Translations under genes and position numbers: made by a program
Virus record (IMG/VR): IMGVR_UViG_3300031976_000208
Span: 1-34,893 of that record
Length of the DNA stretch: 34,893 bases
Source of the DNA: a virus
Direction: 5' to 3' (one strand)
The notes under the pieces: generated by a model
Seen by the model: the letters and a program-made list of their open reading frames with translations, nothing else
Told to the model about the DNA's origin: nothing
Database searches by the model: none
Shown: positions 1 to 34,893 of the stretch, one piece after another
Numbering within the stretch: the first letter of the stretch is position 1
How the letters are laid out: each line of letters begins with the position of its first letter

Positions 1-793
1 GTTGTGTCTCACCTCTATACTGATATACAAATGCTGTAGCACCATCTATTATTACAGGTGCAAATCTATCAGGTATAGTTGTTGTGTCTCCATGTGCTGA
101 TAAGTCACTTGGAAATGTATAATAATCAAACTTTATTGCGTATGACTTATTAGGATATGGATACAAAAGATAATTATTATCAGGTGTTCTCACTACATAT
201 TCAGGAACACCACCTCTGTCAAACTGTGCTACTGTGACACCACTAGCTATTGAAGCAGCTGTTGTGCTACCTGCACCTCTTGTACAACCTGTAAATGTAG
301 TACTAGTTACTCCTGTATAAGTAATTGTTTCATTACCTATGACTATTGTACCTGCACTATCAAACCCTGTAGTACTTGCTACAGTTATAGTTGTAACACT
401 ATCTGTATGTGTTGTACTCGTTGTAGTAGTATATATTTCATCTTCTTGATTTATAACTCTATTTATATAATCATTGTAATCAAGTAGTCCTAATTTATAG
501 CCACCATTACCTAAAGAACTGTCTTTTACTATTCTAAATGTATTGTAATCTACTGTCTTAGTAGAAGTGGGTAAACTATATCTAACCACACCTGCTGTTA
601 GTGTTTGAGTAGCAGTGTTATGATTAAATGGATAATTAAATTCTCGCTGATTAATAAAACGTATAGATTCATTAATTGCGTTTTGGCATTGAACTTGTAT
701 ACCCCTAGCACTAGAAAAGGTCGTTGAAGTTAATGCAACCTCATTCAACCTTGCTATTACTTTATTTGTTAGTGTTAGGTAAGTTTCTGCCAT
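1..793 (-). CDS. Tail adaptor / tail-tube-like virion protein, 3' part outside window
   Basis: An open frame of 264 codons starts with MAETYLTLTNKVIARLNE and runs off the left edge, so the C-terminus is missing. AGGAA lies about 6 nt before the ATG. The N-terminal half is helical, like podovirus head-tail adaptors, and the gene follows capsid and decoration genes, where an adaptor or tail-tube protein is expected. Residues from about 140 to 200 form a Thr/Gly/Ser-rich stretch including TGCTRGAGSTTAASIASG. This resembles the small beta insert (IGNETITYTGV...FTGCTRG) common in phage tail proteins. The role is inferred from position and general resemblance; no catalytic motif is visible. Confidence 0.6.
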   Translation of the reverse strand, partial: MAETYLTLTNKVIARLNEVALTSTTFSSARGIQVQCQNAINESIRFINQREFNYPFNHNTATQTLTAGVVRYSLPTSTKTVDYNTFRIVKDSSLGNGGYKLGLLDYNDYINRVINQEDEIYTTTTSTTHTDSVTTITVASTTGFDSAGTIVIGNETITYTGVTSTTFTGCTRGAGSTTAASIASGVTVAQFDRGGVPEYVVRTPDNNYLLYPYPNKSYAIKFDYYTFPSDLSAHGDTTTIPDRFAPVIIDGATAFVYQYRGETQ

Positions 794-811
794 AATAATT
801 CCTATAAAGAT

Positions 812-837
812 AAGAGAGCAAGTTGCCCTGCTCCCTT
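812..837 (-). terminator. Stem-loop between decoration-like and tail adaptor genes
   Basis: On the minus strand AAGGGAGCA pairs with TGCTCTCTT (9 bp, one G-T wobble) around an 8-nt loop. It is followed by ATCTTTATAGG, which is only moderately T-rich. It lies in the 53-bp gap before the tail adaptor gene. It could be a weak attenuator that lowers tail expression relative to capsid, or an mRNA-stabilising hairpin. A full intrinsic terminator is not clear. Confidence 0.35.
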
Positions 838-846
838 ATATATGAT

Positions 847-1332
847 TTAAGCTAAGGTGTCTCTGTCAACTTCGTTGGCATTGAAACCGTCACCACCCAT
901 GTCACTGACATCGGCTAGTACTGCGTATACTCTTATCTTACCTGCTGAGAAGGTTGCACCATCTCCTGCAAAAGTAAGGTCAAGTGTATCTGCTGTAGCA
1001 AGAACAACATCTGCTGATACTGTTACACTTGGAGCATAAGCCAAGTCTGCAGCACCGTCAATGTCAAATGCAGTTACATATTCATCTGCATCTGCTGCTC
1101 CTAAAGTTGCAGTAGCATTAGTACCTGTATTCATAGTAGCACTCTCAACAACTTGAAAACCTGCTGCAATTATTTTAGTATTTGCAGGGATTGTCAAACA
1201 TTGAACTACGTCACCTGATGAACAATCAATTGCTTGTGCAGTAAGGTCAATAGTTTTTTGTATTTGATAAGGTGCTCTACCTCTTGAGCTATTACCGTGG
1301 GCAGGTAATAATAAACTTGTAATTGTAGCCAT
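847..1332 (-). CDS. Probable capsid decoration / small virion protein
   Basis: 161 residues, starting MATITSLLLPAHGNSSRGRA, 14 bp after the capsid gene, with an AGGGAGAG ribosome site. The protein is rich in Ala, Thr, Gly and Asp, predicts as beta-strands, and has no Cys, membrane segment or enzyme motif. That composition and the slot directly after the major capsid gene fit a head-decoration or capsid-stabilising protein. The assignment is by context only; I do not recognise a named family. Confidence 0.55.
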   Translation of the reverse strand: MATITSLLLPAHGNSSRGRAPYQIQKTIDLTAQAIDCSSGDVVQCLTIPANTKIIAAGFQVVESATMNTGTNATATLGAADADEYVTAFDIDGAADLAYAPSVTVSADVVLATADTLDLTFAGDGATFSAGKIRVYAVLADVSDMGGDGFNANEVDRDTLA

Positions 1333-1346
1333 TAATTACTCTCCCT

Positions 1347-2405
1347 TTACGCTAAGTGATAAGCGGCAGTACAGATTGCTTCAGGGCGAAGAATCTTTCT
1401 ACCATATAAATGCATACCACGAACAATATCAGCAAAAGAATCAGGGTCTCTATAAGTCTCTGTCTTGTTGATTTGCTCAGCAGTAGCTATAGATGAAGAG
1501 TGACCAGCAACAATAACACCAAAGTTTGTAGAACTATTAGTACCTGTAGTAGAAGGTCCTGTTCCTAAACTTGGAAGGTTATTTGACTGATACACTTTAA
1601 ATCCGTGTAGATTATTAAGAACTAAACCATTCTGTAGTCCTGAACCACCAAAGTCTGCATCAAACAATCTTGTGTCCTCATCCTTTAGTACTTCAATAAA
1701 TACAGGGTCTAACACTAACCATCTTCCGTTAGTATCAACATTCTGTTGGTCTAGTAGTCTTGACATTCTAGCAATCACTGTCAATGGGTTTCTATCTCCA
1801 TTAGCAGGAGCAGCAGTAGTAGCTCCACCTGTTCTTGGTAAGATAGCCACAGCATCTCCAGCAGAACCACCAAAATCCGCAGCATCAATTTTCATTGAAG
1901 ATAAGAGTTCGTCAGAACCGGCTGTTGAAACAGCTACACTACCATTAGTAGTTGTATTAGCTGTGTCTGCGGCACCATGTATAGTTGATTGCTTGTAACC
2001 TGACATATAACCAAGTACATCTTGGTCAAATTGGTCGGCTAGTCTATAAGCTGCTCTATCTGATGCTAACTGTTGAAAGTTAACGTGAGAGTGAGCCTCT
2101 TCAATATCATCCACTTTAAATGCAAAGTAATTAGCTTTGTCAATATTAAGTGAAAATTCTTCATCGTCAAGGTCTTGAGGAGTTATTGTAGTTCCTCGAG
2201 AATATGCCTTAACTGTTATTTCTGGTTCTTTAATAACCTTAACGGAATCGCCCATATTTGCAATTTCACCAAAATAATCATTATTAGTGATTGCATCAAC
2301 AATAGATGACTTACGGAAAGCAAGTTGCACCTGTTTGCTGTAAATAATAGGACTAAAATTACCGTTAGGAAGGTTGCCATAACCAGCTGCGCTTCCAAAT
2401 GCCAT
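1347..2405 (-). CDS. Major capsid protein
   Basis: 352 residues if started at MAFGSAAGYGNLPNG, which has AAGGAGAT about 7 nt upstream; an upstream in-frame ATG at 2441 lacks such a site. The sequence runs through YSKQVQLAFRKSSIVDAI, an acidic middle section and a C-terminal DIVRGMHLYGRKILRPEAI segment. This style is typical of HK97-fold coat proteins of marine podoviruses. Length and position, between scaffold and decoration genes, agree. It forms the icosahedral shell. A sigma-70-like promoter sits in its unusually long 5' leader (2406-2650), suggesting extra transcription of the most abundant virion protein. Confidence 0.85.
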   Translation of the reverse strand: MAFGSAAGYGNLPNGNFSPIIYSKQVQLAFRKSSIVDAITNNDYFGEIANMGDSVKVIKEPEITVKAYSRGTTITPQDLDDEEFSLNIDKANYFAFKVDDIEEAHSHVNFQQLASDRAAYRLADQFDQDVLGYMSGYKQSTIHGAADTANTTTNGSVAVSTAGSDELLSSMKIDAADFGGSAGDAVAILPRTGGATTAAPANGDRNPLTVIARMSRLLDQQNVDTNGRWLVLDPVFIEVLKDEDTRLFDADFGGSGLQNGLVLNNLHGFKVYQSNNLPSLGTGPSTTGTNSSTNFGVIVAGHSSSIATAEQINKTETYRDPDSFADIVRGMHLYGRKILRPEAICTAAYHLA

Positions 2406-2618
2406 TTTAAATCTCCTTAAACATTTAGCAAATGTACACAATAGTGTGTACTATATAGTTTTAGTCGTTTTACTTTATAAGGACCATTCATGCGTTGAGG
2501 TTGTACGTTAGATAGCTAATCTTCTGTAGGCTCACATAATTGGGTAATCTAGTAAAGTGGGGTTAGACGTAGCACAAGTATCCAAAAAGGGGTTGTACTA
2601 CACCTCTAGTTATCTATA

Positions 2619-2646
2619 GTTATACATAGAAAAAAAACTTTGTCAA
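2619..2646 (-). promoter_or_regulatory. Sigma-70-like promoter for the capsid gene
   Basis: Minus strand TTGACA (2646-2641), 16-bp spacer containing a run of eight T, then TATAAC (2624-2619). The predicted start near 2612 gives a leader of about 200 nt to the capsid ATG at 2405. The leader contains the imperfect palindrome GGTGTAGTACAACC. The -35 is perfect and the -10 has one mismatch. It lies in the only sizeable gap within the virion genes, the 245 bp between the scaffold stop and the capsid start. Confidence 0.65.
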
Positions 2647-2650
2647 GCTT

Positions 2651-3535
2651 TTATCTAGCATTACCAGAGATATCATAAATAAAGTCACCACTACGGATGG
2701 CTTCCATTATCTGTTCTGATTTCTTTTCATACTCTTTAGCACTCATCTTCTGCACAGTGGACTCACGAATTTTGTTAGAGTTCCCTGTAGCATCAATGTT
2801 TGTTCTCGTGCCTTGCGTACTAACTGCTTTAGCAGCACTCTTATCACTCTTTGTCTTATTTGTCTTGCTAATACCTCTATCTCCTTTGTAGAGGTCAATA
2901 GCTCTTGCTGCTGATCTTGCATCATTGTCATTCTCATATAGTGCATCTTGTACCCATTTAGGCTGTTCGTCTGCCCAACTATGAAAGTCATCACTTTCTC
3001 TTATTTCATTAAAATCAGGATGTAGATTTAATAACTGTGCTTCAGCTTTATCTTTTACAGCACTTAACTGCATTTCGTCTATGACCTTAACACGTTCTTC
3101 TAAAGCCTTAGACTGCTCCATAGCTTTTTTCATAGCTATTGTTTCTACAATCTTTGCCACATCAGGATATTCTGTTGCCCATGCTTCTATATCCTCGTCT
3201 GACTTTGGCAATTTCATTTCTTTCTTAGTAGCAGAATCTAATTGACTTTTTAAATCATTTAACTGCTTTTGAAATTGCTGTTCTTTTTCTTGGGTATGTC
3301 TGCGTAAATCTCCGTATCTCTTCTTAAAAGTTTTCTCTTCAGCAGAAGTCGGTTCTTCTTCACTCTCAACTTCCTCTTCGCCAGTCTTGCCTTCACCTTT
3401 TTGCTCTTCAACGAGCCTCGCAAGTTCTTCTTCATCTTTCTTTAATCTCTCTTCTTGAGAATAAGGTCTATTTACAAACATTGTTTTTTTAGGTGTGTTC
3501 TCTTTCACCATTATATCTTTAGCTAATTCAGCCAT
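2651..3535 (-). CDS. Probable scaffolding protein
   Basis: 294 residues. The protein is highly charged: a Glu-rich stretch lies near residues 28-65, a long Glu/Lys/Gln coiled-coil region follows (about 70-170), and the C-terminal third is Lys/Ser/Asn-rich. No Cys, membrane segment or enzymatic motif is present. Its position between portal-side genes and the major capsid gene is where podoviruses keep the internal scaffold that directs capsid assembly and then leaves. GGAGA precedes the ATG (MAELAKDIMVKENTPKK). The scaffold call is from context and composition. Confidence 0.7.
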   Translation of the reverse strand: MAELAKDIMVKENTPKKTMFVNRPYSQEERLKKDEEELARLVEEQKGEGKTGEEEVESEEEPTSAEEKTFKKRYGDLRRHTQEKEQQFQKQLNDLKSQLDSATKKEMKLPKSDEDIEAWATEYPDVAKIVETIAMKKAMEQSKALEERVKVIDEMQLSAVKDKAEAQLLNLHPDFNEIRESDDFHSWADEQPKWVQDALYENDNDARSAARAIDLYKGDRGISKTNKTKSDKSAAKAVSTQGTRTNIDATGNSNKIRESTVQKMSAKEYEKKSEQIMEAIRSGDFIYDISGNAR

Positions 3536-3600
3536 TTTTTTCTCCTAGGGTTAACGTAGCCTTATTGGGGGTTAAGTAAGCTAGTTCTAATTGTGGATTA

Positions 3601-5562
3601 TTAACGTGAAGCTAATCCACCTCGCTTCATCTTCTTAACTTTAATCTTTTGTTTCTTTTTACCTGCAAGTCCACCTATGTTGAAACCACCGGTGTCTATG
3701 CTGTCAGAATAGCCTGAATCTGAATAGCTATCATCTTGACTGCTATCATACGATGAGTTATCAGAAGTAGATTGAAACTGATCACCGGGCTGAGTTGTAC
3801 CTACAACATTACTTGTATCAGGTGCTGTAGACGTAAATGCATCCTCTGATATGCCTTTGTCAATGTCACCTAGACTGTCTACAAAATCATCATCTAAGCC
3901 TTGGTTTATTTGATCACCTTTACCAAATTGTAATCCACCTTGTATTGACCTCATATCTTTTTCACCCAAACCTTCAAATCCTAGTTTGTCTTCTTTTGAT
4001 CTATCTGCAAAACCTTTATCTTTGTCATCTAAATATGATCTACCCATGTCAAACATCTCTTCTGGTTTAAATCCTCTGTCAAAGTCTTTTTGTACATTTT
4101 TAGCTTTTGTTATAGCAGTTTCTAGTTTTTTAACACCCGGAAGATCAACTCCAAACTTTTTAGCAACCTCGGCTACAACAGCAGTTTTCATTCCTACAGC
4201 TTTAGCTATTTCAGCCACTTGACCTACAGCTTGTGTTTTAATTTGTTCAGCTAATGCAGGACTAACTTTGTTAAAATTAGCTTTACCTGTTGTCTTATAA
4301 TCATCTACGGAAGCTAAAGAAACTGTACCATCAAAATTATAGGATACAGCATAATCTACGCCACCTATAGTTGTTCTAGCACCACCTAAGTCAGCTACTC
4401 CTGTATCATCTCCACCATCATCACTAGTGCTTTGTACTCTTGTAGACTGAACTGTCTTACTTTGACTTAGAGGTTTATCTGCCTTTTCCGTTTTAAGCAT
4501 ATAACCTTCAGGAACATTATATCCTACTAAAATTTTACCATCTCTAAATGGTACTTGTATTTCAGCACCTGCTTCATTTATATAAGTTTTGTATTCATCT
4601 GCTGCGGCTGCAGCGTCACCTTTGTCCACACCAATTAAATTTTTAAAATTTAATTTTCTATCTACTTCTGGTACTGTTGGTGTTTTATAGCTATAGCCAC
4701 CTTTAGGTGCTTGACCTGCAAAACCGTTAGCAGCATACACCACTCCACCTTGAGCCATTTCCATGTCTTCACTATTATACTCTTCATTTTCATCTATGTC
4801 AATATCATTTATGTCAAAAGGTAAATCATCTGGCATTGTAGCCTCTTCACTATTACCCATCTGACCCATATTTTCCATTTCCTTGAGACCCATCTTAGCT
4901 TGTTGTCTCATCTGCATTAGATTTTGTAAGCCTATGTATCTAACTACATCAGCAGGAAATACAAATTCTCCCTCACTTAATTGTGCTGGTATGTCATCTC
5001 TAACTTCTTCTTTTGTTGAACCTATTGGTACATCATTACCAGATACAGGGTCTACTGAACCACCTTCATCTTTGAGACCACCTTCTTCAAACATTTCCAT
5101 TTGTTTGGACATAGAACCACCTTTAGCAGCATTTACTTCTTTACCTAGAAACTTTTTTCTTTCTTTGGCTAAATTAATAAGTCTTTGTATTTCACTTTCT
5201 AAAGTTTTATCGCCTTCTTCATAAAAAGCTTTACCTGTATCCATATTATCCCCTGCTCTTGGGTCGTTTGGATGTAACTCACCTTTTTCTTTTTCGTAGT
5301 TTTTAAAATCTACCATATCCATTATGTCTTTATTTACGACATCAGGTTTTGATTTTGGCATTGCATCTTTTTCAATATCTTTATCTTTTTCTTTAGACGA
5401 ACCACCTCTATTCATTTTTATTTTTTTCATTTCATTTTTAAGCTGTTGTTGTCTAGCCTCTATTTGCAATCCTATTAAAGCAGTCAACTCTTCCTTATCT
5501 AAAGTAGGATATTCTTTTTGAGCTGCCTCTAAAAGTTTTCCCATAGGTATCATGTCTGCCAT
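3601..5562 (-). CDS. Large low-complexity virion-associated protein (unknown)
   Basis: 653 residues between portal and scaffold genes. The N-terminal part is Lys/Glu/Met-rich. Around residues 180-230 is DDIPAQLSEGEFVFPADVVR followed by a Met/Gln helix, a motif I recall as recurring in marine phage virion-region proteins. The middle is Gly/Asp/Lys-rich with repeated KVDG-like turns. The C-terminal region is a Ser/Asp/Thr linker ending in a basic, Gly-rich tail (KKMKRGGLASR). No enzyme motif is visible. It may be an internal or head-tail structural protein; that is inference. AAGGA lies before the ATG. Confidence 0.5.
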   Translation of the reverse strand: MADMIPMGKLLEAAQKEYPTLDKEELTALIGLQIEARQQQLKNEMKKIKMNRGGSSKEKDKDIEKDAMPKSKPDVVNKDIMDMVDFKNYEKEKGELHPNDPRAGDNMDTGKAFYEEGDKTLESEIQRLINLAKERKKFLGKEVNAAKGGSMSKQMEMFEEGGLKDEGGSVDPVSGNDVPIGSTKEEVRDDIPAQLSEGEFVFPADVVRYIGLQNLMQMRQQAKMGLKEMENMGQMGNSEEATMPDDLPFDINDIDIDENEEYNSEDMEMAQGGVVYAANGFAGQAPKGGYSYKTPTVPEVDRKLNFKNLIGVDKGDAAAAADEYKTYINEAGAEIQVPFRDGKILVGYNVPEGYMLKTEKADKPLSQSKTVQSTRVQSTSDDGGDDTGVADLGGARTTIGGVDYAVSYNFDGTVSLASVDDYKTTGKANFNKVSPALAEQIKTQAVGQVAEIAKAVGMKTAVVAEVAKKFGVDLPGVKKLETAITKAKNVQKDFDRGFKPEEMFDMGRSYLDDKDKGFADRSKEDKLGFEGLGEKDMRSIQGGLQFGKGDQINQGLDDDFVDSLGDIDKGISEDAFTSTAPDTSNVVGTTQPGDQFQSTSDNSSYDSSQDDSYSDSGYSDSIDTGGFNIGGLAGKKKQKIKVKKMKRGGLASR

Positions 5563-5600
5563 ATTATTGTTCCTTTACGTTATCTCGTATATCAAGTAAA

Positions 5601-5825
5601 TCAGCCATTGTTTGAGTTTACTTCATCCCTTAGTTTCTTTAGTCTGCGTAATAATGTAACAGCACCTTGTGCTCTATGCATTATAATAGTATCGTCTGTT
5701 TGTTCTAACAACTTATGTTGCTGACTTATTAGATACTCAACGTAATCATTGAAGCTGTTCAGTAGCTTGAGGTTGCTGACCATCGGCTTGAGGTTGCTGA
5801 GTATTTGCTGCTTGTTGTTGTCCAT
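5601..5825 (-). CDS. Small conserved protein overlapping portal 3' end
   Basis: 74 residues if started at the ATG at 5825; a second in-frame ATG at 5783 would give 60. The first 80 nt are shared with the Gln-rich tail of the portal gene in another frame. The unshared part (LISQQHKLLEQTDD, then RAQGAVTLLRRLKKLRDE) is helical, charged and not a mirror of portal. Small helical proteins downstream of portal are common in marine podoviruses. Neither start has a strong ribosome site; translational coupling to portal is likely. Function unknown. Confidence 0.55.
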   Translation of the reverse strand: MDNNKQQILSNLKPMVSNLKLLNSFNDYVEYLISQQHKLLEQTDDTIIMHRAQGAVTLLRRLKKLRDEVNSNNG

Positions 5826-7902
5826 CTTGAGGTGTTCCTGTAAATCCTTGTTCTCCCGGAGTTGGTGCTACTCCAGTTCCAATAGTTCCTCCACCTGCTC
5901 CTGTTGGGTCCATAGGATTTGCACCTGCGGGTGGTTTCTGTTGCTGATTGGCGGGGGGTCCTTGGAATTGTTTCATAAGTTCTGCTTGTAATGCAGCCTC
6001 ATCCATATTATTTGTAACCTTATCAGGGTCTAAGTCCATTGATTTTGCAATCTCCCTAATAACATATTGGAATTTAGCAAAAGGTGCAAGAGCTGGATTA
6101 GAGGCAACTTGTAAGAACTGCATAAGTCTTTGACTACGTACTTCATTAGCCATTAAGCTTTCCGTACCTCTAGCCTTAACCTCTAAATCGCCCTTTAGGC
6201 TTTTATCAAAGTCAAACTGCATATTAAATCTAAACAATCCTTCGCCTAAAGGTTTAAGTAAATAATCATCTACATTCTTAATAACAGTTTTAATACTACC
6301 ACTTGCTGCATTCATTAGCATGGATATACCACTAGCAGTTCTACCTACACCTGATACACCTGTCTGCCCATGAGAGAATGAAGGTAGTCCTGTGCTTTCA
6401 TCTGCAAGCTGCCTAGCCTTGTCAAATAATTGTAAGTTCTCTTGCGAGACATTAGGAAACTTCGTGCCAAAGATTGCTTGACCCGGAGCACCACCTTGTC
6501 TTCTAAACACTTTGCCCGGATACACTGATAAGTCTTGTCCGGGAACTAGGTTAGTTTCGTCTACTTCTATAAGTAGATTACCTGATAACACAGCATTGTC
6601 TACAGACATTCTCATAAAACCATTCATAAGTGTCTGTGTATCATCCATGTTTTCAGCTATACCTACACCAAAGAATGAATAAGGATTCAATTCATATGGT
6701 GCAGCCATGTATGGAATTTTTGATGGTTTGAAAGGATTAAGAACCATTCTTATTAATTTACCATTGCATATCCACACATTAACTTGCAACTCATCTAAAC
6801 TTTCTAATTCTTTAGGTATATCTACATTCTGATCTAGTAACATTTCAGTATCACACATACCCCAATACTCAAGAACTTCAAATCTCTCTACCCCATGTTC
6901 AGGTGCGTAGTCAGATAAATCATCTTCCCAAGATTCTTTTGTATAGTTCTCACCTTCTGCTATAGCAGCTTCAATAACTTCACTTCTAAAGTGAGGTCTC
7001 TTCTTTAATGCTCGTAGTTGAGAACGTGACATTTTATGTCTCTCAATCACAAACTGTGCTTCATCCATATTGTTTGCATCAGGATCTGGATAAAAGTTCC
7101 AAACAGATACATGAGATACTTGAGGTACAGTTTTTAATGTAGGATCATATTCACCTTCTTCATCCCAATTAGGATACTCTTTGTCTATAGCAAAAGGACC
7201 TTTCATTACACCTGTACCAAACAAAGCCATTTCAAATGCTGTACTACGTAAATGTTTACTTGCACCTGATTCTTCTAGTTGATCGTGTATTTTCTTTTCC
7301 ATGTTTTTAGCTGCAATTAATGCAGGACTAAATGTTATAGCCGAAGGAGTTTTGCCAACTTCTTCTTTAAGGTTATCAACATCTTTAAGCTTTTCTTGTA
7401 GAGGACCAAGCATGTCTTGCAAACTCTTGGCAGTTGCACCTTTAGGCAATTCTTTACCATCTCCTTTAAACCCATAAGGTGAGGATGATAAACTAGTGCT
7501 TCCACGCAACTCTTGAGGCTCTTTAGGATCAAAACTAACATCTTTAGCTACTCCTTCTGGTAATTCTGTTGGGTCTACACTCAACGGAAATCTGTTGTTA
7601 GCAAATAAAACATCAACAATCTGTCCATAGGCTGCTAATGTTTTGGTTTTAGTTACTTTAATAAACACACGAGATTTTTCAGCTTCTGTAAACTGAACGT
7701 CTGAACCATATAAACCCCTATAGTTTCTATAAGCTCTTAACCATCTCTGCTCATCTTGTTCTCTATAATCGTCTGCACGATGATATCTCTCCATCACAAA
7801 AGGTATTATGTTAGTAGTATTAACATCTGTAACAGTAGTGTCTTTAGAATCTTCTAGAGATATAGCTTCGCTATCTACTAGTACTTCATCATTTTCATCC
7901 AT
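5746..7902 (-). CDS. Portal protein (head-tail connector)
   Basis: 718 residues, immediately after the large terminase, with AAGGAT overlapping the terminase stop region. The N-terminus is acidic (MDENDEVLVDSEAISLED), the middle holds Trp/Tyr-rich segments typical of portal wing and stem regions, and the C-terminus is a long Gln/Pro/Gly-rich tail. The size matches portals of marine T7-like and HMO-2011-like phages. It would form the dodecameric ring at the packaging vertex, partner of terminase and tail adaptor. No close motif proves it, but length, neighbours and composition agree. Confidence 0.8.
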   Translation of the reverse strand: MDENDEVLVDSEAISLEDSKDTTVTDVNTTNIIPFVMERYHRADDYREQDEQRWLRAYRNYRGLYGSDVQFTEAEKSRVFIKVTKTKTLAAYGQIVDVLFANNRFPLSVDPTELPEGVAKDVSFDPKEPQELRGSTSLSSSPYGFKGDGKELPKGATAKSLQDMLGPLQEKLKDVDNLKEEVGKTPSAITFSPALIAAKNMEKKIHDQLEESGASKHLRSTAFEMALFGTGVMKGPFAIDKEYPNWDEEGEYDPTLKTVPQVSHVSVWNFYPDPDANNMDEAQFVIERHKMSRSQLRALKKRPHFRSEVIEAAIAEGENYTKESWEDDLSDYAPEHGVERFEVLEYWGMCDTEMLLDQNVDIPKELESLDELQVNVWICNGKLIRMVLNPFKPSKIPYMAAPYELNPYSFFGVGIAENMDDTQTLMNGFMRMSVDNAVLSGNLLIEVDETNLVPGQDLSVYPGKVFRRQGGAPGQAIFGTKFPNVSQENLQLFDKARQLADESTGLPSFSHGQTGVSGVGRTASGISMLMNAASGSIKTVIKNVDDYLLKPLGEGLFRFNMQFDFDKSLKGDLEVKARGTESLMANEVRSQRLMQFLQVASNPALAPFAKFQYVIREIAKSMDLDPDKVTNNMDEAALQAELMKQFQGPPANQQQKPPAGANPMDPTGAGGGTIGTGVAPTPGEQGFTGTPQDGQQQAANTQQPQADGQQPQATEQLQ

Positions 7903-7911
7903 ATTGTATCC

Positions 7912-9480
7912 TTAATATCCAAATGTAGCATCTGCTACCGGCATAGAGTGTGTTGGTACACCTCTTGGGTCGTAATCAAATAAGCTAAATCTTGGTCTTG
8001 ACATTATACCATATCTTAATGCATCATACAAGTGGTCTTCAGCTAAAGTATCTACATCCTCTGGGTTTTTCTTATCTAGTGGAATAGACGGTAATTGTGC
8101 TGTAGTGTTACTACATGTGTTAAAAAATACTAGTCTTGGTTCTTCTGTAAACTCATCTATCTGTAAACGTCTGTGTATCTCGTTCTTACCTGCTACACGA
8201 CTACCTTTACTTCTATCTGATGGTCTCCAACGACAGCCTCGCATAATCATTTGTTCTGCTAGGGAAGGACCTGTGTCTCCTCGCTTGTGCCATAAGGAGC
8301 TATCTAATACTCCATATCTTATACCACCATCTCCGTCTTCTAAATCCAATATCATATCTGCCAAATCTGTGGCAAGGACTTTGCTAACGTATAATTCTCT
8401 GTAGACAATAAGTTGTTCAGATGGTGACACAGCAAACCAAAGGACACCAGACTTACTGCCATAACCGTAATCACAAGCTCTAAACTTAACCCAATTATGT
8501 GGTACATCATAAGGCTCAATAACGTGCACATTCCTATCAAACTCAGTGAAAGCAGCACCTTCCTTAATATCCCAATCGCCATCCAATAATTGCCTTCGTT
8601 GCTGTTCAGGTAATGATAAGAGCATGGCTTCGTAATCCCCTTGCTCTGCAAGATAAGGATTGTCTGATAATCGTGCAGGGATAAATCTCCTTTTGAATAA
8701 TGATTTTCCAGCCTTTTCATGTCCTGCCGGATATTTAAGGACTTCTGTTGTTTCAATGTCTGTAGCATCAAATGAGTTTCCGTATGGGGCTGGGTCAATA
8801 AACATTTTTTTAACCCAGTGATGACCCCTGCCTCCCGGATTTGTTGTTGCTCTCATAAATATTGGTAAGTCTTTTGCTACTGACCTCAATCTAGAACGCA
8901 TATAGTTCCATGCGTATGGTGTTGCCCACTGTGTTAACTCATCAAAGCCTATCCAACTAAATGCTAAACCTTGATACCTTAGTACATCGTCATCTCTATC
9001 CAAATAAGACATCCACAACCTAGCACCTGACGGTGCAACCCACTGCATCTTTCTTTCTGACCATTTAATTCCCGGAATAATCTTTGGATATATTTCCTGA
9101 GACTTAAATATCAACTCTCTTAATTCTTCTGTTGTGTGTCTTAGTAGTAGTCCACTAAATGATGGGTGACTCATATATCTCAATGGGTCTGCTAACATGG
9201 CATAACTCTTGCCACCACCTGCTGAACCACCATATAGTACTTCTCTTTCACCAGCTGCTAAAAACTCTGTCTGAGGTCCTTCGTTGGGTTTAAAAATAAT
9301 ATTGTGCTTCTGCTCAATAGGTATTTCTGTTATACGTTCAACTTCTTGGACTTTAGACTCAAGAGTAGGCTTTTGCACCGGTTCTTTCTTGCTCAATTTC
9401 TTTCGCCTTGGAGATCGCCGCTTCTGCATACTCTGCCCACTTGCGTAGGCTTCTAGCTTGGTTCTTACGTCTTTTTTCAT
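7912..9480 (-). CDS. terL: Terminase large subunit (packaging ATPase and nuclease)
   Basis: 522 residues. Walker A is GGSAGGGKS at 84-92, Walker B is FSWIGFDE at 174-181 with catalytic Glu, and the coupling motif ATTNPGG is at 211-217. The RNase H-like nuclease has candidate metal ligands Asp337 (ACDYGYG), Asp393 (VLDSS) and Asp482/Asp486 (EDHLYDALRYG). It cuts concatemeric DNA and pumps it through the portal. The start at 9480 has AAGG upstream and overlaps the preceding gene by 122 nt; the shared N-terminal region is basic and poorly conserved in character (RRSPRRKKLSKK). Confidence 0.93.
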   Translation of the reverse strand: MKKDVRTKLEAYASGQSMQKRRSPRRKKLSKKEPVQKPTLESKVQEVERITEIPIEQKHNIIFKPNEGPQTEFLAAGEREVLYGGSAGGGKSYAMLADPLRYMSHPSFSGLLLRHTTEELRELIFKSQEIYPKIIPGIKWSERKMQWVAPSGARLWMSYLDRDDDVLRYQGLAFSWIGFDELTQWATPYAWNYMRSRLRSVAKDLPIFMRATTNPGGRGHHWVKKMFIDPAPYGNSFDATDIETTEVLKYPAGHEKAGKSLFKRRFIPARLSDNPYLAEQGDYEAMLLSLPEQQRRQLLDGDWDIKEGAAFTEFDRNVHVIEPYDVPHNWVKFRACDYGYGSKSGVLWFAVSPSEQLIVYRELYVSKVLATDLADMILDLEDGDGGIRYGVLDSSLWHKRGDTGPSLAEQMIMRGCRWRPSDRSKGSRVAGKNEIHRRLQIDEFTEEPRLVFFNTCSNTTAQLPSIPLDKKNPEDVDTLAEDHLYDALRYGIMSRPRFSLFDYDPRGVPTHSMPVADATFGY

Positions 9481-9763
9481 TCTGTAACCTTTTTCTTAGT
9501 CCTACGTGTGAAATATATCTATCTGTTTGCTTTGATAGCCAATTAGCTACTTGGCGATAGGAATACTGCTTCACATATTTTCTAGCCATTTCTAATTTAT
9601 CTAGTTCGTCTTTTATAGGATTAAGTGTCTCAGGGTCTTGTTCATCTTGTATGTAACCAAAAGGTACTGTTCTAGCTATACGTGGTATTTTAATCCACTC
9701 ATCATCTTCTTTTAAATCTGTTGGTTGGGGTAATTCCCAAGTTCCTATACTTCTACTATTCAT
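9359..9763 (-). CDS. Putative HTH protein between terminase genes
   Basis: 134 residues if started at MNSRSIGTWELPQP (9763); an ATG at 9778 adds five residues. The C-terminal half contains YRQVANWLSKQT...ISHVGLRKRL, shaped like a helix-turn-helix of the resolvase/small-terminase kind, followed by a basic helix. It overlaps the small terminase by 8 nt and the large terminase by 122 nt. It may be a DNA-recognition accessory of the packaging machine; that is inference. The long two-frame overlap with terL is unusual, but both frames look protein-like. Confidence 0.65.
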   Translation of the reverse strand: MNSRSIGTWELPQPTDLKEDDEWIKIPRIARTVPFGYIQDEQDPETLNPIKDELDKLEMARKYVKQYSYRQVANWLSKQTDRYISHVGLRKRLQNEKRRKNQARSLRKWAEYAEAAISKAKEIEQERTGAKAYS

Positions 9764-10130
9764 CTTCTGCTTGTACATTCTTGACTGGCATAAGCATCAC
9801 ACCACCCGTAGACTCTACTTGCATCTTCTCTGTCTTCACTAAGCCTGTTCTATCAAGTAGTTCTTTTGCTGCAGTCATCTTCTCTCTCATGCCTAACTCT
9901 GTAGGGTCGTTGATTCCACTAACCATTGCAACAGCTGCTCGTGGAGCATTACGTGCCATGAACATTTGAGTAGCCTCTAGAACCTCTTCCTTGATGCCTC
10001 TGACTATGTCTGACGTAGAACTGGTAGGTGCATAGCCTGCGAGTAGCTTCGCCTGTGTAACATCCCCGTTTGCCTCATCAAACAGTACGTCTAAAAACTT
10101 CTGTTGCTTTTCTGTTAATTCTTTTGCCAT
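9756..10130 (-). CDS. terS: Terminase small subunit
   Basis: 124 residues. The N-terminus LTEKQQKFLDVLFDEANGD followed by VTQAKLLAGY is the typical helix-turn-helix opening of small terminases (Terminase_2-like). A helical oligomerisation part follows (RNAPRAAVAMVSGINDP), then REKMTAAKELLDRTGL. It recognises viral DNA and hands it to the large subunit. The start ATG overlaps the stop of the preceding small gene by one base (TAATG). The packaging-gene order supports the call. Confidence 0.82.
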   Translation of the reverse strand: MAKELTEKQQKFLDVLFDEANGDVTQAKLLAGYAPTSSTSDIVRGIKEEVLEATQMFMARNAPRAAVAMVSGINDPTELGMREKMTAAKELLDRTGLVKTEKMQVESTGGVMLMPVKNVQAEDE

Positions 10131-10309
10131 TATGATTTCTTCTTCTTTGTTTTTTTCTTTACGGGTACTATGCCTATCTTAACTTTTGTAACACTAGCTA
10201 TAGTAATAGGCTTTTTCTTCTTTTTTACAAAAGATGTTATTTGAGCCTTACTAAGCTTTGGGTACATCTTAGATAAAGCAGTAATCATTTTGTTATCTGA
10301 TGCTGACAT
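10130..10309 (-). CDS. Small basic protein between lysozyme and small terminase
   Basis: 59 residues: MSASDNKMITALSKMYPKLS at the N-terminus, then a Lys-rich stretch (VKKKKKP), a short hydrophobic beta-like part and a Lys-rich tail. GGAG lies about 9 nt before the ATG, and both ends overlap neighbours in TAATG junctions, which supports real translation. The N-terminus reads as a small helical DNA- or protein-binding unit. Function unknown. Confidence 0.65.
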   Translation of the reverse strand: MSASDNKMITALSKMYPKLSKAQITSFVKKKKKPITIASVTKVKIGIVPVKKKTKKKKS

Positions 10310-10764
10310 TACATTGGTACTCCTAATTTAGTAATACGTGCTATAAGTCTATCTGCTCTATTGGTTGTTTGCTTATACCATCTACTGTCTTGCATCTCAT
10401 CGCCTGCACGTTGCCAATCTTCATCCTTAACTGCAGCAATAAAATTCTTAAATTTAGATAATCTAGGTCTGCCTAATTGAAAACACATATTTGCAATTAC
10501 TAGCTGTGCTTCTTCTGGTAGATTGTCAAAGTTATCAAATATAATTTTGCAGTCATTTATTGTAACTTTTATATCTTTCTCAAACCAATCATTAACTTGT
10601 TCATTAGGTACTTTAGTTCCTATAGGCTTTTCATAAAATTCTTCATCCCATTCAGTGATAAGGTGTCCAATTCCCCCGGTTAGATGTCCAAGTGAACAAT
10701 GATATGTTTCGTACATTATACCTTCATCATTTGCTATCTCATCTTGTAGTTTTATTAAGTTCAT
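10309..10764 (-). CDS. Endolysin, T4-type lysozyme (GH24)
   Basis: 151 residues, close to T4 lysozyme length. The active-site block reads DEGIMYETYHCSLGHLTGGI followed by GHL: catalytic Glu14, then Cys23 where T4 has Asp20, then Thr29. This fits the Glu-8aa-(Asp/Cys)-5aa-Thr pattern described for GH24 endolysins. Conserved features downstream include QLVIANMCFQLG and the SRWYKQTTNRADRL segment. It cleaves the glycan strands of peptidoglycan for lysis. There is no signal peptide, so it needs a holin; a holin-like gene lies two genes upstream in the operon. Confidence 0.9.
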   Translation of the reverse strand: MNLIKLQDEIANDEGIMYETYHCSLGHLTGGIGHLITEWDEEFYEKPIGTKVPNEQVNDWFEKDIKVTINDCKIIFDNFDNLPEEAQLVIANMCFQLGRPRLSKFKNFIAAVKDEDWQRAGDEMQDSRWYKQTTNRADRLIARITKLGVPM

Positions 10765-10769
10765 TTTTT

Positions 10770-11294
10770 TTATGTTCTTCCTCTAAATCTAAAGTTTCTT
10801 TTTCTAGGTGATACTTGGGGTCCTCTTGGTGTACCTGTAGGTCTTTTTCTAGGTGTAGCTACTTTAGGTGTTTGTGTAGCCTGTATAGGTTTTCTTCCCC
10901 TACCAAATACATTAGCTTTCATACTTCTATTGGCTTCTTGCTGCATTTTATTAAATCTATCTCTAGCAGCCTTTAGTTGTGCAACCTCAGTTGCTGTTGG
11001 TTTTCTTCCCTGCAAAGGTGGTAATTGTCTTCTTTGCTGTGCTCTTCTTCTCATTTCCATTAACCTACGTCTCATAGCAGGTGTCATTATACGTGGGTTT
11101 CTTCCCCTTGGCATTTGTGGTCTATCTATACCCGGAGCACGAGGTCTATCGTCACCTCTTCTACGAGGTTCTACCTGTGGTCTTTGTCTTGGGTTTAGTG
11201 GTCTTCGTCTACCTCTTGGTACGTGAGCCATTCCTCTATGTGCTTTAACTACTGCTGTCTTTTTAGCTGCAGGTTTCTTTGTTTTTGTAGCCAT
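10770..11294 (-). CDS. Arg/Pro-rich highly basic protein (unknown)
   Basis: 174 residues, very rich in Arg, Pro, Gln and Lys (for example RRRPLNPRQRPQVEPRRRGD and MRRRLMEMRRRAQQRRQ), with one more ordered Ala/Lys/Glu helix around residues 100-125. It has no Cys, membrane segment or enzyme motif. It overlaps the holin stop by one base. Such composition suggests nucleic-acid binding or a DNA-condensing virion protein; that is inference. Confidence 0.6.
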   Translation of the reverse strand: MATKTKKPAAKKTAVVKAHRGMAHVPRGRRRPLNPRQRPQVEPRRRGDDRPRAPGIDRPQMPRGRNPRIMTPAMRRRLMEMRRRAQQRRQLPPLQGRKPTATEVAQLKAARDRFNKMQQEANRSMKANVFGRGRKPIQATQTPKVATPRKRPTGTPRGPQVSPRKRNFRFRGRT

Positions 11295-11686
11295 TATTTC
11301 TTCCCCATTATTTTCATTGCTTGTCCTGCACCTTTAATTCCAAATGATGCACTAATGGCTATAAATAAAAGATACTGATACCACTCAGGTAATGTGTTTA
11401 GTACTTCAAAGCCTACTCTTACATATTCTGTCATACTAGGGATGAACACTAGTATAGCAGGTAATAACAAAACAATCAAGGCAAATTCGTCTTTCCAACT
11501 TCCATCTGTTGCATCTGCCATTGTCTTTTCCCATTCAACTTCACCTGTTGCTACTTTCTCTGCCACAACTGCTTTAGCTTTAGCTTGTGCTACTTTAGCC
11601 TGTCCATCTGCTTTGACCTTCTCAACTTTACTGTCCATCCAAGAACTAGCTAAGTTTGCTATAGGTCCTATTAACGCCGTAAACAT
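11294..11686 (-). CDS. Holin-like membrane protein
   Basis: 130 residues from MFTALIGPIANLASSWMD. The ATG at 11686 is preferred over one at 11692 because AAGGA sits 6 nt before it and directly against the other. An Ala/Lys/Val coiled segment (20-55) is followed by SWKDEFALIVLLLPAILVF and a second hydrophobic segment (YQYLLFIAISASFGIKGAG). The pattern resembles the three-TM holin family of gene transfer agents (GTA_holin_3TM), recalled from memory. It would permeabilise the inner membrane to release the GH24 lysozyme encoded two genes downstream. Confidence 0.7.
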   Translation of the reverse strand: MFTALIGPIANLASSWMDSKVEKVKADGQAKVAQAKAKAVVAEKVATGEVEWEKTMADATDGSWKDEFALIVLLLPAILVFIPSMTEYVRVGFEVLNTLPEWYQYLLFIAISASFGIKGAGQAMKIMGKK

Positions 11687-11817
11687 GTACATTCCTTTTG
11701 TTTAAATTTGGTGTCAATCCAACACTTGCCATAGTATAAAATAAATAACCACACGGTAAATAGAACACCTTCTACGTAACTAAGTTCATTCCATGCATCT
11801 AATATCATGTTGTCCAT
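11671..11817 (-). CDS. Small single-span membrane peptide before holin
   Basis: 48 residues. AGGAGAT lies 5-6 nt before the ATG. A hydrophobic segment (VLFTVWLFILYYG, residues 18-30) is followed by a Cys/Lys-rich tail (KECTCLRR). It overlaps the holin start by 16 nt. A tiny membrane protein coupled to a holin could be an antiholin, pinholin or spanin-like part; that is inference from position. It has no lipobox. Confidence 0.6.
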   Translation of the reverse strand: MDNMILDAWNELSYVEGVLFTVWLFILYYGKCWIDTKFKQKECTCLRR

Positions 11818-11826
11818 TACAATCTC

Positions 11827-12039
11827 CTATAACCGTCTTTTAGTTGTTTTTCTCTTAGAGCCTTCACGTGCTTGTTCATTAGATAATTTCCTATCCTCAG
11901 AAATGGCTTTGCGAGTGTCAGATATAATTTGTCTTTTCTCATCTAAATCTCGCCGTTTTTGTAGCAATCTTTTTGGGCTGTTTAGATACTTGTCTATTTC
12001 CTCTAGTTGCTTTGCGTTTAGCAGCCGTAGTGGCGGCAT
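11827..12039 (-). CDS. Possible small coiled-coil protein overlapping neighbour
   Basis: 70 residues if started at MPPLRLLNAKQLEEIDKYLN. It is charged and helical, with Lys/Arg-rich C-terminus (SKRKTTKRRL). The first 101 nt overlap the neighbouring 81-residue gene in another frame; the rest fills the space before the small membrane gene. Only AAGAA precedes the ATG. The independent 3' part and the heptad-like pattern argue for a gene, the weak start and overlap argue against it. Confidence 0.4.
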   Translation of the reverse strand: MPPLRLLNAKQLEEIDKYLNSPKRLLQKRRDLDEKRQIISDTRKAISEDRKLSNEQAREGSKRKTTKRRL

Positions 12040-12184
12040 ATTCTTGGTTAGAAAGAGCCTTAATCGCCGCTTCAGGTAGATAACGTTCACCGGTAGCTTT
12101 TGACCCTTGTGTACTAGGTTTACCACTCTTAGTTCTCCACTTTTGCTTTGTCCAATTTGCTAGTGACTTTTGTGGTGCTCTCAT
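11939..12184 (-). CDS. Conserved basic phage protein (DUF5872-like)
   Basis: 81 residues. It contains LANWTKQKWRTKSGKPS, GERYLPEAAIKALSNQEYAA and a final basic block QVSKQPKKIATKTARF. I recall this NWTKQKWRTKSGKPS...GERYLPEAA layout from many marine phages and from the DUF5872 type. AAGGA lies upstream of the ATG. It is Lys/Arg-rich and may bind nucleic acid; function unknown. Confidence 0.75.
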   Translation of the reverse strand: MRAPQKSLANWTKQKWRTKSGKPSTQGSKATGERYLPEAAIKALSNQEYAATTAAKRKATRGNRQVSKQPKKIATKTARFR

Positions 12185-12272
12185 ACGCTTCCTTAATTTC
12201 TTCTATTGTTCTATTGCATCCTATGCAGACATTCTCTTGCAACGTGCAGATGCCTATACATGGTGTTATAAT
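12129..12272 (-). CDS. DUF1289-like Cys4 mini-protein with non-standard start
   Basis: A 47-codon open frame reads IITPCIGICTLQENVCIGCN, then RTIEEIKEAYEST and a Lys-rich tail. The spacing Cys5-x3-Cys9-x6-Cys16-x2-Cys19 followed by R-T-x-E-E-I matches the DUF1289 family (small predicted Fe-S or Zn proteins), which phages also carry. The frame opens with ATT (12272) and ATA (12269) directly after an in-frame TAG; no ATG/GTG/TTG precedes the first Cys pair. AGG lies 6 nt before ATA. It overlaps the upstream gene's stop and the downstream gene's start, so coupling is likely. A start at TTG inside would delete two ligands. Confidence 0.6.
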   Translation of the reverse strand: MITPCIGICTLQENVCIGCNRTIEEIKEAYESTTKVTSKLDKAKVEN

Positions 12273-12709
12273 CTACCTGTCCACTTAGCTACAAACCAAG
12301 CTGCTAATCCTGCAAAGAATACTATAATAATAAAACCTATACTATATCCTACGTATTCCATTATCTCTTCTTGACGTTTCTGTGCCATCTTTTCTTGATA
12401 ACGTCTAGACTTTCTTGCTTCTGCTTGAAACTGTTGCCAATCTTGCCACAATCCGGGTCTACCTAGATATATCATCATCTGCTTGAGTTCTTCTTCTTTT
12501 TCTCTTATCTGCTCAAGAGCCATGAACTCTTCTAAGTCTGAACCACCTACACCTTTAGCTTTTTTCTGTTTGGCTTTTTTTTCTAAGCCTTCTTTTGCAA
12601 AAACGAAATCTGATATTTGTTTAGCACAACCTGAAAGCTCTTTACCATTAGATATAAAACTTTTGATTACCCCAAAGGCTGCATTTGCTGCTGCGAGTTC
12701 TGCTAACAT
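12266..12709 (-). CDS. Membrane-anchored coiled-coil protein (possible spanin-like)
   Basis: 147 residues. The N-terminus is Ala-rich (MLAELAAANAAFGVIKSF), the middle is a Lys/Glu/Gln coiled coil with QMMIYLGRPGLWQDW near 77-91, and one membrane segment lies at about 119-141 (YVGYSIGFIIIVFFAGLAAWF). I recall similar proteins in marine podovirus late operons, without a proven role. AAGGAAGAG precedes the ATG. A coiled coil plus one transmembrane helix near the lysis genes would suit an envelope-spanning lysis function, but the membrane segment is C-terminal, unlike typical i-spanins. Confidence 0.6.
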   Translation of the reverse strand: MLAELAAANAAFGVIKSFISNGKELSGCAKQISDFVFAKEGLEKKAKQKKAKGVGGSDLEEFMALEQIREKEEELKQMMIYLGRPGLWQDWQQFQAEARKSRRYQEKMAQKRQEEIMEYVGYSIGFIIIVFFAGLAAWFVAKWTGRL

Positions 12710-12891
12710 TATCTCTTCCTTATGGGTTTACAATATGCAGTTATCTGTAAGTTAGGTCCTTCCTTCTGTGGTATTGAAGGTTGCTTGTGTAGTCTCTCTG
12801 CAAAGTACAAGCATCTATTTAAATCTTCAAAGGTTTGTGTTTGGTCTACTACTCTTAATCCCATCATAAACACTAACACAAACTCAATCAT
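12709..12891 (-). CDS. Small protein with hydrophobic N-terminus
   Basis: 60 residues, MIEFVLVFMMGLRVVDQTQT then FEDLNRCLYFAERLHKQPSIP and a Cys/Lys end (AYCKPIRKR). The hydrophobic start could be a signal or membrane anchor; the two Cys could form a disulfide outside the cytoplasm. The ATG follows the stop of the Cys-rich mini gene by 3 nt, with no strong ribosome site, and the stop overlaps the next ATG (TAATG). Similar small proteins recur in marine phages; function unknown. Confidence 0.65.
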   Translation of the reverse strand: MIEFVLVFMMGLRVVDQTQTFEDLNRCLYFAERLHKQPSIPQKEGPNLQITAYCKPIRKR

Positions 12892-12894
12892 TTA

Positions 12895-12999
12895 CTATAC
12901 AGGTACTCCATGTACCTCTTGTTCCTCGTGACAATCACAAGTACATTCTTCGCAGTCACACTCATAACATTTACAGGTTTCACATTTCTCGTTATCCAC
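12895..12999 (-). CDS. Cys-rich metallothionein-like mini-protein
   Basis: 34 codons from GTG (12999), with GGAGG 5 nt upstream lying inside the 3' end of the preceding gene. Residues 1-20 read M(GTG)DNEKCETCKCYECDCEECT. Eight Cys at 6, 9, 11, 14, 16, 19, 21 and 23 and a His at 24 give the repeating CxxCxC spacing of metallothioneins. The remainder is acidic. It would bind soft metals such as Zn, Cu or Cd, which is inferred from the Cys pattern. It overlaps the upstream gene by 8 nt and ends 3 nt before the next ATG, so it fits the operon tightly. Confidence 0.55.
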   Translation of the reverse strand: MDNEKCETCKCYECDCEECTCDCHEEQEVHGVPV

Positions 13000-13195
13000 G
13001 ATATCCTCCACCTGCTGCTTTGTATGCTTTTGCTAACATCTGAGCTTTTCTAGCTGACCATTGACCCGGAGCACCACCTTTGCCACCGGCTTTTATTCTG
13101 TTAAATATTCTTTTGCGTAAGGCAGGTTTAGTATAATTACCAGCTTCATTAACTTTACTTTTTGCTTTTCGTTTTGATTTTTTTGCTACTGCCAT
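12992..13195 (-). CDS. Conserved small basic phage protein
   Basis: 67 residues. The core is VNEAGNYTKPALRKRIFNRI followed by KAGGKGGAPGQWSARKAQML and a Gly-rich end. I recall this VNEAGNYTKP...PGQWSARKAQ block from many marine podo- and myoviruses, always as a small protein of unknown role in the late region. It is strongly basic, so nucleic-acid or virion-core binding is possible. It overlaps the preceding gene by 41 nt. Confidence 0.75.
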   Translation of the reverse strand: MAVAKKSKRKAKSKVNEAGNYTKPALRKRIFNRIKAGGKGGAPGQWSARKAQMLAKAYKAAGGGYRG

Positions 13196-13358
13196 TTTCC
13201 AACTTCTTTAATGCTGTCTTACTCAAGCCACCGTAATGTAATAAGGGTTTACTAGACTTAGTGTGTGTCTTGCCCGTATGCAAAGAACCATCTTTCATCT
13301 TGTGCATACTGCCTGTCCACACAGTGCCATCTTTTAGGTAATGCTTAACACCCTTCAT
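13155..13358 (-). CDS. Conserved small basic phage protein (KDGT/GSLHTGKTHT)
   Basis: 67 residues with repeated turn motifs: MKGVKHYLKDGTVWTGSMHK, KDGSLHTGKTHTKSS, then a Lys-rich tail. The two halves (KDGTxWTGxxHKM and KDGSLHTGKTHT) look like an internal duplication. I have seen this type in marine phage late operons, without known function. It overlaps the following gene by 41 nt and lies 2 nt after the previous one, an arrangement of coupled translation. Confidence 0.7.
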   Translation of the reverse strand: MKGVKHYLKDGTVWTGSMHKMKDGSLHTGKTHTKSSKPLLHYGGLSKTALKKLENGSSKKIKTKSKK

Positions 13359-13360
13359 AG

Positions 13361-13657
13361 TTACTTCTTTTTCTTCATTGCGTAACCACCACCCATCATT
13401 TTAGTAGCTTTAGGTTTGTTTACATTCATTTTCTTAGTTGGTGTACCATAACCACCTTTAGCCATGTACTTTGTTTTCTTCTTCATTGGTGAGCCGCCTT
13501 TATTTAAGTTTATTTCACGTAGTCCGTCAGCTATAGCTTTTAATTCTTTTGTGCTAAGTCTTCTGTCTTTAGGATACAATTTATTAAACTCTTGCATCTC
13601 TTTGAGAGAAAGTGTTCCTGATTTTGGGGATGCTCCCCCTTTAACTTTTGATGCCAT
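13361..13657 (-). CDS. Lys/Gly-rich basic protein (unknown)
   Basis: 98 residues. The first 55 residues contain an ordered helix (SLKEMQEFNKLYPKDRRLS, then KELKAIADGLREINL). The rest is a low-complexity Lys/Met/Gly tail (GGSPMKKKTKYMAKGGYGTP). It has no Cys or membrane segment. It is one of a run of basic small proteins and may be a nucleic-acid-binding virion or assembly factor; function unknown. Confidence 0.65.
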   Translation of the reverse strand: MASKVKGGASPKSGTLSLKEMQEFNKLYPKDRRLSTKELKAIADGLREINLNKGGSPMKKKTKYMAKGGYGTPTKKMNVNKPKATKMMGGGYAMKKKK

Positions 13658-13669
13658 TTTATAATCTCC

Positions 13670-13933
13670 TTACGCAAATGGGTTTTTCTTTTTAGCAGTT
13701 TTAGTTCTAGCAAAAGACCTATTTGTAGATTTCTTTTGCACAGCTAAATTGCTAAGTCTATTATCATTAGGATTACCATTTCTATGAGCAACATCTCTAC
13801 CATCGCCTTTTTTGATAACACCTTTCTTTTTCAGTAAGTTGTTTGCAGCATTACGTTTGTCTCTACGTTTTATTTGTGCAGGCTTACCATGATAATTAGC
13901 ATACTCTTTTTTATAGTTTCTTTGGTATGTCAT
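13670..13933 (-). CDS. HNH-like small basic protein
   Basis: 87 residues. A KRRDKRNAANNLLKKKGVIK segment is followed by KGDGRDVAHRNGNPNDNRLS and NLAVQKKSTNRSF. This resembles the HNH-type block D-x-x-H-x-(D/N)-G-(N)-x-x-(N/D)-N...NL of phage nucleases, with His51 and the Asn-rich strand retained but no second metal-binding half visible. It may be a reduced HNH nuclease (such proteins assist packaging in some phages) or a non-catalytic DNA-binding relative. Confidence 0.65.
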   Translation of the reverse strand: MTYQRNYKKEYANYHGKPAQIKRRDKRNAANNLLKKKGVIKKGDGRDVAHRNGNPNDNRLSNLAVQKKSTNRSFARTKTAKKKNPFA

Positions 13934-13935
13934 TC

Positions 13936-14718
13936 TTATGTAGAACCTTTTTTAGCTCTTCTTTTATTCATCCTATCTAATTGCAACTTAGTAGGTTTTA
14001 TATTAGTACCTTTGTAGTTACCCTTAGAGTCTAGTTTAGGATTAGTATTCTTTTTAAAATTCTTAACTTTTTTGTTATCGCCTTTAGCTGAATCTACACC
14101 TGCCTTTTTATTCTTGTTAGCTGATACATTAGACTTCTTAAAGCTATCCACCATAGTCTTAGTACTAGTCTTTTTCTTTGTGCTAGTCTTCTTATCATCC
14201 CTACGTGTCTTACCTTGCATGAAGTTCATGTAGTCACGTAAGCTTAATCCTGACTTGGCTAACTGCTCTTTTGTTACTATAGTTGGATTCTTTTTCTTAG
14301 TTGTAGTACTGCCTTGGGAAACACTACTAGCTGTCTTAGTAGAACTTTTCTTTATTTTGCCACCCATTGCACCCGGAGACATACCTAATGTTGTCTTTTT
14401 ATTCTTTTTTCTTAAAGCTTCTGATAAACCAACGTCTACTTTACCCTTAGTCTTACCTCCTAAAGCACCCGGAGACATACCTAATGGTTTCTTGGTAGTT
14501 TTCTTTTTCATGTCTTGAAATACGGATGTAGGATTATTTGATCCTTTACTTGGAGTAGCAGAACCTAGCTTAGAGCTTTTAGATTTAGGTGCTCTCTTTT
14601 TAACTTGTCCATCATCTAGTCCACCGACCATTGCGTTTTCTTTATCTCTTTTATCTTTTCTTGCTTTCTGCTCTTTACGAACACGTTGCATCTTCTCATA
14701 GTAAGATTCCGTAGCCAT
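13936..14718 (-). CDS. Lys/Ser/Thr-rich protein with internal repeats
   Basis: 260 residues, low complexity, strongly basic. An internal repeat pair is visible: LGMSPGALGGKTKGK (around residues 78-92) and LGMSPGAMGGKIKKS (about 111-125). The N-terminus is a charged helix (YYEKMQRVRKEQKARKDKRD). No Cys or enzyme motif is present. It overlaps nothing and lies 2 nt from both neighbours' ends. Possibly a DNA-associated or disordered virion protein; function unknown. Confidence 0.6.
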   Translation of the reverse strand: MATESYYEKMQRVRKEQKARKDKRDKENAMVGGLDDGQVKKRAPKSKSSKLGSATPSKGSNNPTSVFQDMKKKTTKKPLGMSPGALGGKTKGKVDVGLSEALRKKNKKTTLGMSPGAMGGKIKKSSTKTASSVSQGSTTTKKKNPTIVTKEQLAKSGLSLRDYMNFMQGKTRRDDKKTSTKKKTSTKTMVDSFKKSNVSANKNKKAGVDSAKGDNKKVKNFKKNTNPKLDSKGNYKGTNIKPTKLQLDRMNKRRAKKGST

Positions 14719-14720
14719 CT

Positions 14721-14999
14721 CTAGTTCCCTCCTTTGGTTATCTTATCAAATGCTGCTGCACCCTTAGGTCCAGAGTTTTTCAATGCCAATAGTCCTTTAT
14801 TTACTGAACCACCTGCTGAATACATGTGACGTTTACCATTTACAGTGCCACCATACGCCATCTGTGCTTTTTCTGATTTCATTACGCTACTTCCACGCTT
14901 CTTTGTGAAGTTTTCTACTACCTCTTTAGCCTCTGCTACTATAGTAGGGCTGAACGCAGCACCTTTTTCTAGTATTCTTTTTGCTTCTGATAAAGTCAT
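14721..14999 (-). CDS. Small conserved late protein (unknown)
   Basis: 92 residues: LSEAKRILEKGAAFSPTIVA at the start, a charged helix, then AYGGTVNGKRHMYSAGGSV and LLALKNSGPKGAAAFDKIT. I recall the YGGxxNGKxHMYxAGGxV...LxALKxSGxKGxxAxxKIT pattern from marine phage genomes without assigned function. The stop is 2 nt from the next start. It is basic, Gly-rich and lacks Cys. Confidence 0.68.
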   Translation of the reverse strand: MTLSEAKRILEKGAAFSPTIVAEAKEVVENFTKKRGSSVMKSEKAQMAYGGTVNGKRHMYSAGGSVNKGLLALKNSGPKGAAAFDKITKGGN

Positions 15000-15000
15000 G

Positions 15001-15306
15001 TTAACATTTCCATCTTCTACGTGCTTGTCTAAGCCTACTGTTTGGGTTTGCAGCTGCTTTAGGGAACTTCTTCATCTGTCCAGCACTTCTTGCACAATAA
15101 GACTTCCTCCTAGAGGCTCTTTTACCTTTAGGCTTGTCTTCAGTTACAGCAGTCTTCAACTTACTGCCGGGATTATCCTTACGGTATTTAGCCACACCTT
15201 TGGCTGTCATACCTGCACCCTTCTTAGTGGGTCTCTTGTGACCACCCTTGATGGTATGACCCTTCATGCCAGTGCTTTTGCGTTTCTTTTTCTTTGTTTC
15301 TGCCAT
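15001..15306 (-). CDS. Conserved basic phage protein (DUF6321-like)
   Basis: 101 residues. The C-terminal 70 residues hold GMTAKGVAKYRKDNPGSKLK, TAVTEDKPKGKRASRRKSYC and ARSAGQMKKFPKAA, ending with RLRQARRRWKC. I recall this RASRRKSYCARSAGQM block as strongly conserved across unrelated phages (DUF6321 type). It is very basic with two Cys, so nucleic-acid or metal binding is possible. The start overlaps the upstream gene by 83 nt in another frame. Confidence 0.78.
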   Translation of the reverse strand: MAETKKKKRKSTGMKGHTIKGGHKRPTKKGAGMTAKGVAKYRKDNPGSKLKTAVTEDKPKGKRASRRKSYCARSAGQMKKFPKAAANPNSRLRQARRRWKC

Positions 15307-15520
15307 AGCCTGTTCTTACTTTACCTTCTGAGTCATCCGTTTCTAAACACTTATACTTGAGAGCTTGGAATTGAGGCATGTACAATGGCAAATCCGCCGC
15401 CATCTGATAAGTACGTGCTATACATTCCTGCTTAGTGTCATATGGTCCTTCTAAATCTTTTAATGTGTGGCATATATCATTGTTACCCATCAAACATATT
15501 AGCACGTAGGCTTCAAACAT
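15224..15520 (-). CDS. Small conserved protein, possible disulfide/membrane anchor
   Basis: 98 residues from MFEAYVLICLMGNNDICHTL. The ATG at 15520 is chosen because it forms a TAATG overlap with the previous stop; a GTG at 15532 is possible. A hydrophobic N-terminus is followed by Cys residues in ICLMGNNDICHTL, QECIARTYQM and LKYKCLE, so an exported, disulfide-containing domain is plausible. The last third overlaps the next gene in another frame and is low-complexity, so it is probably less constrained. Confidence 0.68.
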   Translation of the reverse strand: MFEAYVLICLMGNNDICHTLKDLEGPYDTKQECIARTYQMAADLPLYMPQFQALKYKCLETDDSEGKVRTGYGRNKEKETQKHWHEGSYHQGWSQETH

Positions 15521-15723
15521 TAGTCTGTCCACCCTTCTGCTCTCATTGCAGTCTCTACATGCTTCAGAGTAAATGGTTTATTGTAATGAGCCTCTACTGC
15601 TGCCCTCACGTAATAGACATCACTGTGGGGTATATGTAATTTATCTACTTTGTTATCACGTATAGCAAGATAAAAAGCTTCAAGCACATTGTCTGTGTAT
15701 AGTTTTACTGATTTTTTACTCAT
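15520..15723 (-). CDS. First gene of the late operon (unknown)
   Basis: 67 residues: MSKKSVKLYTDNVLEAFYLA, then HIPHSDVYYVRAAVEAHYNK and PFTLKHVETAMRAEGWTD. It reads as a compact helical protein, possibly a small DNA- or protein-binding domain. The ATG at 15723 is preferred over an in-frame TTG at 15729. There is no clear ribosome site. It is the first gene about 105 nt downstream of the predicted start of the sigma-70 promoter at 15836-15864. Function unknown. Confidence 0.65.
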   Translation of the reverse strand: MSKKSVKLYTDNVLEAFYLAIRDNKVDKLHIPHSDVYYVRAAVEAHYNKPFTLKHVETAMRAEGWTD

Positions 15724-15761
15724 TGTCAAGTTTATTTCTATTTAAGGGAATTAAAATACAC

Positions 15762-15807
15762 ATTATAAATGTATTATTATATATATTGTTTATATATTAT
15801 AAATGTA
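15762..15807. repeat. Direct repeat ATTATAAATGTA, two copies
   Basis: ATTATAAATGTA occurs at 15762-15773 and 15796-15807, 34 bp apart start to start, in an extremely AT-rich leader just downstream of the late promoter. Position in the leader suggests an operator or a duplex-unwinding segment; that is inference. Confidence 0.5.
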
Positions 15808-15835
15808 ACATTGTCTATGTACTAGTTATAACGTA

Positions 15836-15864
15836 ATTATACCATGGAAATTTAATTCTGTCAA
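15836..15864 (-). promoter_or_regulatory. Consensus sigma-70 promoter of the late (leftward) operon
   Basis: Minus strand TTGACA (15864-15859), exactly 17 bp, TATAAT (15841-15836), with an extended -10 (TGG immediately before TATAAT). Every base of both hexamers matches consensus. Predicted start near 15829, about 105 nt upstream of the first late ATG at 15723. It implies use of the host housekeeping polymerase. It would be very strong unless repressed, and repeats around it (TATTTAAGG at 15739, 15907 and 15917; ATTATAAATGTA at 15762 and 15796) are candidate operators. Confidence 0.85.
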
Positions 15865-15906
15865 GACATTTTAAATGTAAGCACCCCGCCGCACTCATTT
15901 TATGTA

Positions 15907-15925
15907 TATTTAAGGCTATTTAAGG
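15907..15925. repeat. Tandem TATTTAAGG repeat
   Basis: TATTTAAGG at 15907-15915 and again at 15917-15925, a 10-bp period, with a third copy at 15739-15747 on the other side of the late promoter. One helical turn spacing is typical of protein-binding sites. Confidence 0.4.
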
Positions 15926-16071
15926 ATACTTTTATGTACATTATTATCACTTATCCTTGTGGTTAACACCTAATATTCCTAATCTGTGTAGTTATACATG
16001 TATATAACGTGGTACGGGGGGTGTGGCAGTGGCATAGGGTGTATAAACTTGGCAAATTGCATGTTTGCAAG

Positions 16072-16142
16072 TGATAATTACTATCATTCGCATTATCATT
16101 CGCAATAAGTCTTTGATTTTGCTAATCATTCTCATTATCAAC
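16072..16142. promoter_or_regulatory. Fur-box-like array, upstream cluster
   Basis: TGATAATTACTATCA (16072-16086) matches the 7-1-7 Fur box TGATAATnATTATCA at all but one position. It runs into two copies of TATCATTCGCA 12 bp apart (16082-16092 and 16094-16104). A third element, TCATTCTCATTATCA (16126-16140), matches less well. The array ends about 25 bp before the first sigma-54-like promoter. The match to the Fur consensus is direct; binding by Fur is inference. It could be the enhancer of a sigma-54 activator with a similar site. Confidence 0.5.
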
Positions 16143-16165
16143 AACTGATATAAGAACAGTTTTCT

Positions 16166-16181
16166 TGGCATGTATCTTGCA
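16166..16181 (+). promoter_or_regulatory. Sigma-54-like promoter P1
   Basis: TGGCATGTATCTTGCA has the invariant GG-N10-GC spacing of -24/-12 promoters and a full TTGC -12 element. It lies about 260 bp before the first early ATG, in the divergent region, directly after the upstream Fur-like cluster. Weakest -24 of the set (TGGCAT rather than TGGCAC). Confidence 0.5.
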
Positions 16182-16184
16182 ATA

Positions 16185-16200
16185 GCACAAACTATGCCAA
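16185..16200 (-). promoter_or_regulatory. Weak minus-strand -24/-12-like site
   Basis: On the minus strand TGGCATAGTTTGTGCT keeps GG-N10-GC, but the -12 element is TGTGC instead of TTGC. It starts 4 bp after P1 and faces the late operon. It may be chance, or a divergent companion promoter. Confidence 0.25.
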
Positions 16201-16230
16201 AATTAAAAAATGTTAATGTAGGAGTATACT

Positions 16231-16246
16231 TGGCACGATTCTTGCT
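16231..16246 (+). promoter_or_regulatory. Sigma-54-like promoter P2
   Basis: TGGCACGATTCTTGCT: TGGCACG and TTGCT match the -24 and -12 consensus (TGGCACG-N4-TTGCA/T). It lies between the upstream Fur-like cluster and the 16247-16323 cluster, immediately before the first copy of the 20-bp direct repeat. Confidence 0.6.
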
Positions 16247-16323
16247 ACTATCCCACTTGCGAATGATTATCACATTGAGAATGAGAATCATTATCAACTA
16301 TCCCACTTGCGAATGAGTCGCAA
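16247..16323. repeat. 20-bp direct repeats enclosing Fur-box-like palindromes
   Basis: ACTATCCCACTTGCGAATGA occurs at 16247-16266 and 16297-16316, exactly 50 bp apart. Between and across them are TGCGAATGATTATCA (16258-16272, 13 of 15 to the 7-1-7 Fur box) and TGAGAATCATTATCA (16282-16296, all but one position). The second copy extends into the inverted repeat TTGCGA-N5-TCGCAA (16307-16323). The cluster ends 17 bp before sigma-54-like P3. It looks like a tandem regulator-binding array. Confidence 0.6.
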
Positions 16324-16339
16324 TTGCAGGTGGGAAGTT

Positions 16340-16355
16340 TGGCACGGCAATTGCA
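16340..16355 (+). promoter_or_regulatory. Sigma-54-like promoter P3, for first early gene
   Basis: TGGCACGGCAATTGCA is a complete match to TGGCACG-N4-TTGCA. Predicted start near 16367, 40 nt before the palindrome at 16406 and about 77 nt before the ATG at 16444. The stretch GAAGTTTGGCACGG...TTGCATATA is repeated almost unchanged at 17119, which supports real function. Confidence 0.68.
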
Positions 16356-16405
16356 TATATCTTATATAACTTTAACATTGTCTAAATTTTGACAAAACCA
16401 AAAAA

Positions 16406-16420
16406 ATCCTAAGTTAGGAT
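16406..16420. repeat. 15-bp palindrome copy 1 (CCTAAGTTAGG family)
   Basis: ATCCTAAGTTAGGAT is a 7-1-7 inverted repeat in the leader of the first early gene, 24 nt before the ATG, followed by AAAACAGA as in copies 2 and 6. No U-run follows, so it is not a terminator. Confidence 0.7.
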
Positions 16421-16443
16421 AAAACAGAAAGCGAGAAAAGAAA

Positions 16444-17022
16444 ATGAATACATTTATTAAAGATATAGAAAATACAATCACTGTAATGAATTATGAATTA
16501 TCAAGTGAAACTAATAAGTTTAAAAAATTAGATGAAAATCTAGATAGCATTATTAATACAAGTGTTAGTGTTATTGAGTGTGAAAATGAAATTAACTTAT
16601 TTAAAGGTAAAAATAAAAAAGCTTTTAGATTACAAACTATTGAGAAAAAAGGCTTAACTAAAGTGTATCAAATAATTCATAAGTTAGGAAAAAATTGTAT
16701 GAAAGTTGTTAAATTAATTGGTTCAAATCCAATAACAACTAAAAATAATTACATTGAAAAAATGGAAAATGGTGGGCGTATTACTACAATTGAGGGATTG
16801 AAAAGTTGTGCAAAACCTACTGAAACAATTGAAAAAACTATTGAAGAAAAAATAGAAAGTTTCATTAAATCAAATACTACTAAAAAAGAGAATGATGAAA
16901 AAATGACAATTGCAGAATTTACCAAGTTGTTTTCTACAGTAGCTCAAAAAATGCATAATGAAAATAATAAAAATGTAGTTGATATGTTACCAACTAAAAA
17001 AGATATTGCCGTAAATGCATAA
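16444..17022 (+). CDS. First early protein (unknown), cassette-like
   Basis: 192 residues, Lys/Asn/Ile/Glu-rich with long helices and no recognised domain; opens MNTFIKDIENTITVMNYELS. Three Cys are scattered and there is no membrane segment. The coding sequence is visibly more A/T-rich than its neighbours. It sits between its own sigma-54-like promoter with palindrome copy 1 and an intrinsic terminator at 17040-17073, the layout of an independently expressed (moron-like) gene. GAGAAAAG lies before the ATG. It could be an early host-takeover protein or a regulator; that is inference. Confidence 0.7.
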   Translation: MNTFIKDIENTITVMNYELSSETNKFKKLDENLDSIINTSVSVIECENEINLFKGKNKKAFRLQTIEKKGLTKVYQIIHKLGKNCMKVVKLIGSNPITTKNNYIEKMENGGRITTIEGLKSCAKPTETIEKTIEEKIESFIKSNTTKKENDEKMTIAEFTKLFSTVAQKMHNENNKNVVDMLPTKKDIAVNA

Positions 17023-17039
17023 ACAATATAAATTATATT

Positions 17040-17073
17040 TGAGGGATTTATTTCCCTCATTTATTTTTTTTTT
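17040..17073 (+). terminator. Intrinsic terminator after first early gene
   Basis: GAGGGA pairs with TCCCTC (6 bp, 6-nt loop TTTATT), extended by one T-A pair, followed by a T-rich run with ten consecutive T shortly after. It lies 18 nt past the stop at 17022. A purine-rich tract and then sigma-54-like promoter P4 follow. Confidence 0.8.
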
Positions 17074-17118
17074 ACTTCCTACTATCCTAAAGGGGGAGAG
17101 GGGAGAGGTGCGAGAAGT

Positions 17119-17134
17119 TGGCACGGATATTGCA
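17119..17134 (+). promoter_or_regulatory. Sigma-54-like promoter P4
   Basis: TGGCACGGATATTGCA is a complete match to TGGCACG-N4-TTGCA. Predicted start near 17145, 15 nt before palindrome copy 2 and 49 nt before the ATG at 17194. It restarts transcription right after the terminator at 17040-17073, which gives it a clear job. Confidence 0.7.
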
Positions 17135-17159
17135 TATACTATGTATAGATTGCTATTAA

Positions 17160-17174
17160 TTCCTAAGTTAGGAA
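17160..17174. repeat. 15-bp palindrome copy 2
   Basis: TTCCTAAGTTAGGAA, perfect 7-1-7 inverted repeat, followed by AAAACAGA. It lies between sigma-54-like P4 and the ribosome site (TTGGAGAC) of the gene at 17194. Confidence 0.72.
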
Positions 17175-17193
17175 AAAACAGATTGGAGACAAA

Positions 17194-17433
17194 ATGACTA
17201 GACGTATCAAATTTGATGGTGGGATTCCATGTAATGTTACATACAGTAACTTGCAATCACACCAAAAAGATTTCTCTAAACATACAGATAGAGAAAGACA
17301 TGAAAAGAATTTTAGAGTGGTGAGTGCAGACCATATCAACGCTATGGAGACACGTAACTATATACAAGCTAAACAATATACACGTGATGCAAATGCTATT
17401 GTTGATGCCTTTGCATGGCTCAAAGATTGCTAG
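17194..17433 (+). CDS. Small early protein (unknown)
   Basis: 79 residues: MTRRIKFDGGIPCNVTYSNL, then a charged His/Arg/Lys section and a C-terminal helix ending AFAWLKDC. GGAG lies 7 nt before the ATG. First gene after sigma-54-like P4 and palindrome copy 2, with copy 3 after its stop. No family recognised. Its size and early place fit a host-takeover or regulatory peptide. Confidence 0.65.
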   Translation: MTRRIKFDGGIPCNVTYSNLQSHQKDFSKHTDRERHEKNFRVVSADHINAMETRNYIQAKQYTRDANAIVDAFAWLKDC

Positions 17434-17453
17434 TTTCAAAGGCTAGTAAAAAA

Positions 17454-17466
17454 TCCTAAGTTAGGA
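17454..17466. repeat. Palindrome copy 3
   Basis: TCCTAAGTTAGGA with a following half-site TTTAGGATAA (17468-17477). It lies in the 73-bp gap between two small early genes. Confidence 0.7.
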
Positions 17467-17506
17467 AATTTAGGATAATAACAACCAAAAAGAAAGGAGC
17501 AGTTTA

Positions 17507-17866
17507 ATGCTTTTTATAAACTTTGAAAAGGTATCTAAGGATACAATAATAAATGGTAGCTTTATTTCAATCAAGATTATGGCTACTTTAACTAAACTCA
17601 AACTTCTATCCTACCTACATTCTGGATACAAGCCAACTATATATAGGAGAGAGCAAGAATTTCCTAACATGAGAAAAGGTTGGTTTGTCAAGATGGGGAG
17701 TGGACAAAAGTCTGGAGAACCATTAATTAGGTTTAATTGGTACAAGCCTTTTAGTGGATGGCGATACTCATCATTCCATGCTTACAATAGGAATGGTAAG
17801 CCTAGAGTATCACAAAACTGGTATGTAGCAATCAAAGGTATGATTGTACAAAAGTTAGTTGGATAA
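17507..17866 (+). CDS. Early protein, aromatic and basic (unknown)
   Basis: 119 residues. AAAGGAG sits 7 nt before the ATG. The C-terminal two-thirds is rich in Trp, Tyr, Arg and Gly (for example RFNWYKPFSGWRYSSFHAYN), suggesting a compact beta-rich nucleic-acid-binding fold. The N-terminal 24 residues may be a weakly ordered lead-in, since an internal Met (MATLTKLKL) could also start it, but without a ribosome site. Flanked by palindrome copies 3 and 4. Function unknown. Confidence 0.65.
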   Translation: MLFINFEKVSKDTIINGSFISIKIMATLTKLKLLSYLHSGYKPTIYRREQEFPNMRKGWFVKMGSGQKSGEPLIRFNWYKPFSGWRYSSFHAYNRNGKPRVSQNWYVAIKGMIVQKLVG

Positions 17867-17881
17867 TTCCTAAGTTAGGAA
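17867..17881. repeat. 15-bp palindrome copy 4
   Basis: TTCCTAAGTTAGGAA immediately after the stop of the previous gene. The palindrome is identical to copy 2. Confidence 0.72.
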
Positions 17882-17925
17882 AAATGGTGGGGAGACAATC
17901 AAGTCTTCCCTTTCCAAACTAATAG

Positions 17926-18043
17926 TCAAGTAAGTAGTGATATTGTCACTATTCACTTGAACATTAGGTGGAGAAAAGCAAAGCAATACTATGGTCGAAG
18001 TAGCATATAAAGTATGTGAAAAGAACCCATGTACCATCTAATG
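17926..18043 (+). ncRNA. Structured intergenic RNA element (candidate)
   Basis: No gene is seen in 17867-18078. Arm 17926-17941 pairs with 17945-17960 (16 positions, one mismatch, two G-U wobbles, 3-nt loop). Next, GAACATTAGGTGG (17959-17971) pairs along all 13 bp, one G-U, with CCATCTAATGTTC (18031-18043), enclosing 59 nt that hold a smaller ATACT/AGTAT pairing. It is not tRNA-like (no T-arm). It could be a leader element for the gene at 18079 or a small phage RNA. Judged by eye only. Confidence 0.4.
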
Positions 18044-18078
18044 TTCTTTAACTGTAACAATTTATATAGGAGTTTACA

Positions 18079-18333
18079 ATGGGAAACCAAATAGTATTAC
18101 CAATAAGAAATAGTGAAGATGGAAAGAAAAGATACGTGTCTATAGTCCAAAATGATATTGGAGAAATAGGTCGTGGCATCAGACATGGAAATTATGGGGA
18201 TAAAGTTGAGATTGCCATATTAGATGAGAACTATGCATACATAGATGATGGCACATTTACGTATGGAGTATTGGGGTTTTTAACTACACCACAATTAGCA
18301 ATAGAATTATTAAAACTAGTAGAGATGGAGTAA
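18079..18333 (+). CDS. Small early protein (unknown)
   Basis: 84 residues: MGNQIVLPIRNSEDGKKRYV, then an acidic beta-rich stretch (VEIAILDENYAYIDDGTFTY) and a C-terminal helix. AGGAG lies 7 nt before the ATG. It sits just downstream of the structured RNA candidate and 3 nt before the next gene, so the two are probably co-translated. No domain recognised. Confidence 0.65.
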   Translation: MGNQIVLPIRNSEDGKKRYVSIVQNDIGEIGRGIRHGNYGDKVEIAILDENYAYIDDGTFTYGVLGFLTTPQLAIELLKLVEME

Positions 18334-18336
18334 GAT

Positions 18337-19038
18337 ATGACTACAATTACAGTTGCAGAACTAAATGATTTATGGAGATGGTGTGAGGATATTGGTCAAT
18401 TTTCTACAGACAGACCAATCAACGACACAAAAAACCATGAGGGGTCGTGTATTCACAGAACACCCTTTTGCAATACTACGTGTTACAATATAAAATTGTA
18501 CAACATCTATCCTAATATGCATGACAGAGATGACAGATGCGAGACGATATGGCAGAAGTTACCTACTGATGTGGAATGGTATGTCAATAATTTCAAACCA
18601 TTCTTTGAACGTAAGAAAAAGCAAACTAAACGTAGGCGATTTATGACTAGAGGCGAGGCTATCAAAGATATGGTAGATGTGTACAGAATACGTGCTATGG
18701 CTCTTGCTGAACCTAATGTTATCTATTGGCTACCAACTAGAGCATGGCAAAGTAAGCACCTCAAGGCTCTTGTAGAGCTTGAACTGATGCCATTGAAGAA
18801 TATTGCACTCAATGCCTCTACAGACCCTACAACTACGTCTGAGGAGTATGCTATGCTACAACAAGATGGGTGGAATACTATGTTCTATGGGGATGATGAT
18901 GGCTATACAGATGTCAAGATGTTTCCATGTCCTAAAACATTCAAAGGTATCAAGGGTCATTGTTCTATCTGCAAGGGTGGGTGTATGTCTCAAGCTACTA
19001 TTGGCAAGAGAAGTGATACTCATTTGATTGAGCATTAA
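18337..19038 (+). CDS. Cys-rich metal-binding protein, Gp88-like
   Basis: 233 residues. Cys clusters stand at both ends: CIHRTPFCNTTCYN (N-terminal) and CPKTFKGIKGHCSICKGGC (C-terminal). Between them are MTRGEAIKDMVDVYRIRAMA, WLPTRAWQSKHLKAL, and NASTDPTT with GWNTMFYGDDDG. I recall similar proteins in actinobacterial and marine phages as 'gene product 88' family, with conserved Cys ends and LPTRAWR/CPKTxKGIKGHCxxC segments. The Cys sets could bind Zn or an Fe-S cluster. Enzymatic role unknown. Palindrome copy 5 follows its stop. Confidence 0.65.
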   Translation: MTTITVAELNDLWRWCEDIGQFSTDRPINDTKNHEGSCIHRTPFCNTTCYNIKLYNIYPNMHDRDDRCETIWQKLPTDVEWYVNNFKPFFERKKKQTKRRRFMTRGEAIKDMVDVYRIRAMALAEPNVIYWLPTRAWQSKHLKALVELELMPLKNIALNASTDPTTTSEEYAMLQQDGWNTMFYGDDDGYTDVKMFPCPKTFKGIKGHCSICKGGCMSQATIGKRSDTHLIEH

Positions 19039-19042
19039 AATA

Positions 19043-19055
19043 TCCTAAGTTAGGA
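19043..19055. repeat. Palindrome copy 5
   Basis: TCCTAAGTTAGGA in the 47-bp gap between the Gp88-like gene and the next small gene. Confidence 0.7.
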
Positions 19056-19085
19056 ATTAACCGTTACCAGTATAGGGAGAGTGTT

Positions 19086-19250
19086 ATGCTGATAAGACCA
19101 ATTACTCCTATTGCCAAATCATTGGCTCACCATAGGAGACGTAAGGCAATTATGCCAATTAAAAAAGACTACAACAAAGAAAAGGAGAAGACAAATGCGA
19201 GACAATTCTACATTCCAAAAGATTCCAGTCAAAAAGAAACCACAAACTAA
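19086..19250 (+). CDS. Small basic early protein (unknown)
   Basis: 54 residues starting MLIRPITPIAKSLAHHRRRK, with GGGAGAG just before the ATG. It is Lys/Arg/His-rich. The 3' end overlaps the next gene by 56 nt in another frame. The strong ribosome site is the main support. The basic character suggests nucleic-acid binding; function unknown. Confidence 0.5.
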   Translation: MLIRPITPIAKSLAHHRRRKAIMPIKKDYNKEKEKTNARQFYIPKDSSQKETTN

Positions 19251-19344
19251 GTATGGTAGACAAGATTGGAAAGTGGCACGTAAATTGCAACGTAACCATA
19301 AGTTTAAATTACAAAACCAAAGATTTGAAAGGGGGTATGTGTAA
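19195..19344 (+). CDS. Small basic early protein (unknown)
   Basis: 49 residues from the ATG at 19195, which has AAAGGAG 7 nt upstream. It is highly basic: KKKPQTKYGRQDWKVARKLQ then RNHKFKLQNQRFERGYV. Stop overlaps the next ATG (TAATG). A complete sigma-54-like promoter (19274-19289) lies inside its coding sequence. Function unknown; probably RNA- or DNA-binding. Confidence 0.58.
   Translation: MRDNSTFQKIPVKKKPQTKYGRQDWKVARKLQRNHKFKLQNQRFERGYV
19274..19289 (+). promoter_or_regulatory. Sigma-54-like promoter P5, intragenic
   Basis: TGGCACGTAAATTGCA is a complete match to TGGCACG-N4-TTGCA, inside the 49-residue gene and on the same strand. Predicted start near 19301, 43 nt before the ATG at 19344. 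It could boost the downstream block of small genes. Coding constraint means chance cannot be excluded for this one site. Confidence 0.5.
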
Positions 19345-19505
19345 TGACTAAAGATACAAAAATAGTAGCTAGAGTTGTAGATTGGCTAGATGCTAATGTT
19401 GAGGAGCAAAGTCTACCTTATGAAGTGAGGCTAGATAGTGCTAGGTTAAGAGACAGTATAGAAACTTGGAGAAATGAATTAACTGACAAAGGAGATACTA
19501 AATGA
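19344..19505 (+). CDS. Small early protein (unknown)
   Basis: 53 residues: MTKDTKIVARVVDWLDANVE, then SLPYEVRLDSARLRDSIETW and a short charged tail. It forms TAATG with the previous gene and ATGA with the next, a translational-coupling chain. It reads as a helical bundle with no Cys. Function unknown. Confidence 0.62.
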   Translation: MTKDTKIVARVVDWLDANVEEQSLPYEVRLDSARLRDSIETWRNELTDKGDTK

Positions 19506-19918
19506 AAATAACTAGAATGACAAGCAATGTCGCAGATAGGGTCAGAGAAGAACTAAAGATATTCTTGTCTGATTTTGTGAGTACCCATGAGATTGAGGGT
19601 ATCAAGGTTGAGTTGGGTAATTGTTCCTATGATGAGGCACAAGCTACGTACCAACTTAAAATTAATGTTGATGGTGTGGAAACTAGAGAACAGAAAGCAC
19701 TCAAGATGTATGCTCAACTAGATGGTATAGATTTGGATAAGAAACATCCGTATCTAACATTGGTGGAGTTTCATCCTAAGAAACGTCAATACCCATATAT
19801 CTATGTGGACAGTCGTAGACCTAACGTTAGGTTTAAGGGTAGCACAGATTGGGCAATAAGAACTTTTGGAAAAGATAACACATGGCAAAAGGAGATGGCT
19901 AATGAATCTAATAAATAA
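19502..19918 (+). CDS. Early protein (unknown)
   Basis: 138 residues: a helical N-terminus (RVREELKIFLSDFVSTH), a beta-like middle (EIEGIKVELGNCSYDEAQAT, YQLKINVDGV), and a C-terminal part with YPYIYVDSRRPNVRFKGSTD. The layout is like a small single-domain alpha/beta protein. AAAGGAG lies upstream. It is coupled to both neighbours (ATGA at the start, a 17-nt overlap at the end). No family recognised. Confidence 0.66.
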   Translation: MKITRMTSNVADRVREELKIFLSDFVSTHEIEGIKVELGNCSYDEAQATYQLKINVDGVETREQKALKMYAQLDGIDLDKKHPYLTLVEFHPKKRQYPYIYVDSRRPNVRFKGSTDWAIRTFGKDNTWQKEMANESNK

Positions 19919-20099
19919 AATTATGACAATGTTTTGTCTAATGATGGGAACTGCATTGTTTGTTATTTCCCTACCTAATATGCTTGATTATGTGGGGTTA
20001 GTTGATATACTATCACACGACATAGCAATTGTATTATTAATAGGTGGGTTCTATCTCATCTCAAACACAAAGGAGAAGACATATGTTAGAAGTAACTAA
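19902..20099 (+). CDS. Small membrane protein, two predicted spans
   Basis: 65 residues from MNLINKIMTMFCLMMGTALF. Two hydrophobic stretches: MTMFCLMMGTALFVISLPNM (about 8-27) and IAIVLLIGGFYLIS (about 43-56). The ATG at 19902 has AAAAGGAG about 8 nt upstream. It lies in the inner membrane by prediction. A small two-span early protein may block superinfection or alter the host envelope; that is inference. Confidence 0.62.
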   Translation: MNLINKIMTMFCLMMGTALFVISLPNMLDYVGLVDILSHDIAIVLLIGGFYLISNTKEKTYVRSN

Positions 20100-20310
20100 G
20101 AAGTCAATCATAAGTGGCAAGACCAATACTATGGAGCTTGACATTTCCCAAGAGCAATTAGACAGATGGGAGAGTGTGGATAAGCAATTAATCCAAGTTG
20201 CTTTCCCTAATCTAAGTTCGTCAGAGAGAGAGTTTTTAATGACTGGTATTACGCCTACGGAGTGGAATGATACCTTTGGGGATGGAGATGAAGATGACCA
20301 CGATGCATGA
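20083..20310 (+). CDS. Conserved small acidic phage protein
   Basis: 75 residues from MLEVTKKSIISGKTNTMELD; AAAGGAG sits 8 nt before the ATG at 20083, so longer frames are not chosen. Core: ISQEQLDRWESVDKQLIQVA, FPNLSSSEREFLMTGITPTE, WNDTFGDGDEDD. I recall the KSxxSGKTxTMxLxxxQEQLxRW...LxxxEREFLxTGITPxEW pattern from many phages, always of unknown function. The acidic tail ends in DDHDA. Confidence 0.7.
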   Translation: MLEVTKKSIISGKTNTMELDISQEQLDRWESVDKQLIQVAFPNLSSSEREFLMTGITPTEWNDTFGDGDEDDHDA

Positions 20311-20539
20311 TATGTTTGTGGCTTATCAAACTCACAAAGGGTTTGCTCAACAACAAGACCTTGAGCCTATTGGGTTCAAGGAATTTACTGGTATATTTAT
20401 ACACTTCAACTCTACTGTTATGCATCAGAGTGTGGCTATATATACTGCATCTAAAAATTCCGAAGTTAGGAAAAAACAGACATACTCATCAGAGGTTGAT
20501 AGGTATGCAATACAATTAGCAAAGGAGACTATTCAATGA
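20294..20539 (+). CDS. Small early protein carrying palindrome copy 6
   Basis: 81 residues from MTTMHDMFVAYQTHKGFAQQ; GGAG is 6 nt before the ATG at 20294. It overlaps the previous gene by 17 nt and the next by 4 nt. The palindrome copy 6 (20458-20472) lies within its codons (KNSEVRKKQ). C-terminal helix ends in IQLAKETIQ. No domain recognised. Confidence 0.62.
   Translation: MTTMHDMFVAYQTHKGFAQQQDLEPIGFKEFTGIFIHFNSTVMHQSVAIYTASKNSEVRKKQTYSSEVDRYAIQLAKETIQ
20458..20472. repeat. 15-bp palindrome copy 6 (one mismatch, intragenic)
   Basis: TTCCGAAGTTAGGAA followed by AAAACAGA, as in copies 1 and 2. It differs by one base from the family (G for T in the left arm) and lies inside a coding sequence. 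Confidence 0.6.
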
Positions 20540-20889
20540 AAGCCTATTTTATTAATGCCAAAGATGAACTTATTGTAGAGGTGGACTGTAAAGACTACCA
20601 CCATAAAAAAGAGTTGCTTAACTGTAGCTACATAGAATTATACCCATATCCTATAAAGGGGAATGATATGTGGACAGATGAAGAGGCTAATCTACGTGAG
20701 TCCAACTATTTGTTTCAGCTAGATGATATCATAGTCAGTGGCAATGCAGTCATTATGAGTTATGATGAAGAGGGAGATAGTGCTGATGTCAAAAACTTGA
20801 CCATAGAAGAATTGAAGTCTAGGGTTACGTTCAAGGGCAAGAGGTTTATTGACCATAGTAAATTAAAATTTGAAGTTGTGGAGTGGTAA
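20536..20889 (+). CDS. Acidic early protein (unknown)
   Basis: 117 residues: MKAYFINAKDELIVEVDCKD at the start, then YIELYPYPIKGNDMWTDEEA, and a C-terminal FQLDDIIVSGNAVIMSYDEE and GDSADVKNLTIEELKSRVTF. The last section resembles a small beta-rich domain seen in other phage early proteins, but I cannot name it. Acidic and mostly beta. ATGA overlap with the previous gene. Function unknown. Confidence 0.65.
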   Translation: MKAYFINAKDELIVEVDCKDYHHKKELLNCSYIELYPYPIKGNDMWTDEEANLRESNYLFQLDDIIVSGNAVIMSYDEEGDSADVKNLTIEELKSRVTFKGKRFIDHSKLKFEVVEW

Positions 20890-20891
20890 CA

Positions 20892-21302
20892 ATGCAAAAA
20901 GTCAGAGTCTATTGGAATCTTCATAGTAAAATATGGAGTGTTCAAGATGTCAAGAGTGGGAGAGTGTGTGACCACGTACAACACATATCTCTCACAGATG
21001 CTAAGTTTGTTGTTCGTAAGGGTGGACAGAAACGTGTTCGTGAAGAGGGCAAGAAGAATGTTCATGCCTTTGCTGTAGGTTATGTTGCAGAAGAGCAAGT
21101 AACTGCATCACAAGGTTCAGCAAGAGACTTACAATTAATGTTTAAAGTTAGGTCATATCATTGGCATAGAGTGACATACAATCCATACAAGCACGATTAC
21201 TTTATGCTTGGCGAAGAGGAAGTGCCAAGAGATTGGGTTGGTAATATTAATATGGAATCATTATACCATGAGCATGGTGTAGCATCTAGAGTTTATATAT
21301 AG
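20892..21302 (+). CDS. Conserved early phage protein (unknown)
   Basis: 136 residues from MQKVRVYWNLHSKIWSVQDV; GGAG is 9 nt before the ATG at 20892, and a GTG at 20883 is an alternative. Conserved-looking blocks: SGRVCDHVQHISLTDAKFVV, and GGQKRVREEGKKNVHAFAVG. I recall a KVRVxWNLHKxxxSVxxxxxGRVxxH...DAKFVVRxxGRxRVxxExxKNVHAFxxG protein in pelagiphages and other phages. Positively charged; role unknown. Confidence 0.7.
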   Translation: MQKVRVYWNLHSKIWSVQDVKSGRVCDHVQHISLTDAKFVVRKGGQKRVREEGKKNVHAFAVGYVAEEQVTASQGSARDLQLMFKVRSYHWHRVTYNPYKHDYFMLGEEEVPRDWVGNINMESLYHEHGVASRVYI

Positions 21303-21313
21303 GAGATAATACA

Positions 21314-22531
21314 ATGAGAAAGATAAATGTACTAAGTTGTTTTGATGGATGTAGTGGTGGTCAGTTGGCTCTACAAAAAGCTGGTATTGACGTAGGCACA
21401 TACTATGCATCAGAGATAGACAAGTATGCCATAGAAGTAACACAAGCTAACTTCCCCAATACAATACAGTTGGGTGATATCACAAAGGTTGGGTTCACTA
21501 GGTTCAACCATCACGTTGACCTAATGATGGGTGGCAGTCCTTGTCAAGGTTTCAGTTTTGCAGGCAAACAACTCAACTTTGATGACCCACGTTCTAAACT
21601 ATTCTTTGACTTCATACGTATACGTGACGAGTTGACACCCAAGTATGTGTTGCTAGAGAATGTACGTATGGCAAAAGAATCTCAGGACATTATATCTAAG
21701 TACATGGGGTGTGAGCCAACCAAGATAAACTCTGCTGATGTTTCACCACAGAGTCGCAATCGTCTGTATTGGTTTGTCATGTATGATTGGGATTTAGGTA
21801 AGTATGTACCTATACACATACCACAACCAACCAAGAAGAATGTTGTCATACGTGATATCCTTGAGGACTTACCCTTTGGCGAGATACCACAGTACCTTGC
21901 TAACAGTTGGGGTGGTATTCCACGAGGTGACAAAGTCAAGTCTGTTGATGATGCCAAAGCTAACTGTCTTACTGCATCTATGTACAAGGGTCAGATACCT
22001 ACGTTCATCAAGAAACCTAACCCTAGTGCATCTAAGGATGGTCTCATACGTGTAGGTACAGCTAATCTCAAGGGTCACGATAGCATCAAGCGTGTGTACT
22101 CTGCTGATGGCAAATCACCTACTCTGACTACCATGCAAGGTGGACATAGAGAGCCTAAGATATCTATGGGTAGAGTTGTCAACAGAAGACTTGATGAGAA
22201 TGGTGTACGTAAGGACAATCAGATGGACTTACCATTTACACCTAAAGTTGAGGTCAGAGAAGATGATGTATCTAACTGCCTTACTACAGTTGAGAAAGAT
22301 AATGTTGTAGTCAACAGAGATGATTACCTATGGCGAAAGCTTACACCTTTAGAGTGTGAGAGGTTACAGACTATGCCAGATAATTATACCAACCATGTCT
22401 CTAAGACACAGAGGTACAAGATGATTGGTAATGGTTGGACTATAGATGTTATTGCTCACATACTAAATAGTGGCAATATAAATTCAGAAAAGCAGTGGAC
22501 TAAAATGTATCAAACAAAGGAGAATGTCTAA
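21314..22531 (+). CDS. DNA (cytosine-5) methyltransferase
   Basis: 405 residues with the classic m5C order: motif I LSCFDGCSGGQLALQKAGI (7-25, SAM binding), motif IV GGSPCQGFSFAG (73-84) with nucleophile Cys77, motif VI LLENV (113-117), motif VIII QSRNRLYW (146-153), a variable target-recognition region, motif IX (LTPLECERLQTMPDNY) and motif X (YKMIGNGWTIDVIA). It transfers a methyl group from SAM to C5 of cytosine in a specific site, probably to protect phage DNA from host restriction. No partner endonuclease gene is adjacent. AGGAG precedes the ATG. Confidence 0.93.
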   Translation: MRKINVLSCFDGCSGGQLALQKAGIDVGTYYASEIDKYAIEVTQANFPNTIQLGDITKVGFTRFNHHVDLMMGGSPCQGFSFAGKQLNFDDPRSKLFFDFIRIRDELTPKYVLLENVRMAKESQDIISKYMGCEPTKINSADVSPQSRNRLYWFVMYDWDLGKYVPIHIPQPTKKNVVIRDILEDLPFGEIPQYLANSWGGIPRGDKVKSVDDAKANCLTASMYKGQIPTFIKKPNPSASKDGLIRVGTANLKGHDSIKRVYSADGKSPTLTTMQGGHREPKISMGRVVNRRLDENGVRKDNQMDLPFTPKVEVREDDVSNCLTTVEKDNVVVNRDDYLWRKLTPLECERLQTMPDNYTNHVSKTQRYKMIGNGWTIDVIAHILNSGNINSEKQWTKMYQTKENV

Positions 22532-22773
22532 TGACAAACGAAACACGATACAAAAAAGCATTGGTTAATATATTATATTACCAAGCATTACGTATGAGCA
22601 AGGAAGAACTTCAACCTGTATTATTTTTTGAAGAACATGCTACAGACTTTTGGACACTTGAACAATGTCGTATGCAGTATGTCAAAGACCAACTAGAATT
22701 TATTCATGGTGGTAATCTTGATGATGAGATTGAAGAAACTTGGAATAAAGTATTTAAAAAGGAGTGTGTATAA
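22531..22773 (+). CDS. Small early protein (unknown)
   Basis: 80 residues: MTNETRYKKALVNILYYQAL, then RMSKEELQPVLFFEEHATDF and WTLEQCRMQYVKDQLEFIHG. Helical and acidic. Start overlaps the methyltransferase stop (TAATG) and its stop overlaps the next ATG. Probably co-translated with the methyltransferase, though nothing shows a shared role. Confidence 0.62.
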   Translation: MTNETRYKKALVNILYYQALRMSKEELQPVLFFEEHATDFWTLEQCRMQYVKDQLEFIHGGNLDDEIEETWNKVFKKECV

Positions 22774-22979
22774 TGGGAGAATTTAAAGACAGATATTACA
22801 AGCAGTTAGAAGGATTTAGAATAAAAAAATTCTTAGGTATAGATGCAGAAGGATTTCCTGAGTTCACACTAACTAAACCTAAGTATGAAGACGTTAAGAT
22901 AGCAGTAAGTTCTGACCCTGAGGGTAATAGTGGTGGGTTCTTATTTATAATGAGTGAGAATGGAGAGGAGATTTTATAA
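22773..22979 (+). CDS. Small early protein (unknown)
   Basis: 68 residues from the ATG at 22773, with AAGGAG 8 nt upstream; a GTG at 22764 is less likely. Sequence includes MGEFKDRYYKQLEGFRIKKF, LGIDAEGFPEFTLTKPKYED and VAVSSDPEGNSGGFLFI-like beta stretch (IAVSSDPEGNSGGFLFIMSE). TAATG overlaps on both sides. It looks like a small beta-rich domain of unknown function. Confidence 0.6.
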   Translation: MGEFKDRYYKQLEGFRIKKFLGIDAEGFPEFTLTKPKYEDVKIAVSSDPEGNSGGFLFIMSENGEEIL

Positions 22980-23212
22980 TGGCTTTTGACCAAATGAATA
23001 TTAAAGATATGTTGTGTGATATGTATGACATTCAACGTAAGGTTAAAGAAACTAAAGTTACTTATGAAATAAAAGGTCACGACTTGGAGATAGCATTATA
23101 TGATGCACCAAAAGATAATGATGGCACTTGTATAACTATGAAAGATTGTATTGAAAATGTCATTGAACAACTAGAACAAGAACTTGAACGTAGAGGAGAG
23201 GAGATAAACTAA
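22979..23212 (+). CDS. Small early protein (unknown)
   Basis: 77 residues: MAFDQMNIKDMLCDMYDIQR, KVKETKVTYEIKGHDLEIAL, then a Glu-rich helix (IEQLEQELERRGEEIN). TAATG overlaps at both ends place it in a chain with 22773 and the following hydrolase. It may be a coiled-coil adaptor; no family recognised. Confidence 0.6.
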   Translation: MAFDQMNIKDMLCDMYDIQRKVKETKVTYEIKGHDLEIALYDAPKDNDGTCITMKDCIENVIEQLEQELERRGEEIN

Positions 23213-23643
23213 TGCTATTGGAATCAATGATATGCCTAGCACTAAACGTGTACCACGAGGCTAAGAATCAAAGTTATGTAGGGCAAGTGGCAGTTGCACA
23301 AGTTGTAATGAATAGAGTAAGAGATACACGATACCCTAACACAGTATGTGACGTAGTTAAACAAGGCGATACATACAAATGGAAACCTGACTTTCCTATT
23401 AAGAATAGGTGTCAATTTAGTTGGTACTGTGATGGCAAGAGTGACAAGCCTAAAGAACATAAGGCATGGAGAGATGCTATGCACATTGCTAATGGTGTAT
23501 ATAATGGACACCTAGATGACCTTGTTGAGGGTGCTACACACTACCATGCACACTATGTCAACCCAAGTTGGGCAGAGACTAAGACTTATGTAACAAGAAT
23601 AGATGACCACATATTTTATAGATGGGAGATAAAAGATGAATAG
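23212..23643 (+). CDS. Cell-wall hydrolase, SleB/CwlJ family (Hydrolase_2)
   Basis: 143 residues. LALNVYHEAKNQSYVGQVAV holds the family's catalytic Glu (Glu16), followed by AQVVMNRVRDTRYPNTVCDV, CQFSWYCDGKSDKP, AWRDAMHIANGV, and GATHYHAHYVNPSWAE, ending HIFYRWE. This order is the SleB/CwlJ signature. The family cleaves glycan strands of peptidoglycan. There is no signal peptide. It lies in the early/replication arm, far from the GH24 lysozyme and holin, so its role may be entry, late lysis support or another wall function. AGGAGATAAAC precedes the ATG. Confidence 0.88.
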   Translation: MLLESMICLALNVYHEAKNQSYVGQVAVAQVVMNRVRDTRYPNTVCDVVKQGDTYKWKPDFPIKNRCQFSWYCDGKSDKPKEHKAWRDAMHIANGVYNGHLDDLVEGATHYHAHYVNPSWAETKTYVTRIDDHIFYRWEIKDE

Positions 23644-24142
23644 ATTTATTATAGAAAAAACACCACAAGAGATTGCATCATCTCTGTGTGACCAACACGT
23701 TGTCAAGATGCCATTGGAAGAGGCACAGATGCTATGCACTACATTGTGGCATCATGCTCCAGAATATGCAGAGGAGAATGACTTGTACAAACCAGTACAT
23801 CAGAAACATCCATGCACACTATGGGCAATGGAATGTCGTATGAATTTTATGTGGGCAACTAATTTGTATGTGGCTATGCTACAAGAGTATACAAAAAGGT
23901 ATCACAAAGTTCATGGTGCAAGTAAACACTATGATGCTATATTTCTTGGTACAGAGTTGATACCTAACACCACTAACTTTATTACACCACACCCACAATG
24001 TTTTAGTGGGCATGATGACTTGAAGACAGACGAGTTCTTTCCTATAGAGGCATATAGGAAGTTCTACATAGTTGACAAATCTAGGTTTGCTAGATACAAC
24101 TATACAAATAAACCACAATGGATGAAAGGAGAAGTAGCATGA
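23636..24142 (+). CDS. Conserved phage protein, CDQHVVKM family
   Basis: 168 residues. Conserved-looking blocks: TPQEIASSLCDQHVVKMPLE, VHQKHPCTLWAMECRMNFMW, LYVAMLQEYTKRYHKVHGAS and a C-terminal FFPIEAYRKFYIVDKSRFAR. I recall this CDxHVVKM...HPCxxW...YRxxY protein in many marine phages, sometimes annotated as pyrimidine-dimer glycosylase-like on weak grounds. His and Cys residues in the N-terminal half could bind metal. Overlaps the hydrolase by 8 nt. Confidence 0.68.
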   Translation: MNRFIIEKTPQEIASSLCDQHVVKMPLEEAQMLCTTLWHHAPEYAEENDLYKPVHQKHPCTLWAMECRMNFMWATNLYVAMLQEYTKRYHKVHGASKHYDAIFLGTELIPNTTNFITPHPQCFSGHDDLKTDEFFPIEAYRKFYIVDKSRFARYNYTNKPQWMKGEVA

Positions 24143-24762
24143 AGATACACAGAGTAGTACAAATGTTGGGTGCAACAACAAGCACTGGTAAGTTAGCAGA
24201 TGATATGTATGACTTAAACTATAAGACATATTATTCAGAGGCAGAGGACAAGGATATACCTATATCACATATGGACTTTCAGCATTTGATCAGAGCATTT
24301 GTGAAACAGAATGACGAAGACGTTAGGACTGATACCCAAGAGGGTAAGGTCAAAGAACTTAGAGAACAGAATAAAAACCTACAAGTTAAGTATGACAACT
24401 TACGTGAGGCATACAATGTTTTGTTTGATGCACACAATGCAGAAACTAGCAGAGACACCATATGGCAAGATAGGTATAACAGAGAAGTAGAGAAGTCAGA
24501 CTTTTGGCACAAGGCATATGTAGAGAGGTGTACATCTAGTAAAGGTCATAACTATGTATTCAGCGACATACCTAATGACTGTGATGGTCAACAGTTCACA
24601 GACAGTCTAAAGAAGTATTTCAATAAGGATACCTACAAGATGCGTGTCAGAGGTCAATACCTCAAGGATGAAGTCAAAGAGTCTGAGGGTTGGCAAAAGT
24701 ATGACAGAGGTCAGCCTATAGATAAGTCTAAATGTCTTAGAGTTTATATTGACAAAAAGTAA
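24139..24762 (+). CDS. Coiled-coil early protein (unknown)
   Basis: 207 residues from the ATG at 24139 (AAAGGAG 6-7 nt upstream); an ATG at 24118 is less likely. A long Glu/Lys/Asn/Asp coiled coil spans about 60-125 (GKVKELREQNKNLQVKYDNL, REAYNVLFDAHNAETSRDTI). The C-terminal half is mixed, with CRVYID-like strand (CLRVYIDKK). No Cys pair or enzyme motif. Possibly a scaffold-like adaptor in host takeover; function unknown. Confidence 0.6.
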   Translation: MKIHRVVQMLGATTSTGKLADDMYDLNYKTYYSEAEDKDIPISHMDFQHLIRAFVKQNDEDVRTDTQEGKVKELREQNKNLQVKYDNLREAYNVLFDAHNAETSRDTIWQDRYNREVEKSDFWHKAYVERCTSSKGHNYVFSDIPNDCDGQQFTDSLKKYFNKDTYKMRVRGQYLKDEVKESEGWQKYDRGQPIDKSKCLRVYIDKK

Positions 24763-25036
24763 TCTAGACATATGGAGAACTAATCCTAATATGTTAGTTC
24801 CCTATTATCTCATGCACTCATACATCTACTATCAGTTGCACGACTCAATCATCAAAGACTATGAGTATGATGAGATGTGTAAGCAGTTAAAAGATAAGTG
24901 GGAGAGCATTAAACATTATCACAAACATCTAGTTGATGTTAGTGCATTAGGAGCTGGTACAGGTTATCAGCTTAAATACAACCAACGTATAGTAAGTGCA
25001 GCGACACTTTTATACAAACAACATAAAGGAGAATAA
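24749..25036 (+). CDS. Small protein, ligase-N-terminus-like
   Basis: 95 residues with a TTG start at 24749; an ATG at 24791 would give 81. The body reads LVPYYLMHSYIYYQLHDSII, then KDYEYDEMCKQLKDKWESIK, and HLVDVSALGAGTGYQLKYNQ. Similar small proteins in other phages align, in my memory, to the N-terminal Ia helix region of NAD-dependent DNA ligases (YxxxxxxxYDxLxxxL), but the adenylation domain is absent, so ligase activity is not expected. The start is uncertain. Confidence 0.55.
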   Translation: MTKSNLDIWRTNPNMLVPYYLMHSYIYYQLHDSIIKDYEYDEMCKQLKDKWESIKHYHKHLVDVSALGAGTGYQLKYNQRIVSAATLLYKQHKGE

Positions 25037-25038
25037 TA

Positions 25039-25170
25039 ATGTGGCATAGAATACACGATTTCATGGAAAAGGATTTCAATAAAAAATATGGTGAGGGTAC
25101 AAAGTATGACCTTGACTATGGTAAACTATTAATTATAGCACTATGTATTTACATAGCATTGGAGGTGTAG
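25039..25170 (+). CDS. Small membrane-tailed peptide
   Basis: 43 residues: MWHRIHDFMEKDFNKKYGEG, then KYDLDYGKLLIIALCIYIAL and EV. The last 14 residues (LLIIALCIYIALEV) are a hydrophobic tail anchor. AAAGGAG lies 7 nt before the ATG. Fits tightly between neighbours. A tail-anchored early peptide could act on the host membrane; that is inference. Confidence 0.55.
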   Translation: MWHRIHDFMEKDFNKKYGEGTKYDLDYGKLLIIALCIYIALEV

Positions 25171-25171
25171 C

Positions 25172-25426
25172 ATGACTAAAAAGAAAACAATAGAGGTGCA
25201 TAAGATAATCAACTTAACTAAGCATCAAGCAAAGCAGATATTAGATATGCTTGATGATCTAAAATATATAAATGGACAGACAGATGAGAAATGTCCAATA
25301 GATTATGACATGATATGTAAGCTAGAGGGCATGGAGTTTAAACTTGCTAACATAGTAGATGCTACAGTTGAATGTGAACATGGTCACTATAGCAGATGGG
25401 GTGGAGCATATGAATTTAAAAACTGA
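25172..25426 (+). CDS. Small early protein (unknown)
   Basis: 84 residues: MTKKKTIEVHKIINLTKHQA, then KQILDMLDDLKYINGQTDEK and CPIDYDMICKLEGMEFKLAN, ending VECEHGHYSRWGGAYEFKN. GGAGG is 7 nt before the ATG. It overlaps the zinc-ribbon gene that follows by 17 nt, which suggests coupling. Cys/His residues near the end could bind metal. No family recognised. Confidence 0.6.
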   Translation: MTKKKTIEVHKIINLTKHQAKQILDMLDDLKYINGQTDEKCPIDYDMICKLEGMEFKLANIVDATVECEHGHYSRWGGAYEFKN

Positions 25427-25643
25427 GGGTTTACTTGGTTGTAATAAATGCTATTGGATGGGCAGAGTAGCTAATGAAGACTCTGTCTGCCCATGCTGCG
25501 GAAACATAAATCTCTTTGACACTAGTCTTAGATACAATTCTACAAATCACGAACTAGAAACATTAGACAACTATGAAATTTATTTACTTCATTTAAAATA
25601 CAAGGAGAAACGCAATGAACAAAAAATTGTCAAGTTTAATTGA
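25410..25643 (+). CDS. Small zinc-ribbon protein
   Basis: 77 residues from MNLKTEGLLGCNKCYWMGRV (ATG at 25410 with GGAG 4 nt upstream). CNKC at residues 11-14 and CPCC at about 27-30 form a four-Cys zinc ribbon. The rest is acidic and helical (HELETLDNYEIYLLHLKYKE). It overlaps the integrase start by 29 nt. A DNA- or protein-binding zinc module is plausible; target unknown. Confidence 0.6.
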   Translation: MNLKTEGLLGCNKCYWMGRVANEDSVCPCCGNINLFDTSLRYNSTNHELETLDNYEIYLLHLKYKEKRNEQKIVKFN

Positions 25644-26511
25644 CGAGTACTATTTATCCTTTGATTTCAAGAGCTTACGAGAAGAAACTAAAGTACAATA
25701 TCAGTACTTTCTTGGTGTCGTGTTAGACACAAAAGTTGGAGATGCACAAAGTTTAGGCAGTATCAACTTTTCTGATATCACTACCAAGATGGCTAAAATT
25801 TCATATGAGCAATGGTGTGAGAGAGGTATACACCTTGCTAATCATGTCATGTCTGTGGCAAGAGTAGTATATAATTATGGCATACACATGGAGCATTGCA
25901 CAGTCAACCCATTCTCAAGTATAAAGAGAAGAACACCTATAGCTAGAAAGGTAGTGTGGACACAATCAGATGTGAAAGCATATCTAGACGTAGCATATTC
26001 TGATTTTTACACAAGAAGTTTAGGATTGATTGTGCAGATGGCATATGAATGGTGTCAAAGACTAGGTGACATGCGTGTAATCAAGTGGGAGAATCTAGAT
26101 TTGTTAGAGCAGAAGATGCACATACAACAATCTAAGAGGAGAGCAGAGGTGTTTCTACCTATATCTGATGGACTAAACAAAATGCTTCTACAACAGAAAG
26201 AAGATTTTGGTTTCCAAGAATATGTAGCACCTCGCCCTCGCCCTAGGAGAGGCATACACGAGCCTTACACCATTACTAAGCTACCAGTAGAGGGCAGAAA
26301 GATTATGGACTCTGCAGGACTCTCTAAAGAGCTTAGATTGTCAGACCTAAGAAGAACTGGTACAACTGAAATGGTAGATGCTGGTGTGTCAATGGGAAAT
26401 ATTATGTCTGTTACAGGACATACAAACCCACAAAGTGTTAAGCCTTACATGAAGAATACCTTTGCTTCTGCTAATTTAGCATTAAGTACAAGAAAAAAAT
26501 TGACAGTATGA
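25615..26511 (+). CDS. int: Tyrosine recombinase (integrase) with altered active site
   Basis: 298 residues. An N-terminal core-binding region (about 1-105) precedes the catalytic domain. Catalytic candidates: Arg149 (WCQRLGD), Lys174 (QSKRRAE), Arg246 in LSDLRRTGTTEM, His269 in TGHTNP and nucleophile Tyr278 (KPYMKN). The usual HxLR motif reads SDLR, so the His is replaced by Ser243. Length and order are otherwise normal. It would insert phage DNA at an att site or resolve multimers. AAGGAG precedes the ATG. No repressor or att site was recognised next to it. Activity with Ser243 is uncertain. Confidence 0.85.
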   Translation: MNKKLSSLIDEYYLSFDFKSLREETKVQYQYFLGVVLDTKVGDAQSLGSINFSDITTKMAKISYEQWCERGIHLANHVMSVARVVYNYGIHMEHCTVNPFSSIKRRTPIARKVVWTQSDVKAYLDVAYSDFYTRSLGLIVQMAYEWCQRLGDMRVIKWENLDLLEQKMHIQQSKRRAEVFLPISDGLNKMLLQQKEDFGFQEYVAPRPRPRRGIHEPYTITKLPVEGRKIMDSAGLSKELRLSDLRRTGTTEMVDAGVSMGNIMSVTGHTNPQSVKPYMKNTFASANLALSTRKKLTV

Positions 26512-26573
26512 AATATCCATGTTACAAGACATTTATATTGTCCGAACCCATATATATATAAGGAACATATATA

Positions 26574-27347
26574 ATGTATAATATACTAGAATTTGTTAAA
26601 GATTTAAACATACCTATGGATGAAACACGTAGATTAAATTGTCCGGTTTGTAATTCTTATAAAACATTTACTGCCACAAATAATATGGGTTCATTAGTGT
26701 GGAACTGTTACAAGATTTCCTGTAGTTTAAGTGGTACTACTCGTGTTAGGTTATCTGTAGATGATATTAAGTCTGTGAGTGCAAAGAAAGAAGTCACTAC
26801 AGATGATACATTTGAGATGCCTGAATACATTGTACCACATAACTATAGGAATAAACTCGTATCTTTCTGTGAGAGGTGGAGACTAGATGCAGACGAACTA
26901 AACTTACAATATGACGTGAAGGATGACCGAGTGGTGTTTCCCATAGAACATAATGGTAAGTTGGTTGATGCAACTGGTAGGTCTTTGGGTAAACTTCTAC
27001 CTAAATGGAAAAGATATGGGAATAACCCCTTGCCATACACATATGGTTGTGGTAAGGTCGCTTTAGTCGTTGAGGATTGTGTGAGTGCTTGTGTTTCAAA
27101 TAGTAATATACACACGGGGGTGGCTATACTTGGAACTTCTCTATCAGAGGATCACAAGAAATACTTATCACAATTCTCAACTGCTATAATTGCATTAGAC
27201 CCTGATGCATTACCTAAGATACTACAATTTGCTAGAGAGTTACGTGCTTATACCCCGGATGTACGTGTTCTTAGGCTGAAAGATGACTTGAAGTATAGAA
27301 ACGAAGAAGATATTTACAACTTGTATAAATTAACCCCAAAGGAGTAA
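26574..27347 (+). CDS. DNA primase (T7 gp4-type N-terminal part, stand-alone)
   Basis: 257 residues. The zinc-binding domain has CPVC (Cys23, Cys26) and CYKISC (Cys45, Cys50). The TOPRIM domain has VALVVEDCVSACVS with Glu167 and ALDPDALP (Asp209, Asp211). It makes RNA primers for lagging-strand synthesis. It lacks a helicase domain, which is encoded as a separate gene 3 nt downstream, so the T7 fusion is split here. AAGGA precedes the ATG; the 62-bp gap before it follows the integrase. Confidence 0.88.
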   Translation: MYNILEFVKDLNIPMDETRRLNCPVCNSYKTFTATNNMGSLVWNCYKISCSLSGTTRVRLSVDDIKSVSAKKEVTTDDTFEMPEYIVPHNYRNKLVSFCERWRLDADELNLQYDVKDDRVVFPIEHNGKLVDATGRSLGKLLPKWKRYGNNPLPYTYGCGKVALVVEDCVSACVSNSNIHTGVAILGTSLSEDHKKYLSQFSTAIIALDPDALPKILQFARELRAYTPDVRVLRLKDDLKYRNEEDIYNLYKLTPKE

Positions 27348-27350
27348 TAC

Positions 27351-28577
27351 ATGGAAAATTCACTACTAAGAAGTTTAATGGACAGAGAGTTCTACAAAGA
27401 GCATCGTGGTGCTAGATGTCCAGACAGACTATTCAGCAAAGATGCTAGGAAGATAAAACAAGCAATAGATCAAGCTATGGACAGATATGAACGTACAGTC
27501 ACACCTGATGAGATTGAGGCTCTGTTCATATCAAGTAACCCATCAATGTCTACTGCACAGAAACAAGCTTACCTAGCCTTGTTTAAGTCTATTAAGAATG
27601 AGCAACCACTAGGTTCAGATGTTGCACAAGAGGTTCTGTCTAAATTGTTTCAGCAAGTTGTTGGAGAAGACATTGCTAATCTAGGCTTTGATTATGTCAA
27701 TGGTCAGCAGACTAGCCTAGAACCATTAAGGATGTTGCTAGAACAATACAATGATGACTTCACACCAGACTTGAATGTTGAGTGGGATGACTTAGACATT
27801 GACACATTGTTAGCTAAGAATGACCTTGAGGCACGTTGGAACTTCAACATACCTGCTTTGACACGACAACTTGAGGGTATAAATGCTGGTCACTTGATTG
27901 AGGTAGGTGCTAGACCCAACACGGGTAAGACATCTTTTCATGCAAGTATGATTGCATCTCCGGGAGGTTTTGCACATCAAGGTGCTAACTGCATTGTCTT
28001 GTGTAATGAAGAGGGTAGTCACAGAGTTGGTGCTAGGTATCTGACTGCATCTACTGGTATGACTATGAAACAGATCAAGTCTAATCCAAGTAGAGCAAGA
28101 GACTTGTATGCACCTGTCAAAGATAAGATAAAGATAAAGGATGCTACAGGTCGTGATATGTCTTGGGTTGAGAGTGTATGTAAATCATACAAGCCTGATG
28201 TTGTACTACTTGATATGGGAGATAAGTTTGCTAGAAGTGGTGGCTTTGCTAGACCTGATGAGGCACTAAAAGCTAATGCTATACATGCTCGTATGATTGC
28301 CAAGCAACATGAGTGTGCAGTATTCTATATGTCTCAATTATCTGCTGATGCAGAGGGTAAGATACTACTGAACCAATCCATGATGGAAGGCAGTAGAACT
28401 GGTAAAGCAGCAGAGGCTGACTTAATGATACTGATTGCAAAGAATCCACCAAAGCAAGAAGATGGTGGCGAAGAGGATTTGCAGAGACATCTTAATATTG
28501 TTAAGAATAAGTTGTCTGGATGGCATGGTGTTATAACTTGTCAGCTTGACTATCAAGTTGGTAGATATGAGGCATGA
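27351..28577 (+). CDS. Replicative DNA helicase (DnaB/gp4 family)
   Basis: 408 residues. An N-terminal linker region precedes the RecA-like core: Walker A ARPNTGKTS (187-195) with Lys193, Walker B VVLLDMGD (284-291), motif 3 VFYMSQLSADAEG, and DnaB-like motif QSMMEGSRTGKAAEADLMIL. A hexameric 5'-3' helicase is expected, working with the primase at the fork. It overlaps endonuclease VII by 4 nt (ATGA) and is 3 nt from the primase, a coupled replication unit. AAAGGAG lies before the ATG. Confidence 0.9.
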   Translation: MENSLLRSLMDREFYKEHRGARCPDRLFSKDARKIKQAIDQAMDRYERTVTPDEIEALFISSNPSMSTAQKQAYLALFKSIKNEQPLGSDVAQEVLSKLFQQVVGEDIANLGFDYVNGQQTSLEPLRMLLEQYNDDFTPDLNVEWDDLDIDTLLAKNDLEARWNFNIPALTRQLEGINAGHLIEVGARPNTGKTSFHASMIASPGGFAHQGANCIVLCNEEGSHRVGARYLTASTGMTMKQIKSNPSRARDLYAPVKDKIKIKDATGRDMSWVESVCKSYKPDVVLLDMGDKFARSGGFARPDEALKANAIHARMIAKQHECAVFYMSQLSADAEGKILLNQSMMEGSRTGKAAEADLMILIAKNPPKQEDGGEEDLQRHLNIVKNKLSGWHGVITCQLDYQVGRYEA

Positions 28578-29017
28578 ATGATTTCCCTGATTTATTTGGT
28601 TATACTAAACCTACGACTCTCGTTGGCGATGCCTATACGTGCATTAAGTGCCACATAGAACAACCTGCTTCAAACTTTCAACTTATACCTACAGGAGAGG
28701 TAAAGAGAACATGTTCATCGTGTATAAAAGGTCACTACCACACACTAAAGAAGTTACGTAAGGAAAATAAGTATCCTGACGAAGATTACTGTTGTCCAAT
28801 ATGTGAACGTGACATAAAAGAAGTAGGTAAGTATGGACAAGTAAAATTAAATAAGTGGGTACTAGACCATTGCCATGACACTCTAACATTCAGAGGTTGG
28901 ATATGCCATCATTGTAATTCAGGACTAGGTGGATTTAAAGATGACTTGACAAAAGTAAAAAGAGCAGTTAAGTATTTAAAGAAACATAAGGAGAGTTTAA
29001 ATGAAACTGACACTTGA
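28574..29017 (+). CDS. Recombination endonuclease VII
   Basis: 147 residues. N-terminal Cys pair CIKC (23, 26) and CSSC (47, 50) form an extra zinc site. The HNH/His-Me core follows: CCPIC (73-77), WVLDHCH (95-101) with the catalytic Asp-His, and GWICHHCNSGLGGFKDD. This is the T4 gp49-type fold that resolves branched DNA and trims mismatches. It overlaps the helicase by 4 nt and the polymerase by 17 nt. The N-terminal zinc pair is an addition to the core. Confidence 0.85.
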   Translation: MNDFPDLFGYTKPTTLVGDAYTCIKCHIEQPASNFQLIPTGEVKRTCSSCIKGHYHTLKKLRKENKYPDEDYCCPICERDIKEVGKYGQVKLNKWVLDHCHDTLTFRGWICHHCNSGLGGFKDDLTKVKRAVKYLKKHKESLNETDT

Positions 29018-31028
29018 CGTAGAGAATACAGTCACAACTAGAGATGGTAAGTTACACCTTGACCCATTTGAAACAGAGAATGAGTTGATTATGGTTGGGT
29101 GTTTAACAGACACAAAAGAAGAATATCTGTTTAGAATGTCAACAGACACAGATGCACATCAGAAGATACAAGAGTTACTAGATGCTTGTACAATACTCAT
29201 TGGACATAACATAGTACACGACTTGATGTGGATATGGGAATGTGGTTTAACCTATACAGGTCCTGTGTTTGATACCATGTTAGGTGAGTATGTTTTACAA
29301 TGTGGTGTCAAGAAAGCATTGTCTCTTGAGGCATGTGCTGAAAGATATGAGTTAGCCACACAGAAACAAGACACCTTAAAAGAATACTTCAAGAAAGGTT
29401 TCTCTGTTGCTGACATACCACCTGAAGAATTGTCTGAATACTTATCTGCTGATTTACATGCAACACAGCAGTTGTCAGATGAAATATATAAAAAACTAAA
29501 TACTGTTGAATATAGCGAGTTGATGGATACAGTTATACTAACTAACAAGGTTGCTTTAACACTAGCAAACATATACCAAAAAGGTTTTGCAGTAGATTTA
29601 AATAAGCTTGAGGAAGTTAGAGTTGAGTTTGAGACAGAGAAACAAGACATAGAGAAACGTCTAAAGATTCAAGTTAAAAACTTAATGGGTGACACACCTA
29701 TCAACTTAAATAGTCCAGAGCAAATGTCTTGGGTTATATATAGTAGAAAACCTAAAGATAAAACTACTTGGACACATAACTTTGATTCATACATGAAAAC
29801 ATCTAACTATAAAGAAGTAGTTAGTGAGACATCAGACATAGTGTACAAAACTATGGCTGTAAAATGTAAAGATTGCTTTGGGTCAGGTTCAATGAGAAAG
29901 GTTAGAAAAGATGGAAATCCTTATGTTAAACAACCCAAGTGTAATACTTGCATTGGTACTGGCTACACTTTTAATAATAGCAACAAGATAGCAGGATTAA
30001 AGTTCTCTGCTCCATCAGCTAAATGGGTAAGTGCTAATGGTTTTAGTGTTAATAAAAAGTTTCTTGATATATTACACGATGGTGCTAAGAAATTAAATAT
30101 GTCAGAGGCAATGAGTTTCTTATCAGACTTACAGAGATTGTCTGCACTAGACACTTACTTGTCATCATTTGTACAAGGGATAAAGACATATGTAAAACCT
30201 GATGGTAAGCTACACGTAAGACTACTACAACATAGAACATCTACTGGTAGGTTTAGTGGTGCAGACCCTAACATGCAGAACATGCCTAGAGGTGGTACGT
30301 TTCCTGTGAAGAAAGTGTTTGTGTCACGTTGGGATAATGGAAAGATATTGGAGGCAGATTTTGCACAACTTGAGTTTAGAGCTGCGGCATATTTATCACA
30401 AGATAAAGTCGCTATTGAGGAGGTTGCGACTGGATTTGATGTTCATGCGTATACGTCTAAAGTTATCAGTGATGCTGGTCAACCAACGACTAGGCAAGAG
30501 GCTAAAGCACACACGTTTGCACCGTTATATGGTGCGACTGGGTTTGGTAGAAGTAAAGCAGAAGCTTCCTACTACGAGCACTTCACAGAAAAATATAAAG
30601 GAATCAAATCATGGCACACCAGATTGGCTAAAGAAGCTCTAGCTACAGGTAAGATAACTACACCATCAGGTAGACAGTTTGCTTTCCCGGATGTACAAAG
30701 ACTTATGTCAGGTAAGATATCTAACTTTACACAGATAAAGAATTATCCCGTGCAGTCATTCGCTACTGCTGATATAGTTCCTTTGATACTGATGTATATT
30801 GAGAAACAGTTAGAGCCTTATCAGTCTTGTGTAGTTAATAGTGTACACGACTCAATAGTAGTTGATGTACATCCAAGTGAAGAAAGACAAGTATTAGATG
30901 TGATTAAAACAACTAATGACAACATGATAACTTTAATAGAAAAAGAGTTTAAATTAGAGTTTAATGTACCATTATTATTAGAGGCAAAAATAGGTAATAA
31001 TTGGCTTGACACTAAAGATGTCGCATGA
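29001..31028 (+). CDS. Family A DNA polymerase with inserted DnaJ-like zinc finger
   Basis: 675 residues. Proofreading 3'-5' exonuclease: exo I LDVEN (Asp6, Glu8), exo II HNIVHD (Asn70, Asp74), exo III YLSAD (Tyr147, Asp151). Polymerase: motif A EADFAQLE (Asp453, Glu458), motif B RQEAKAHTFAPLYG (498-511), motif C VHDS (His616, Asp617). Between the exonuclease and the palm lies a two-repeat DnaJ-type zinc finger, CKDCFGSG (289-296) and CNTCIGTG (314-321). This insert is reported in HMO-2011-type phages. GGAG precedes the ATG. Confidence 0.93.
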   Translation: MKLTLDVENTVTTRDGKLHLDPFETENELIMVGCLTDTKEEYLFRMSTDTDAHQKIQELLDACTILIGHNIVHDLMWIWECGLTYTGPVFDTMLGEYVLQCGVKKALSLEACAERYELATQKQDTLKEYFKKGFSVADIPPEELSEYLSADLHATQQLSDEIYKKLNTVEYSELMDTVILTNKVALTLANIYQKGFAVDLNKLEEVRVEFETEKQDIEKRLKIQVKNLMGDTPINLNSPEQMSWVIYSRKPKDKTTWTHNFDSYMKTSNYKEVVSETSDIVYKTMAVKCKDCFGSGSMRKVRKDGNPYVKQPKCNTCIGTGYTFNNSNKIAGLKFSAPSAKWVSANGFSVNKKFLDILHDGAKKLNMSEAMSFLSDLQRLSALDTYLSSFVQGIKTYVKPDGKLHVRLLQHRTSTGRFSGADPNMQNMPRGGTFPVKKVFVSRWDNGKILEADFAQLEFRAAAYLSQDKVAIEEVATGFDVHAYTSKVISDAGQPTTRQEAKAHTFAPLYGATGFGRSKAEASYYEHFTEKYKGIKSWHTRLAKEALATGKITTPSGRQFAFPDVQRLMSGKISNFTQIKNYPVQSFATADIVPLILMYIEKQLEPYQSCVVNSVHDSIVVDVHPSEERQVLDVIKTTNDNMITLIEKEFKLEFNVPLLLEAKIGNNWLDTKDVA

Positions 31029-31063
31029 TATAACTAAGCACTCATTGAAAGGAGAAAAATTAA

Positions 31064-31987
31064 ATGAATGATTTAATAAATATAAATACGGATAGCTATG
31101 CAGATTTAGCTAAAGCTATGGGAATAGCTACAGAGGTTTCTGCAAAGCCAAAGAAGTCTGGTAATCTAAACAGACTAAGAATATGGCACTCACCTATGAT
31201 GGGTCAAACAGAAGTCAATGGTAAGATGGCTAATGTTGAAGTCATTGAGGGTGGTGCTTATAGATTAGAAGTAGTTGAAGAAAGTGGTTCTAAATATTAC
31301 TATGCTAAGAATGTTAGTATTCGCCCATTCATGCAAAGGTTCATGCTACGAAGATATATAGCAAACCTTAATGCAAAAGCAGGTGAACCAAAAGGTATGT
31401 TCCATAGAACTATTATGTCTGATAATCTAAACACTGATTTGAAAGATAATACTGGTAGATTTAATTGTGGCAAACCATCTGGTTACATAGAAGACTTCAA
31501 AGCTTTAGCACCAGACATGCAAGATTTAATCAGACAGATTAAACGTGTTCGTGTTATCTTTGGTGTGGTTACATTGGATGAGCCTACTAATGAAAAGGGT
31601 GAGGCTGTTCTATTAGGCGATGTTCCCTTTATATGGGAGATTGACAACAAGGATGCTTTCAAAACATTAGGCGATCAGTTTAATGAGTATGTTAAGAAAT
31701 CTAGATTGCCTATACAGCATCTAATACATCTTAATGGTACTAAAGCAAATCAGTTACCTAATGGAAGTAGTTTCTATACCCCTATTGCAGAAGTAGACTT
31801 TGGTGAAGCTTTTGATGTTACAGAAGAAGACCAAAAGTTATTTGGTGACTTTGTTGATTGGATAAAAAACTTCAATGATTACATCTGTAAAGAATGGGAA
31901 CAAAAGGTAGAGACTAGACAAAATCCTGTGTCTCCTGAAGAGATGGAAACTGTTGAGTCTTTCATTGACATTGATGGGAATAACTAA
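31064..31987 (+). CDS. Putative ssDNA-binding / replication protein
   Basis: 307 residues. Central region rich in aromatic and basic residues (SIRPFMQRFMLRRYIANLNA; FHRTIMSDNLNTDLKDNTGR), and a strongly acidic C-terminal tail (VESFIDIDGNN) like those of phage ssDNA-binding proteins. It sits between DNA polymerase and the exonuclease, the position of such proteins in T7-like phages. No fold is proven; the call is by position and tail. AAAGGAG precedes the ATG, and the stop overlaps the next ATG (TAATG). Confidence 0.55.
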   Translation: MNDLININTDSYADLAKAMGIATEVSAKPKKSGNLNRLRIWHSPMMGQTEVNGKMANVEVIEGGAYRLEVVEESGSKYYYAKNVSIRPFMQRFMLRRYIANLNAKAGEPKGMFHRTIMSDNLNTDLKDNTGRFNCGKPSGYIEDFKALAPDMQDLIRQIKRVRVIFGVVTLDEPTNEKGEAVLLGDVPFIWEIDNKDAFKTLGDQFNEYVKKSRLPIQHLIHLNGTKANQLPNGSSFYTPIAEVDFGEAFDVTEEDQKLFGDFVDWIKNFNDYICKEWEQKVETRQNPVSPEEMETVESFIDIDGNN

Positions 31988-32844
31988 TGAATCATGTCGC
32001 TGAACTCAAGTTGCATCAGTACATGACAGATGCAGTCAACGGTAAATCTACTATATCAGATGAGGTTATAGACCAAGTAGCAAATGATGTAAGAGATGCT
32101 TTGCAACGTCAGTTTAGTGGCAAGGTTAAAAGAAAAGACTTTAGGTTACGTATGTCAAACATAGGTAGACCTACATGTCAACTTTGGTATGAAAAGAATA
32201 AACCTGAAACTGCTTTACCTAAATCAAATAACTTTATGATGAACATGATGTTAGGAGATATAGTTGAGGCAGTCTTCAAGGGTTTATTAAAAGCCGCTAA
32301 AGTTGACTATCAAGACTCTGAGAATGTTATCTTAAAATTAAAAGATGATAATGTTTCCGGGTCTTATGATTTAGTTATTGACGGTGCAGTTGATGATGTT
32401 AAGTCAGCATCTGATTGGTCTTACAAAAATAAGTTTGAGTCCTATGACACATTAAGTAGTGGTGATGGATTTGGTTATGTAGGACAACTTGCAGGTTATG
32501 CAAAAGCTTCAGGTAAGAAGGTTGGTGGTTGGTGGGTTGTAAACAAAGCCAATGGTCACTTTAAGTACGTACCGGCAAATGGACTCAATCTAGATGATGA
32601 GATAAAAAAGATTGAGGATACAGTTGCCACTGTCAATACGAATAAGTTTGAGAGATGTTTTGAACCTGAGATTGAAACATTCAGAGGTAAAGCAACAGGT
32701 AATACTGTTTTAAATAGTAACTGTAAGTTTTGTGACTACAGATATGATTGTTGGAATCTAACTGATAAACCTGCCGTCATGTCAAAAGCACAAACACCTA
32801 AGATTGTTTCTTACATTAGCTTGGTGGATAATGTCTCCTCATAA
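31987..32844 (+). CDS. Cas4/RecB-like PD-(D/E)XK exonuclease
   Basis: 285 residues. Catalytic set: SGSYDLVI (Asp128), DDVK (Asp137, Lys139) and QLAGY (Gln167, Tyr171). Four Cys (64, then 246, 249 and 255 in CKFCDYRYDC) match the Fe-S cluster ligands of Cas4-like nucleases. It would degrade DNA ends, probably host DNA for nucleotides and recombination. It overlaps the preceding gene by one base and the endonuclease I gene by 14 nt. Length fits the family. Confidence 0.85.
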   Translation: MNHVAELKLHQYMTDAVNGKSTISDEVIDQVANDVRDALQRQFSGKVKRKDFRLRMSNIGRPTCQLWYEKNKPETALPKSNNFMMNMMLGDIVEAVFKGLLKAAKVDYQDSENVILKLKDDNVSGSYDLVIDGAVDDVKSASDWSYKNKFESYDTLSSGDGFGYVGQLAGYAKASGKKVGGWWVVNKANGHFKYVPANGLNLDDEIKKIEDTVATVNTNKFERCFEPEIETFRGKATGNTVLNSNCKFCDYRYDCWNLTDKPAVMSKAQTPKIVSYISLVDNVSS

Positions 32845-33283
32845 AGTAAGAAGAGAAGCACTGAAGTATGGGTACAGAAGTGGATTAGAACACTCTATAT
32901 CTTTATATCTAAAGAAGTTGAAACATACATTTATGTATGAGTCAATGAAGATAGAATGGGAAGATTTAACCTACCGTACCTATACTCCAGACTTCATATT
33001 AAACAATGGTATAATAATAGAAACTAAAGGAAGGTTCTTAGCTGCAGACAGAAAGAAACATCTCTGCATAAAGAAGCAACATCCTAAATTAGATATTAGA
33101 TTTGTCTTTACTAATAGCAGAAGTAAGCTTAGTAAAGGTGCTAAATCTAATTATGGGCAATGGTGCATTAAGCATGGTTTTAGGTATTATGACAGAATCA
33201 TACCTGAAGATTGGCTAAAAGAAAAAGGTAAAAATAAACACTTGAACTTTATTAAATTTTCAGGTACAAAGATAAGGAGATAA
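32831..33283 (+). CDS. Endonuclease I (Holliday-junction resolvase, T7 gp3-like)
   Basis: 150 residues from MSPHKVRREA (ATG at 32831), practically the T7 protein's 149. Catalytic candidates: Glu20 (SGLEH), Asp54 (YTPDF), Glu64 and Lys66 (IIIETKG), one residue off T7 Glu20/Asp55/Glu65/Lys67. It cuts four-way and other branched DNA, helping break down host DNA and clear recombination intermediates before packaging. Only GGTGG precedes the start, so coupling to the overlapping exonuclease gene is likely. Confidence 0.88.
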   Translation: MSPHKVRREALKYGYRSGLEHSISLYLKKLKHTFMYESMKIEWEDLTYRTYTPDFILNNGIIIETKGRFLAADRKKHLCIKKQHPKLDIRFVFTNSRSKLSKGAKSNYGQWCIKHGFRYYDRIIPEDWLKEKGKNKHLNFIKFSGTKIRR

Positions 33284-33287
33284 TATT

Positions 33288-33614
33288 ATGAATGATATAT
33301 TAGAAACAAGAAACCCTAACTCATGCTTTATAGAATTACTACCTAAGTGTGAGGGTAGTTATTGGACTGGCGAAGTGGAACTAAACATTATAGCATCACA
33401 GAAATCTAATCTAGATGAAGAGAGTAAACGTAGTTTATTACATCTAAGTCAGTTAGTTGCAGCATCAATGGCTTTGATGGAGAAAGACCCTAGCCTATAC
33501 ACTAGACTAGAGGATTTTGTTTCTGAGCCTGACGATGAAGTTAAACCTAAAGTAACAACATCTATTAAGGGTAATGTAGTATCCTTAAATTTTACTAGTG
33601 AAAAAAAACAATGA
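33288..33614 (+). CDS. Small protein of replication region (unknown)
   Basis: 108 residues: MNDILETRNPNSCFIELLPK, GSYWTGEVELNIIASQKSNL, then a helix (SKRSLLHLSQLVAASMALME) and an acidic C-terminal part. The ATG follows AAGGAGATAATATT. It overlaps the DUF3310 gene by 4 nt. The helix-rich fold and place suggest a helper of DNA metabolism; no domain recognised. Confidence 0.62.
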   Translation: MNDILETRNPNSCFIELLPKCEGSYWTGEVELNIIASQKSNLDEESKRSLLHLSQLVAASMALMEKDPSLYTRLEDFVSEPDDEVKPKVTTSIKGNVVSLNFTSEKKQ

Positions 33615-33931
33615 GACATATGGAGTACATGAGAATGATGGCAGATAAACTAAAAAACAAATCAGAAGAGGATCAAGTTAAATATTTAAGTGGTGTCACA
33701 AAAGATGTGCCATCTACAGATATGGTTAATAGTCCTCTACATTATAACAAAGCAGGCATTGAGACTATAGATGCTCTAGAGGCTATGTTAGTTGATGGTT
33801 TTGACTATTACTTGCAAGGTAATATAGTCAAATACCTATGGAGATTTAGATATAAGAATGGTGTAGAAGACCTCAAAAAAGCACAGTGGTATCTAAATAA
33901 ACTCATTGAGGTCTACGATGATAAAAGTTAA
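33611..33931 (+). CDS. DUF3310 domain protein
   Basis: 106 residues. Two-thirds through: MVNSPLHYNKAGIETIDALE, then YLQGNIVKYLWRFRYKNGVE and DLKKAQWYLNKLIE. The SPxHY...GNxxKYxxRxxxKxGxxDLxKAxxYL pattern is the DUF3310 signature, widespread in phages; function unproven, sometimes labelled nucleotide kinase without support. It neighbours nucleotide-metabolism genes. The N-terminal 35 residues are extra. Confidence 0.82.
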   Translation: MRHMEYMRMMADKLKNKSEEDQVKYLSGVTKDVPSTDMVNSPLHYNKAGIETIDALEAMLVDGFDYYLQGNIVKYLWRFRYKNGVEDLKKAQWYLNKLIEVYDDKS

Positions 33932-34085
33932 AATGTTTATGACTTTAGCTATAGACAAAGAAGAATATCCCATACCTGCGGATGGGAAAGTAGGAGAAGA
34001 ATTAGAAGAGTATATCAAAGATGTGATATATGATGTAGAAGGTGTAAAAATTAAAAGCTTAAAAACAATTACAGAGGAGACATAA
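33918..34085 (+). CDS. Small conserved protein before RNR
   Basis: 55 residues: MIKVKMFMTLAIDKEEYPIP, then ADGKVGEELEEYIKDVIYDV and EGVKIKSLKTITEET. I recall this xKMFMTLxIDxEEYPxPxDGxVGEELEExIxDxxYDxxGxKIKxLKTxTE type upstream of phage reductase genes. Overlaps DUF3310 by 14 nt, and its stop is adjacent to the next ATG. Function unknown. Confidence 0.72.
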   Translation: MIKVKMFMTLAIDKEEYPIPADGKVGEELEEYIKDVIYDVEGVKIKSLKTITEET

Positions 34086-34893
34086 ATGTTAAGAAATTAC
34101 CTACCCACAGATTACCAAAACTTCATAGCACTCTCTCGCTATGCAAGATGGAAAGATGACGAACAAAGGAGAGAGAACTGGGGAGAAACTGTAGACAGAT
34201 ACTTTGATTATATGCAATCTCATCTAGAGAATAATCACGGTTATATTGTTACTAAAGCTCTCAAGAATAAACTAACAGAGCAGATAATGAACTTAGGTGT
34301 TATGCCTAGCATGAGAGCCTTGATGACTTCAGGACCTGCATTAGACCGTTGCCATGTTGGTGGTTATAACTGTAGCTACATACCAGTAGATAGTCCACGT
34401 TCATTTGATGAATGTATGTACATACTTATGTGTGGAACAGGTGTTGGCTTCTCTGTTGAACGTGAGAATGTAGACAAGTTACCTATAGTCAATGAACACT
34501 TTGAGGACAGCACTACTATCATAAAAGTTGCAGACAGCAGACCCGGATGGGCAAAAGCTTTGAGAGAACTTATTGCTATGCTGTATGTAGGACAAGTACC
34601 AACTTGGGATACGTCAGAAGTAAGACCAGCAGGTGCTAGATTAAAAACATTTGGTGGTAGAGCATCAGGTCCTGCACCTCTTATAGAGTTGTTTCATTTC
34701 TGTATTCAGAAGTTCAAGGGTGCTAAAGGCAGACGATTGTTTCCTATTGAATGTCACGACTTGATGTGCAAGATAGGAGAAGTTGTAGTTGTTGGTGGTG
34801 TTAGACGTTCTGCTCTTATATCATTGTCTAACTTAGGTGATGACCAAATGAGACATGCTAAGTCAGGTCAATGGTGGGAGAATGAAGGACAGA
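34086..34893 (+). CDS. Class II (B12-dependent) ribonucleotide reductase, 5' part
   Basis: Opens MLRNYLPTDYQNFIALSRYA after GGAG (9 nt). Blocks CHVGGYNCSYIPVDSPRSFD, MYILMCGTGVGFSVERENV and VVVVGGVRRSALISLSNLGD match monomeric adenosylcobalamin-dependent reductases; the first carries the conserved early Cys (GGYNCS). The frame is open at the right edge after 269 codons, so the active-site Cys cluster and C-terminus lie outside. It turns ribonucleotides into deoxyribonucleotides for phage DNA synthesis, using host or imported B12. Confidence 0.88.
   Translation, partial: MLRNYLPTDYQNFIALSRYARWKDDEQRRENWGETVDRYFDYMQSHLENNHGYIVTKALKNKLTEQIMNLGVMPSMRALMTSGPALDRCHVGGYNCSYIPVDSPRSFDECMYILMCGTGVGFSVERENVDKLPIVNEHFEDSTTIIKVADSRPGWAKALRELIAMLYVGQVPTWDTSEVRPAGARLKTFGGRASGPAPLIELFHFCIQKFKGAKGRRLFPIECHDLMCKIGEVVVVGGVRRSALISLSNLGDDQMRHAKSGQWWENEGQ

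Follow-up and report, generated by a model that had tools for sequence, protein, structure and literature searches.

Phage transcription is normally described as a hijack of host sigma-70 or as the work of phage RNA polymerases, and sigma-54 (RpoN) strictly requires an activator ATPase. No published report of sigma-54 promoters on phage genomes was found in the limited open literature searched. One phage protein with weak similarity to sigma-54 has been reported (PMC7693777), and in the Salmonella Gifsy-1/RtcR system genes of a prophage affect a sigma-54 operon of the host (PMC9879122). The text of a paper on HMO-2011-type phages makes no mention of promoters (PMC9038755).

The DNA analysed here (34,893 nt or 34.9 kb, "the window") comes from an HMO-2011-type marine phage and covers part of its genome. 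Its TerL is 84% identical to HMO-2011 TerL, and the homologous TerL, DNA polymerase and integrase are found together with the common gene order. Genes for primase, DnaB, PolA, ribonucleotide reductase and integrase point rightward, and those for portal, capsid and terminase leftward; about one third of the genome lies outside the window (HMO-2011 has 55 kb). A divergent intergenic region of 714 bp (15730-16443) houses three of the sites described below, P1-P3. No tRNA was found in the window, and an Rfam scan of the promoter region gave no family exceeding its cut-off. A tRNA T-arm-like stretch at 16720, within gene 1, is probably a chance resemblance. A search for the host by gene-1 alignment to genome contigs gave zero matches, and a TerL search of genome contigs returned viral contigs only, whose assigned MAGs span several phyla. 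A literature search for rpoN in SAR116 found no relevant paper.

Sigma-54-type sites in the window

An earlier note on this DNA had listed five plus-strand sites of the form TGGCA-N6-TTGC and read them as sigma-54-type promoters. Direct reading confirmed all five (Table 1), with TGGCACG in the last four and a TTGCA end at 16340, 17119 and 19274; the sites show the GG-N10-GC spacing of the sigma-54 consensus within TGGCAYR-N4-TTGCW. The list itself was incomplete: there are seven exact matches in the window, all on the plus strand and none on the minus strand, and the two that had been missed (8370 and 9198) lie in terL. The claim that base composition predicts fewer than one match held, as dinucleotide shuffles contained a mean of 0.27 and at most 2, compared to 7 observed. 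When the spacer was varied, TGGCA-Nk-TTGC peaked solely at k=6 (7 matches, versus 0-2 at other k).

Table 1. Positions of sites, genes and other elements in the window
Feature	Sequence or form	Coordinates	Strand	Matrix score	Remarks
Leftward canonical sigma-70 promoter	TTGACA-N17-TATAAT	15836..15864	-		12/12 consensus match
Conserved element	TGTGGTTAAC-N11-CTAATCTGTG	15957..15990	+		Group-wide
Upstream Fur-box-like palindrome cluster	7-1-7	16072..16134			About -120 to -58 of P1
P1	TTGGCATGTATCTTGCA	16165..16181 (motif 16166)	+	18.9	Predicted start ~16192
P1'	TTGGCATAGTTTGTGCT	16184..16200	-	14.1	Leftward partner arm of P1
P2	TTGGCACGATTCTTGCT	16230..16246 (motif 16231)	+	21.9	Best in window; predicted start ~16257
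Second Fur-box-like palindrome cluster		16258..16296			About -108 to -70 of P3
P3	TTGGCACGGCAATTGCA	16339..16355 (motif 16340)	+	20.5	Predicted start ~16366; before gene 1
Palindrome	TCCTAAGTTAGGA	16407..16419	+		Between P3 and gene 1
Gene 1		16444..17022	+		First of rightward operon; 192 aa, no family
Intrinsic terminator		17040..17059	+		After gene 1, between gene 1 and P4
P4	TTGGCACGGATATTGCA	17118..17134 (motif 17119)	+	20.9	Predicted start ~17145; terminator 5', gene 2 3'
Gene 2		17194..17433	+		79 aa, no family; 3' of P4
Fifth listed site		19273..19289 (motif 19274)	+	18.9	Within reading frame 19195-19344

A weight matrix was derived from 42 intergenic, ChIP-seq-mapped E. coli sigma-54 sites (PMC4591121). 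Scanned over both strands and compared to shuffles, the five listed sites were the five best of the window. They scored 18.9-21.9, next to a median of 16.8 and a maximum of 21.3 for the E. coli sites. At a score of at least 18.6, five sites were seen in the window and none in 100 shuffles. The divergent region alone contained three sites at or above the E. coli median, compared to 0.003 in shuffles. The observation of sigma-54-type sites was confirmed as real.

P1-P4 are all intergenic and oriented into the rightward operon, and the intrinsic terminator that had been said to precede one site does lie directly upstream of P4. The fifth site falls within a frame of 49 codons that has its own ribosome-binding site and for which no relatives were found; it is probably a coding coincidence. 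Both terL matches are kept in a phage record, G040, that has neither the intergenic cluster nor any other match. Because 19274 is coding, as are 8370 and 9198, four rather than five good promoter candidates were counted: P1-P4 stood by their consensus quality, placement, orientation and core footprint, and 19274 did not. The earlier sigma-54 interpretation as a whole was partly supported.

Four of the sites had also been placed at the start of an "early" operon. They do precede the rightward operon, but "early" is an unproven inference, because the canonical sigma-70 promoter of the group fires leftward. This promoter scores 12/12 in 64 of 75 HMO-2011-type loci, and no rightward sigma-70 promoter of comparable quality was found across the loci of the group. 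The conserved element TGTGGTTAAC-N11-CTAATCTGTG was matched in 38 of 75 loci, always with identical spacing, and HMO-2011 has it with that spacing too; it is perhaps the ancestral rightward promoter. The rightward sigma-54 operon may represent a second, conditional expression class.

Conservation and neighbouring elements

Relatives were gathered with gene 1 and with the 69-aa gene on the left side of the region as queries, and the close clade comprises L135-L142 and L218. Every close-clade sequence that reaches a site has it. The P1 core was unchanged in 7/7 clade sequences, with all six spacer positions variable between invariant flanks. P2 was kept in all relatives covering it, P3 in the four of four that do, and P4 in L218, where all four sites were found; the first bases of P4 are also present at the sequence end of L140. 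A hairpin and T-run similar to the gene-1 terminator were seen in L218, L137 and L140.

The pattern of change at P1-P4 was that of a constrained core with a free spacer. The nine core bases of each site were invariant (0/36 core columns variable, versus 8/24 in the spacers; chance ~3e-4), and the cores were constant while gene 1 fell to 46% identity in relatives. In the same region of other HMO-2011-type loci, 57 kb searched, no matrix match reached the E. coli median score. Each whole record, HMO-2011 and CRP-1 among them, contained 0-2 scattered matches. The array, kept in one clade and absent from the other loci of this type, is therefore a derived trait of that clade retained by selection.

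P1 and P1' form a 36-bp face-to-face double site. The P1' arm (TTGGCA-N6-GTGC) changed among relatives only within its spacer, indicating that it is constrained too. Unrelated viral contigs commonly show this geometry, with 20 such pairs at 34-38. The palindromic form of P1 could also be explained by a dimeric regulator.

The intergenic region contained six Fur-box-like palindromes, compared to 0.19 in shuffles. They are exact and near-exact copies of TGANAATNATTNTCA and have the 7-1-7 inverted repeat of a Fur box. Clade relatives carried 4 to 11 such boxes per locus, and other HMO-2011-type phages carried them at background level (8 in 56 kb); Fur-like boxes and sigma-54 sites thus co-occur in one clade. 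Enhancer-binding proteins usually act at distances like those of the two clusters, 58-120 bp upstream of P1 and 70-108 bp upstream of P3. To our knowledge, the upstream palindromes fit Fur boxes better than any known activator site. Both clusters are predicted to be regulatory, serving as Fur boxes of the host or as enhancers at which the activator would bind. A different palindrome, TCCTAAGTTAGGA, has further core copies at 17162, 17455, 17869 and 19044, and is replaced by TCCCAAGTTGGGA in relatives.

Recurrence in other uncultured viruses

An IMG/VR scan for one strict site yielded many contigs with additional sites. After masking of the sites used for selection, TGGCA-Nk-TTGC occurred 203 times at k=6, compared to 5-16 times at other spacings. 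Tandem pairs were found in at least 120 IMG/VR stretches; the control with a 7-base spacer (k=7) gave 40 stretches in the whole collection. Among the matches listed, 255 of 396 sites in tandem-pair contigs were intergenic, in sequence that a simple frame caller assigned as coding for ~80% of bases (~20% non-coding). The shifted-spacing control placed 0/75 sites between genes.

Within 17 kb of a 116-kb phage record there are 21 sites, all pointing the same way, and most of them end 34-71 bp ahead of a start codon; one-way sites number 21 and 13 in two further records. A homologue of the 233-aa rightward gene led to record G008, in which four sites stand in tandem directly upstream of terL. Recurrence and placement are shown by these data, and frequency is not, because the selections started from the motif. 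The view that sigma-54 use is rare in phages is doubtful, given tandem sites in at least 120 stretches.

Mechanism, alternatives and known systems

We consider P1-P4 to be sigma-54 promoters of the rightward operon, triggered by a host enhancer-binding ATPase, with a probability of about 0.72. The sequence shows the sites with their quality, orientation and constraint, the terminator and the clade-specific co-occurrence; sigma-54 binding, transcription, an activator and rpoN in the host are inferred. Host RNA polymerase with sigma-54 would form closed complexes at P1-P4, and transcription would start only once the host ATPase is active. P1-P3 would be stacked before gene 1, P4 would restart transcription past the gene-1 terminator, and leftward transcription may start from P1', which faces P1. 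Neither PF00158 (enhancer-binding protein) nor PF04552 (sigma-54) was found in the window or in close relatives, with about one third of the genome outside the window; a host activator would therefore be required. A phage-encoded RpoN or enhancer-binding protein was rejected as a candidate, the sole PF00158 match being in an unrelated record, G020.

The strongest of the rivals that invoke a dimeric regulator, silent binding or sigma-70 is the first, because of the palindromic form, although we regard it as unlikely. The motif would be the operator of another regulator, probably dimeric, with the half-site TTGGCA-N6-TTGC and with both single sites and the 36-bp face-to-face form as its operators. 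The gathering of face-to-face pairs at 34-38 in unrelated contigs, a form that P1 shares, and near-perfect palindromes in several contigs are consistent with such a regulator. However, the majority of sites, P2-P4 and the 21-site array among them, occur singly and in a set orientation just ahead of start codons, and the motif is the sigma-54 consensus down to its degenerate C/T and G positions. Somewhat less probable still is silent binding of sigma-54 holoenzyme, in which the sites would serve as roadblocks or as a sponge, with the rightward operon off or sigma-54 sequestered until another signal arrives. In a given condition, most bound E. coli sigma-54 sites show no transcriptional activity (PMC4591121), but P4 follows a terminator, and P3 and P4 stand at 5'-UTR distance from their genes and look like working promoters.

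It is very unlikely that the sites are ordinary sigma-70 promoters, with TTGGCA as their -35 box and TTGC present by coincidence. AT-rich sequence does lie at a -10-like distance from P3, and a consensus scan found TTGGCA-N18-GATAAT at 16049; in relatives, however, it is the TTGC of P1-P4 that is conserved and not the -10 distance, and rightward sigma-70 scores are low throughout the group. Chance matches or a composition artefact, to which the three of seven exact matches within coding sequence might point, are scarcely credible in view of the shuffles, the spacing test and the phylogenetic footprint.

If P1-P4 are sigma-54 promoters, the phage would have a built-in gate, open only in certain host states (for example nitrogen, envelope stress), since sigma-54 needs its activator ATPase. 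These results suggest that some phages couple gene expression to a tightly controlled host sigma-54 switch. We give an even chance to the broader proposal that sigma-54-driven transcription is a widespread, unrecognised phage strategy, with tandem, face-to-face or one-per-gene arrays (21 in one 17-kb region), so that infection would depend on enhancer-binding proteins of the host and, in the clade of the window, possibly also on iron. Whether phage expression depends on sigma-54 becomes a directly testable general question, given that an abundant marine phage group has a conserved array and that tandem sites occur in at least 120 further viral stretches.

Sigma-54 promoters are of a known kind; a conserved phage array and its recurrence in uncultured phages were not found in the limited open literature searched. 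Like the bacterial sigma-54 promoters of E. coli hypA, pspA and rpoH (PMC4591121), the phage sites follow TGGCAYR-N4-TTGCW with GG-N10-GC, and they score within the top quartile of E. coli sigma-54 sites (PMC4591121). They share with E. coli promoters the 5'-UTR distance from genes and may also have upstream activator sites. Unlike those promoters, they are phage-borne, with three in tandem, one after a terminator and one in a face-to-face double site. The clustered exact and near-exact copies of TGANAATNATTNTCA resemble Fur boxes in their 7-1-7 form, but differ from known Fur boxes in that they belong to the regulatory DNA of a phage and are interspersed with sigma-54 sites, and Fur binding is putative. 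The window shares gene order, the leftward sigma-70 promoter and the conserved element with HMO-2011 and CRP-1 (PMC9038755), whereas the other HMO-2011-type members examined have no sigma-54 sites and Fur-like boxes only at background. The Gifsy-1/RtcR system likewise connects phage genes with sigma-54 regulation; in the phage of the window, it is the phage itself that would bear the promoters.

Repeated palindrome between the rightward genes

Relatives of the window phage carried TCCCAAGTTGGGA at the positions corresponding to those of TCCTAAGTTAGGA, and additional TCCCAAGTTGGGA-type copies were seen within gene 1, the first gene of the rightward operon. Arms of the two palindromes were never combined in one copy in the relatives. 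Because the change in the palindrome copies was concerted and arm-compensated, these sequences suggest a trans-acting partner whose specificity has shifted. The palindrome may serve as a stoperator-like operator or as an RNA hairpin.

Coordinates of sequence features in the window and in other phage records
Feature	Location	Orientation	Context
TCCTAAGTTAGGA copies (n=5)	16407-16419, 17161-17173, 17454-17466, 17868-17880, 19043-19055	single, shared	between rightward genes
Perfect sigma-70 promoter	15836-15864	leftward	kept across HMO-2011 group
TGTGGTTAAC-N11-CTAATCTGTG	15957-15990		spacing invariant in 38/75 HMO-2011-type loci and HMO-2011
Clusters of Fur-box-like palindromes	16072-16296		confined to window's clade
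Face-to-face palindrome	L100 5836-6038		in tandem repeats
One-way sigma-54-type array	L381 1-17300		record G011
One-way sigma-54-type array	L385-L386		record G027
One-way sigma-54-type array	L387		record G020

Divergent intergenic region

Cumulative GC skew reached its minimum near 16 kb (lowest bin 15-16 kb). This minimum coincides with the divergent intergenic region and fits either a coding-strand switch or a replication origin. In the same region, other HMO-2011-type loci share a distinct conserved palindrome: 42 of 68 loci, locus L146 and HMO-2011 among them, have either TTGCACAA-NN-CTTGTGCATA itself or a less strict version. The literature searched yielded no report of Fur boxes in HMO-2011-type phages.

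Sigma-54-type sites in other phages

Two opposed sigma-54-type sites (TGGCA-N6-TTGC) formed near-perfect palindromes of 36-37 bp in loci L100, L110, L113 and L120. Other phage records showed one-way arrays, each with 13-21 sigma-54-type sites, or about one per gene.
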